Below are positions 1-64,000 of a stretch of DNA of 64,000 bases, piece by piece. Below the pieces are notes generated by a model, which had not been told where the DNA came from, made no database searches, and was given only the letters and a program-made list of their open reading frames with translations. Made by a program: the position numbers and the translations under genes. Each line of letters opens with the position of its first letter. The stretch's first letter is position 1. Source of the DNA: Paramecium tetraurelia (lineage: Eukaryota > Ciliophora > Oligohymenophorea > Peniculida > Parameciidae); contig NW_001799499.1 in assembly GCF_000165425.1 (NCBI RefSeq), positions 62,001 to 126,000 of the forward strand, in the 5' to 3' direction.

Positions 1-2
1 TA

Positions 3-258
3 TATGCAGTGGAAATAAAATTAAGTTGAGTCAGGTAAATAATAAAGTCAAATTATTCCTATAATCCCAGAAATGGGCTATATCTGATCAACCTCAATCA
101 TACAATTCTCATCTATTAGTACTAGAGAACAAAAAATAATATTTTTTTAAATATCTATATAACCATCATCAAATTCTGTTAAGGTAATAAAAATTATTCC
201 ATAATAATAGGTTATGCTCATATTAAAATGAGCTTACTATATTTCAAACTGGTTGAAT
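3..258 (+). CDS. Possible 3' part of a gene cut by the window edge
   Basis: Reading from base 3 with TAA/TAG as Gln gives a short exon, a 35-nt GTAAAT...CCCAG intron-like stretch (35-69), then about 45 codons with ordinary amino-acid composition (for example KWAISDQPQSYNSH). A 27-nt GTAATA...AATAG intron-like segment follows near 183-209. The frame ends at TGA at 256-258. A further open stretch with one in-frame TGA lies at 270-535. No domain was recognised. It may be the 3' end of a gene that starts before the window, or a decayed gene. Confidence 0.3.
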
Positions 259-539
259 ATAGCTTACAAAAATGTATTATTTCGTTCAACAAATATACAA
301 AAAGAATCCACCAATAGAAACTTTGATATATATACTTAATACTGAAATTTGATATCCTGCCTTAGAAAAGATTAAATAAATTTAAAACAACACAAATTCT
401 AAAAACTAAAATGAAAGCTTAGAATTTTTTATCACAAAATTATTAGTTTAATAAAATTTCATGCCTCCACTTTTGATTTGGGCTCTAAAGGCTCTCCATT
501 AATTTTAAAGGTTATATTATTTTGTATTAAATTGATAAT

Positions 540-892
540 TTAAATCATGCAATTTTTTAATAATATGTAATTTAAATTACAATCATTTATTGCTTAAGAT
601 TCTCATTCAGCATAAAATGGTGTGTGTTCTAAGTAAGTGCGGATTAAATTGATTGTATTATCAAATTGATAATGAATGAATTAAATAAAAAGGAACTGCT
701 TTGATTAATTAATTTATATTAGAGTTTAATAAAAATTATTTAATTTAAGTTAAATAGTTTATATTAAGCTGTTAAAAAACAAAGGATTTAATCCGCTTTT
801 GTTAGAAGTTGGTTGGATTGAGAAAGCATAGTTTTTAAGCAAAAAATAAATATATAATAAAATAATTATAAGTATAGAAAGTAGATGTATGT
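540..892. other. AT-rich intergenic stretch
   Basis: Mostly A/T with poly-T and poly-A runs. No long code-6 frame with a coding-like composition was found on either strand. It lies between the uncertain fragment at the left edge and the 3' end of the next minus-strand gene. Confidence 0.5.
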
Positions 893-1299
893 TCAAATTT
901 GGTAGTAATTATTAGGGAGTTAGGGTAGTTCTATAGTGTCTTTGATTGACTCGAAATTGTTGGGATTGTTGGATTAATGATCAATCTTCTTTTCATTTAA
1001 TAGATATGATAACATGCTCCCTGGTGGTTAAACTTCTTCTCCGTTATTAGTTTCTAATGGTTAATGCTTTTTGAGCAAGAATGAGTTTGTATTTTGAGGG
1101 GAACCTAGGTACTCCTCATTAATGAAAATTATGTAAATTTTTTTTTTGATTTTTTTCTTTATACCTAAGACTTTCTTTGCCTTCATTTCAGCTATCCAGC
1201 GTTTGTAGATTTCGAAATACGTTGGTATTTAAGTTGATTTCTCTCTATTTTATTTGTTATTGCAAAAATGAGATGTCGGTGTTTTAAATTCGAGAACAT
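893..1299 (-). CDS. Small hypothetical basic protein
   Basis: Read on the minus strand from ATG at 1299. A 29-nt GTATTT...GATAG intron lies near 1191-1219. The frame then runs through a very Lys-rich segment (LGIKKKIKKK) into a clearly coding tail (NEEYLGSPQNTNSFLL, then SMLSYLLNEKK) and ends at TGA 893-895. The tail contains several TAA codons read as Gln. An uninterrupted alternative frame opens at 1453, so the first exon is uncertain. No domain was recognised. Confidence 0.5.
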
Positions 1300-1667
1300 A
1301 GAAGGGGGTGGGTTGATTATAATGATATATAAATTGAGTATATATGTAATAATAGGAAATTATAAAATGCTAGATTTCTGATTTCAATTTAAAAGTAAAA
1401 GAGCAATTAATAGCAGGTTAAAAAAGAAAGCAGAGAGGATATGAGACTAGCATAGATGAAATACAGAAAGTGTTTGTATTGTTTATTATTATATATGAAA
1501 AATTAATGAATTGTATTTGTAAGTCCTTGATTATTCTGATCATTCCAAAGATTGCGAATATGATTTTAGAATGTAATGATGGAATTTAGAAATTAATTAA
1601 TAATTAAGGTCATGGATTTTATCATCGAATTTGTATTAAAAGTATTAAAATTGTGATTAAAATCAAT
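1300..1667. other. Divergent intergenic region
   Basis: This AT-rich region separates the minus gene ending its 5' side near 1299 from the plus gene starting at 1668. It should contain both promoters. No distinct motif was recognised. A weak minus-strand continuation of the upstream gene (to 1453) cannot be ruled out. Confidence 0.4.
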
Positions 1668-3119
1668 ATGTAATAATAATAAAAGAAACAAAGTTGGATT
1701 CAACAATTATTCTGTGGATGCGTTCGAGAAGAACCTCTTCATTAGGATTAGAAAATACAACGTTTGTCAAGCAAAATGGAAATTCAGAAGCAGAAGCCGA
1801 TGAATCTAATTTCCATGTAATAATAGTCTGAAGGGTGGTTGAATAAGACCACATCTCAGGAAGTGGATTACTCAGCAGATATAGAAAAGGATGTGGATTC
1901 AGATGAGGATCATGATAAGGTTTATAAAAGACAACTTTCATATTTGGAGTAAAATTCTCAGCTTCAAAAGACAAGTTTTTCTGATGTAAATATTATGGAA
2001 TAAAGTAGGAATTCAATTCAAATAATATTGAAATGAAGATATTGCACCGGATAGGTGGCCTATTGTCAAGATAAAGCAATATTTAGATAGAAATGCAGTC
2101 ACATTTGTGGATAATGAAGATATTCAAAGATGTGCAATTAATTGTTCAAGACAAGGAGTTCGAATCTAAATTCAAATCTCAATTGATCAATCCTGCTATT
2201 GTTGACATAATGAACTAGAGAATCAAATCAAATATCATATTATTGGCTCATGATCCAACAGGATCTATCTTACTTAAATTGGCAAGTCCTAGTAGAAAGA
2301 TCTAATACCTGTAATAGGATAAGACTTTCTCAAATATCATAGATAGAGGGATTAGCAAATCGAAAGTGAAGGTGGATAAAGTTTTGAAAATGGATTTAGA
2401 CTAGAAGTCAGACATAGTCATAGTGAATCTATTTTATATTGATTGCAAAGATAATCTTAAGAACATTATGTATGAGTATCTGCAGTATGCTCATGACATC
2501 ATTGTTCTTTTGTAGCCAAACATAGAAAATTCCATAATCTATAATTCTGCAGAGTAAGCCATTGCATTATCTGAATAAGCCAATTAAAGTTGCAGTGTGG
2601 AACTCTAATGTCTGACTGACAATAATGACAATATTGTAGCTAAATTATTGTATTATGGAGATATTACTGAAGTACTAATTTTAGTGATTATTTTAGATCA
2701 CATTGAATGATGAATTAAACTTCGTTTACTCTTGTATTGATTCTTCAATCAAGAAACAATACAATTACAAACTTATGTTTAGAGATTTGAGAAATCAGAT
2801 GGGCATGAGTAAACTCATTAGAACTTTAAGTCAATTTCAAATTATTTCGGGAATTGGGTCATTTTCTGAATTTGCCACTAATATTAATGGCAGCAAAGAG
2901 AAATATCTATTGATGAATATACCATCCAAAGATTACGAAAATGAAAATCAAGATGGCAAACACAAATTAAGTGAATTGCAGTCTTCCTCCTCATCAACCG
3001 AATCAGAGCCTGAAGACAATTAGGATAAGTTTGGGTCAAGAAGTGAGTCATTTAATCAATCTTAGATGTTGGAACCTCTTTAACTCAAATATTCCAATTC
3101 ATAACCCTTTAATTATTGA
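1668..3119 (+). CDS. Hypothetical protein, about 460 residues
   Basis: The start ATG is followed by a Gln run written as TAA codons. Two introns fit well: 23 nt at 1986-2008 (GTAAATA...AAGTAG) and 25 nt at 2676-2700 (GTACTAA...TTTTAG). Removing them gives one frame to TGA 3117-3119. The middle has alternating hydrophobic strands and helices (SDIVIVNLFYIDC, YAHDIIVLLQP). The C-terminus is Ser/Glu-rich and probably disordered (SSSSSTESEPED). No family was recognised. The antisense open frame at 1663-1974 is judged a shadow. Confidence 0.75.
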
Positions 3120-3159
3120 TTTATTGCATTGTTTATAATATTCTAAAATTACAATTACA

Positions 3160-4014
3160 ATGTCCTATTACTCTGGGTTTCAAAACAGATAATAACTCTA
3201 ACAATATGAACAATTGTTACAATTGCTTCTAGTCACCCTAAATAAGAGATTGGTCAAGTTTTATTAAAATGAAGAGTGTGATGAATTGGCATTTCGTAAT
3301 ATTTTCCACAGAATCATATCTGGACTCAAATCCTTAGAATAATAGTAAATATAGTGATATCTATTCAATAGAAAATTTATGCCTCCAAGATTCAGTGAGA
3401 CAGTTAAAATTTTGTTTGAGATTTTGAAATTAGAAGAATAGCAAGAAGTATCAAAATATCTATATAGAGTGAAAGGCTATACCTGAATCCATAATTTGAT
3501 TAAATTTCTAGATAAGCCAATATCATAATGAACTAAGAGAAGAAACCAATTCAACATATCTAATACAAATTACAAGAGGATCATTAAGAGATGCCACCTC
3601 ATCCATTGTTGCAAGCTGAACAGAGATAAGAATCAAATAAATTAGATGTTATTTTTGACAAGCCAGATAAATAGGAGAAATTATTAAAACTAGAATAAAT
3701 TGATAAAAACAAAAAAATATGAAGGTGGAATAACTGAAATAACTACACCTCGCAAAATTAAAGAATCATAGCAACAACAGTAATTCTGCTAATAACAATA
3801 ATATAACTTAATACCAAGAGACTTCATGAATTAAATAGAGGAATGTGTTACTAGAAATGTCTTGGATAAATTGAGTTTTCCAAAAAAATTTAAGAAAAAA
3901 AAATAAAGATCATCATCAAATTCATTTTAATTTAGACAAGTTCTTTTAACAACCAGTGATAAATAGAATTAATCTTTTTAGTCAACAAAGAGAAAATTCA
4001 ACAACTTAATATGA
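3160..4014 (+). CDS. Hypothetical Gln/Lys-rich protein
   Basis: ATG at 3160 begins MSYYSGFQNRQQLQQYEQLL. Introns are likely at 3345-3371 (27 nt) and at about 3448-3467 (20 nt, GTATCA...TATAG). The second half is hydrophilic and Lys/Gln-rich. One frame change between about 3650 and 3720 could not be assigned to a normal intron, so the exon model there is unresolved. The frame ends at TGA 4012-4014. No domain was recognised. It lies 40 bp after the previous stop on the same strand. Confidence 0.6.
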
Positions 4015-4204
4015 ATCCTATATGTTATTTTATTTTTTCTTCAAATGCTTGAATGATATAATATATATCCTACATATCTATTCAAATCCTAACAGTTATT
4101 TTAAATTCTTCATAATGGTTTGTTCGGTTAGCAAGTCTTATCCCCTTGTTCTCTAAAGAATCCTTAATTTCAAGTTACTTAACTTCCCTCTTCATTACTA
4201 ACAT
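3998..4204 (-). CDS. Possible small helical protein
   Basis: ATG at 4204 opens a frame beginning MLVMKREVKQLEIKDSLENK. A 24-nt GTTAGG...ATGTAG intron then joins a second exon (DIYYIIQAFEEKIKQH) that stops at TGA 3998-4000. The product has about 60 residues, is charged and is predicted helical. Its end overlaps the end of the plus-strand gene by 17 bp. Size and composition fit a real small gene, but no family was recognised and a chance frame is possible. Confidence 0.35.
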
Positions 4205-4456
4205 TAATAATTCTAATATTTAATTTAATAACTTAGTATCTTACCTTATTTAAAGGTTGATATTACAAAAATAAACAAAATGATACAATATCCAAATCCA
4301 TAAAAAATAGAGAATAAGTATAAATAGATAACAAATAATTTATCATTATTAGATATTCTACCTTAAACTTATTAAAGACTGATTTATAAACAAATATATT
4401 TAGATTTTTGGCAAAAGTTATAATAAATTATGAAAAAAACATTTTATTTGTTATGA

Positions 4457-6113
4457 TCACACTAAAAGCCCGTTTGTGGTAAATAAATTTTGTTTAAGCA
4501 CTCCAACTGGAAATTAAAATTGCCAAAATTTAAAGACGATTGTTTTATTCTATTGAGACTCCTTGTAATAATGGAATAATATATAGCATAAAGCAGTCTA
4601 TTAATATTATGTATTTAAACCTTCAAAATTATGTTAAAAACACAAAAAACTAGTGTCATTCTAACAATAGGATCCCCTGCCTCTCCCCAGGTAGGTAGAG
4701 TTTTATCAGTACCACTCCACCAATTCTAATATTTAATCAAGCTATACTTTATATATGCTAATCCAAACAATATCATTAATAACACTTAGAATAGTCAAAA
4801 CACCTACAATTTTGATATAGGTTGGTTCGAAACAGTCTCTACATACGATTATCAAATAAAACATTGCTAGGATTAACTTATTATATTGACATTTATACAT
4901 CCAAATAATCTGGACGAGCAAAACATTAAAATAAAGCCAAAAGCAACATCAGCATATATAAAATGAACCCATAATATAACTCATCTGATAATTCGTCTTA
5001 CACAGTATTTGGATCAATTTGATGAATTTGTATATTTTATTATTGCTGAGGCTGCATTTAAAACGGTTTCTATTATTGTGGAAGATTTTGTTGCTATTGG
5101 TACATAAATGCTTAATTTTATTGGGGCAAAGAATAGTTTTGTGGCTACTTTAAAGATTGCTATAAATTATTTCTTAAATTATTCTCCAAAAATGGCTATT
5201 GGATTGTTAATAAATCTCTTTGATAATCATCAATATCAACTTGGCTCTATTAAATAGTTTGCTCATATTTAAGAATCATTTCTTAATGATATTTTAACTA
5301 ATCATATTGATCTCTATACTTTATTGTGAATCCATTATGATTCTAGCTATAAGTAAGTTTGCAGTTGTTATCTATCATTAACCAATTATAATTGCTAAGA
5401 ATGAACTTATTGATCATGCATTTCACCCAAGTCTATATGGCTTTATCCAATTAATATTCTCCTCTGATTTCTATCCTATACAAACAACTTTATTAAAATC
5501 TCTTCTGAACCAGTTTGTATTTGACTTAATATTAAATTATATTTACAAATTTAGTTGTTAGTTAAAAGTAGGATTATATTTATCACCTGTAGACATTTGG
5601 GTCTAGACTTCAGCACCATCCAAACTTATACTGACAAAACTAAATTGGTAATCAGAATATTGAATATTATGAGCCTGTTTAACCACTATTATTAATTAAG
5701 AGTCTCTATCTACTCCCTAAGGGTTAAGTTTTTAATTATCTTTTTATATATATCTAATACATTGTAATTCTTAAGCCTATTGTTGGCATTCCTTCAATTC
5801 GTCTCTATATTGTTGTATTTGTTGTTCCGTCTGATTTATTTTTTTCTTGAGCACTTTATCTGCTTCTATAATAACTTATGCAAAATCCTCTAACTAAACT
5901 TGACCTCTTTGGTTTGGTGAACATTATTCAAATAATTGTTAAGCAACGTCGCGATCATACAATTATCCAGTCTATCCTATAAATAGTTATTGTTACGAGT
6001 TTGTCAAGTGCAGAAAACAATTATTCCATTTAATAAGCTTATCCTTAAGATAACCCTGTTCTTTAGAAACCATTCAATATCGAACTAACAGTTGGGCTAT
6101 ATTGCAACGACAT
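4457..6113 (-). CDS. EF-hand-like, C2 and AGTRAP-like membrane protein
   Basis: Minus-strand gene from ATG 6113 (MSLQYSPT) to TGA 4457, with at least six 21-25-nt introns. Domains in order: an EF-hand-like N-terminus (FEQCSPNQRGQVQLEDF); a coiled coil (residues about 80-115); a C2 domain (LIIVVKQAHNIQY, then VSISLDGAEVQTQ and IGQSHIDLGEM); a Gln/Pro-rich linker; then a multi-span region. That region carries ALFQCFARPDYLD, NDIVWISIYK and a last helix near NIILKTALCYILFHYYKES. The spacing resembles the angiotensin-receptor-associated protein family (AGTRAP), but that assignment is by pattern only. The C2 part suggests calcium or lipid binding at a membrane. Function in ciliates is not known to me. 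Confidence 0.7.
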
Positions 6114-6149
6114 ATAATATTTAAATTTATATAAATATATTATTATGTT

Positions 6150-6340
6150 ACTTATTACCTTTCTATTTCTAATTTACTAACCAAATTAAATCTTAATTTT
6201 GTAAATATCATTGTATCTCTCTAAATTATCAAAACAGAGATCATAAACCATTGTGCAGTTCTAAAATTTATTATCATCAATAAAAGAAAGAACCTTAGTA
6301 AATGATAATTTTGTAATATGAATAGTGATTAATTATTAGA
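6150..6340 (-). CDS. Possible small exon or gene remnant
   Basis: Minus-strand reading gives a coding-like run (LSFIDDNKFQNC, then YDLCFDNLERYNDIYKIK). It has good third-position bias, but I could not place a clear start or stop. It sits between the end of the bL21m gene and the start of the C2 gene. It may be an upstream exon of the C2 gene or a small separate gene. Confidence 0.25.
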
Positions 6341-6414
6341 GATATATAATTTTATTTGCGATATTAAAAACAAGACTCCTATACGATCATAATTATTTAA
6401 ATTTATATATATAT

Positions 6415-7091
6415 CAGATTAATGCTACAGCTCTATTTAATAACTGATCATTAACATCATGAACCACTTCATTAATTCGCAATATTGTGATCTTTTATCT
6501 ATGTCCCTAAGATTTCTAATATCTCTTTCGTCTCTTTTTTTTATATATTAATTCTTTTTCACTTAGTGTTTATTATTCAACTGTTGCTAATACTTTTGCA
6601 TTCTCCACAAATGGTCTTCCTAAAACAGTATAATCTTTAGCTCCAACCATCAAAACTTAATCCAATTCAATAGTTGTGTTAATGTCCAATCCTTCCATAA
6701 ATTCTGTGATGATCTGATCATCCTTTACAACTTTATATTAGCTATTTCCAATTTTACAAACCGCAAATTTAAGAGATGTAGGCAATTCGATACCTTTCAA
6801 TTAATCATGCACTATAAATTTGCATTCCTAAGCAACAGGAAGAGTCTATTAGATAAATCAAAAATTGAGTAATACCCTCTGTCTTTCCAATTCCTAATGT
6901 CTAGCTCTACGTTTGGCCTTCTTTTCTAAATCATTTCTCCATTTTTGAGTGTACATGATGTATCTCTTATCAGTGAATTTGTTATTGTAATATTCAAATA
7001 TTTCAGCCTTATCTCTCTCTTTAAAGTACTCACTAAAAGTAAAGAGTCGAGGTTGAGTAATTAAGGATCTTCTAAATAATTATTTGATCAT
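6415..7091 (-). CDS. MRPL21: Mitochondrial large-subunit ribosomal protein bL21m
   Basis: ATG at 7091 starts an Arg/Lys-rich leader (MIKQLFRRSLI), suitable for mitochondrial import. A 30-nt intron lies at 6846-6875. The bL21 domain follows: FAVCKIGNSQYKVVKDDQ, then VGAKDYTVLGRPFVENAKV, then the basic RRKRYQKSQGHRQKITILRI signature that contacts rRNA. Stop TGA is at 6415-6417. The protein (about 215 residues) belongs to the large subunit of the mitochondrial ribosome. Several Gln residues are TAA, supporting code 6. Confidence 0.9.
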
Positions 7092-7231
7092 TAATTAAAA
7101 TAATTAAGCAAGTGAGAAATTAGGGGATTTGATATTTTATTTTAGGATAAAATTGTAAACCTAAGAAAGCCAAATCAATATACTTAAAATATATATATAA
7201 ATGTAAAAGAGAAGTCCTTGATTAGACCAAT

Positions 7232-8160
7232 ATGTTTATTAATAATTTTGAGCAATTATCAATTAAAATCTTTTTTTATTTGATTAATTATTTGAGAAAG
7301 AATGTCTGGTATTTCATCAAAGTATATAGGAAGAGGAATCGCAATATTCTGAACATCCAGGAGGTTGGATTGAATGGTTTTGTGCTCATGAAGATCATTA
7401 GTTTTTATGCGAAGTAGATGATGATTTTATTCGCGATCCATTTAATTAAATTGGAATTAAGGGAAAGTTTGGTTTTTATAAGTAAAAATCACAAAGATAT
7501 CTTAGTGAAGCTATTAAAATGATTTTGCAATCCACTTCACCTGAAGATTAGGACTTAGAAGATGAAAGGTTTTCTTATTTTACATCACAAAAGATTTTTA
7601 GAGGTTTATTAAGAAGCATCAGATATTTATGGTCTGCTTCATGCCAGATTCATATTTACTTCGAAAGGATCTGCAATAATGCGTGAAAGATATTTGTAAG
7701 GCAAATTTGGTCATTGTCCTCGGATATATTGCGAGAAACAGAATGTCATTCCTATTGGATTGTGTGAAGATTTAAAGACAGCAAGAGTTAAGGTTTAAAA
7801 TTAAAAAAGAACTTAGGTTTTTTGTCCTCGTTGTGAAGAAGTTTACATGCCAAAAAAAAAGTGTGCAGATATAGATGGTGCATATTTCGGAAAGTCATTC
7901 CCATAATTTTTGTTGATGGTTGATATATATATTAAAATGCTTAGACTTATCCTGATTTACATCCAAAATATTAATTATTACCAGATACTTAAATAAAGGC
8001 TAATTTTGAGCCTACGCTATTTGGTTTCAAAATAGCTGGCAAATTAGGCAGTAAAATAAAAAGGTTTGAATAATAATTGTAGCCCAACTAAATTATTACT
8101 CAACCTATCATTTAATCTGCTGAATAAAATGTTCTTATACAAGAACAAAAATAAATTAGA

Positions 8161-8193
<33 letters not shown>

Positions 8194-8265
8194 GAACAAC
8201 TGACAAAAGAATAGAATTCAGAACACAATCATAAAAAAAAAAATAAGAAAAAGCATAAAAATTGA
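7232..8265 (+). CDS. CSNK2B: Casein kinase II regulatory (beta) subunit
   Basis: Family hallmarks follow in order: GGWIEWFCAHEDHQFLCEVD; FIRDPFNQIGI; the acidic stretch SPEDQDLEDERF; the Zn-ribbon cysteines (CPRIYC, then FCPRCEEVY); and the conserved tail FGFKIAGKLG. It forms the regulatory dimer of protein kinase CK2. Introns include 24 nt at 7793-7816, which has length divisible by three and no in-frame TGA. The C-terminus carries a 10-codon pure TAA run (poly-Gln) and a Lys-rich end. The first exon is less certain: I use ATG 7232 with a 26-nt intron at 7304-7329. A short upstream ATG is possible. Confidence 0.9.
8164..8193 (+). repeat. (TAA)10 microsatellite coding poly-Gln
   Basis: Ten perfect TAA units lie in frame inside the CK2 beta gene. 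With ciliate code they encode ten glutamines. In the universal code they would be ten stops. Confidence 0.9.
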
Positions 8266-8339
8266 TATTACAATTATTTGGTATTATATATATATATGTT
8301 AATGTATTCTTAATGAATAAAAATTATACAAAATGCTAA

Positions 8340-9075
8340 TCAAACAATTTTACGCTGTACTCCAATAATTCTTTTTATATAAAATACCTGCCAAATACTA
8401 ACAAACACTATAATTAAAGTTTCAACAATAGTGTAAATGAAATACATTTTATTGTTATCCCTCAAAAATTGATAGCCTCCTTCTCTTTTTTATTACGAGA
8501 ATTTAGTGTCAAACATTAGATCATTAAGTCCAGTATATAAGTTAGATAGCTTTTTCTAAATTGGATCTAAATCTGCTTCCTTTATATGCTCATAGGTTGC
8601 ATTTCGAATATCGAGTGCAAAAGTCACAATATGATTGTTTTTACCCTCTGAATTAAATGAGTGTTTACATTTGTATTGCTGAACACAAATTTATAGTCTC
8701 CAGGATTGGTGATATTAACAGAAAAAACGGCTTCTTTCTTTTAATTCTTGTTGTCTATGATTTTTCCTCTTGGATCCTTGATCTATTGACAATTAATAGC
8801 TATCATACACTAAAATCGATTTTGTCCTTGTTCATAATTGATAAGAAGAATGCTCCTCTGATATTAGTTGGGTGTTTAATGTATTGCTCTAAGATTTCCA
8901 CTTCTCCCTTTTTTAATTCAAATGATAACATGTCATCTGGAATGAAATCAGCCATCTACCCTTCCCAATCATCCAATAGTTATTTTCTCTCTTCATGATC
9001 TGCATGATTGCCATTAGTATCATTCGAGGCTAATTTACAGTATGCAGATATGATGAATATTAAGAATAATTTCAT
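8340..9075 (-). CDS. p24/TMED family (emp24/gp25L) cargo receptor
   Basis: Starts at ATG 9075 with a signal peptide (MKLFLIFIISAYC). A luminal beta-rich GOLD domain follows (FELKKGEVEILEQYIKHP, VFSVNITNPGDYKFVFSN), then a helical stalk and a single membrane helix (YFIYTIVETLIIVFVSIWQV). The short cytosolic tail YIKRIIGVQRKIV has an aromatic plus basic pattern. Two introns (26 and about 21 nt) interrupt it. Members act in ER-Golgi vesicle transport. Stop TGA is at 8340-8342. Length (about 230) is normal for the family. Confidence 0.85.
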
Positions 9076-9268
9076 TTATGATAATAATTTATTGTTTTTT
9101 GTAATATTAATAAATTATTATGCAGATTAAAAGGAATAGACCAAAAATGGGGGTTCCTAAGTCAACCATTCTAAATACTCCATAATCTACAAACCCGTCG
9201 TTGCGTAATTTATTCATGAGATAATCATTCTAGCAAGTAATAAATTGATTGGTTAAAGAACAATTCAT
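9020..9268 (-). CDS. Small single-pass membrane protein, uncertain ends
   Basis: ATG 9268 opens MNCSLTNQFITC, then NKLRNDGFVDYG and a hydrophobic helix (TPIFGLFLLICIIIY). The frame stays open upstream to 9433 through a signal-like hydrophobic run (LLHFFLLSLQIYTLALI), but that part lies antisense to the first exon of the LRR gene. Downstream the only TGA is at 9020, inside the first codons of the p24 gene. Composition suggests a real small secreted or membrane protein. Both ends are uncertain. Confidence 0.4.
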
Positions 9269-9322
9269 GAACCCTTCACAGATTAGAGCCAGAGTATAAA
9301 TTTGCAGAGATAACAAAAAGAA

Positions 9323-12300
9323 ATGAAGCAAACACTTAAATTATCTCCTGTCAAATAATTGTTAAATTATATATTTTACAACTTTTAGATCCCCATTCAA
9401 TTTGGATTCCACTTTCCGATAAAAAACACTCATTTAAAAGACCGAAGGTAGTGCATCTGACCCTCTTCTTAAAATTAATCTGAAAAACCTTGAAATTCCA
9501 AAGGATAAACTTCTATTTGCTACAGAAACCAAGCATATTTCTAAATCACTAATCGACTTAGATGATGTAACAAATCCTTCATATATTTTAGCAATTCGAT
9601 TACATTAAGACTTTTCGAGCAATGCCTATGCAAACTATAAAAGAAATCTATGATACTGATCGCAAAGAGATAGAAAGATTAAGTTCAGCAGAGAGACATA
9701 TTCCCATGGATTCCAGATTAGCTCCAATAAGACCATAACTATAGCAACCAAATATTCCAGAATTTCGTAAATATTTTAAAGAAAATGAAAGATTTCAAGA
9801 AATGCAGCAATTTTATTAAATTGATCCAAATATTTATTAAAAAATGACTGAAAAAGTATCATACATAATCTAATATTAGATTAAATAAGAGAAATTAATG
9901 CCTAGAGAGATGAAACTATTCACTAACAATAACAATGACAAACTTATAGCAAATAATTTATTAGGATCTGATATGTACGTAGATCTGTTTTCTGAAGGGC
10001 TATCCTCATCTCATTTTAGCAATTTAAAGTCACTCTAAATGAAGAACAATAAATTAAATAACAATAGAATCACTATGATAGCCAAAAATCTCCCTAGTAG
10101 CATTATTGATCTGGATTTCAGTAACAATGCTATAGGAAATGGAGGCATTGCTAGCATTTGCGATTTCTTAAACTCTAAAAATTGCTATTTACAAATATTA
10201 AATTTAGAAGATAATAAATTAAGAGATGGACCTATAATGACTATTCTTAAGACCCTTCAATAGAGTAAAACCATAAAAGTCATAAAATTTTCAAAAAACT
10301 ATATTACTGACATTAGCATGGATTAGTTTGGAAATCTATTGAAAACAGTAACTAAATTTATATAAATAGAGTAATTCATTGTAAGAAGTGTACTTGCATT
10401 ATAATTAAATACGAAACCAAGGAGGAACTGTATTCTTTAGGGCACTTCTAAAAAATTAATATATGAAAGTGCTAGATTTCTCTTTCAATAAATTGGGATA
10501 ACACAAGGAATGTGTGTAGATGATATCTGAGTAAATATTTTTATCCATAAAGGGTCTTAGGCAAACCACATTCCGAATTATCTCATCTTGACTTATCATA
10601 TAATAATTTCAATAATGAAGACTCCAAAATATTCCATCAAGCTGTTATGTTTAATTAAATAATATACGGATTTCATTTTGAGGGCAATGGAGATTATTGT
10701 ATCAACACAAGAGGGTTTTTTGTCAATCAGAAAGAATTAGATTAGGAATACAACGCCTTGGTTTCAAAATAATCGATAAGACTGTCGACACAATAATTTG
10801 TTGATTAAAGTCTCAATAAAATAGATTTGAAGAATAAAATGAACAAATTGGATTAGAATTTTCAATTGGCAGATCCATCCTTATTCAAGAGAATCTAAAG
10901 TACAGATTGGACAAACAATAAGTCTCGAGATAATTGTTGGCTATGCGAGGGTTGGACGGAAATCAGATTTCAATATATAGTTGGTAAATCAGGAAGTATT
11001 AGCGACTATCCAATATATTTGCATTTAGATTTTGAAAATTATAGGCCAATGATTATGGAATAGGATTAATAGATCTTTTTTCTATTAAGAATGTGTCCGC
11101 CAAATAGAAAGATTAAATATTTTTTTAGTAATCCCTTTTTAGATATTTAATTTACAGCAAAAGATCAACGTATAACTGCATTAGAAGATTTTGAACCAAT
11201 TAAAATGTAAGGGATACCCATGATCTATGCAGATACTTCTATTGTTTATAGTTAAAAGATTTCAATAGTCAATTATTTGTCAGCCACGATCAATAAGAAA
11301 GTACTTGACTCATAAAAGCACTATATTCCCACAGTATTATCTAGACCTAGAGAATAAGAGAAAATAATTTATATAGATCCTAATAAGGCAAAGGAGAAAA
11401 TATGGTCAATTGAGAATTCAATCTTTCGTGATTTCTAGGCAGATACAGAAGGACATCTTTTAGATTGCTTTGATTTTGATTTCGAATGTGGAAGATTATA
11501 AAAACATATCCCTGATCCTGAGGATTTGGAAGTTTTAAAAACAAAGGTAAAAGTATTCTACAAGAATATATTGGCATGTTATAAATATTACTGTGCTGAA
11601 ACTCTAAATTACGAAATTCCCTGTTTGAATCAGTAAAGCTTTATTGATTTTATATCACAAACTCACATACTTTCAAAATCAATATTAAACAACATTGACT
11701 TATAATTAACTTATTTGTCAAGTTATGTTGTTCAGAAATCAGCTGAATTTATTCATGTCCTTGATAAATGCTTAGTTAGATATCAATTTCTTGAGATTAT
11801 TATTCGTTTGGCTAAGGAATAATATTTGAGAGTGAATCAATGCAATAATATTACCGAAGCTTTGGATAAGTTGTTTCAGTAAGATAAGGTTCTAGATTTG
11901 ATACAAGAATATGGAGTTCCTTAGGATTGGAGAGATAACAGATATTGGACTTAATTAATGGATTCCACTATAAAAATGAAGATCCAATTTCTATAGTTAA
12001 TGTATGATTATGCATCAAAGATTACATTCAAACATACTAAATATGTAACTCTGACAGATTTCAAACTGTTTATCGAATAATTAGATTTAGGAAAGTACGT
12101 TTCTGAGAAAGAACTCTACTTAATTTATCTACAGAGTATGTAAACATAGAGAGATGAATTGAGAGAGTCTAAACATGTATAGATGCAATTTTTAGAATTT
12201 GTTGAAGCTATCGCACGATTAGCAGAGAAAATATCTCCAATATCACCAATGTATGCTGTTCGTAATCCAACAGTTAATAAAATAACTAGAAAGTCCTTAC

Positions 12301-12866
12301 CCTTATTTGTTAAATTTGAAGGGCTTCTCTTTATTATATTTTAAAAGATTAAATAAGGGATTACTACAAAAACAAATGAATAATAAATTTAAGAGTTGGA
12401 AAAAAACGTTATTTCCAAAACCATATTGAAAACAATTTAAGCCAAGAAATTGGGAGTGTTTGGTATGTTAATATAAATTATAATATTTTTAGAGGAGGAC
12501 AGAAGTTCAGATGAGGAAAGAGAGAAAGAGTCAAGAAATGTGCCATTATTACCAGATGAGAAAGATTTGTAGGAGATAAAAGAGAAGAAAGTGGCTGGGA
12601 GCGGATGGAGTAAATTAAGGAATTGGGCAAATAAAAAAAAATTGTAGAAATAGGGAAATCCAGAATAGATTAACATGTTAAAACAATTATAAACATATTA
12701 AGATGAAGAGGAAAGATATGTGTAAGTGGAATATGAGCAAGCATCAATTTATGAGAAGATGGAAATCAAACAGAGACAAAAAATGAAGTAAGAGTTTCAA
12801 AGAACTAAATTAAATTAAGAACCAACATTCAAATTTGAAGAGGAAGATGAATTTAAAAGATTCTGA
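9323..12866 (+). CDS. Large leucine-rich-repeat protein
   Basis: About 1,140 residues from ATG 9323 to TGA 12864-12866. Introns are at 9361-9388, 9567-9591, 10348-10369, 10531-10552 and about 12463-12492. The N-terminal 120 residues are hydrophilic. LRRs of the ribonuclease-inhibitor type follow (LDFSNNAIGNGGIASICDFL, LQILNLEDNKLRDG, YLHYNQIRNQGGTVFFRALL). A long unrecognised region comes next, with a Trp/Cys patch (DNCWLCEGW) and a helical segment with Asp/Glu-rich turns. The C-terminus is acidic and Lys-rich. LRRs suggest a protein-binding scaffold. The role is unknown. Confidence 0.85.
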
Positions 12867-12908
12867 TTTACAGAAACAAACAAAAACTTATATTTATTTT
12901 TATAACAA

Positions 12909-13541
12909 TCATTCCCATCCATTAATAAATGACAAGTCAGATGATTAATGTTCATCTAATATTATTTGCAATTATTCATTAACGTTCAGATTTGATTTTT
13001 TTATTATATTAGATTTAGGTTTAATATGAAACGAGATCCTGCTTGCAATTCTGATATCGTCTTATTATTCTTATTAACGATGTTATAATTATCTTAATTA
13101 GCTTTTGATAAGCCCATTTTTTTTGTTCAAGTGTGGAATTTTCATCGTATCAGGTATCTATACATGGTATAGCAATTTAGGTTCATTCTTGTTTTCTTTT
13201 TATCTTTAGTATGAAAGATTCCTATTATTTTCAATAGGGTAAACAATGTATGATGTATTAACCCTTCTTCTTACATACTGTTTTTTTGCCTATTGATGTT
13301 TTTATTCTTATGTGTTATCTAGATTAAGGAGGCCTTTTCTGATAATTTACTCAGTGTGATTTCCGAAGACCTAATTAGAATTTGAGAATATTAGATTTTC
13401 ATTGATTTCTTTAATTAGAGGATACTTGAATTGAAATTGATTCAAAGTCTGATTGAGAGGTGGAACATTATAGAAGGTCTTGCAATTATTGGAGTTATCG
13501 GTTTTGTTATGATAAGATTTCTTTTGAGCATTATTATTCAT
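12909..13541 (-). CDS. Hypothetical basic Asn/Gln-rich protein
   Basis: One uninterrupted code-6 frame of about 210 residues from ATG 13541 (MNNNAQKKSYHNKTDNSNN) to TGA 12909-12911. It is rich in Asn, Gln, Lys and Arg. It has no membrane segment and no recognised domain, and is probably disordered. An alternative in-frame ATG lies 11 codons upstream, preceded by hydrophobic residues. It is convergent with the LRR gene (43 bp gap). Confidence 0.65.
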
Positions 13542-13563
13542 TTCAAGAAATATTATTAATAAA

Positions 13564-14183
13564 ATGCATAACAATAATCCAAGAAGTAGTTCTCACAAAT
13601 AATTAAAAACCTTGCAAAGCCAAATCTAATCTACTCCAGTATTAAAGTCTATAGAATAACTGAAGACAGAAGGAATTCAATACTATTACCATTAAGGATA
13701 TGAAAGGAAGGCTCTACATAAAATTTTTACACTTAATACTAAAAAAAGACATATACAAAGATATATAAATCAACAAGTTTATAATGCCGATTTAAATGGA
13801 ATTTCCCTTAAGGCCAGCTAAATGGACCGATTTAATTTGTATTAAAAAGGCTTGACGGAGTACTTTATAATAAATGATAATTTAGTGAATTACTAGCAAA
13901 TTCTAAAAGTTACAGCAATTTATCTCGCTTGAAAAAAGGAGACTTTCAAACTAGTTCTACTGAATAACTCTATGGATATAAAAACTCACAGCATAGAGAC
14001 ATACGTATTACATCAGGTCAGAGAATTCCATCGGTCTAATAAGAGAATTATCAAAATAATCAAAATAGAGTTTCTGTATCGAAACACTAGGTTAGACCCA
14101 AAAGAGAAGAACAATTAGTGTAGGCAATAAGGAAAGACAATTTATTTACAATCGTTTATAAGTCTAACATCTTTTCCAATTGA
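13564..14183 (+). CDS. Hypothetical Gln/Ser-rich protein
   Basis: ATG 13564 begins MHNNNPRSSSHKQLKTLQSQ. A 26-nt intron at 13860-13885 restores the frame, which ends at TGA 14181-14183. The product has about 198 residues and is basic, with many TAA/TAG-coded Gln. No domain was recognised. It starts 22 bp from the ATG of the divergent minus gene at 13541, so both promoters share a very small space. Confidence 0.65.
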
Positions 14184-14205
14184 TATATTTACTATTTAAT
14201 ATTTT

Positions 14206-14810
14206 ATGAATTTCAAGTTTAAAACAATCAGAAGAACCAGGAATGCCTTAAATGCTTAATAAATATATTGGGAAATAATTAAATTAAAGAAATATTTTAG
14301 AGTGAAAACTATTTTTGGAGAAGAGAAAAAAACTGAAATCATTTTTCATAGAACACAATTACCAAATAAATATCGCACTCATGATATGAGTTTATTTATT
14401 GAGCAACATCAAGAAACACAGAATTCGTTCTATTACATAGCAATAGGACTATTTAGCTTTGCGACAATGCATTTCTATGCAAAAATGCTATATGATGATG
14501 ATACTAGATATTGGGTCAGCATTCGATATCCAAATCACATGAAATACTTTGACATCTTTAATACTCGCATATAATAACAATATGATTATATTTTGGAGAA
14601 AGTATAACATACAACATAAAAGTTTAGTTACAACTAAAGAATAAAGATCTGAGTGGAGCTGTCGGATATCATAATGTAAAACAGGGCATTAAAGATCTAT
14701 TCAAAAGAGAGACTAAGATCATTGATTTTGAAACTACAGACTAATCCATATAAGGATTGGATAGTTTTTTATAGGAATAAGATAAAAAAGTACTTAAATC
14801 AATTAAATGA
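14206..14810 (+). CDS. Hypothetical protein with one hydrophobic helix
   Basis: ATG 14206 gives a strongly basic N-terminus (MNFKFKTIRRTRNALNAQQ) like a mitochondrial leader. Then come THDMSLFIEQHQETQ and a membrane-like helix (FYYIAIGLFSFATMHFYA). A 26-nt intron lies at about 14601-14626, followed by a charged tail ending at TGA 14808-14810. The product has about 190 residues. An inner-membrane mitochondrial location is a guess from the leader and helix. No family was recognised. Its stop overlaps the possible start of the next gene. Confidence 0.6.
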
Positions 14811-17112
14811 ATTTTATATTTGATCAACTTAATCATTAAATCGATGATATCATAAATCATTACAATCTTTCGAAAATGCCCGCTTTGTAACTCATTTCTG
14901 TTATCCTAAACTATTTGGTTGGAGATACAAGACAAAGTTGTGGAATTGAAAAAAAAGAAGAGATCTATAAAACCATTTTAATCATTAAAAACCACCTCAA
15001 AAGTGATCCAACTTTGAAAATGAATTTATACAATGCTGATTATGTTGTTAAGAATAATGATTTAACCATTAAAGATTTAGATATTCATTATAAATGCAAA
15101 TTTGAGCTGAATGAAATTAAGTAAAAGATCAAAAATAGAGATTAAAAATTGGCAGAAACAACCTATTCATATCTAAGAGACTTATAAGGTCTTAGAGAAT
15201 AATTGTTTAGACAAGCAAATAATCTAAATTACGATTTATCTGATCATAGACATTTTGATACCTTTGAAATAACTGATCCAAAATACAGAGAGCTGTTGAA
15301 TACTAAAGTTACCAATATTAAAGCTGACTACGAATAGAAAATTAAATATCTAACATAAATATTGGAATCTTAGAAAAAGGAAATAGGAGCATTGAAATCC
15401 TAAATATAAGATTATCAATACAGAGCAGAACACTATGAAAATCCAGAGTTTTTAATTAGGAAACTGTTTCATGTAGAGAGAGATCCTTATGAATTGTGGA
15501 GACTTGTTTAAGATAACTAAGGAAATCCTTTCCTCTTTTAAGTGTTCTCAAATTAGAAAAAAGGTTATGGAATAGATTACACAGAAATAGATTAACTTTT
15601 GATGGCTGTTAAAGTTCAGGATAGAATATTTGAGCGACAGAAACAAACGTTGGATTAACAACTCGCTTAATTTATGGAAAGAATCTTAGAAGATGTTTAT
15701 GATTTAAGATAATAGGTTTTGGACAAAGAATCTGAATTAGATACTTAATAAAAACAATACATTAGAAATCTAACTTTATTGAACAAAACTATACTGAAAG
15801 CTTTTAATAAAAGTAACCTTTCAATTATTATTAAGTTATAAGTTCATATAACTTGTTGTTGATGAAGACTACTTTTAAAATATGGAAAGACAAAGAACTT
15901 AAATTAGCTCCTCTCCTAAAAGATTTATCTAAATTTTAAATTAAAAATCTTGAGCATGAGTTATTTGATTATTTTATCTAATAAATAAATGAGATGTAGG
16001 ATAAAGTAATATTTTTAGAATTGAAACTTAATGATTAAAAAGCATTATCTAAAACTTTAGAAACTAAAAATTAAATTGTTCAAAATACATTAGCATTATT
16101 AAAATGTAATTTCAATATTAAAAATTTTGATTTGGATCTCGAACAAAAATTATTGAAGTTAGATAATTTTCAAATCAGATTTTGTAAAGAATTATTAGAT
16201 TAATTAATGTTATAGAAATTGACCTATTAAAAGTATTTATAATAAATTCAAAAACAGGATTAATATGTATAAACAGATTGTATAGAAATTGTTGACTAAT
16301 CTCTAAAAACTAAAGAGATAATGGTTGATAATGTAGGTTTTATAACATACATAAAAGAGAAGTATTAGGAAAAAAAAGAAAAATAAGCAGTCCAAAGTGG
16401 AATTCACACTTAAAATAGATCATATTCTATTTAAGAAAATTAGAAGCCAAATATTGATTAATTGCCTTAATTAAAATAACAAAATAGAAGAATGACTAAA
16501 GTAGATTCAAATACTATAAAGCAATCAAATCAGCTCCAAGTGAGTGAATAATAGGAACAATAATAATAATAATCAAATAAAATTACAAGAAAAACATCTT
16601 AAAAAGATATAGAAATTTTAGAAAAAAAATAATCTAAATTTAAAACTGATTAGTAAAATTACTCTCCCAAAAGCAATTATATTCAGAACCAGAGAATCAA
16701 TCCAAGTAGTTTTTCATTTGACAATGAACCCATATCAAATAAGCAGATGATTTGCAATTCTGATGATATATCATTTGAACAAATAGATAACAATCTATTA
16801 TTCCCCCATCAAAGAAATATACTTCCTTAAGTCTAGGTTCATAAAGAAATTAAGTAGAGTATCATGAAACAAGCTAAATCAATTTAACATACTACTTAGG
16901 TACTGTGTGATAGTGAACCTGAAAGGTAAAAGAAATGTAATGAGGCAAAAAATAAACACAAAAATATTAAATATAAAAACAACATGATAATATAATACGA
17001 GGACTATCCAAAATATGAATAATCGGAATAATTATAAATTTTTCTCAACCAATCAAGTTGTTAATCGAAAAAAAATAAAACAAAATTACCGTAATTTATC
17101 TATAAAGTGTGA
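14807..17112 (+). CDS. Long coiled-coil protein
   Basis: About 760 residues with many TAA/TAG Gln codons. The frame is open from ATG 14807 (overlapping the previous TGA as ATGA). A second in-frame ATG is at 14876 (MPALQLISVILNYLVGD), and I cannot choose between them. One 23-nt intron (GTAACC...TTAAG, about 15812-15834) is needed. The first half has a compact region with an ERDPYELWRL motif and long heptad helices. The second half is Lys/Gln/Ser-rich and likely disordered. Stop TGA is at 17110-17112. No family was recognised. A structural or cytoskeletal role is possible. Confidence 0.75.
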
Positions 17113-17815
17113 AAACATTTTTGATGATTATTTAATTAAATATTAAAAATATTATTTTTATTTATATTTAGGATAAATTTGGATATATTTTAATAACTCA
17201 AATTTTAAGGGGATTAGTTTATATAACTAAATCACTAATTATACAGAATCATAAAGCAGCATAAAAATGAACAAAGATTAAAAATTGTTGATTTTTAAGT
17301 TGATAATCACTTGAATTGCTTTAGCTTGATAATCATTTAATTAAAGCAAAATTGCATAAGGAGAATGTAAAATAATCAAATTATTGAAGTTTCTAAATTC
17401 TAATATTGAATTGGGCTAGTTTTATGATTGAAACTTAGATTCTTCAATTTATGATTTCGAACAAAATAGCCAATTTCTAATTAAAATTGTAGAGTCGAAA
17501 AGTTATAAAAGTTTCCTAAAAATAATATATCGATAACAATTATTTTTCTATCAAACTAAATTTTGAGATTTATAGATACTTTACTCATCTGTTTTTGAAA
17601 AAAGAGGACTTTTTCTCTACAAAAAACTTTTGAAATTTCATATCAAACAAATATAAAACTCTATAAAATATGTAGATATTGATATAAAACATATATGATC
17701 TAAAAATTATCAATAAATTTTAAACAAATAATTCATTAACACAAGATTTATGAAAAATAAATAAATAAATCAAGAATTTGTTAGCTTAAGAACAAATGTC
17801 TATAATCAAAAGATT
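17113..17815. other. Convergent AT-rich intergenic region
   Basis: About 700 bp between two convergent genes. It has no convincing code-6 coding run. It contains the direct repeat TTGATAATCA (two close copies near 17300-17330) and an 8-bp inverted repeat TTGCTTTA / TAAAGCAA around the second copy. It probably holds two 3' UTRs. Confidence 0.5.
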
Positions 17816-18186
17816 TTGCAAGGGCAGCATTCATCAAGATCTTATTGAGGTTCTTTAGTATAGTACTTAATTTGTTTTAGAGATTATCCAAGGATTTGAT
17901 CTCGAAATGTTACTCTATGTTATTTTTTTCCTTTCAAAATTTCATTTTAGAACATATCTCTCCTTTAATGAGTTTTCTTCATCACCCTCTCAGTTTCAGG
18001 GTTGATTTCAATACAATCACCATCTGCTTTAATTAAATTTTCTAACTTTGGTTCAAAAGATGACACTAAAATATTAATTTTAGGCATTGACAATTCATGC
18101 AACACAGATTTTTATGTTAAAGAATGATTACCACTTAGGTCAGTTACTTCTGAGTTCCTATTCCTCAAGCTGAATAAATCAATCAT
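17816..18186 (-). CDS. Small protein with RVxF motif and Cys-rich end
   Basis: Uninterrupted frame of 123 codons from ATG 18186 (MIDLFSLRNRNSEVTDLSGN) to TGA 17816. It carries KKQHRVTFRDQ; RVTF fits the docking motif used by many protein phosphatase 1 regulators. The last residues are CCPCKIF, ending as a CaaX-like C-K-I-F with two further cysteines that could be acylated. Together this suggests a membrane-anchored PP1 partner, but both motifs are short and the reading is inference. No introns. Confidence 0.7.
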
Positions 18187-18357
18187 TATTGTTATTTTTA
18201 TTTTTTCATATGAAATAATTGCTATTTTTCATCAACTAATACTCCTAATTAATATTATAAATAATGGGGAATGTTAGTAATATTATATAAAAAAGAAAGA
18301 ATTAAAAAAAGTAAACTTTTATTCATTTCCAATAATATGCAGAAAATAGCTTTATAA

Positions 18358-19432
18358 TCATTTTTGCACAAATGTCTCTAAAATCAAAATAGGAAATTAG
18401 CCATGATTAGTGATGATTTCTAATTTTTGATCTTTCTTTTTGTAATCAGTCTCAGGAACCTGAATGAAATAGTATTATTACTTTTATAAATTTTAGATAT
18501 GGATTTTCAATGGCTGGTTTATAAAATTAATCTAAATGTAATTTTGTTTTGGATTATAATGCAATAGTGTATTCCTTATTGGATTCAAGTAAAACAGGGG
18601 TAATTTTAATATAATATTGATTATTAATGACATTTAATTAATTATGATTCAATTTCAATTGCTATTAATAAATGAATTCAATTAGATTGTATCCTTAATG
18701 TATCGAGAGATGCATTGCTTATTCTTACATTTAATCGATACCATTAATACATGGTTGCATAAAACCAATTAATTTGCAGTTACGAGCTACTTAGATAGTT
18801 GTTACAATAATTTCATTAGGTTTAACTGTTAAAATTTCATTTTTTAGTAATTGCATAAATTAGTTGATCTGAACCTTAGAGTCAAGCTTTTGAATATTTC
18901 GATAGGGATTTAAGACCTCTAATTTCTATTGAACATTTTAAAGCAGACTTTCAACATATTAGGCACTTTCATATTAGATTTTAAATTCAATATCCAATTT
19001 CACTTCTTTGTTGTCTTTTTTTGAAACTTAACTTAAATATTGTGCAACAAATTGAAATTCCAATTCTGTTAGAGTGTTTTCGTTTTTTTATTGTAGGTAT
19101 TTTTCGATTGTAGATTCAATTTATTGTTTCATCTTCAATTGTTAAATGACTTCCTTAATTTTTAACTCAACGAATTCTAATTCTTTCATTAAGTTGATTC
19201 TTAGATTAATCAGATTGTTGGATATCAAAAGTAGGTCATCATGTACTTATTTCTTTAATTGAATATATTCTTAGCTCATTTTAATACTTTATTAACAGTT
19301 CACAATAAGATGATGTGAGTGATCATGAATGCACTTTTTGCAAATCAACTTATCTTCGACACTACAATACTATTCAATGCACAGATATTATCTTTGTAGA
19401 CCATGGCTATTGCAAATGAATGAACTTGACAT
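18358..19432 (-). CDS. B-box zinc finger, coiled-coil protein
   Basis: ATG 19432 starts MSSSFICNSHGLQRQYLC. A B-box type Zn-binding set follows: C-x2-H, C-x4-C, C-x2-C (ICKKC), then a His cluster (HDHSHH), all within the first 50 residues. Next come about 120 residues of coiled coil and a C-terminal beta-rich part. A 22-nt intron (GTAATA...ATTCAG) precedes the last exon, which stops at TGA 18358-18360. B-box plus coiled coil recalls TRIM-like proteins without a RING. Its ATG lies only 24 bp after the PDI stop. Confidence 0.8.
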
Positions 19433-19456
19433 TTTATTTATATTTAATAATACACA

Positions 19457-20724
19457 TCACAAATCTTATTTCTAGGTATTTAATTTAGGTAAACTTGAGA
19501 ATGATTATCCAGATTCAATTTTCTTGATAACTCCTCTAACAAATTCATTTAAATTTTCAACTGTTAGTTATTTTTTAAATCTATAGTATTTCTTTGAATT
19601 CAAATCAATAGCCACAACCTGAGGATATCTAAAAAATTCATATCATATAAATAGCAATACCCTTCTCCAATGACACTCAATTCAGCCTCGAAATCATCAA
19701 ACTATTCTCCGACAAACCACCCTAAGTTAGCTCTGCCTGTCAATGACAAAGATGTCTATAATATACTTATATATAATTACTTTCTTCAGTATTTAAAGAG
19801 CATCTTCTTATTCTTTCTTGTCACTTGGTAAGAATCCCAAAACACAGAGGGCTTAAATAGTTTAAAAATATTACTGTTGCAAATCTAGTTTAATTTTTCG
19901 TCAGAAGTAATTTGAATCACCTCTGTAACAACTGATTAACCATCAACTGGTTTTTATTCTTTAATATATTTCAAAAGAGCATCCAAATTTCTTTCTCCCT
20001 CATATTTCTTATGAGTGTCCTTTTTGTTTCCAGCAGGGAAAAAGTAAATTGTTGGATATGACTCAACATTGAATCTTTTAGCTAATGCAGTTTAAGCAGT
20101 AGCATCAACTTTTGCTATTGGAATATCGGCTTAATGTGATAATTTATTCCATTCTGGTTAGAGCTACTTGCAATGTCCACACCATGGAGCATAGAATTCA
20201 ACAAACCAGGCTTCTTAACTATTGATAACCTGCTCATCAAAATTAGAATCAGTGAGAACAACAACTTTGGAATCGTCATTTGCTGGTTGTGGCTTGATTT
20301 CAACTCCTAATCTGTTTAGGGCAATTTCTCTAGCTCTATCCAAAAGATAATCTACTATTGCATTCTTTTTCCTTTCTCCCTCATAGGCAATAGGATCTGC
20401 TTTATTTACACCAAAGAATTTAATAGTTGGATAACTATTGACTCCATAAGGTTATCCAGCCTCTCCATCAGTAGTCATATCTAATGCACCTATTTTGATA
20501 ATTCCATCTAAAGCTTTAGCAGCCTTATTATATTCTGGGGCTAAAGCTTTACAATGACCACACCAAGGAGCGAAGAACTCGACTAGCCAAGGTTCACCTG
20601 AATCAAGGACCAATTATTTGAAATTATCTTTAGTAAGTTTGATCACTTTGGAATCTGCATCGTATAAAGCAAAGCATTATGTAATCATAAAGGTCAGAAG
20701 AAGTAAAGAACAGCAGCTTTTCAT
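19457..20724 (-). CDS. PDIA6: Protein disulfide isomerase, P5/PDIA6 type
   Basis: ATG 20724 begins with a signal peptide ([19 protein letters not shown]). Two thioredoxin domains each carry the active site APWCGHCK. They are followed by a thioredoxin-like b domain that lacks the site ([35 protein letters not shown]). Introns are at 19852-19874 (23 nt), 19756-19780 (25 nt) and 19629-19660 (32 nt). It forms and reshuffles disulfides in the ER. The last residues read K-Q-D-L, a KDEL-like retention ending. The a-a'-b layout and about 400 residues match P5. TGA is at 19457-19459. Confidence 0.93.
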
Positions 20725-21002
20725 TTAGATGTTATTTTTATTATCGTGTAGTGTTGGAAATATTCTAGAATTTATAAATCTACACGTTATATTTATACTA
20801 TATAATTATTAAATATTCTCTAATTTCCTATTATTTAACAATTCAATTTATTATAGAAATATAAATTAAATAGACAAAAACTATGAAAACAAAAATAAGT
20901 GGAAAATTAACATGTTAAAAATAATGAATTAAAGTAAAATATTTAAGATAGTATGAAATGTGTAAAATCTATTTATTTTATTATTTAATATACTAATATA
21001 TC

Positions 21003-21615
21003 TCATGCACCAATTGCTAATTTGGATCTAGCTGCTTGTTTTCTGGATTAACGAGCAACAACTTTATTATTGGCTTCCTTTTTAACATTCTCATCTCTTT
21101 AAGCTGCCCAAATTTCAATATGTGCATTTGATGATAGGAATGCTATTTGAATTATAAGTATGATAATTTTACGATTGATTCTTCCGTGAGCTCTGTATGT
21201 TCGACGTCTTCCCTTTTGAGCTCTGTTAACTTGAACATGATTGATGATCAATTTTTCATTGCTCAAATTTTTAACTTAAGCATTAGCTGCTAAATTTTAT
21301 AAGAGAGACAATACAATTCTAACACTTTTCTCTGGCCATCTACCTAATCATTGATTTTAACACTCAAATACCTTGGGATCTGCCAAATTCTTTAGCTTAT
21401 CCTGTTCTACCAACCCCACCATTGAATCTGGTGAATGGAACGCATCTCTTATGTTAAAGGACATCTTGCATGTATTTAAGAGCCTAAGCAAGTGTTTATC
21501 CCTTGATTGCTCTTGCTACTTCATATGTGTTCTTGAAATGAGTTCTTAAATCACTAGCTTTGGCCTTGGCTGATTGTTTTGCTACTGCAGGTTCTCTGGC
21601 ATATTATTTTCCCAT
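21003..21615 (-). CDS. RPL17: Cytosolic large-subunit ribosomal protein uL22 (RPL17)
   Basis: ATG 21615 begins [20 protein letters not shown]. Family segments follow: [56 protein letters not shown], the C-terminal hairpin [12 protein letters not shown] and [15 protein letters not shown]. Two introns are needed: 28 nt (GTATTTG...GATTAG) and 30 nt (GTAAAA...AAATAG), the second falling exactly inside GRIN|PF. The product is about 185 residues. The hairpin lines the ribosomal exit tunnel. Gln at TAA/TAG positions matches the family, a good test of the code. TGA is at 21003. Confidence 0.95.
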
Positions 21616-21714
21616 TAAATTATATCCTTTTTAATTTATTTAATTTTTTTTCAAATTTTATTAAGAATTGAATAACAATAATGTTTTATATATTGATATT
21701 TAGATGCAGCCATT

Positions 21715-23044
21715 TCAATTATTTACTATAGCATATCTGACTCTATATCCACCTCCAAACTATTCAATGTTGCCACTATCAAATAACTCTTTTGGTTGAC
21801 TTTTGAATAAGAATCCTAAGTTCCTTTTCTATTATGGTATGACAAACTCATTTGATGTGTAAAAGTTCTTGTCTTAAATGTAATTAAAAAATGAAACCTG
21901 TTAAAATTGCATAACTGTTATTTGAGGCAGAGAACTTAAGAATCTTTTCATCCTTAGGTAAATCAATGGGTCTTGGAACATAGCTCTCATCGAATCCTGA
22001 TAAATAGATTCTATTTTGGTCTGTCAAAAATAAGGAAAGATTATATCCAAGATCAAAATCAATCACTTTTTCATTAGGCTAAAAGTATTTCTAATTAACT
22101 GGAGTGGGTGTATAATTTTCCTAAGCAATATTTTAAATATCTTACTAAATCTGTAACAACATATTCTTATTGTCTGACTCCCAATGAACCATAGTAACTT
22201 CTACCCCATCCAACAACTATTCCCTCATCTGATAACATATATTATAGAATATACTTAATAAGGCTAATGTTCCAGCAAAGCAGGATTTGATCTTCTAGAT
22301 GGTGTAACCAGATTTGCTCAATTATTCAAATATTGGATTAAGTTCTGGATATTTGAAATTGAGACTGCATCCATTACCTAATTCTCCTCTCTTTCCTGCA
22401 CCCCAGACATAGACTTAATTGCTTTCATTCACAACAATAGAGTAATCGATGCCAGCACTAACAAATTTACCTTTTGGAGTGCCAACTAATTTTTCAACTG
22501 CTTAAGGTGTTGCAACATTATTCTAATAGTTATCTCCTAATCCACTAGCTTTACCTTAGAATTAATCCCAAATTGAGTTGTTTGCATTTCCCCAAGTATA
22601 AACATTTCCATCAGCTAAACTATTAACATTTATTCATAATACAAGCCAAAGCAACTGCATGATTTGATCCCAAAGCCACATCGGTCACTTTTAATCCTTT
22701 ATCTCTGAAGTATCTAACCAATTGAGGTGTTTGATGTTCTTCTGTGTTGCCTAAACCTAATTGTCCATAGTTATTGTGACCGAATGTATATAAATCACCA
22801 TTGTCTTGTAATTTAATATCAAAGGAATACCTGTAATGACAGCGGTAAAGTATTCGCTTGGATATACCTTAGCCACATTACCATTAAATTCATCTATTCT
22901 TCTTGGTCTCAATTAATCTCCTTTTGAGTCCTAATTGATTCCGCAGCCTAAACTGTGAACTCCCCAAGTGTACAAATTGCCTGCTCTATAAATTGGACGA
23001 GTCCATAATGATTTGAAAAGACCACTATGTGTTAAGCAATTCAT
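21715..23044 (-). CDS. RCC1-like repeat protein
   Basis: Starts at ATG 23044 with MNCLTHSGLFKSLWTRPIYR. RCC1-type blades recur: NLYTWGVHSLGCG, DLYTFGHNNYGQLGLGN, NVYTWGNANNS, QVYVWGAGKRGELGNG. Degenerate repeats continue to the C-terminus (RIYLSGFDE). Several short introns are present, for example GTATTCC...ACAAG near 22806-22831 and 25 nt near 21874-21898. About 410 residues would form a seven-bladed propeller. Partners could be a Ran-like or Arf-like GTPase, but nothing identifies the substrate. TGA is at 21715-21717. Confidence 0.85.
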
Positions 23045-23293
23045 AAAATATTTATTTCAAGATCTAATTAATTATTTACATAGAAAGATTCAAAAAAAGT
23101 CTCTTTTATGTCGAATCTCTCTTTTCATAGTCTTTTGGCAATTGCATGGATAGTTGGTTGGAATACAATTATAATATTTTTTTGGATAGAATTTCAGTTT
23201 CTTATTGGAAAGTAGGAAACAGATTAGAATTATGTTACGAACAACGAAACCCAAGATTGTAATTATTAATGTTTTAATAATAATTAAATTTAC

Positions 23294-24484
23294 ATGAGTG
23301 ATTTAATCTCCAAAGCAGTATCAAATTTCTATGACAAAATAACTGAATATTGCCTCCCCATAATAAACCCTAATTCTCAAGAATCTAGGGAACCCAATAA
23401 GAGACTTTTATTGAATAAATCAAGCAAATCTCAATCGCAACATGCAATATAAAAAATAATTGCAACATCATCAAACCAATCCCCTCCGAATACAGGGACT
23501 ACGCTTTAGTTTTCCTTTGGATAGAATAATCAGCCCAAAGATAACGAATCAATCTAACCATCTAGTTTAATGAATAAAACCATAGATCAATAGGAATCTT
23601 ATAATGATATGATCAACATTAATTAGTTAATTAATCAAAAAAAGAAGGAACTAAATGCTGAGAATAAATATTTTCTATAAGAAATTTCTAGAATCAGATG
23701 TAATTACCCTCTATCATTATTAGAAAACTTCGAAATGAAATCCAAGATTAGGAATAAATTTCAAAAAGAAAGAAAGTCTACCACTTCATCATAAGACAAA
23801 TACGAAAAGTGCTGGGATGAGACCCTGAAAGAAATAAACAAAGATTCCAAGGATTTCGAGTAACTAATTGAGCAATCCAAGCGATTCAAACGAATCGAAA
23901 GACCAAAACCTCTCAGAAGCCAAGTAAAACTTATTTTAATCTCCTAGGTATTTTCCAGGATCAGAGAACATGAAAATCAATATTTTAAATAACGTTCGGA
24001 ATCTATCATTAAATAAATGAAATAAAGATAAATATAAGTTGTAGATGAAGTTTCTGCCCAAATTGAATAAGTTTAATTATTAAAAAAAGAATAATAATAT
24101 TAAAGATCCAAAGAAAGAGAAGAGGGAAAACAAGAAATCATTAAATCTTTGAAGTTTAAGGAATAAGGAAAATTACTTAAATTATTATAGAATAAGTCTT
24201 CAAATCGTCATCTTCAACTCTCTAGAAAAATCCTAGAAAAATCGGATGACGGTATCCATTCCTTTTCAAAACGCAATAAAATCAGATCAATTAGTTTTAA
24301 TTGTGTTTTGCCTACCATTGATTTGAAATAAGATGAAGGATTAATTTAAACGATAGTTTAGTAATAGCATTAAACAAACCACAAATTTATTGAAAAACCC
24401 AATTTTAAAAGAAAAAGTCTAATTGTAAATCAAATTAATAGCAACCCATATTAGGATTTATCTAAGCTCATTAGATGTTCATGA
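23294..24484 (+). CDS. Coiled-coil protein
   Basis: ATG 23294 (MSDLISKAVSNFYDKITEY) to TGA 24482-24484. The N-terminal third is Ser/Gln/Asn-rich. The centre holds charged helices (KKKELNAENKYFLQEISRIR, DETLKEINKDSKDFEQL) and a long Gln/Glu/Lys coil follows. A 24-nt segment GTAAAA...TCCTAG in the middle (about 23927-23950) looks like an intron but is in frame without TGA, so retained or spliced forms differ by eight residues. No family was recognised. Confidence 0.75.
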
Positions 24485-24540
24485 TATCTTATTGTTCTCA
24501 TTATTCATGCATTTATATTTTATTCAATTAAAGAATAAAT

Positions 24541-25714
24541 ATGAGTTAATCATGTAAATTGTCACTTTCTACTCTCAAGGGTTAGCAGCCATTGTTTCCT
24601 AACATTTCATATAAAACTTCTGAGTCTCCTTCAAAAGATTTGATTCCCCTCACTAATTATATGTTATTTGAATAAAAGTAGGATAAAATAAATGCTAATC
24701 GAATGAAAAGTGGTAATTAGCTGAAAAATGAAAGAGTAGAAACTATCTCTAGATATCTTCGTTAATTAGTACTCACGAAGAAAAGTTTTAATCAAGATAT
24801 ATCGAAAATATAAGACAAGGATAAAATAACTGATTCCAAGGATACAATTTCAAATTCTGAGGAATCTACTTTGTCTTTTCATAACCTAAAGAAAATCGAT
24901 GATAAATTCCGCAAATAAAGTATTTAAGTTATCATATATATAATTAGTGTTTTAAAGGATTAGTAAATCATGTAAAGATCTTACTGTTTAAGGTAATTAA
25001 GACAACTAAATGCAAAATCATTGCATCGTTGAATTAGACTAAGAGCAAGAAGATTGCGAACGCAATATTTCTCATGTTATTAAGAATTAAATAAATATCT
25101 CACCAAATTTATATAATAATTTCATACATAATAAAATTTAAAAGTTATCACCATAAAATTAATAAAATGTATTTAATTACTATAATTTTAGGTTGTGTTG
25201 GACTTTAGTTAATAAAATAAAGAATTTCGAGAAAAGAATACCCAAATTATACACATGATTAGGAATGTTCAGCAAAATATTTTCAGACAAAGAGAGGAGG
25301 AAAGGTTAAATTTGGATAAAGATTATAAAATTTAAAAAGTTCAAAGACAAAAGGAAAGAAAAGAAGGATTGCACAACGCATAAGTAGGTTTGAAAGATCG
25401 AAAATTAAAATTATTGTTAAATGCTCTTAAAGGATCTTAAAGTAAGTAGAGTTAAGATCCTTTAGTATTAAATATTAAAAAAAAATAAAATAATATGGGG
25501 AACTAATCAACAATTATAAGTAGATAGAATTCCTTTTAATATTATAACTTAAATTGTATTACTGACAAATAAAATGATGATAAAATGATCAGAAAATTTT
25601 CTTAGGTTTCTGATGTTTGTAGTTCTGAAACCTCATTAGGCTCAAATTGTTATATATGTAATAAATTGAAAATAATCTGTAGAATTTCCACGAAAACTTT
25701 CCAAAGCCACTTGA
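24541..25714 (+). CDS. Coiled-coil protein, unrecognised
   Basis: ATG 24541 (MSQSCKLSLSTLKGQQPLF). Three introns restore one frame: 28 nt at 24920-24947, 23 nt at 25169-25191 and 25 nt at 25658-25682. The frame stops at TGA 25712-25714. The product has about 365 residues, with a Ser/Lys-rich start, an acidic part (IVELDQEQEDCERN) and a strongly charged helix near residues 220-270 (RQREEERLNLDKDYK). It sits 56 bp after the previous gene. Confidence 0.7.
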
Positions 25715-25800
25715 TTATCGATTATTAATATTCTATAGATTATCATAAATTCGTTTATTTAATAAGTTTATTGGAAAATAAATAAAAAAAATAATATCTA

Positions 25801-26535
25801 ATGTCTGGAGAGCTACCTAAAATCACTTCTAAGAGTTTATTTTCTACTTATGTTGAAAAAAAGAATGCAGAAGAAGAATCTCTAAAAATTAGGAATAGAA
25901 TTGATTAAATACGACAAGAACGTGATAAAATATTAAAGAGAATATAGTCTGAAGAGTTAAAGGCAGAACAAATTTACAAACATAGATTGGAACTATAATT
26001 AAAAGTAATTTCTATATTAAAGTGATAGAAAGAAGAAAAAATCAGATAGAAGGTGGAAGCACCTCCTCCTTTTTCTTTAGGTGTTTCTAGAGCATAGAGA
26101 GAGACTCTAAAGAGAATAAAAGAAGAAATGCTTCACAGAAAGAAAACAGAAGTAAAGGAATTTAGAAGTTGGCATCGACATGATTTATAGGAAACTAGAT
26201 TATAGAAAAGTTTAGATCATGAATCTTATCGTTCTAAAGTTCTTTAAGGAAAGGAAGAAGAGAGATAGGCTAATTAAAATACTTTAGAGAAATTGAAAGA
26301 AAGACGAAATAGAATTAGATATGAATTAGAAATAGAAAAAGATCGAATTCAAAGAGAGAAGAACGAGTATGATTAAAAGATTCAAGAATTAGAATAATTG
26401 GAATAATTAGAATTAGCAAATTTGTAGAAAACTCTCCAAAGACAAAATTAAGCAAAAGAAAAGGTTAATTTAGCTTAAACTTTGCCACCTAAAGAATTGG
26501 AAGCTAAATTTGGTTATAATTCTACAAGTTCATGA
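25801..26535 (+). CDS. Charged coiled-coil protein
   Basis: ATG 25801 (MSGELPKITSKSLFSTYVEK) to TGA 26533-26535, about 236 residues. One 24-nt intron (GTAATT...TGATAG, near 26005-26028) contains an in-frame TGA, which confirms it must be spliced. Nearly the whole protein is Glu/Lys/Arg/Gln-rich helix with a short Pro-rich break (EAPPPFSLGV). It resembles small ciliary or cytoskeletal coiled-coil proteins, but no family was assigned. Confidence 0.75.
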
Positions 26536-26826
26536 CAATATTTATAAATATAAAATTTCATTTGTGAATTGAACGTATTAAACAATTTACAAAATCACTT
26601 ATTTTCTTACTTCAAATTACTTTAATATTTTTACCCAAGCTGTCCATACATTAGTAGTCATAAACTAGTTATTAATATTTTATAGTTAGATAATTAAAGT
26701 GGTTGGCTCATAAATGAGTTAAGTTATTACGCTGCTGTTCTTAACTTTAATCAATAGCTATTTCTATAAATTCTAGATAATATATTTATGATAAATATAA
26801 AAAATTCCCAATAATACCAAAATAAA

Positions 26827-27610
26827 TCAATCAACTAACATATATGTATTTACACCCTATCCTTACTAGATGCTTCCATTGTCGTATAATTGCCTTATTG
26901 ATTATCTTTTTATAATAGATTTAAATACTTAATGTCCTATAAACCATGTTGATCTGAAAACATATTAATAATCTTTTACATAGGGATACTAGTATCACCA
27001 AACTATTTGATAAAATTTAAAATCTATTTTAATATATAAAATTGGATACCTTGTCTGACAAACTTTATTGTGAAGGTTTAAATTATTCCTCTTCTACGAT
27101 TTATGTGCTTGTTTACATAAAATTTGGATTTTTGATATGATTAGATTTAATTGTTTATTGTATAATATTAAGCATATGCGATATTACTTAACCAATTTGA
27201 TTTACTTTTTTGATGTTCATAATATCAAAGCATATACCCTCTTTGCGAATTCTAGTTCTTAGCAAAAATTAAAAATAACATGTTTTTGGCTCTTCATTAT
27301 TTACAATATTAAACATTTCTCTGACATAGTCACCTTCTGAAAATAGTATACTAATTTTTTCAAAACCACTATCATCATTAATAACTATAGATCCTTTGCC
27401 ATCGCTATCTTAAGATGATTCTGCTCGAGCTACAACTTGAATTAATGTGATTGGTTTATCGTGGAAAAGGATCTCGTTTTTATCAGATACAGATATTTTG
27501 AGTTTCTTCATCATTCTTATGGTCATATTAGTAACTTGTTCATTATAGTTCACTCCTTGCTTGAATCCTGATTGATTTTTTTATTCGCTAAACTAGGATT
27601 ATTAAAACAT
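26827..27610 (-). CDS. RPA2: Replication protein A 32-kDa subunit (RPA2)
   Basis: ATG 27610. The N-terminus is short and Gln/Ser-rich. An OB fold follows: KPITLIQVVARAESS, a connecting strand and VNQIGQVISHMLNIIQQ in the position of the RPA2 helix. The C-terminus is a winged helix (ILNFIKQ, then HGLQDIK, IRQLYDNGSIQQG and VNTYMLVD), found only after removing 26-nt and 23-nt introns. It is the middle subunit of the single-strand DNA-binding heterotrimer in replication and repair. TGA is at 26827-26829. Divergence from animal RPA2 is strong but the domain order is right. Confidence 0.8.
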
Positions 27611-27722
27611 AATTAAATTAAATTCTTAGCGCCATTTCGAAAATTAAATTGTTATTATCAAAAATTGATGAAGAACAAAATATAAGTAAAAATATTAGAT
27701 TAATATAATATTGATTGGATAT

Positions 27723-28193
27723 CATCCTAATTTATCAATTTAAATAATTTAAATTTCATTAAGCTCTTTATTCAATCTAATACTTTATTTATTTTTAGCT
27801 GTTGAAACCTCCTTTTATACATCTTTCAACTTGTTGTATTCAATATGTTATGATTTAGATAATCCATAGATTTTTAAGTCCTTTTTCTCTTCTCTCTATG
27901 AAGAATTATGGGATAATTAATTTATCTACTCCCCATTACTTTCTGATTCCACTTTTAAAAACCTGAAATCAAATTCCTATTACGGTAATGTAATCTCGTT
28001 TTCTCTTTAAGTTTACATCTATCTATTCTATTTAACACTACATAACTCACTTTAATATGTTTTCGTCTTCTCCTCTAATTACATTTTATCAATTGTATCA
28101 TTAAACATATATTACATCTTTTGTTGAATTCTTTACTATTCTACATAAGAAGGTACTTCATAATACACCTATACTTTTATCAATAAAATACAT
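27723..28193 (-). CDS. Small coiled-coil protein
   Basis: Start ATG 28193 with a 19-nt intron (GTATAG...GAAG) just after MYFIDK. Then follows a Gln/Glu/Lys helix (IPSYVEQQRIQQKMQYMF, NDTIDKMQLEEKTKTYQSEL), ending at TGA 27723. About 150 residues. The start is uncertain because the first intron is very short. The gene lies 36 bp downstream of the DHHC stop on the same strand. No family was recognised. Confidence 0.6.
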
Positions 28194-28229
28194 TCGAACT
28201 GAATGATATAAATTTAGATCTTATGGGCT

Positions 28230-29080
28230 TCAACAACTTATGCCAGGCACTTTAATATAATCGAGCTAACTTCCTCTATAATAGACGCCCTTATCCATGA
28301 TAGAATAGCAACTTATGATAATTAATGACAAACCTATTGATTGTCAAATATTCATATGTGGTTTTGTTGGCAAAAATAAAATAAGTATGCAAAACTAATA
28401 AATATGCTGAGAACACTAAAAAGCCAAAAGTTTTTAGAGCATAAATTATAAACTCTATTAATAAATAGTCATTCAAATGACTCAGATGTTGGATTTGTAC
28501 AGTCAAGAACCAAGTAAGCATAATGGTTAAGAAAAATAAAAATAAGTAAAAGTATCGATAATTTCTTTATCCTATGCATTACCCTAACCATAGACAATGA
28601 TGATCAAATCCTTAAACACAATTATCACATCTTCTGCAGTGTGCAGTGGAGCTAGTTTTATAAATTTTACATGAATCACAAAACTTTAATTCACTTACTT
28701 TTGTCTAAATCACTGATATTAGTTCATTTGTAAATTTTTATTTCTGTGGTATAAGATAACATTCAGTATACCTTATTCATATAATATTTTACTTTTTAAA
28801 ATTAAGAATCGAGTCTTGGTATTATACCTGGGTCACTGAAAACAGTTAATATCATGAATATATCTGTTAGAACGATTAATAGTATTTCTGCAAAAAATAC
28901 ATCCAATTTTGGTGAGATTCTGAATAGTTGAATTAAAGAAAGAGCATTCAAATATACAAAAGATGCCATAAACATCAGTCTAGAATAACCCATCACTAAT
29001 CTTCCTTTTAAACAATGTTTTGACTTCCCATGATAAACTTGATAATAAGGAACCCTATAATCTGTACTTTGTACTCTCAT
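28230..29080 (-). CDS. DHHC-type palmitoyltransferase
   Basis: ATG 29080. The first exon has two membrane helices and the DPG motif (FSDPGIIPRLDS). The Cys-rich catalytic core reads AHCRRCDNCVQGFDHHCLWL, then GQCIGQRNYRYF. Two more helices follow and the TTxE motif appears as NKTTYEYL. The C-terminus depends on a 22-nt intron (GTTTGTC...CATAAG), giving MDKGVYYRG and a stop at 28230-28232. It S-acylates cytosolic cysteines of membrane-associated proteins. Four transmembrane segments and about 250 residues fit the family. Confidence 0.9.
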
Positions 29081-29495
29081 GTATTAATTAAATTTAAATA
29101 AAATTATAATATACAATTTATGATTCAAGCATGTGAATGCTTACTTCTCAATTTGAAAAATAAACAAAATTCTCTTCCAAATTAAATTTGATTATCAACT
29201 AGTTATATTATATTCTGGATCCATCTGAAATTAAATTATTAATTACTTTAAAGAGGAAACTTCTTTTTCAATCTAAATGATTATCAATATCAACTCTTAT
29301 GATAGGATAATAGTATTTCATAAAATAAATCGTTTTGAAATTTTAGATTATATTTATAAAATTATTATAAACAAGTTTTAATTTATGAAATAAAAAAGAG
29401 AAGAGTTTAGATAATAAATTAGAAAATAGGCAAATGAAAAAATTTTTTCGCAAGTTAGAGGATTGATTTAGAGATCCGATTAAGAGTAGAATTAG
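29081..29495. other. Divergent intergenic region
   Basis: About 415 bp of AT-rich DNA between the divergent DHHC and helical-repeat genes. Both promoters should lie here. A minus-strand open run (29343-29525) has a hydrophobic, low-complexity composition and overlaps the plus gene, so it is not called. Confidence 0.45.
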
Positions 29496-30860
29496 ATGGT
29501 TACAACAGAAAGCGAATTTTTCCAAGAGCTTACTTTGTAAATTAAAAAGGATTTTGATGAAAAAAGTTTACTAAAAATTTTAAAAAAATGGGAGGACAAT
29601 TTTGATAAAAAATAGTTGCAAATCCTTTTATTTAACTAAGAGTTTCCTTATTTCAAATTTCTAATTGCAAATTTTAAGATGACAAAAAAGTATATTAAAA
29701 TTTTGATTTTCATTTTTGTGGCAATAGAGCATGATATCTCTGAAGTTCATCATGCTTTGTATTAATATTAACTGCTTAGTCAACTGCAAAGTAATTTTGA
29801 GAAAGTGGATTAAGAGATGTAGTAATAAGTATCACATCTTGCAATATTAGATAATGTTTCTATTCAGCGTATTAGTACAATATTCGCAATTATATCGATT
29901 GGCTATAAAAAACTCAAATGTAATGGACATTGTTGTTACTTAATTCATAAATTAAAAGATTGATAGTTTCACATAGAATTATATCGAATGTTTCCTCTTT
30001 ATGATTTGGTCCCTAATAAATCCAGACATTTCATCAATGTCTGATTTATTTGAGTGGTTGTTTGACTGTCTTCTCAATTTAAATGCAGCATTGGTTGACT
30101 TTTAATCTGAATATTTATTACCTATCATTTTCAAGGCTGCATCTTAATTTACATTTTGCCGAGAGAAACTGTTTTAAAAGAATATGAATTAGATAATAAA
30201 CTAATTACTATCCTACAACAGAAACTAAACAATTTACGTATATTTTGTGGTTATAAAATTAGTTAGAATTTTTAGACTTCTTAAATAATTTGTTAATGCA
30301 GTAGCCAGACATTTTTGCTGAGTTTTTCATATAAAATTGTTGGAATGTCATTAAATAAATATTGACTTAAAGTGAATTTATTTAGGAGGCTAAAATAAGG
30401 GCAGGATATATAATATTGGAGGCTGTGAATAACAGGGAAATAGAAGAATTTTTGAAAGGATAAGACATTCTAAATGAGGTTTTGAATCTCGTACTCTAAA
30501 CATAAAATTTTGATGTAATGTGGAAATTAATAATTTAGTTAATTTAGGTTTACTTTAATTTACTTTAGGCTTTACTAATATAAGAGTAATGCCAATAAAA
30601 TCAAATGGATAAATTGGCTTAAGGGATAGTCCACTCTGTCACACTAACAACTGAAGTATTTAAATAATGATATTGATGAGATTCAATTAGTACAAGTATG
30701 GCAAGTGATCTTGTACCTAATGTAGGATTTGGAAAACAAAGAAATGCTTATAGACTATTTAAGGAAATATAATTTCAGGAGGATAATGGAGAATTGCTTG
30801 CAAATAGCCCAGAGCTAAATGATTTCGAGCATCATAAACAGATGTTTCGAATTATTATGA
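29496..30860 (+). CDS. Helical-repeat (ARM/HEAT-like) protein
   Basis: ATG 29496 (MVTTESEFFQELTLQIKKDF). At least three introns are needed: 22 nt (GTATCA...ATTAG near 29828-29849), 25 nt (GTATAT...AATTAG near 30239-30263) and 25 nt (GTATTT...GATGAG near 30657-30681). The protein is almost all helices in pairs (ECFLFMIWSLINPDISS, FFIQNCWNVIKQILTQSE, RAGYIILEAVNNREI), like armadillo or HEAT repeats. It shares the general style of the importin-alpha-like gene at 44-45 kb, but no importin-beta-binding part is seen. TGA is at 30858-30860. A nuclear-transport link is conjecture. Confidence 0.65.
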
Positions 30861-31057
30861 TGAAATAATTTAATTGTAATTAATTTAAACAATTGGATAT
30901 TTTAATTTAAATTGATTTCTAAATATAGCAAAATCCTATAAGGCAACTATCAGATTCAAAATGAATATTGATATTAAAATAATTTTCTATAGGAGGATTA
31001 CTTGATGATTATGAGATAGGCAAATATATTATATTTATAAATTGATAACATTGCTAT

Positions 31058-31491
31058 TCAGACTAATTCTTAGACACATTCACATTCTGGATGTCTTTCG
31101 AAGAAGCCAAAGGCGCATGAGAAGCTGGAAAGAGAATTGGAATCAAGGCATTCTTCTCTCAAGACAGCAGCACAAGCAGCAACATCACAACCAGTTGAGA
31201 ATTAGAATGATGGGTAACAGTTGGCTTTACCGCATTTGCTCCTAGAGTTGAATAAATTATAATAGAATACAATGCAATAAGTAATTTATTTCCTGATTTG
31301 TTAGAACAATCGATCAAACAGTCATAATCAGCTGCGCATTTGTTTGAGCAATTTGTTGCAGCAATAGCACAGAAGGCATTCTTTTCACAAGCAGCTACTT
31401 CATCTGGGCATTTTTCTCTAACACATAATTCTACTGGGTCATCTTAAGCAACAGCAAAGGCCAAAAGAACAATGAATAAGAGTGCTTTCAT
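31058..31491 (-). CDS. Secreted Cys-rich protein, copy 1 of tandem pair
   Basis: ATG 31491 opens with a signal peptide (MKALLFIVLLAFAVA). About 110 mature residues follow with some 17 cysteines: CVREKCPDEVAACEKNAFC, NCSNKC, YDCLIDCS, KCGKANC, TGCDVAACAAVLREEC and the end ERHPECECVQELV. A 29-nt intron lies at 31242-31270 at the same place as in copy 2. TGA is at 31058-31060. The protein is probably exported and disulfide-bonded. The role is unknown. Confidence 0.85.
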
Positions 31492-32070
31492 TAATTTTAA
31501 TAACACATTATTAATTATAAGATTTTTTATATAAATCCCGGTGACGTTATGAAGAAAATCCAAGCAAAACTATATATGTTTTGATTACAAATTAATAGAT
31601 ACATGCATAAATATCATATTCTATGCTTATATCCTTTAAATTTATTTTTTCCTCAGAGCTCAGTACGCATGAACATTCTGGATGTCTCTCAAAGAAGGTT
31701 GAAGCACATTAGAATGATTGTAATCCCAAATTCTATGCGCATTCACTCTTGAAAGAAGCAACGCATTCTTCAACATCACAAAATGATAGTGCAACATCTT
31801 AACATTTTTCATGTCCACATTCAGCCCTTAAAATAGATTATAAACTTACAATGCTATCAATTTGGCGTTCTTTGAGGCCACAGAACAGTTATACATGCAT
31901 TCAGCATCTTCACCTCCACATTAGTTTTTGCATTTCATTGCTGCAGAAGCACATCCAAAAACTTCCTTTTAGCATGCAGCATATTCATTTGGGCATCTGT
32001 CTTTCAAGCATTATTCTGGATCAGCAGCATATGTGAGAGCCAAGAGAACTACAATTACGATTGCTTTCAT
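31439..32070 (-). CDS. Secreted Cys-rich protein, copy 2 of tandem pair
   Basis: ATG 32070, signal peptide MKAIVIVVLLALTYAA, then the same Cys pattern as copy 1 (CLKDRCPNEYAACQKEV, ECMYNCS, CDVEECVASFKSEC, ERHPECSCV). A 23-nt intron (GTAAGT...TTTAAG) sits at the same codon. The conserved domain ends near 31650, but no TGA follows it. The frame stays open through about 200 bp of presumed intergenic DNA and stops only at 31439, inside copy 1. A missed intron or a lost stop is possible, so the 3' end is uncertain. Confidence 0.75.
31527..31547 (-). promoter_or_regulatory. CRE-like ACGTCA plus TATA-like box, copy 1
   Basis: On the coding strand ACGTCA (31542-31547) is followed by TTATATAA (31527-31534), 36 bp before the ATG of the copy-1 Cys-rich gene. 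The same pair occurs upstream of copy 2, with the same order and nearly the same spacing. Confidence 0.55.
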
Positions 32071-32114
32071 TTTTTTATTTAATTAATGATATTAAACAAT
32101 TATTATATCCTTCC

Positions 32115-32137
32115 TTATATAAGCATTCTAATGACGT
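32115..32137 (-). promoter_or_regulatory. CRE-like ACGTCA plus TATA-like box, copy 2
   Basis: ACGTCA (32132-32137) then TTATATAA (32115-32122), 45 bp before the ATG of the copy-2 Cys-rich gene. It matches the arrangement at 31527-31547, while the sequence between the boxes differs. That suggests selection and not only recent duplication. Confidence 0.55.
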
Positions 32138-32478
32138 AGTTAAAATAAATTTCTAATTATAAACATTTGTTATATATTACAATCATTTATTTTCTTAATT
32201 TAAAAAACTCCCAGAATTAAGATAATAGAGAGTTCCCATCACTAACTTATTTATTTCTAATCCAAATAATACTTAGATAACCATGGAATTTACTATTAAA
32301 AATAGATAAAATTTAAACTATTTAGTATATTTTGAGTATCCAAATTGAAGACATAAAATAACAAATCTATAGTTAATTATCCATAAAAAGAAATCTATAA
32401 GTATATGGCTACAACTAAATTTAATTTATAGAGGAACTTTGTGACTAAAATTTAAAGTTCAACCAAAAATTACGATAT
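32138..32478. other. Intergenic region
   Basis: AT-rich DNA between the Cys-rich pair and the 3' end of the long minus-strand gene. It should carry the upstream part of the copy-2 promoter and a 3' UTR. No coding run was seen. Confidence 0.5.
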
Positions 32479-35400
32479 TCATTTACTATAATAATAATTA
32501 ACATAATATATTATTTTACTTGAAGAAAAGGAAATTAACTGATAAATGGGATATGATAATAATTTATTTATAACAAAAGAAACTTTATAATGGGTAAATT
32601 CCTTAGTTAATGACAGACCATGAACCCAACCTTTCTTTAATGAGGAGAACTTATAAATATTGTTTAATAACATAATAATATTGATATCAGTAGGCTAGTT
32701 AGGATGAGGACTAACTTGATATACTTTTTTATTAAAGTTATTAAATTCTGGCAGTGAGTTTTTGAGGAGTTGATTATTTTTATGAAAGTCTAAGAATAAT
32801 ATTGATTTATACTTTCTATTATTAATTGTTAGACTTATTGATGCTCGGCTTTCATTCAAAACAGATTGTCTGTTGTTTTGTTAAGATTCAAGAATAGATT
32901 TTTGTAATTCAACTTCCAAAGTTTTCAATTTCTTCTCTTTTATAACTTAGCAGTTAGGGAGAGTTTTCATCAAGCATTTCCATGAATCAAGAGGTTACAG
33001 AGAACTCAAAATTACAGTTAATTCTCTTGCATTTAAATTGCCATGAATTATGCTTATCAACTTTGTAATATAGTAAAATAAGCTTTCATTGTAGCTGTGA
33101 GCTCTTAAAGCCGTTTGCATAGAAAGTTGTATAAGCATTATAGAGGGAACTAATTAATCCAACATTAAATAAGATATTTTAAAGTAAGTAAGTGGGAGCC
33201 TTTTCAAATATCATATTTATAAATTCGACAAACTGATATTGATATAGAGAATTTTGTTTGCTCTTAAAGAAAAAAATAATGTATAAATGGATGGTTGTTT
33301 CACTTAAGAACTTGTAGATATTTCTATTTAATTTTGTTGCATCATAAGGTTCAAATATGGCAAATCCATTGTTGATTGTTTAAAACAAAATAAATTGAGA
33401 AGTAAAACTCAAATCTAAATTTTACCTATTTAAGTTAATGATGATTTTATTCAGATATTCTATTGTTGAATAGAAAATCTCCCTTAAAAATTCTTATTAT
33501 TCAGCATTTCCATACCTTTTAGCAAGATAGTATATTGAATTTATTATTTTACCACATTGGAAACTTACATCTTTCTTCATATGTATTTCATATAAATAAA
33601 ATTTAAATAAAGAAAGCACTAATTCTTAATTTAAAACCAAATTACAAAAGTGTTCTCCATTGTCTAAGTTTCTCATCTAATGAATGGCAATCACATTAAC
33701 TATTTTTTCTAATAAGTTTATGAGATGTTCAAAAGTATTTGCATTAAAATAAAATTCAGATGAATGTATTTCAAATTAACTTGGATTTGCTTTTTGATTA
33801 CCTGAAGGGTACAGCATTATAAGTTTACTACTTGAAAATCCAGTCTCTGATGACAATGAAGACCTGGAAGTCTATTAAAGATTTTAAGCCCATAATGATG
33901 TTTTAGAACTGACAGATTTCTCATGTTTTTCCAATTTCTCAACACTTCCCCTTTTTGATTTGGAGTCATTAAATGCAAATTATAATTCACTCTATTTATT
34001 AGACACTGATTTTGGAGTATTAATCGATGGGAGAGTGGGTACATTGAGACTTATGTTACGACTATGTGAAACAGTCGGTGTACGATGAGTTGTCATCTAA
34101 GATTCTGCTTTCGTACTTTACTTTCTACTATAATTAATAGACTTATGCACTCTTCTTTCATCTAAATATGCTCTTATGGCGTCTACATCGTTTTCTAATA
34201 ATTAAGCATAAGATATATTTTCAGGATATTGGATATGTTCTTCTAAATTTTGTGAATTGGCTGATCCTCCTAAAGGTCCAATAAATTCATCTAATGTACT
34301 GATTTTCACAATTTCAATAGGTTTTTGAACATCTTTGAATTTTGATAGAAAGTTGAGTATTTGCTATTTTTCCTCATCCTTCTCTGTTACAGGAAACTTT
34401 AAATTGGCAATAGAGTAATTTTATTGGAATATTGCATTACTTAAATATTCTATCCATTTAGTTTCCAAAATGTATTACCAAATCTATTTTTAAATAAAAA
34501 AACCAAGTTTATATTTATCAACAGTTAAGTCTAAAATATCAATTATCAAAGATTCAATAAATGGGTTACTTGAATATTATAAAAACAAGAATAGGAAATC
34601 TAATTCGATGATCTTCAATACACTAGCTTTTGGACAAATAAGCAATAATTGATCAATTAAAATAGCTAAATGATTTAAATTCAATTGAATTGATTGATTG
34701 TTGAGGCTCTCTATAATTTATTCAACTATAAGAGGATAAGAATTAAATGATACATATTTTGGGAGTCATATCTTGAATTGTCAGATAAAATCTAGAGTGA
34801 TTTACTTTTTAAGTCAAAAACTGAAGACTTTTGAAGGATCTCACTGTGTTCAAATAATCCATGGGTATAGTACTAGATTTAAATGTAGTTTTGTAATCAT
34901 TGCTATCTATATCCTTTTTCTAAAATAATAGACCCTTAATATTGAATTGTAAATAATACCCAATCATCTATAAGTTCTGTTTCTAGAGGATTGATTATAA
35001 ATTTAATTAGTATCTCTATGTTGTCGTTATTATGTAGCTGGAGTTGATCATGTTGAGTAACCATTTCTATAGGTTTGCAGATTATCTTTTGCATAATTTC
35101 AACATAATCAGAAACTGATTCTACTTTACTGGCTGGTGTTATATATTCATCATCCTACTCAGTTTTGATTTGTTTTTCGGTTCCAATGTAGTTGAATGAA
35201 GACATAGACTTTTTTCTGTCTAAAATCCACTTAGGAGCAATCTCAATAGTCCATCTATTGCAAACTAAATAATATAAAATAAATATTACAATCGTCTAAT
35301 TCGTAATCATATTTGTTCTTCCATGGAAATTCATAAAATATACTCTATTTACAATCGAAGAACTGATCAATCAATTATTACTGAAATTTTTGGCATCGAG

Positions 35401-35985
35401 TATGTGTAATGAACTGTTTAAAAATTATTGACATTTCTTCCAAATCCACATTGAGTTGAATTGCCAATAAAAAGAATCTCTTCAAGTAAGAACAAGCGAA
35501 TCTTTTAGCTATTAACAATTTCTCTATGACTTATTTTGAAAATGGTGTGGACCCCTATTTTTATTATTCTTCAATAATCTTATTAACATTTCCGCTATGC
35601 ATATATATCTTTATATACTTAAATGTCATCTTTAGGCTTCTAGTACTCCTATTGCCTAAAAATTCTCTGTATTCTTAGAGTTCACTTACATCCTAAAGTG
35701 CTCTATAAAAAGCGAAAAGGAATAACTTATGTTTAAAATAATCAAAGAAAGCTGATATCAGTAATTCAATGCTTGCCTATTAGAAAGGATAAGAACAAAT
35801 CACTTATTATAAGTTACAAATAAAAACTTGATTTTAAGATGTTATGATCTGTGATTATTTACATGTTTCTCAAGTTCAAAGAAACTTCCTTAATTCCCAA
35901 ACTTATTTTTTGAAGTCGTACATATTCATCGTCTTCTCCCAACTAAGAATATTAAGGATATTGTTACAGCTTCTGCAAACATCAT
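32479..35985 (-). CDS. Very long helical protein, unrecognised
   Basis: Starts at ATG 35985 (MMFAEA, then a 25-nt intron GTAACA...CTTAG into LGEDDEYVRLQKISLG). More short introns occur, including 25 nt before position 35280 and about 30 nt before 33800. About 1,080 residues. The first 600 are mostly helices (KQVIEKLLIAKRFACSYLKR, LAILIDQLLLICPKASVLKI) like HEAT/ARM folds. Around residues 620-720 is a Ser/Thr/Lys-rich linker (TTHRTPTVSHSRNISLNVPT). Helices then resume to TGA 32479-32481. No family was assigned. A scaffold role is possible. Confidence 0.7.
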
Positions 35986-36436
35986 TAGAGTGTGTTATTT
36001 TTAATATATGATTGTAAAATTAAAAAAAGCTTGGTTATAAATCAAATTATTCACAGATATGTCATATCAAAGTAGGAAAATCATTTTTAGATACCAAACT
36101 TACTAAAGCCTACATTTTAGGATAAAAAATTTAGAGACAGTTTTTATGGTGGATGGCCAATTAATTTAAAATTGCTTTGTCTCTTAAAAGTTGAATTTAA
36201 CATAAAACAGAGAATAGTAATGAAATAATTTTGGAAAGTACTGAGAGTAAAATAAATAATAAATAGTATGGTATTTCAATACTTTAAAGTGTTTTATTTT
36301 ATTTAAATTAAAATCTAGATTTAATTATAATATATAAATATCTGTGAGTTTTGATATATATATACATACTGTAATGATAATATAGTGTGTGTAATATCTT
36401 GAATTAAAACATATGAAATCAAATACTAATTATAAA
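35986..36436. other. Intergenic region
   Basis: About 450 bp of AT-rich DNA upstream of the long helical gene and downstream of the kinase gene (both minus). It includes a TATATATA run near 36354-36363. No coding evidence. Confidence 0.5.
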
Positions 36437-37936
36437 TCAAACGATTTTGAGGATAATAGTTTTAAGTTCATGGAAATCATGATATTATTTTATTAAAAGG
36501 GATTGAGCTGATTACATTAAGTTTTTGAAGAGATTAAATGAAAATTCACGATTTCTATTTTTTACCTTCTATGCCCAGGTATCAAAGAGTGATATTGAGT
36601 CTTCTAAATTCATTTCTTAGAATTTAGCAATGAAATTATTTCTAAGTGTGCTATCTCCTGGGAATGTTAAAATTAAATGCATAATCAGTGCTCCAAAGGC
36701 GAGTGCCATATTTTCAATATTATTCAAGGTTTATTGATTATTATTAATGGGATTGAAATCGGAGAGCATAACCTTTGAAAATCCATGAATTAATTACTTA
36801 TAAATCTCCAGTGACAGTAATAGTAACCATGATATTTTCAGGTTTTAAGTCAACAATGTGGATGTTCCTTAGTTTCAGAAACTCCAAACCTTGGACAATC
36901 TACACCATAATGTCTTGAATCAACTTGAGTTTTTATTTGCAAGACATGGGGTTCATATAAAAATAAGCATAGCTAAGCAAATTTTTGGCCTATGATACAT
37001 AACGTGGATAAGTGCAATATTCAATTTACATAAATAAATAAGGTTGGAAGTTGAGCATTTCGAGCCACCAGTCATATAATCTGACAACATTGGGGTGCGA
37101 AAGGGAAGCAAGTATTTTGGCTCTGCCTATATGTACATCTTTAGAATGGAAGACATTCATAAATGATGAATTGAAGGTGGTTCTCAGATGAATCTAGGAG
37201 ATAATATAGTGAGGGATATTTACTCGCTTTACAAAATAAATCTGATCATCCACAGGCTTATAGACATGAAATAATGATTGATGACTTTCGATTTCTTCGT
37301 TTAAGATGATGAATTCATTCTTGAATTTGTTTGTTTTTAGAAATTAGTTTTTGTAATCTTGCTGCACATATGGTATCTTAATTATATTTTCAATTCTAAA
37401 AAAATGCATTAAAAATCTAACTCGCTCTTATTTTTAATCAATCACTATCTTTTTGATAATGAATTCTCTGATGTTCCTATGGATATAGATAAAAGCAGTG
37501 GATTTAATCTAGCCTGTCGAAGTTATGAACCCAATGTTGATATCCTAATAGAAACATCTAAAAAGCTGATTTTCTTTGCTCTCTATATTAGATCATAAAT
37601 ACAATGAATTCCTATTTCGATTTAATGTAATTAGGGATTAACATCCTTTTGAGAGCTTTGCGAATGACTTTAGTGATCATAAGGATGTAGTGAAAGAAGG
37701 GATCATCGTAATAGCAATTGTGGCTTATGTTTGAGATGATGAGAACTTGGGTGAATGATGGATAGTTGTCTGTTGATAGGAATTCCTGTTTGAGTTTTTG
37801 ATTGTCTATCTAGTTTTGTAGTTTGACTATACATTACAAGTGCGACCTTGATTTTGTTCTCATCAGCAATTTGGACAACTTCCTTATAATTCTCTACGTC
37901 CTCGGCGACTTCCTCAATCACAAGGTTACTATTCAT
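36437..37936 (-). CDS. Atypical protein kinase, eIF2-alpha-kinase-like
   Basis: ATG 37936 (MNSNLVIEEVAEDVENYKEV). An N-terminal alpha/beta region of about 180 residues is followed by a kinase domain. The VxK position reads IYFVKRVNIP; then LSHPNVVRLYDWWLE and MQIEYC, typical of the PEK/GCN2 group. The catalytic loop is IHIVDLKPENIM, where HRD has become I-V-D. After a 25-nt intron the DFG position is SDFNP. The Lys and both Asp remain, so activity is possible but unusual. The C-lobe is short, ending at TGA 36437. Several introns are hand-placed. Confidence 0.7.
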
Positions 37937-38180
37937 GAATTCATAATGCTATCATGATTCTGAATCATTTACCTCACAACTATTCTAATACATAAATATA
38001 TAAATATATATTTTATAGAAATCTTATTTTTATTTGCGAACTTATCATGTGTATTTTGTGAATATTTTGTGATTCTCCTGATCTCGTCCTATTCCTCAGA
38101 TTGCCCAAGGGAGAAACAGATTTCCGCACATATATAACTATATAAATAAATTTGTATAATAAAATAAATATTCAATTTAG

Positions 38181-39713
38181 ATGATGACCTTATAATCGGA
38201 CAATAGAGCATTAAATGTCAAATAAACAATTTTTGAACACTTTATATTTCCATTCAAATTGAACCCCCAAATTTTAAATCAAATTAATAGCTCATTCATC
38301 TCCTTTGAATAATTTAGAGATATTGCTCAAAAATACTCAGTCTCAAATATCGATGCCGATGTTATTTTCACTTTCTTTTAGTTGGCATTAGAAAACTAGC
38401 CAACAGTAGAACGCAAAATTGTGGATCTCAAACAACTGAGCTTATTCTTGTCCTTACAAAATTTTAATCATGCAGGAAGACATTCAATTTTTGAAAACAT
38501 CAACATCAACGATGTGAAATATCAAGAAAGACAACGACAACCCATGAATTCCTATTCTCCATTGAACTCTCCCAGAGCAAAAACAATGAGGGCTCAATCT
38601 CAATAGAATGACATACAGTAAGTAATATAGTTTGTGAAATCGAATGTTAAAGATTGGATGAGTCTATTAACCAACAATCAAGAAGCAATAACTAGTTAAG
38701 AATTTAATTTGTTATCCTTGATTCTATTTAATGAATAGAAATCTATAAGTTAATTAATTTTTGATCGAACTAACAAATTGGGCAAAGAGATTGTGTCAGA
38801 ATGGACAATTAAGAATATTTAGTGTTAAGAATATGGTACCTAAATTTATTATCTATATAGCATCAACTATCAGTGGATTCACAAAGTCAGTAACCATTAA
38901 AAACAACGTAGGAGAGGATCTAAAAATAACTCAGTGTGATGATTCTATGATTTACATCGATTGCAGTGTAAATACATTATCAATATCCCAATGCACTAAC
39001 TGCTAAATCTTTGTTGGATCTGTGAGAATGATTACTAGCATAACCTCATGTGAGAAGATAACTGTTTGTGTAGCATCCAATTATCTTAAAATCAGCAATA
39101 CAATAGATTCAACCATCCATTACTATGGGTCATATTCACCCATTCTCTATGGTGATTGCAGATCCATCATACTTGCTCCCAATAATTCTAATACAGAGAA
39201 GACTCTTCAGAGATTAAGAGAAGCATCCATCCCCATTAATAAGTAATGTAGAGACAAATATCAGAAACCCTTAATTATAGGACAGAGTAAGATTGATTGG
39301 TCACTTCTACCTATTGAAGAGTTTAGTAAGTTCATATTGCCAGAATCACATTTTGGATGCATTGATTCACCATTGATTTTAGAGTGCAATTTCGATATTG
39401 ACAGAATGAACAAAGAAATTACAGAAAAGAAGATTTTGACTCAATAGATGAATTATGAAAAGTAAGAAATACCATTTTAAATAAGAGAATCGTTCTTCCA
39501 CTTCTGGCTCCCCCTGAATACATTAAGGCTGTTTATGATAGATACTAATTGTTTGCTGGCATCCAAGCTTAAATCAAACAATCCAATCTAAAAGAGGAAA
39601 ATCAGAAACTACTCTAGAATGCCATTTAAGGAAACTTCAGAGAATGGCTAGTGTCCACAGGAACTATTAAAGGGATCAGCGATTTAGTTAAATTAATTGA
39701 TTAAGAATAATGA
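38181..39713 (+). CDS. TBCCD1: TBCC domain-containing protein 1
   Basis: ATG 38181 (MMTLQSDNRALNVKQTIF). The N-terminal helical half is followed by a TBCC/CARP beta-helix: TIKNNVGEDLKITQCDDS, MIYIDCSVNTLSISQC, TNCQIFVGSV, CEKITVCVASNYLKISN, IHYYGSYSPILYGDCRSIIL. A C-terminal helix ends at VKLIDQEQ. Introns are 25 nt (near 38833-38857) and 26 nt (near 39462-39487). TBCCD1 works at centrosome/basal-body positioning in other eukaryotes. It lacks a clear catalytic Arg finger of true TBCC, as expected. TGA is at 39711-39713. Confidence 0.85.
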
Positions 39714-39737
39714 AATATATAAAATATAATTTATTAA

Positions 39738-40082
39738 ATGGGTGGTATTTATAGAAGAAAAGGAAATTCGGCAAAGAACAAGTAACATCATCGTATGTTG
39801 AAAACCAAATCCTATATAAGAGCTAATGATTAAATACACGATGATATTAAACCTGAAAATATATAAAAATGGTAGAATCAACCAATCGATGAAACATTAC
39901 CTGGATTAGGTTAATATTACTGCGTCTCTTGTGCTAGGTACTTTGTTAATGAAGAATCCATCAAAAAACATTAAGTTAGCAAATAAGTATGATTACTTTA
40001 AGTATTATAGCATAAAAAACAAGAGAAAAGAGCCAAAGAAAAACCATATACTCATATGGAAGCAGAATAAGCTGGAAAATGA
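39738..40082 (+). CDS. ZNF593: ZNF593/Bud20-type zinc finger protein
   Basis: ATG 39738 (MGGIYRRKGNSAKNKQHHRM). Then comes the conserved block DDIKPENIQKWQNQPIDETL, and a single C2H2 finger YYCVSCARYFVNEESIKKH with its last His after a 24-nt intron at 39987-40010. The tail is EKRAKEKPYTHMEAEQAGK. The product has about 106 residues, the usual size. Bud20/ZNF593 takes part in pre-60S ribosome export. It begins 24 bp after the TBCCD1 stop. Confidence 0.92.
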
Positions 40083-41597
40083 TTATAAAATTAATATCAT
40101 CATTTATTTTGATTAGATCTACTTTTAAAATAGTATATTATGCATACTTTCTCCGAGATTGGGGTATCAATATTTTGGTTTCATCTTCTCATTTGAATAT
40201 TTAGTCTAACTTTGATTACAATAATCTAAAAATGACTTAATAATCTAAAAATGATTATCTCAATCTAATAATGATTAGCATAAACTTGCGCAATCCAATT
40301 TAACTAGAATTTAATAGGAATGAATTTATTATAATCTAAAATCAATAAAACTAAATTTCTCAAAAAATATTGCTAATATCCTTATAATCTAAAAAAATTA
40401 TTCATTTTTTTGAATTGTTCTTTCGAATAATTTAAATCTTAGTATTTAATCTTTATTTTAGTTTTATGAAATCATCAGAATTTTGAAATTAAAATAGCAT
40501 TTATATAATTTGTTTTTGAACTTCATTTAATTCATTAGCTATTAGTTGTACATTATTATACTAATTTACCAATTCAATCAGATATAATAATAATACATTT
40601 TAAGAAGAGGGCAAAAATATTATTTTCTGAAATATAAGTTTATTGTCTATAATCATGAATTATTTTTAATTAAATTATATTGTTTATTTGATTATAATGT
40701 TGAACTCTTAGAATTAGATCTAATAGAACTTTATATTATCTCCATTAGAAGAAGAAAAGAATCATTATAAATTTTACTTTTTTCAATTCTAAATTATAAT
40801 ATTACTTGTTTAATAAGGAGAAATCTTTTGCCATTTTAAATATTTTATAGTTTAATGATATTTCCAAATTTGATTGATATATTTGATTGCAACAATAAAT
40901 TAATAATTGATGAATAATTTGATACCAAAATTCTTACATTATCCAAACCCTTACTATCCTTGTTTTAAATGTAAATTTAGTATCCTTAAAGTCCAACTTA
41001 GAATTCCAAGTGAAAACCATAGTTTTTGTGATACTCATAGATTGGAAGCGCATATTACTTAAAAAAAACTAGATAATAGAATAGAAATATGAATTAATTG
41101 ATGCCTTGAAATTATTAATCTTCAAGTAGGGAATATAAAAATTAAGTAGATTTAATTTAGTATCTGATTGATTAAATTTTATTGGATTTTATTTCTGTAG
41201 ATTATAAAGCATATATTAACACCTCATACTGTTATTTTAATAATAAATACAAAGTTTTAAAATTTTAAATATAAATCTAAGACAATATTCTAAATCTAAT
41301 GGAAGGTACAAGTCAATTTATTCATTTGATCAAGGTTCATTGAGTGTAATATACTAATCTTAAAGTATTGGCTAAATATTAGTATTATTTAGTAAGTACA
41401 ACAGTCTTAAATTAAGGATTATAATGTTCAATCTTTTGATTCTAATAATCTTCATGAGATTTATAATTATATGGTCCATCTAAATGGTAATACTGATATT
41501 GTATAATATATAAAAAATAATATGTTTTAATAGCTAAGGTGACGTACATCTTCAGTATAAATGAAAAAAGTAAAATAAAAGGAATGTAAAATAATAA
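40083..41597. other. Long intergenic region with short AT repeats
   Basis: About 1.5 kb, the largest gap in the window. At 40220-40400 the unit AATCTAAAAATGA and its variants occur about six times. One small plus-strand frame with a CxxC/CxxH pattern (40910-41092) is listed separately. Otherwise no coding or RNA feature was recognised. Confidence 0.5.
40910..41092 (+). CDS. Possible small zinc-binding peptide
   Basis: A 60-codon frame from ATG 40910 to TGA 41090-41092 has a coding-like composition with YPNPYYPCFKCKF and FCDTHRLEAHIT. The spacing C-x2-C ... C-x2-H could bind Zn. It could be an exon of a larger decayed or unmodelled gene. An internal GTAAATTTAG resembles a splice end but is too short. 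Confidence 0.3.
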
Positions 41598-42234
41598 ATG
41601 AGAAAACCACCATTTGAGCATTGTTTGGATTGCCCAATCATTATTAAATTGATGGATGCATGCCCTCTCTCCCCCTTCTGGCAAATATTCCAGGAAGAGG
41701 GATTTGGTGGTTTGGCAGATGCAACACTACTTTATGAATTATTTATGGTCATTATTTCTTTGGTGCCTTGGATTAGTGGATTGATTTTAGGAATATTGCT
41801 ACTGAAGAGAAGAGACATGAGATCTCTCATTCGTGCAGGAACTCATTTGTGTGCTCATATGTATAAAGTGTTATTAACTCTATTGTAGAACTTGTGATGT
41901 TGTCAAGGTTGTTTATTTCAAAGAAGACAGGCCGGATGGTTCATGCTCTTTGAAGTATGGATTGCCATCCTGTCATTCAATATTCGCAGGATTATATACA
42001 AGCTGGGTTTTGATTGAAATATTGGTTATTGGAATGAAATTAAAAACAAGACATATAATTGCAGTGATCTCTATGCTCATTGTCCCATACTCAAGGATTT
42101 ATTTAATTTATCATACGCTGAAGCAATGTATTTATGGTTGGACCATCGGATTTGGGTTTGCAGTGGTGGGATTGACATTGCATCATCAATGCAAGAAAAG
42201 AAGAAAGAATAAATAGGTTAAGGCCAAACAATGA
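41598..42234 (+). CDS. PAP2-family phosphatase, dolichyl-diphosphatase-like
   Basis: ATG 41598 (MRKPPFEHCLDC). A 28-nt intron (GTATAA...TTGTAG) near 41861-41888 joins the halves. The PAP2 signature comes in three parts: KEDRPDGSC, then LPSCHSIFAG (where PSGH is usual), then SRIYLIYHTLKQ. Four to five membrane helices. The YHT..Q spacing matches DOLPP1, which recycles dolichyl diphosphate on the ER lumen side. Gly to Cys in the second motif also occurs as PSSH in animals. The tail is basic (CKKRRKNKQVKAKQ). TGA is at 42232-42234. Confidence 0.8.
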
Positions 42235-42245
42235 TTGTTTATTTG

Positions 42246-42455
42246 TCATTAATTCCAATTCTTCACCTTTTTTAATTATTGAAATCCTGCAGCTATGAGA
42301 GTTTGAGCTAATTTATCATCTGCATTTCTATTTTCTTCAAATTAACTTCGAACTTCCTGAATCCAATCATCCCTAGCATGACTGGGCGGTATTTTTATGA
42401 AAGCTCTATAGAGTTTCAAAGCTTATGATTTCTAGATAAATTACCTTAGATTCAT
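42246..42455 (-). CDS. LYR-motif (complex 1 LYR) protein
   Basis: ATG 42455, 69 codons, no intron: MNLRQFIQKSQALKLYRAFI, then DDWIQEVRSQFEENRN. The L-Y-R signature and the following ...VRxxFxxNR pattern are diagnostic for the LYRM family of small mitochondrial assembly factors that bind acyl-carrier protein or Fe-S machinery. It is closest in pattern to LYRM2. The stop at 42246-42248 faces the PAP2 stop with an 11-bp gap. Confidence 0.8.
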
Positions 42456-42761
42456 TATTTATAAATATATAATAAATTCACTATTTTTAATCAATATGTC
42501 TATATCATAATAATTATTAAGAATAATTTTTATAGTTCCACTAATCGAAATATACTAGAATATTATTAAAATTATTTATATACTTGAATAGTTATTGAAG
42601 GTGAGTTTAATATAAGTAATCTTAGTCTTTAGTACATAATTGTCTATATCATTGAATCCCTTAATTATTTTTGAGATTCCAAGGTCGGATTACTTAATGT
42701 TCATAATATTGAAGTGTTTATTTCAGAAATATGAAAAGAGAAATGAATTATTAAATTATTT
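42456..42761. other. Divergent intergenic region
   Basis: About 300 bp of AT-rich DNA with TATA-like runs between the divergent LYR gene and the Gln-rich gene at 42762. No coding run was seen. Confidence 0.45.
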
Positions 42762-43960
42762 ATGTTATCATATTATAGTACAGGACAGTTTCCGAAATCT
42801 TTAGATCCACCATCTCGTTTCAAGTAAAGATAAGCAAGCAAAGTATTCGATCTATCATTTAATCAAGGGAGATGGCGAATCTATGTATAAAAGAAACTTT
42901 GAAGATCCCCAGAAACATGATTTCAAACAAAGTGCTCATGCTTTGAATTAAGAGTTCCATCATAAGCAATACCATAAAATTAATGCTGATTACAAGTATT
43001 TCTGTAAATCTAAATAAAAAGGGATCGCTTCTTTGATACTATGCATAACACGACAAAGCTATAGAAATAGGAAGATAAGTTGTTTTATGAAAGTGCTGCA
43101 CGACAACAGAATCTAGATTAACCCAATCATTTGCATAATTGGAAAATTGTAAAAGAGAGACAATATGCAGAGTATGTAACTGCAAATATTTAATAGACGA
43201 GTGCAATAGCAATCTAAATGTGACCAAGGGAAACTTGTAAGCAAGAATGAATATTAAGCTACTTAATCATCCAATCCTGAATCTAAAACAAATACTTTGG
43301 CTAGATCCAATATGTTCGAAATATCAAAACCTCTATTAAGAATTAACAAAGATCTCAAAAGCTAATAATTGATAAAGAATGTGCAAATTGTATCTGATGA
43401 TATTCCCGATTGGTGTTCTTCTACTAATAAATACTATACTCCTGAACATATTGAATAAATTAAGAAGTAAAGACAGTAACAATTAGCTAAAGCTGACATC
43501 TTGGGTAATTTTATTAAGGAACCCAAGAAGGATCCCGATAATAAAGTTTATCAAGACAATCCCTTTGTTGGCTAAAGATATGTAATTAATTGTATTAACT
43601 TAATTTAAGGAACCAAAACGCATGTGTGTATTTTATGATAAACCAGATCATGTGAGAGGACAATAAAGTGCCACTTAGGATTTAAGTAAATCTAAAGTGA
43701 ACTTAACTTGGAAGGAGAATGTCTAATCACAAAGATTTGAACCAAGATTACCAGAATAAATTGGAAGAACAGATCAACCTGTGATTAAATCACTTAATTA
43801 AAAAAGAGATCCCAATTTTCCAAAAGTAGAAAAAATTGGACAATCAGATGTGTATCTATATTTTATTTTATGTAGTTATAAAAAAATAGAAAAGGATAAA
43901 CCTATTTAATTAAAAATTGGTCATGGCTCTCCTTCTACGTTGAATCCAGTTAAGTATTGA
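42762..43960 (+). CDS. Hypothetical hydrophilic protein
   Basis: ATG 42762 (MLSYYSTGQFPKSLDPPSRF). Introns include 25 nt near 43166-43190, 28 nt near 43581-43608 and 24 nt near 43852-43875. They give one frame to TGA 43958-43960. Readable parts include DRFFDTMHNTTKLQ, PDWCSSTNKYYTPEHIEQIK, DNKVYQDNPFVGQRY and YKKIEKDKPIQLKIGHG. The style (long, charged, few hydrophobic cores) recalls axonemal-associated proteins, but I cannot name a family. The exon joints near 42820 and 43010 are unresolved. Confidence 0.65.
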
Positions 43961-44032
43961 TGTATTTGTTACATAATTTAATTGATATAATATTTTACTG
44001 TTTTCTCTAAAATTAAAGATGTAATTATATAA

Positions 44033-45580
44033 TCAACAAAATTGCAATAAAACTATTAAATTAGTAGTTTCTTAGGACACTCTTTCATTCTCATGCATGC
44101 TTAAATTATTTAATTAATCGTATAATTAATTTGGAATCAATTTAAGTACTTCTGTTTAGTAGTGCATATCTTCTATTTGTAATACATTTGAGAGAGCCTC
44201 TATCAGATATAAAATTTATTCCACCTTGATATTAACTTAGTCCAAAGCCTACTCCACCACTCCAAAGAATTTCTAATGAATATCATATATATAATACTAT
44301 ATAAGGTTCAGGGTTAAATTATTGTTATTCTTATAGTCTAAATTGGATATGCTTTTGACAATTGATAAGTTTGTCTAAAACCTTTATTTTATATAGAAAT
44401 GCAAAGTTTGACTGAGCATAAAAATCAACAAATTTATCTAGATATTCCATCAAGCTTTTCTAAACATATTTATATAATATTTGATCTTCGATTAAACAAT
44501 GCAAATTGGTATAAGTCTTGTAATAGCATGAAATCAATTTTAACAGGTCTTTTCCGGCTTATTTTTCTAATTTGAACGCCAAATTATAAAGGACTTCAAT
44601 TATATTATTTTTGCCAATCAGAGGAAATAGCAATTCAGACATTTTTTTAATACAAATCCTAAGTGTCTGTTTAAAATATAAGAATTATTTACCTTAAAAA
44701 TGACAATATACTCAAATTGCGAAAGATCCTACTCTAGATATTCAACGATAATATCAGAAATAGCATATATTTACTAAAAAAATGTGAATTCTTATTCACT
44801 TAAACAATTAGCTAAAAGAACCGATCCATATATAATTTATAGGTCTTTTGTTTGAATGGCCCTATTGAGTATATCCTAAGTTACGTTAAATTAATCTTAA
44901 AATTTGAGTTCTCTTTTTGACTACAAATATAAGGATAAAAATTCGGTAAGCGCCAATAAATAGTCATCTGAAGGCAAATCAAATGCTTAATAAACAATTT
45001 ATTCTAATAATAATTTTTCCTATTGTATTATATCTAAAAGTTAACTTTCTTGTTCTATTAATAAATTTAAAGTATTAAGAGCATCTACATGCAAGGATTT
45101 CCATTCTGTAGATTATAAAATTTTCATTAATTAGAACAGCAAGGCTAGGTCGATTTTATCCTTCTCATCTGATAGAATAGTTTTAACAATTTTGGGGTTG
45201 ACTATTATGCAGTTTTTCAATAGTTATAACATCTTATTGAAATGTGATTGATGATTCAATGGCTAAATGAGATAATATTTAATGTCAATGATGAATTAAG
45301 AGACTTCATAGTATGCTTCAAACAAATCTTTAGAATCAATCAGATTACAAAATTGATTCAAAGTTTCAAGAGCATCTGATTTTAAGAACTCTTATAATGA
45401 ATCTAGGATATTTAAATTGGAAGGAAGTTTTGAATCCCCTAACCTATGGATTCCTCTATTTTATCTGAAGAGACTTTCTAATTTATTTTTCCTAATGTCC
45501 ATTCTGAATTTCTCTCTCTTCATTTGATTTATGCTCACACAATCATTGGCTATGATATTAATCTAAGGAGTATCCGACAT
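44033..45580 (-). CDS. Importin-alpha-like armadillo protein
   Basis: ATG 45580. An N-terminal basic segment (NQMKREKFRMDIRKNKLESL) resembles an importin-beta-binding region. A long helical-repeat array follows (PLNHQSHFNKMLQLLKNC, HVDALNTLNLLIEQES, YGSVLLANCLSEQEF). Introns are 26 nt near 44665-44690 and 25 nt near 44276-44300. About 500 residues, the size of importin-alpha, but the usual NLS-binding Trp/Asn ladder is not visible. Either a divergent adaptor or a related ARM protein. TGA is at 44033-44035. Confidence 0.65.
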
Positions 45581-45630
45581 AAAAATATAATTTAAAATAT
45601 TGCGGCAAATAATATAAAAATATTTAAATT

Positions 45631-47248
45631 TCATAAAGAAAATAAATTCTTCACTCTCTCAAATGTTTTTAAAACAATAGATTCCCCATAAACTAAAGTC
45701 TTGATTTCTTCAAACAGATGTTCACAAACCAAGGCATATGTAATATTTTCATTAACAATGTTATTCTATTTCAATAAATATAGAACATATCTAATTGCTC
45801 TATCTATTAACTTATTATTAGTTGGTCGAACGTATATCATAATATTGCTTTGATATCTTCCAATCCGACCCATTAATAGAGTCGAATGAATATTAATAAG
45901 ACATTTTAACACAATATTTTGTCCTAACACATCATCAATGGCCTTAACCTTTGCAAAATGTATTCTCTCTGCATTTGGTGACAGAAATTCCCATGACATT
46001 TCCAAGTTGTCTTAATCATATACAATTCTAAATTAGTTATGATTTCCTCCAGCATACTTGATTCTTCTCTCAATTTGATCCTAACTGATGTCGTGAGATA
46101 GCACTATAAAATATGATATTCAATATTTACATTTTTCTAAGCCAACCTTATGTTAATATTTATGCCAGTAATTTGATGACAACGCTCTTGGTTGTCTACC
46201 ATAAAGCAATGATTCCCAAGCTTATAAGGAATTATTGTAATTTCCTTCAGTAACATCCATCACAAAATATGACCAACTGGGATTAATTGGATTATCTAAT
46301 ATACTCTCAAAAGGATGTAAACTAAATGTTGGACATCTTAAATTATGAGATTATGATGTACCTCTCAGTTGTATCAGTTAAGATATTGATGGCAATATTT
46401 GGTTATGATCTATAGAATACAAATTCCTTCTTCAAATAGCAGTCTGCTTCTAATTCAACAAATTTTGCAATAAATTCATGAGCATCGATAGATTCATAAT
46501 ATTGTCTAACATTTTTAATTGAGTTTGTTGCATAATCAATAAAGTTCTCTTTGCATAAAATGGCTAAACCTATGGCATAAGTTAATACAGTGGAACACTG
46601 CATTCTCGTACTTCCAGTGATAGCTTAGTGACCAACAGAGAGATTTATTTTATTAATGTTCGGATTGTTAAATACATCTTAACTTCTTTAGACAGTCAAT
46701 ACTTCATCTGGATTACAATACAAGTAAAATGGTTTGCCTATTTTGCTTGCTTCTTAAGCAGCTCCAATAACCCAAGGAGTTTCTCCTCCTTCTGTCGATG
46801 ATATTAATAAATCTCCCTCTTTAAAGCCCAATTCATTCAATTGCTAAGCTCCAAATTCAGGATGATCTTCAAAATCTTCTACTGATGCTATAATAGCCAC
46901 ATCTCCTCCTGCCATAAATGATATTATATTAGTCTGTTTTGTGATTTATCTATATAGAGTTTCCAATGTCAATGCAAGTCTTCCTGTGGATCCACATCCA
47001 CAAATGAACACTCTATTACCTTTAGACCAAGTATCCAAGACCATCTGATTCATATGTGCTAATTAATCCAATTTGTTCATCAAGACGTCAAACACATACA
47101 TATCCAAGTCTTTCATTCTCTAGATTCCAGTTTTTAAATCATTTTTAGCAAATTCAGACAAACCAACCGTATGTGGATGAGCTTATTCAGTTATCAAACC
47201 TCCCAAGCTAAATTACGCACTAATTTCTAAGAAATCCTTATAATTCAT
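45631..47248 (-). CDS. SIS-domain protein, GCKR/MurQ type
   Basis: ATG 47248 (MNYKDFLEISAQFSLGGLIT, then TEQAHPHTVGLSEF). The first SIS domain reads NRVFICGCGSTGRLALTLE, MAGGDVAIIAS, DLLISSTEGGETPWVIGAA. It has the family signature GSTRMQCSTVLTYAIGLAI. A 25-nt intron (GTACAT...TTTAAG, near 46346-46370) leads to a second, weaker SIS-like domain and a helical end. Total about 530 residues, like animal glucokinase regulatory protein and longer than bacterial MurQ etherase. It may sense a sugar phosphate. TGA is at 45631-45633. Confidence 0.85.
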
Positions 47249-47270
47249 AAATATTATAATTAATATAAAA

Positions 47271-47799
47271 TCATAAAGAATATTTTTTGAAATTCTCATA
47301 ACTAACTCCTTTAGGATCACTTTATGACATTCTGTTGTAAATAGCTAACATATCTGCTTCAGTCAAATGACTATCTTTATAATTCTTCATTAAAAATACA
47401 AATTCTAAATCTAATTTAAATGAGAATACCTTCTTAGTTCAAAAAGCCATCCTTATCAGAATCATGTCTTTTAAATATCTTTTGTAGGAATCTATCTGTA
47501 GTGTCTTCATTGATATATTTTTCAACAGAATTCATTGCATTACAAAATGACTCCTCATTAATCTCATCCTTATAGCAATGACTTTTAAATGATTAGGTTA
47601 TCAAATTTTTGAAATTCTGTTTAGCTTCTCCATTTTGATCATTTGGATAGAATAAAGAACTCACCATCTCTGCAATTAAATCAATTTTAATTCCAAGTGA
47701 ATCTTATTGTTGGAACTCAAAGGCCAGAATTCTGTAAATTTCCTTATTAGACATTGTCTTTGTTTTATGAGCCTTCTATTTATTTTACTTGCTATCCAT
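47271..47799 (-). CDS. EF-hand protein
   Basis: ATG 47799 (MDSKQNKQKAHKTKTMSNKE), basic leader. One clear calcium loop (DSDKDGFLNQEEF) is split by a 25-nt intron just inside the loop region (near 47415-47439). Flanking helices look like a degenerate calmodulin-type pair (DEINEESFCNAMNS; SDPKGVSYENFKKY). About 165 residues. TGA is at 47271-47273, 22 bp before the SIS gene ATG. It is a calcium sensor by structure; its target is unknown. Confidence 0.8.
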
Positions 47800-47892
47800 A
47801 AATTTAAATTAAAAATATTATAAACAATTTTATAAATAATAAATATCCTTTCTAACAATTCAATAAAATTAATGTCTATTGAAATATTAGTG

Positions 47893-47938
47893 CTATAGAG
47901 TCACTGAGAAGGAATCCATTTATTCTAGGACTCTATAG
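47893..47938. repeat. Inverted repeat CTATAGAGTC / GACTCTATAG
   Basis: Perfect 10-bp arms at 47893-47902 and 47929-47938 with a 26-nt spacer, in intergenic DNA upstream of the EF-hand gene. Confidence 0.7.
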
Positions 47939-48134
47939 AACTTTTAATATAGTAATAAATTTATACTTGTCATGGCAAACTTTAACACTAGTGCATAAAC
48001 ATCTATTTATTAATCATAATACAGGTGTATCTCAGTAAATATTTCTGAATATTGATAATATCCTTATTATTTGTAATCATAAATCATTCAACTAAAAGAT
48101 GACTCTAATCAATTTTTTTGTCTAAATATTATTA

Positions 48135-48164
48135 TTATTGTTATGACATCAGTCATAACAATAA
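48135..48164. repeat. Perfect 13-bp hairpin
   Basis: Arms TTATTGTTATGAC (48135-48147) and GTCATAACAATAA (48152-48164) pair perfectly around the loop ATCA. It lies in an otherwise featureless intergenic stretch. Confidence 0.8.
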
Positions 48165-48476
48165 ATACTTATGTTAAACTTTGAATTCATGACAGCATTA
48201 ATTACAACCTTTTACTTAGGTCATTTTTTAATGAAAACTATTTCCGACAAATCTTCAATTCATCATTGCTAGATTTTGAGTTATTTGTAATCAAACTCCT
48301 TTCAAGACCTTCCTAGATTAGCAGTAGCTTGTGTTGATTAAAGTATAGTAAAGAAAGATATGAAAACAGTTATTATCAATTATTTGGAAATTTGATTATG
48401 GTAGATGATAAAATAAAAATATAGTGGATGATTTTATAAATAAATTGTTAATAATATATAAAGAAATGATTTATCT

Positions 48477-49663
48477 TCATACTTTAATTCTGTAAAGCTT
48501 AATATATTTTTGCCAGGTTAAAACTGCTATTACAGCATCGTAACTACCCTAAATTTATTAGATATCTGCTGAGATTAAGTTTTCTTGAGTTAATTTAATG
48601 ATAATATCTTGGTCCTTGAAAATTCTATCCAAATTGTATAATTCCATTAAACAAAATTGCCTATCATGTTATGGAACTATAATTGATTAATGGCAATGAT
48701 ACATGCTAAAAGCAGATTCAAATCTTATAAATATGAGAGCCTTTGAAATCTTTGTCCAAATGAGGAGCGATTTTGATAAAAGTTATTATCAATAACTTTA
48801 AATTCCTTATTTATGACTTAACATATTTTAATTGAATCCTTGAATCCTGCAACTATATTATACTAGGGTAATTGATCCAATTCAAATATCGAAGTCGTTT
48901 TGGTGTATTCATTTAATAAAATCCAAGATATACACCAAACCCATTCTGAAAAGATTATAGAGTATAATTGTGTCCCATTTTCAACCAAATAAATTCTTAA
49001 GCCTCCATCGATACTTCCCGAAGCGAGATACTAACAGCAAGGAGAGAATGATACGCATGGTATATTGTGTTTATGATTTTGAATGCTCTAAAGATATGGT
49101 TTAGATGCGTACATATCTAATTGGAAATTCGATGTCCGATCTCATTAGATCTTACTTATTGAATTTGAGTCTGATTTCACGGTCTTCCCAATACTTATGA
49201 TCGGGTTTATCGAAACCAAGTAGTTTTTTGGACCACAAGGAGATGATGTGAGAATTTGAACCTACAGCCAAATATTACTGGCAAACATCAATGCTCCAAA
49301 TGGAACAGTCAGCGATTTTCTGTAATTAAAATAATAAGTTACTTCGTAGAGACCCTACAATTTGATTGGTTTGATTAAAATATTATCTAGATCATAAATA
49401 TAAATGTATGAATTCATGGTGATGACAAAGAGGAGGTGGTCATATTATTTTATTTAATTGATCATATCATTTTCCTCAATTGATATGGATTTTAGTTGTT
49501 CTAATTTCAGTCCTGTGATTGAAATAAATTGTATGTAATTTGTGCAACCAAGAATAAGCAATTATCTTTGGAGATCCAATATTAGAGTGTTCATTCTCCA
49601 AGCATCAAAATCAAGATTTTCGAATTTCTTAGACTCAATTAACTCAATGTTATAACCTTCCAT
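48477..49663 (-). CDS. WD40-like beta-propeller protein
   Basis: ATG 49663 (MEGYNIELIESKKFENLDFD). Propeller-like strands recur: TLILDLQRQLLILGC, LLFVITMNSYIYIYDLDN, CSIWSIDVCQQYLAVGSNSH, HSLLAVSISGSIDGGLRIYL, EWVWCISWIL. The last blade is GSYDAVIAVLTWQKYIKLYR. Several introns occur, including 30-35 nt ones. About 380 residues. The repeats are poor in classical WD dipeptides, so this could be an elongator, TFIIIC or Cia-type propeller; I cannot choose. TGA is at 48477-48479. Confidence 0.65.
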
Positions 49664-49677
49664 TATATAAATATTTA

Positions 49678-50305
49678 ATGTATAAAATTTCAATTTTGAG
49701 TGTTACCTTCCCTAACAATAAAAATAAGTAAGATATCTACTGCAAATTAACAGAGGGTGATCAAACATATCAAACAAAGGTTGATATGGACACTATCACA
49801 ATTGCCAAGTGGGATCAGAATTTCAATGTTAAATAAACCCAATCGGAAATCACATTTTCAATCCATCTTTGGAAAGGAGACAACAAAGATCAATTGCTTA
49901 CCGAAACTAAGGTTAAATGGGAGTAGTTCCTGACTCTGATGAACACACCCCAAACGATTAAATTTGATGTATGCGAAATGAGTCTAATCATTGAAGAAGT
50001 TACAATTCCATCAAACGAAGCTTAAATTAAATAATTTTCAAAGTATCTCTCTGACACTGGCTTAGAACAATCATTCAAATTGATCTTTGCTGAAATTCTG
50101 AGCAAAAAAATTGATCGATCAGAAGTATTCACATACACAGCTTTACGTTTGAGGTAGATTGGAGATGATCTTAAAATGTTTCTTACTAATGTAAATTTAT
50201 ACATCTAAAACGTAGAATCACAAAATGAGTTAGTTACTTAATAATATAAGTGAAGTTTAATAGGATGATGAGCCAGATCAATTTTTAGAAAGTTAAGATT
50301 AATGA
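49678..50305 (+). CDS. C2-domain-like protein
   Basis: ATG 49678 (MYKISILSVTFPNNKNKQDI). N-terminal beta-rich segment (YCKLTEGDQTYQTKVD, WDQNFNVKQTQSEITFSIHL) of C2 type, then helices. A 22-nt intron (GTTAGT...TATAAG, near 50229-50250) leads to an acidic end (DEVQQDDEPDQFLESQDQ) and TGA 50303-50305. About 200 residues. The typical calcium-binding Asp pattern is not obvious, so it may bind protein or lipid instead. It starts 14 bp from the divergent WD gene. Confidence 0.65.
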
Positions 50306-50330
50306 TATAATATTATATTAAATTAATAAT

Positions 50331-51235
50331 ATGTAACAGGAAAGCATATACAATTTAATACCCAAAGAGTATGTTCCTCCCCCCAAGGAACCCATGTATA
50401 GATCTGCCTATCCTTCAAATCTTGTTCCCACTGCCAGCACTTTCAATAATCACACTACAAGCAGGCCTAAAGTACTTCTCTCTCCTATCTTTTAAGATTA
50501 ACAATATCAATGGAGATTATGAATTGGTCAAGGGTCCTCATTCTCACAAAGGACAATCCAACTCTCTAGGTAGGCCCAGAGGTAAGATCAAATAAATGAT
50601 GAGATAGGTTCATATAAACCTGATACAACTATGTTCAGATTAAAGAACACTGGAACCATGGGATCAAATCAATTACCTGAAAGTATCAAGCATTATTCTA
50701 ATTTAGTTCAATCATACAAATATCCGCCATCAATTAAACCATAAGTCCCAAAAAAGGATGAGAAACCAATACATGGTCTGAAATCTAATAAAAACTATAT
50801 AATAACCAATGCTGTCGATAACATCTTGTCAGCACCCAAATAAATTGTTGAGGATGCTGCCTGGACATCGAAAAAAGATTATGGAAAAGTTCCAGATTAT
50901 TTAACCAAAATTAAACAAAGCATAGCAAGCGAATACGAAATCATTAGAAACATGCACATAAGTGAGGCAGAAGAAATGGACAAACAAAAATATCTTTTAT
51001 CATAGGAAGAAGTATAATAGTTAAAGGAAGGACTCAAAAAAAAATGGGAGGCAGTCAATAAAGAATATTAATCAATTACTCATATTAGAATGATTGATAC
51101 AGTTGGTTTGAAAAGAAAGTAAATCTAATTATGACTATTACAAGGAAAGAGTAATGCGAAAAAGAATTAGCCTAATTAGAAAAGGATATTGAAAAACTAA
51201 ACAAGAACTATGTATTTGTTGATACATAAAAATGA
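50331..51235 (+). CDS. ENKUR: Enkurin
   Basis: ATG 50331: MQQESIYNLIPKEYVPPPKE (the ESIYNLIP motif is diagnostic). Introns are 25 nt (GTACTT...TTTAAG), 26 nt (GTAAGA...GATAG) and 26 nt (GTAAAT...TACAAG). The enkurin domain at the end reads KKDYGKVPDYLTKIK, then SQEEVQQLKEGLKKKWEAV and IDTVGLKRKK. About 280 residues, TGA 51233-51235. In cilia it is a microtubule inner protein linked to motility. The IQ-type C-terminal helix is present. It starts 25 bp after the previous stop. Confidence 0.92.
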
Positions 51236-52054
51236 TTCCATTTAAATTATCAATAAATAATCTTAATATATTATATTTTCCAAATTATTATTTCTACTTA
51301 CATCCACCTTTTTAAAAATATTTTAGTATAATTAATTTAGTTATTGTTTTAATTCAAATAAATTACTATTAAGTAAGATTGGATTTAAAAACCATTACAA
51401 TCATTTTACCTTTAAAATTCATCAATTGATGAATAGAGGATGTCTTATGACTCAAAAATTGCAATATGTTTACCTTATCTTTTATGAGAAATCATTATCA
51501 GAATTCTAATTAAATTATCAAAAGTAAAATTTGCAATTGAATTCTCTTAAACATATTCATTTAGAAATAAGAATAAACTTTTATATACACAAAAGACATA
51601 TTTTAATTATGATTAAATTTTTAAATATTTTCAATACAAAAGACCAATAACATAATATTTTCGAATTGAAAAAATTATTGGAAGTTAAGGCAATATTCAT
51701 ATAATCAAGCTATACATAGAATAATTATTACTAGAAGTAATCAAGGATAAATTATATATTATTTTATTAAACCGCTGCTGAGTTGAGTAAGTATTAATAC
51801 AATTATATATACTTAAATATTTTAAAAATTATAAAGTCACAATATTGGATATGTTATTATTATGATCTCTCGAACTTGATTAAATAAATATTTTTTTAAT
51901 GAACTTTTCCAAATAAACTATTTTCAATAAAGATTTTAAGTATTTTATGTTGATTCTTCATTTCTATTTTTATTTTATTTAAAAAGATTTCATTCTTTCT
52001 GTTATATCGGATTATCAATAAATTCATTTACTAGATGATAGGAAAAGACTAGGA
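51236..52054. other. AT-rich intergenic region
   Basis: About 820 bp of low-complexity A/T DNA after enkurin. No open code-6 frame with a coding composition and no structured repeat was noticed. Probably 3' UTR plus the promoter of the next plus-strand gene. Confidence 0.5.
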
Positions 52055-52990
52055 ATGATTCTTAGTGGTTATTTTTCATCGGAAAAACAAACGTTTAATT
52101 AATTTTAATAAATTTAGAAAATATCAATTCTTATTATTGTCAGGCTAGTATGGGAATATGCTAAAAGAAAAGTTAAAAAGATAATTCCTAAAAGCAAACT
52201 GGATATGAGTCAGAATAGATTATAGTTTTGACAAGCATTCAGAGCCACATTTAATATTTTGATTAAATAGATTTAGAACTTCTTAAATATCCAGATATTT
52301 CCTTACTACTAAGAAAACATATCAAAAACTATACATTCATTGAGGAGGGAAAGACATGGGTTGTGGTTAAGGAAATTCAAAGTTTTTTGAATAATAAAAT
52401 GCCCATATTGATTAGAAATTTTAATCCTGAAACAGATGCTGCCTTATAATTAATATAGGTTTTTGAGTCGATGGTGTTTCAGACCCAAAAAGTATTTGAG
52501 TGTTCGGTAACTTTTAATGAGGCTAAGGTTGAGTTATTTTAATTATTCCAAAATTAGTTAGTTTAAGTAATGAATATGATTATATTAGACTTCGATAGAA
52601 TGCCTAATTGTTGTAAATACTTTAATATCTAAGAGATTGTAATGGTGGAATGAAGAGTATTTTAAATGGAGATAGAATCACTTAATTTCAATGTTTATCA
52701 TTAAAAATATAAATAAAAGTAATAAGGAGATTATAGGGCCAATCTACGACTTCATTTAATTGTTGATAGAATGCATCAGACATTTTGGAGACATTGAAGT
52801 CTCTAAAGGAGTCTAAGAAACAGATTTAAAAGCGGAATAAAAGTTCTTGGATTAATTTTACAATTAAATGAGGATAGGGTTGATTCAGAATTCGTTTTTT
52901 TCGGAGAGCATATCGAATGAAGTAGTTCCAGAACAAATTTAGATTGATTAGAATGTTAGAGCATATGCCATATTAATTAATAAAAAATGA
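52055..52990 (+). CDS. Hypothetical helical protein
   Basis: ATG 52055 (MILSGYFSSEKQTFNQFQQI). Introns are 20 nt (GTTTTG...TCAGAG, near 52225-52244) and 22 nt (GTAATG...TATTAG, near 52567-52588). Then runs DQIDLELLKYPDISLLLRKH, KTWVVVKEIQSFLNNKMPIL, IYDFIQLLIECIRHFGDI, ending at TGA 52988-52990. About 295 residues with mixed helices and Gln. No family was recognised. Confidence 0.6.
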
Positions 52991-53046
52991 TTTACTTTTT
53001 TAACATTTATATAAATCATAATAACTTCTTTTAAAATTTAAGCAAG

Positions 53047-54021
53047 ATGAAGAATATTGGAATCGATCTTTTTGTCGGAATAGTTTCCAGTAAATATTAA
53101 TTTACAGTTTAGGTTGTGTTAATACAATGGTAGGTTACCCAATGGATTTTATTAAAACCAGGATGCAACTCCAACACACTAAATAGGGTACAATGTAATC
53201 AATAATAAAAATTATTTAAATGGAGGGCATCAAAGCATTGTATAGAGGTAGTATATTAAAAGGATGATATGAAAATAGGGGTATCTATTTAACTATTGAA
53301 CAGTGTATTTGCAGGATCAATTTATTTCACTACTTACGAGCAAATTCGAAGATAATTTGAAAAATACGATAATTTGCCTAGGAATAGTTATTTACCATTG
53401 CATCAAACTTTTCTAGCAGGGTCAACGGCTGTAAGTTAAAATATGAATTTAGGGTATTTGTAGTGATTTATTCGCTATTCCATTTGAATACACAAAAATT
53501 TAATCCTAAAAACAAGAAATTCTTAAGGGTTAAAAAGTTAAAGGTCCGTTGTATATTTTATTTGAAACCATTAGAAAATAAGGAATTAAATAAATATATA
53601 AGTATATTTTGTCTATATTATATTTAGGGGATCTCTATTGCAGGTGATAAGGGATTTTGTTGGATGCGGTTCATTTTTTTTAGCTCATTCAGAAACTTTG
53701 CATTTCTTTACACCTGAAGGTAAATCGAGAAATGAAGCATCTTAGACTGGAATCTTTGCAGCTAGCATAGCAGCAGGATTTGGATACTGGGTTATTAGCT
53801 ATCCATTAGATATCATAAAAACAAGATATTAAGTTGACAATTAGAAGTATTTGTTTAATTTAATTAGTGTATTAAATGTGGCAAAATAAACTTATTTATA
53901 AGGAGGAGTCTTATAATTCTACAAGGGGTTTAAAATCACAGTTCTAAGAAGTGTATTTGTCAATATATTTTAATTATACACCTATGAAAATTTAAGAAGA
54001 GCTTGCTATAAATATGCTTGA
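53047..54021 (+). CDS. Mitochondrial carrier family (SLC25) protein
   Basis: ATG 53047 (MKNIGIDLFVGIVS). Three repeats carry Px[DE]xxKxR-type motifs: YPMDFIKTRMQLQ, then IPFEYTKIQSQKQ (degenerate), then YPLDIIKTRYQVDN. Helix segments include VFAGSIYFTTYEQI and AASIAAGFGYWVIS. Introns include 23 nt (GTAAAT...GTTTAG), about 31 nt and 22 nt (GTAAGT...TTTAG). About 290 residues, six spans, inner mitochondrial membrane. The second motif has lost its Asp and the transported substrate cannot be told. TGA is at 54019-54021. Confidence 0.88.
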
Positions 54022-54111
54022 AATGTTGTTTATATTTCATTAATTATATCCATTACTACATATAAATACACATTTATAAATCTGTTCATTTTCTAATTTC
54101 CATCTATGAAC

Positions 54112-57100
54112 TCACCACTCACAATAATATATTTAGTCGTATTTATCCCAAGTATTCTGAAGGATAATTTATTCTTGATTTCTTTTATAGTAAGTATGGC
54201 ATTCCTCATTTTTGCAAATTACTTAATCGAATTAACTTTGCTAACATTATTGGCAAATCATGTTATATTTCTAAAAGCGACTTTGCGAATTGATAAGTTG
54301 CTAAATAATATAATTTAAGATATACTTGAGATATCTTAAATAGTATTTCTGACTATTGAGATCTGCAATTGAAACAAACAGGTTTATTTATTGGGACTTC
54401 GTCTCTGCAATTTACACATGTAATTCTCTTCTTTAAATATTTGTTTAGAGCCTTTTTAGATCCATTGTTTTGAACTACATTACAAAATGTTTTTTTAGGA
54501 ACTGATGTATATTAATTCAAATTAAATAAGGCTTCTGGATTTGGTATTATATGTTCTAAAATGTGGATGATCGGTATTTTTATTTAGTTAATGTAGTACT
54601 AGATGTTTAATTTATAATTATTTTTAAATGCTTCTAACGGATCTTAGGCGTTTTCTGATAATTGCTATCCAGGTATATTCTCTACAATAACGTAAGATAT
54701 TCTATCGCCTTTTTGAAATGTATTACTTTATTTATTTTTTACTTTGTCTTAGGCTACTTTGACATGAGGTTATTTTCTAAAATCATTTGTATCGTGATAC
54801 TTATCTGGATATGAATGAAATTCTTCCTCCTTATTTATTAAATCCTCATCAACAAAATCTGGCTCTTGAATTTTTATCGATAGAGATTTTGATATGATTA
54901 AATTTGAAATATTTATTTCCCCATTTAACAGTTATTGAATCTTTTCTTTCACAATGCTGACTGCTTTTTTATTATTTTATTCTATTAGTATCTCATGTAA
55001 CACCTAATTCAACATATCTCTTAAGAATTATGTGTTGTCTCTCCTAACTGTACAAATTCCTTTTTACTCAATTTTATCAGCTACCAATTTCGTTTCTTCC
55101 CAGAGGTAAATTCCAACATAAACGTTTTTTTACATACTAACAAAAAAAGGGAATTGATACATGTTTTTCAAAAAGAAAAGATTTTATTGGCTTTGGGAAA
55201 AGGAAACTAGTTACTTAAATTAGAATGCCTCAAATTGCGAATATTAAATAACATCAACTTAAATCTTAAAATTTTGGAAATTTATTAATAATGAAGTCTG
55301 TGTCTCCATATAAGAATTTCAGCATTTGGATAAATTGTTATTAATAATAGATATCGAAATTTTATAATATGGCTCTTCCTACCCTGAGTATAGATTATGT
55401 AATTTCTAAACAGGGAAGATACCCATGCTCTGCACAGCCAGTAAATCCAAAGATAGAATTAGCAGCGATTTTTAATGCTTGCTATCTAGCATCTAATAGA
55501 CTTTTCTTTTACTTATCTTCTTCTTAGCTAAAATTCCTGTTTTGTTACTGCCCTTTTTGCTAACAAATTTTCTAAAATTTATGGCAATATTCCCTTTTTT
55601 ATATGCTATTTAACAAATTTATGCCCAAATTCTGGGATGATATGGTAATCATTTTCATTTAACTTGATAGAATAATCCTTAATTATTGTTGTGTAGCACA
55701 TGTTATATGCTATGATTATACTTGGGTACAAGGATACAAAATCAAAGAGAGCTAATGGTATTTTATAAAAGCCCTTTTTAGGTTCTAACACCAAGGCTCC
55801 TTTTAAATTAGATGTATCTGGCTTTACCAGATGATTTTCATCAGGAACCAAATATTCATTTTTTTTGGTCTATCTAAGTAGTTATGACAATACTTTAATC
55901 GATTAACCTCTCTATATAATATAGTCGATTGGTACTCCAGTAACTTTTGAAATTTCTGCATAAGTGTAAATCCATCCTTTATAAAGTAATATTTCTAAAC
56001 AAGCTTCTGACTTTCTTAAACTATATGTAGATATTCTTTTAATATTATTCTATTCATATAACTAAAAGATAGTTTCTTAATCATATATTTCTATTTATCG
56101 ATTAAAAAGCGAATAATAAATACTTCCAAGTGAATACTAAGATATTTTTGTGTCCCTCAACATACAAATCAACGTATCTAATTGAATTCTACCATTTGTC
56201 TCAACAAATTTTGTTTCTCTCATTCTCATTACAGTACTAAAGAATCTACCATTAGATATTAAACTTTCTTCATTTTTTGATCTGCCATAATTCAAATATT
56301 GACAATTAAGTCCCAAAGTTCTTGATCTTTATATAATTAAAGGTAATAATTCATCATGTAGATTGTAACCTGTAATAACATCAGGATCAAAAGATAGAAA
56401 AAATTAGTTGAATTATTTTAATAAATCTATTTCATTTTCTGATTAATAGATTATCGCATTTATTATTTCATAGCATTTTTTTTAGGTAAACACAATTCGT
56501 CTCTCAAATACTGGATTGATTTGTATTACACAAGTAATAACGATAATTTCTTTAGAAGAATCAAGTGTTATTTGCGATGGAAAAATTGTTTGAATGTCAA
56601 GACTAATTATTCTTAAGTTTGGTATATGTTATTAATCTTCATGAGGACTAATATCTTCAGTTTTTGCTAAGTAACTTTTTTAACAATTAGACTCTCCATC
56701 TTCTTTGAGATTTTTCGCCATTGCCCATCCCATGCCTCTTAAATTTAAATCGATCATAAATTTTAATGGATATGTTATTCTACATTCATAAGTTTACTTT
56801 GCAAACTAAAATCCGTTTAGATTTAACCCTTTTTCTATGAGTTAAGCTACTTTCTTCATTGAACTAACATTATAAAAACTTAATTTTAAAAAAGGTTCTT
56901 TTTGGTAATTTTAACCTTTATAATTCCTTATAATTTCACTCTCAACAACAGTAATTTCTCTAATTGGTTACGATTCAGCGATAATCCCGTTTTTATAAAG
57001 ATGATTATTAAATTAATGTAAAAAATAATCAATATCCTTATCATCCCTTACTAATTTTGAGGGAAAAGGAATATAGAAATAAGGAAAATAGTCTATTATC

Positions 57101-57375
57101 TTAATTTCTAAGGATTGTTGTTAATCTGTAATACCAAATAGTCTAATTTAATTTGTATTCAATTTATAATCACAATCTAGAATTATAAAAGTTAATTTAT
57201 CTAATTCTTATATGGGAATTCTTCTATAATGATTTAGAATGCACGAAAAATGTGTATTATTGAAATTTTAGGTATTCTGATCCGCTTTAGAAAATGCTGT
57301 TTAAAACATCTCCTGTTAATGGACAGTTTCATTATAATCAAGAGTTTTGTGATTATCATCCTTGAATTCGTTCAT
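54112..57375 (-). CDS. POLD1: DNA polymerase delta catalytic subunit-like, proofreading residues lost
   Basis: ATG 57375; about 1,040 residues. N-terminal domain (LTFIILDCDYKLNTNQIRLF, IIDYFPYFYIPFP). Exonuclease region: ExoI reads ISLDIQT where DIE is expected, ExoII VITGYNLHDELL, ExoIII YSLRKSEACL without the usual Asp. Polymerase: motif A LFDFVSLYPSIIIAYNMCYT, motif B QALKIAANSIFGFTG, motif C YGDTDF where YGDTDS is usual, then KGICTVRRDN. The C-terminus has both Cys clusters (CVNC...CFNC and CQQC...CKNEEC). The order and Zn clusters are those of Pol delta. Changed residues suggest loss of proofreading. Confidence 0.85.
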
Positions 57376-57634
57376 TGTAAATATTAATATAATTTCCCTT
57401 TTCTTTAATTGGTATTTCTGATTATATGTTATAATCTTAAATGAATTAAAATAAATTTTTAGAGCCAAAATCAAAAAATGATATGAATAAAAAGAATCAG
57501 TTGAATATTTATAATATGATTGATTAAATAATTTATAGATAGCAATATATTAATGGTGAATTATTGAATAGAAATCTAATTAGCTTAGTTTAGTGCCTTT
57601 AATAAATATTAATTTTATTTAATAAGTTTTATAA

Positions 57635-58323
57635 ATGATAACTCCTTAAGAATAACTTGATATCAGTACTTTAACTTTTAAATTTAGTCATTAAGAAGAT
57701 TAAGTCATATGTAAATGGAAAATCTCAAACTACAATTAGAACTTTAGGGAAAACATTTAGAGGTTTTGAATCTTTCGATCAAAAATGCAGAATTGATAAA
57801 GATGAATTTCTGATTGGATTAAAATAAAATGGTGTTGTACTAACTAAATTTTAAACAGATGTAAGCATTCATGTTACTTTAGTTTCTACTAAATTATCTT
57901 GATAGAAACAGAGATGGATCTATTGATGTTGCTGAATTTCTTTATTTAATTAGAGTATTAATAATTATCAATTGATTTAGGGATCCCCAAATGAGAATAG
58001 ATTAAATGTCATTGTTTAAGCATTTAAGAAGTTTGATAAAGAAAATTTGGGAATTATAGTTGCAGATGAATTCAAGGGAATATTTAATGCTAAAAACCAT
58101 CCTAAAGTAACCAGAGGAGAATTAACAGAGGATCAAGCTTATATAGAGTTTTTATAATATTTCAAAGAAGGCAATAAGTCTGGCCATATTACATTGAATG
58201 TAAATTATAATAATAATACCTATAATTTAGGAATGGAAGGAATACTATGCTGCAGTTAGTGCTGATATCGAATCAGATGAAAACTTTATTGCTTTGATAA
58301 AAGAAACATGGAGACTAAAATGA
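57635..58323 (+). CDS. CAPS: Calcyphosin-like EF-hand protein
   Basis: ATG 57635; a 22-nt intron joins MITPQEQLDI to IIKKIKSYVNGKSQTTIRTL. EF-hand segments: FESFDQKCRIDKDEFLIGLK (degenerate), YLDRNRDGSIDVAEFLYLIR (canonical), FKKFDKENLGIIVADEFKGI, FKEGNKSGHITLNEWKEYYA. Introns (22, 26 and 31 nt) fall between or inside the motifs. About 195 residues, like calcyphosin, a calcium sensor common in ciliated cells. TGA is at 58321-58323. Confidence 0.88.
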
Positions 58324-58364
58324 ATGAAATTTAATAGATAAGTATCATAATTACATCATGATTC

Positions 58365-60136
58365 TCAAGACTCAGATTCATTATTTTAATAAATTCCTTC
58401 CTTTTATTGTTGATTTTCCTTCTACTATTCATTATTATTCTGGATACTATTGTTTTTCTTATCGCTCTCTTTTGGGTTTTCATTTTATTCTTCTATTTAA
58501 TTTTCATTTCCGTTTTATTTCTCTTACGATATTTTTATATCTTTTTATTCAATTTCCTACTCTGATTCTGAACTTGATTTATTTTCTAGCTTCTCCAATC
58601 TTCTTAATCTTTCATGAGATCTGGACCTAGAACGAGACGATCTAATGAATAATAACATTAAAATTACTTCTTTAATGTTTTTTTTGATTTCACTACAATT
58701 TACAAAATTAATGGTTTTATTAATGCAGGATTAATGTCATCTTATCCATTTTTATTATTATCCCTTATAGGATATACGATCATGTGGACCCAACCATTTT
58801 GGAAGTGAGATGTAACTTCATTGATTTATAGTTTCTCAACTTCTATTATTCCATCCTCTAGCCAAATATTATCCTCAGGTAATCTTAAAATTCCCTGGTT
58901 TTATGAATTGAGTTGCAATAACATTGGTTTATCATCTGATGAATATAGTTGTATCTCTAATTCTATCTTATTTTTATTTTTAATATTTTATCCTTTCATA
59001 TCCTTCAGGGCAATTTCAAGGTTAAAGTTCTTGTCCTTAAATAAAACAGTATCTAAGTCATTAATCAATACCAATTAGTATTAAAATTCATTTAAACTAT
59101 AAGATAAAGATTTTAATAGGACATTGTTATGAGTCATTTCTTGATGAGGGATTGATACTTAAATAATAGAATTTATATTATACATCTACTAACAAAATCT
59201 TCTGTCTATCCATTATCGAATTTTTGTTCAACAATTCTTTATAGATTTGTTATCTCATCCAATATCTATGTTATAACACTCTCCAAATTGGCATTTTTAT
59301 TCTTAAAGTCTAATAGCATCTAGTTTTGTTAAACAAACATATTTAAAATTTTTAATTAAAACTCGTTCACAACTTATGAAAACCCTAAAACATTATAAAT
59401 ACTTCATATTACCTTATTCTAAATTATTTGATTGTGTCATACTATTATTATTTGTATTTGAGCTTGCCTAAGTTTAAGTTTATGTTTAAGGTGCCTATTA
59501 TTATTGTTAAATTTGCTGTTGTTATTGTTATTGTTATTGTTATTGCTATTGTTATGAAAGTAGTTATTATTATTATTATTGCTATTACTATGGCATCATT
59601 TGATTCTGTCCTAATTACTATTATAATTGTGGCTATTGTTTAAATGGAAAATCAAAATTTGGCATTTGTCCCATAGGTCCTTAAGGAATCGGGCCCATTC
59701 CAGGTAATTACATCGGTCCTGGACCCATAGGCCCCATAGGACCCATTGGACCCATGGCACTCATTGGACCCATAGGACCCATGGGACCTGGTCCCATTGT
59801 TCCTGGAGGTAATTGGCCTGGTCCCATTGGAGGCATACCAAATCCAATTGGCATTGGAGGCATATTTGGTAAACCCTATGGCATACCATTGATATTCATT
59901 CCACCTTGATTAGGCGGAAGAGAATTCATTTGAAGGCCTGGGTCATGCATAAATTAATCCGGAAATGGATATTTTTAATTTGGAGGAGGCGGCATCATTG
60001 GTTGAGGAAAAGGCGGAGTCCAACATTAGTAATATTGAGGATTTGGCATAGGTAACATTCGTCCATATGGATCTGGATTACCCATTTGTTAGAACATCTA
60101 CTAGTAAAGTCTCTACTACTCTTCATTTGGATTCAT
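58365..60136 (-). CDS. Met/Pro/Gly and Gln-rich protein with C-terminal domain
   Basis: ATG 60136 (MNPNEEQQRLYQQMFQQMGN). The first 150 residues are Pro/Met/Gly repeats (MGPMGPM units, near 59690-59830). A poly-Gln region of mixed TAA/CAA follows (59510-59640). A 28-nt intron (GTAATA...TTTTAG, near 59394-59421) joins it to a folded part: VNEFQLKILNMFVQQNQMLL, then beta strands LKSLSYSLNEFQYQLVLIND, IWLEDGIIEVEKLQ and NGWVHMIVYPIRD, like a C2 domain. A 26-nt intron then gives an RS-like end (KSSRSRSRSHERL). About 560 residues. A regulator is likely, unnamed. Confidence 0.7.
59690..59830 (-). repeat. GPM/MGP-repeat coding tract
   Basis: GC-rich, near-tandem 9-bp units such as GGACCCATT (+ strand), coding repeated Met-Gly-Pro on the minus strand. 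It stands out sharply in composition from the rest of the window. Confidence 0.8.
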
Positions 60137-60435
60137 TGATATGTTAAATAAATTATTATGAAATAATAGCACATTTCACTCCCCAATTTATCAAAGTTAC
60201 AAAATCTTCCTTCAAGCGATAGAAGTCCTATAACTGTAAATACTCCTTCAAGAAAAGCAAGTGAAGTGCTGGTTAAATTTAACTTCCATCTTAATCCTTC
60301 TTTGCACAAAAAAAAATAAATAAAAAATACCACTAATAATGAATTTCAAACAAAAAAAATAAGCAAGGTTACACGAAATATCATGGAACTTGTAATATTT
60401 TATCATTATATATTTCCAAGAGGAGGAGGAAAAAA
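60137..60435. other. Divergent intergenic region
   Basis: About 300 bp between the ATGs of two divergent genes, AT-rich with purine runs (AGGAGGAGGAAAA) just before the plus gene. It is expected to hold both promoters. Confidence 0.45.
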
Positions 60436-61384
60436 ATGAAATGTGATTCGCTCTAAATCAAACCTAGAATTCAAGCATGTAAGACAAATAAAGGAGGAAC
60501 AATTTCAGTACTGAAAAATAATGAATAATGCAGATCCTATTTACATAAAAAATATAAAGATTAAATTTATACTGGAGCCTCTGAATTTAGTGATAAGAGT
60601 AAAGATAAATTTAGATTACAGATGGTCAAATGGCTAATAGATAATAAAAAGGATGTTGTTAGCGCTTTGAATGAAAATAAACAAAATATTTTAGAATGGG
60701 TTCAATGTGTTGAAAAAGTAGACAGAGATGAATTTGATATCATACTTCATGGAATCTAGTTGTACAAGGATCCAAATCTAATAAATCGTTTATTTTGGTA
60801 TCAAGTAGCAATTATTTAGGGTATTTGATTTAAATGATGATGGATACATTGAATTTAATGAAATACAATATTCAATAAATTTATTTAGAGAATACGATTA
60901 ATAGGACAAGATTCAGATATTTTTTGAGCTTTGTGATGAAAATGATGATGGTTATATAAATGAGGAAGACATCAAAAAATTTTTCTCCAAGAATCTTACC
61001 AATTAAGAAGAGCTAAGATAAATGAAATTTTTGATGAAAGATTTCTATCAAGAACTAAATCCTTATAATTTTAAAGGATTAAATGCTGAAGATTTATATA
61101 AAGCTACTTTAAGTGATCAAAATATAAGGATAATAGTTGAAAAAAATACTTTGATTCTTAAATCAAATAATAAAAAAGAAGATGATATAGGGTCAAGCCT
61201 TAATAATCTTATTTATTCTGGATAATAGTAATGTATATACTAATATTTTTAGTGAAGGAAAATAAGGCATATTCTTCCCTTAGATTGAGGGTTTAATTGA
61301 TGCCTTAATTGAGAAGGACAGAATTATGATGCAATATAAATAGATAAATTGGATTTTGATTAGATTGAAGATAATTCTGATTGA
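60436..61384 (+). CDS. EF-hand protein, calcineurin-B-like
   Basis: ATG 60436 (MKCDSLQIKPRIQACKTNKG). An N-terminal helical part is followed by two canonical calcium loops: VFDLNDDGYIEFNEIQYSI and LCDENDDGYINEEDIKKFF. A 22-nt intron (GTATCA...TTTAG, near 60797-60818) precedes the first loop. After an Asn/Lys-rich section a 25-nt intron and a possible further one lead to an acidic end (LDFDQIEDNSD) and TGA 61382-61384. About 285 residues. A sensor by structure; the target is unknown. The last exon joint is uncertain. Confidence 0.75.
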
Positions 61385-61424
61385 TTTTATTTTTTATATA
61401 AATAAATTTCAAATTTGAAAATAA

Positions 61425-62246
61425 ATGGCAGGTAAAATATAAATCTGAGTCTTTAGATCAATTAGAAGAGAGAGCATAAAGAATTTTCGGAAAGTTATAA
61501 TCAATATAGAACAATGTTGAGGGGGAGAAATAATAAAAATTCAAATTAATATTGGGATATTTGTAGAGTGTTGAATCAGCAATTGAAGATGTTTAATAAT
61601 AGAAAAATTAAAAGTTTTTAGACATTGCAGAAAAAGTATTAATTTAATTGAATCAAGTTATAAAGATTGAAGTCAATGTTAGACACAGAAAAGGAGGCTA
61701 GAGATTAAATCAATGAAAAAATGAAAAAAGAAATATTATCAGTTGAAAAGAATTGTAAAACTCTTTTGAATAGTTTCAGCAAAGAAAGATTGGAAACTGA
61801 GAAGAGAGTGTTTTAAAATCTTTCTTAATAGGTTGATTAATTATCAACAGAAATTTAAAAAGAATTTCATTAAAAGTCTGAGACTTAAAATAAATTATTA
61901 GAAATCTAAAATGGTATAAATTCAAAGTAATAAAATAGAGTAAATCCCTTAATTCTACTAAGAAATAGAATAAGAAATTAGAATTAGAGAAGAAATTGAG
62001 GAAAAAATTGCCCAATAATTTAATGAGCAATTGGATGAACTCAAAAGAATATTTGATAGTCAATAAAAGTAAAGAGAATAAAGAGAAGAGGAAATCATTG
62101 GAATATTAAAGAAGATTTACTAGAATGCCTATGATGCATGCAAAAGGAATAGAGCTGATAGAGAAAGAAATGAAGAATTATTAGTTAAATTAGTTGAATA
62201 AGTAGTTGAAAAAATTAAAAGAGAGATAGTTGATTCTGATTTTTGA
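61425..62246 (+). CDS. SF-assemblin (striated fibre protein)
   Basis: ATG 61425; a 25-nt intron (GTAAAA...CTTTAG) right after two codons gives MADQLEERAQRIFGKLQSIQ. Long coiled coil with SF-assemblin features: NNVEGEKQQKFKLILGY, EKLQRLKSMLDTEKEARDQI, SFSKERLETEKRVFQNL, KLLEIQ, KLVEQVVEKIKREIVDSDF. Two more introns are 22 nt and 25 nt. About 250 residues, no membrane part. It polymerises into striated basal-body rootlets, which are prominent in Paramecium. TGA is at 62244-62246; 40 bp after the previous gene. Confidence 0.85.
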
Positions 62247-62328
62247 AAAAACATTATTAATATTATTATATGATTTTGACCTTGCAATTATTTATAATTA
62301 TTTGTAGTTGATTCTATAATATAAATAT

Positions 62329-63335
62329 TCAAATTTAGACATGTACCAATATCAAAGTAATGTCGTCTCTACTACCATCATTTTGATCCCATTTTTAGTA
62401 GGTTTCCCCTAATATTTTTTAGACTCCCAAATCTATATCTAATTGGGTAAAAGGAGGATCTAGTTGATCTATTATCTTTTAGACACTCTCAAAATCCATT
62501 TTATCCCAAAGTCCGTCACTTGCTAATAAAATAAATCCGTTATTTTATATTTTATATCTTAAAATTTCAGGATCAGCAATAACTCCCACTGATTTGGCTG
62601 CCATATCACCAAATGATCTTGACATTGCCAACCCAGGTACATCTTCATTAGCTAGCCAAACCCTATAAGGCCCTAATCTTTTTCCATCAATCAAACTTTA
62701 TTCAACTCTGCCTCCAAATTTCATTATTCTTTTATATTCAAAAGTCTTATTAGGTTTATGATCATATGATAATGGTCTATTGTACCATAGATCTTGAGAT
62801 TTATAAAAAAAGACAGCCCTTGAATCTCCAATATTTGCACAATAAATTCTTGATCCGATCAACAAAATAACTACTCCAGTAGAACCACTAAAATTGCATG
62901 CAATATTTGTTTTATCTACCTAAATTAAATTAAATTATTACTAAATCGTTTTCTACTTGTTAAAAAGCAATTTACAATGATTAAGAAAAATAATTAGGAT
63001 TATTGGCATTATTTTGAACTAGCTAATTTTCTATTACTTTAATCATATGTCTTGAAACAAATTATGATACTAAATGCCCACTTTGCCCATGTCCATCAAA
63101 GATACCAAAGAAATGCCAATCATTTTGATTACACATATTTTTTTTTATTGCAAGACAATCTTAATTGATTTTCTATTTCTTTTTATGATTTTGACCAGGA
63201 AGTGTTCTACTGTTTTTCAATATCATACTTTGATGCTACTTAAATTAACAATTCTTCTTCTTATTATATTTCAGTTTAAATTCTCTTCATATGATCTTTT
63301 TAAATTGGAGGCAATTTATCGACAATACTCAACAT
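62329..63335 (-). CDS. PP2C-family Ser/Thr phosphatase (PPM)
   Basis: ATG 63335 (MLSIVDKLPPIQKDHMKRIQ). PP2C motifs follow in order: TLPGQNHKKKQKINQDC, FFGIFDGHGQSGH, SGSTGVVILLIGSRI, ANIGDSRAVFF, SYDHKPNK, AMSRSFGDMAAKSVGVIADP, LLASDGLWDKMD, DDITLILVHV. Metal-binding Asp residues are all present, so it should be active (Mn/Mg-dependent). Introns are 19 nt near 63215-63233 and 22 nt near 62919-62940. TGA is at 62329-62331. About 320 residues, a single catalytic domain. The substrate is unknown. Confidence 0.9.
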
Positions 63336-63448
63336 TGATTAATGATTAATTTTCCTTAAATTTTATTTCTAATTGGTTGTACTAATAGAACGAGGAATTT
63401 TAAATTATCTTATAATGTCTAATTTTTAATTCATATATTTTAATAATA

Positions 63449-64000
63449 TCACTAAAATGGTCCAACTCTTTATCCTTATAATTGCATCTAGGTGCTTCTT
63501 ACATTAAAAACTCCTTCAATTATTGTTTATTGAGTCTCACCTATCACTTACTTTTCTCCTAAATCTATGTTGAAATTCTTAACAAATAATGGATTTGGAT
63601 TTGATAAAACATCATCATTGCAAGATAATCCATCCAAATATTATTTGAGTAAAGATTATAATTGATTACTTTCATTTTGTAATGCCTCTTTTTATTTTTA
63701 GATTGCTAAAATGTCCAATAAGACCTAATAAATAATATACATTATATACCTTATTGTATCTTTTATAGAAATTATTTAGATATGCAAATTCTTCATATTA
63801 ATCTTTTTCAATAGCTTCAAAGTCATTTTTCAAGTTTTCTGGAATCTGATCCAAATCAACTGTATCTTCATAAAAAGGCAAGACCTTTTCTCTTTCTGTT
63901 TCCAATCTTCTACATAATTCAGCTGTCTTAAGTATCTTTTCTCCTAATTCCTTGTATTCAGTTAATTTTAAAACTGCATTTCTACTATTGTTAACCAATT
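63449..64000 (-). CDS. CCDC65: DRC2/CCDC65, C-terminal part (5' end beyond window)
   Basis: The frame enters at the right edge on the minus strand: EYKELGEKILKTAELCRRLE, then YLNNFYKRYNKV. After a 25-nt intron at 63725-63749 it continues LLDILAIQKQKEALQNESNQ, LLKQYLDGLSCNDDVLSNPN, FNVRSTQMQLQGQRVGPF, ending at TGA 63449-63451. This is the conserved end of nexin-dynein regulatory complex subunit 2. The start lies outside the window. It points the same way as the PP2C gene and ends 114 bp before it. Confidence 0.9.

Follow-up and report, generated by a model that had tools for sequence, protein, structure and literature searches.

A frame-broken duplicate of the DNA polymerase delta gene POLD1 in Paramecium tetraurelia, without most of its exonuclease carboxylates, is probably a recent pseudogene

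The question raised by this locus is whether a POLD1-like gene of Paramecium tetraurelia that lacks proofreading residues is a specialised polymerase or a decaying copy, both of which the original prediction had left standing. The window, i.e. the whole stretch of 64,000 nucleotides that was analysed, corresponds to C188:62001-126000, and the genome searched comprised 69.07 Mb in 231 contigs. The genome was found to read TAA and TAG as Gln and to contain tiny introns and duplicated segments. No account of such a gene was found among the results returned by a literature search for Paramecium DNA polymerase delta/POLD1. The gene was found to contain the following parts.

54112-57375, minus strand: the whole POLD1-like gene, with the ATG at 57375 and the TGA at 54112-54114
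55537-57375, minus strand: first homologous segment, containing the N-terminal domain, the exonuclease domain, the palm with motif A and the start of the fingers
54326-55294, minus strand: third open frame, containing the palm, the thumb and the start of the C-terminal domain (Pfam matches, codon usage)
54301-54325, minus strand: 25-nt GTA..TAG intron; the POLD1 gene of contig C157 contains an intron in the same region

The first homologous segment was found to contain 613 codons without TGA, and the same frame continued open up to a TGA at 55170. In a PDB search with the first 607 residues the best match was Pol delta (E=1e-70), followed by Pol zeta (9e-26). The Pfam search gave PF03104 (5.2e-32) and PF00136 in three pieces (1.1e-35, 2.4e-18, and 9.3e-23), followed by zf-C4pol (PF14260) in the CysB piece (E=2.4e-7, over its cut-off), whereas the N-terminal domain POL3_N (PF24055) reached 23.9 bits against a cut-off of 24.1. 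On sequence comparison, a similarity to Pol delta by chance is excluded by these E-values. The PDB match and the matches to PF03104, PF00136, and zf-C4pol bear out the predicted minus-strand B-family polymerase gene with the domain order of POLD1.

A genome-wide profile search was found to give nine matched stretches for PF00136 on five contigs and five stretches for PF03104 on the same five contigs, which carry POLD1 (C157), POLE (C46), POLA (C167), REV3 (C8), and the POLD1-like gene (C188). The second intact POLD1 for which a check had been proposed is present on C157. Since eukaryotes have four B-family polymerases (PMC2669801) and the genome contains all four besides, the POLD1-like gene is a fifth one. 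A DNA search of the genome for a further copy of it found none except itself, and 37 pattern matches to stray ciliate contigs in prokaryote assemblies gave zero confirmed cases. The polymerase B-subunit family (PF04042) was found at five places, on contigs C17, C149, C206, C58, and C199, which is more than the three usual subunits; these may be genome-duplication pairs.

In a polymerase-domain tree of six rows, built without POLA and POLE, the POLD1-like gene was found on the POLD1 side, with a split of 100/100 between it and REV3; within that side this tree gave it no firm place. Four-row trees grouped it with C157 POLD1 (100/100) to the exclusion of human and yeast, under a long-branch warning, as its branch was 1.46-1.76 as drawn against 0.2-0.29 for C157 POLD1, i.e. 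about 5-9 times longer. REV3 (Pol zeta) is generally known to have a dead exonuclease and two C-terminal Cys clusters. The POLD1-like gene shares these features, and family B itself, with REV3 and could on that ground be taken for Pol zeta. This identity is extremely improbable and was rejected, as the genome contains a separate REV3 gene on C8 (E=4.7e-96 to Pol zeta), the tree sets REV3 in a clade apart from the POLD1 side including the POLD1-like gene, and the PDB ranking favours Pol delta.

The exonuclease motifs were read from the alignment to human, yeast, and C157 POLD1.

56590-56598, minus strand: ExoI, D-I-Q, with Gln (codon CAA) for the catalytic Glu
56347-56364, minus strand: ExoII, N-L-H-D-E-L, with Leu at the site of the catalytic Asp
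56011-56025, minus strand: ExoIII, Y-S-L-R-K, with Lys at the site of the catalytic Asp

Among the carboxylates of D-I-E, N-x3-F-D, and Y-x3-D, only the first Asp of ExoI was found to be kept and three of the four were lost, whereas C157 POLD1 was found to contain all four metal-binding carboxylates. These carboxylates are required for proofreading in family B polymerases, and proofreading is predicted to be lost in the product of the POLD1-like gene. The Gln in place of the catalytic Glu in ExoI and the absence of the Asp from ExoIII were confirmed as originally described. The change of Asp to Leu in ExoII, seen in the alignment of GYNLHDELLP with GYNIQNFDIP, had been missed, and the loss of proofreading is thus indicated more strongly than had been stated.

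The polymerase motifs and the C-terminal cysteines were found at the following positions.

55720-55743, minus strand: motif A, DFVSLYPS, intact (alignment)
55446-55487, minus strand: motif B, RQQALKIAANSIFG, in the second frame (alignment, Pfam)
55293-55310, minus strand: motif C, YGDTD followed by F (second frame) or S (third frame)
54365-54418, minus strand: CysA, four of four Cys, C-x2-C-x10-C-x2-C
54199-54255, minus strand: CysB, four of four Cys, C-x2-C-x9-C-x4-C (PF14260, E=2.4e-7)

Motifs A and B were present as predicted, motif B with NSIFG for NSVYG (F for Y), and both C-terminal clusters agreed with those of POLD1 in all eight Cys. Motif C was found to contain both Asp, and was read as DTDF or DTDS and followed by KKR or KNVY, depending on the frame. 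Among the residues that are the same in the POLD1 of human, yeast, and C157, the palm and fingers up to motif B were found to keep 68 of 96, followed by the thumb with 34 of 54, the exonuclease domain with 45 of 98, and the N-terminal domain with 16 of 39. The stretch of motif B-C-KKRY kept 22 of 51 in the second-frame reading or 18 of 51 in the third-frame reading.

The locus had been taken for one open gene, which does not hold in this assembly. A spliced alignment that allowed GT..AG introns and one-base shifts needed two one-base frame changes with each of C157 POLD1, human, and yeast as reference, whereas C157 POLD1 needed zero frame changes against human (874 aligned residues) or yeast (896).

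55528-55548, minus strand: frame break 1, approximate place, near 55536, one extra base
55118-55295, minus strand: interval that contains frame break 2

At break 1, an alignment of canonical length was obtained once one base was left out. A late break 2 leaves two in-frame TGA codons to be read (starting at 55256 and 55232) in the second frame with its 22 of 51 invariants, whereas a break at motif C gives the third frame with its 18 of 51, where skipping of base 55295 turns YGDTDF into YGDTDS and no TGA follows down to the last intron. Shuffles over the break-2 region gave no significance for either frame. The F codon of motif C (55295-55293) sits at the start of the break-2 interval, which suggests that the F for S comes from the broken frame and not from a substitution; this is not proven, since the second-frame residues past the F (IINKF vs VMVKF) are about as similar. 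The ending of motif C in F, as first described, is therefore true of the second frame, whereas the third frame without base 55295 reads DTDS.

Codon usage, trained on the other polymerases of the genome and independent of homology, was found to pass from the first to the second frame between the windows 55650-55501 and 55575-55426, and the third frame was best from window 55275-55126 onward. The window 55350-55201 fitted poorly in every frame (the first was best at -3.2), and the upstream windows 56625-56476 and 56550-56401 showed a slight preference for the second frame. At penalties of 9, 11, 14, and 18, a codon-only gene finder called frameshifts in 32 of 85, 15 of 87, 5 of 87, and 2 of 88 genes, respectively. 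It split the POLD1-like gene in two at all four settings, placed a shift at two of them only, and preferred an intron over a shift at penalties 14 and 18. As a frameshift background it was dropped as too unspecific (2/88 to 32/85 genes).

Introns were also considered as a way across the breaks. When GT..AG introns of 18-36 nt were allowed, the best model without shifts scored 1525 against 1546 with shifts, and crossed the broken part by three introns that start with GTT and end with CAG, GAG, and AAG. This model was rejected; its introns cut out conserved residues. With GTA..TAG introns only, the no-shift model scored 1370 with one TGA left, against 1539 with shifts, and with GTR..YAG introns 1430 with two TGA left. 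A 31-nt GTA..TAG stretch at 55512-55482 on the minus strand could bridge break 1 at the cost of about 10 residues of the fingers, and itself reads as conserved polymerase exon (KKSLLDARQ). As a stretch of consensus type, it could serve as a new frame-rescuing intron. None of the GTA..TAG candidates bridged break 2. An alternative intron model had been considered as a source of the missing motifs; D-I-E and Y-x3-D were restored by no model tried, as both lie in unbroken frame, whereas DTDS was restored by a frame change.

In P. tetraurelia, 69.8-77.4% of the introns are GTA..TAG (PMC5663052), so that other intron ends are not rare, and in oligohymenophoreans the conservation is described as limited to GT..AG (PMC5014332), which weakens a strict GTA..TAG rule. 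The median intron is given as 25 nt, and a table lists introns longer than 40 nt as 38 of 90,282 in its first column and 720 of 94,711 in the second (PMC5485702). PMC12862383 contributed nothing decisive.

The origin of the gene was read from its neighbourhood.

50305-51236, plus strand: enkurin gene (PF13864), the common neighbour that links the locus to C157 POLD1

The POLD1-like gene and POLD1 are parts of a duplicated segment. An enkurin gene lies by each of them in the same orientation (C188:112229-113131 and C157:127588-128453), with 75% DNA identity over 944 aligned bases, in agreement with the proposal of a duplicated polymerase. No further specific neighbour besides enkurin was found to be common to C157 (80 kb) and C188 (104 kb), and the other matches in that comparison belong to a repeated gene family. 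The intervening genes differ, with a FEN1-type gene after enkurin on C157 and a mitochondrial carrier beside the polymerase on C188. With the FEN1-type gene (XPG_N, XPG_I) flanked by enkurin and POLD1 in C157:127588-137400, two lagging-strand synthesis genes are only a few kb from each other. An open frame at 59258-60172 of the window, on the minus strand, was found to be rich in Met, Gly, and Pro and to contain a long Gln run, and gave no Pfam match at E 0.01.

Partner contigs were searched at the DNA level with two 19-kb pieces, i.e. 38 of the 64 kb of the window. The closest collinear partner was C3, with four long matches of 80-88% DNA identity (45001-64000 piece; C3:241177-258128), followed by C69 and C177 with several matches each at 66-82%. 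A second set of contigs (C157, C156, C138, and C58) was found to have a few genes in common with the window, including one with 81-83% identity. Just past POLD1, C157 is also matched by C156 (95%) and C138 (80%), where C188 gave no match. On C3 the flanking genes are 1.4 kb apart against 4.6 kb at the POLD1-like locus, and no polymerase remnant was found in the fetched piece of C3; the short gap and the missing remnant indicate that the copy on C3 is gone. The fetched pieces of C69, C177, C156, and C138 gave no convincing remnant, for C69 among the matches listed and for C156 and C138 over part of the interval.

In a DNA tree of five enkurin copies, midpoint-rooted and built without those of C58 and C69, the C188 copy paired with that of C3 and the C157 copy with that of C156, each inner branch at 100/100, whereas in an enkurin protein tree the fragmentary C69 copy stood away from those of C188 and C3, without a starred branch. 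Old, intermediate, and recent genome duplications are described for Paramecium (PMC11334263; PMC3464196). The contig sets and the enkurin splits agree with an old split, as expected of the old whole-genome duplication. Given the midpoint rooting and the position of the C69 enkurin fragment they fall short of proof of that age, and our confidence in the whole explanation was lowered for this reason by a small step, to somewhat better than even.

The selection history was addressed by a simulation of neutral decay, in which the C157 coding sequence was decayed to 45% changed residues in 180 runs. Every one of the 180 runs ended with at least three TGA, the mean being about 10, and none with two or fewer, in a simulation without indels that starts from the present-day C157 sequence, with a CDS (1073 codons, no TGA) whose translation is not letter for letter the C157 protein used elsewhere. 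The POLD1-like gene contains zero or two TGA, depending on the reading, and zero over about 1078 codons if break 2 is at motif C. As these are far fewer than neutral decay gives, the frame was probably held open for most of the life of the gene. A neutral pattern of substitution along its whole history does not agree with these counts, and with a non-neutral history the inactivation would be recent.

The reading that we favour, and hold to be probable, is that of a POLD1 duplicate that lost proofreading, was long kept open, and is now a frame-broken recent pseudogene. The duplicate would most likely date from the oldest of the whole-genome duplications in the Paramecium lineage. The intact C157 copy would have kept the replicative role, and the duplicate, freed from it, would have evolved fast and given up proofreading under selection that still held its frame open, with motif A, motif B, and the C-terminal cysteines surviving best. 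In this assembly the frame is now broken at least twice, in the fingers and the palm, and the gene would be near the end of its life. The unspliced product would be truncated at about 735 residues, of which some 120 at the end are out of frame. We infer the polymerase activity, what the gene does at present, and when its frame was broken; its past role may have been, at most, that of a delta polymerase lacking the exonuclease. In the choice between a specialised polymerase and a decaying copy, the present two breaks in the fingers and palm fit the decaying copy better.

The frame-disabling lesions are present in this assembly. The claim of a pseudogene is carried solely by the two one-base breaks, both of which assembly errors could produce, and with the breaks set aside as assembly indels, or as one indel and one unusual intron, the gene would be a live, lineage-specific Pol delta paralogue without proofreading, kept since the old duplication beside the normal POLD1. 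The kept C-terminal cysteines would link such a protein to a POLD2-type partner, with which it would carry out DNA synthesis without 3'-5' exonuclease, in short repair or during development. The lack of TGA over some 1078 codons with break 2 at motif C, where neutral decay gives about 10, agrees with this, as do the kept motifs A and B and eight Cys, the DTDS regained on omission of base 55295, and the runs of A5, A7, and T7 close to the breaks. However, the frames of the other B-family polymerases in this assembly, which span 14,033 nt and include 86 homopolymer runs of at least 5, were found to contain zero in-frame TGA, and POLE, POLA, POLD1, and the C-terminal part of REV3, the part to which that check was applied, were unbroken in alignment to known proteins over the matched stretches, which makes two assembly errors in one 3.2-kb gene unlikely. 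Moreover, the third frame has KNVY in place of KKRY, and of the 51 invariants round motif C, 29 or 33 are lost, depending on the reading. A live paralogue is accordingly given a lesser chance, and a paralogue that is catalytically poor and long kept for a structural or regulatory role, for example as a competitor for the B-subunit, is unlikelier still. The kept C-terminal cysteines would suit such a role, which might also be played by the truncated first segment alone; the truncated product would, however, be without these cysteines, and the best-kept stretch is that up to motif B, which is not obviously needed for structure alone.

Inactivated polymerase modules, which speak for the structural or regulatory role, are known from the C-terminal half of Pol epsilon and from an archaeal PolB family (PMC2669801), in which, as in the POLD1-like gene, a polymerase-exonuclease module has lost catalytic residues. 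In the Pol epsilon module both the Exo and the Pol motifs are described as disrupted, with 'DIE' as the sole exception (PMC2669801), whereas the POLD1-like gene retains motifs A and B and has an altered DIE and a broken frame. With POLD1/Pol3 (PDB 6s1m and 6p1h; C157 copy) the gene shares the domain order, motifs A and B, and the CysA/CysB spacing, and with the C157 copy also the intron in the same C-terminal region and the neighbouring enkurin, whereas it differs from POLD1/Pol3 by the three lost exonuclease carboxylates and the two frame breaks, and from C157 POLD1 by its long branch and an identity of 37% (375 of 1014 aligned residues). Duplicates from Paramecium genome duplications are described as undergoing gradual loss (PMC11334263), which the present case resembles in that one copy is damaged and then lost, the C3 copy being gone already, and from which it differs in that it concerns a replicative polymerase and, most likely, an old duplication.

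If the gene is the dying duplicate that we favour, it gives a view, in a single gene, of how a replicative polymerase is lost, with proofreading going first and the frame later, the polymerase core being still kept while proofreading was given up. If it is alive, Paramecium would have, besides its normal Pol delta, a second delta-type polymerase that is error-prone, and this would bear on how its germline holds the very low mutation rate described in PMC11334263. As the intact copy, the empty partner site, and the common neighbour are all identified, the locus is a clean test case either way.
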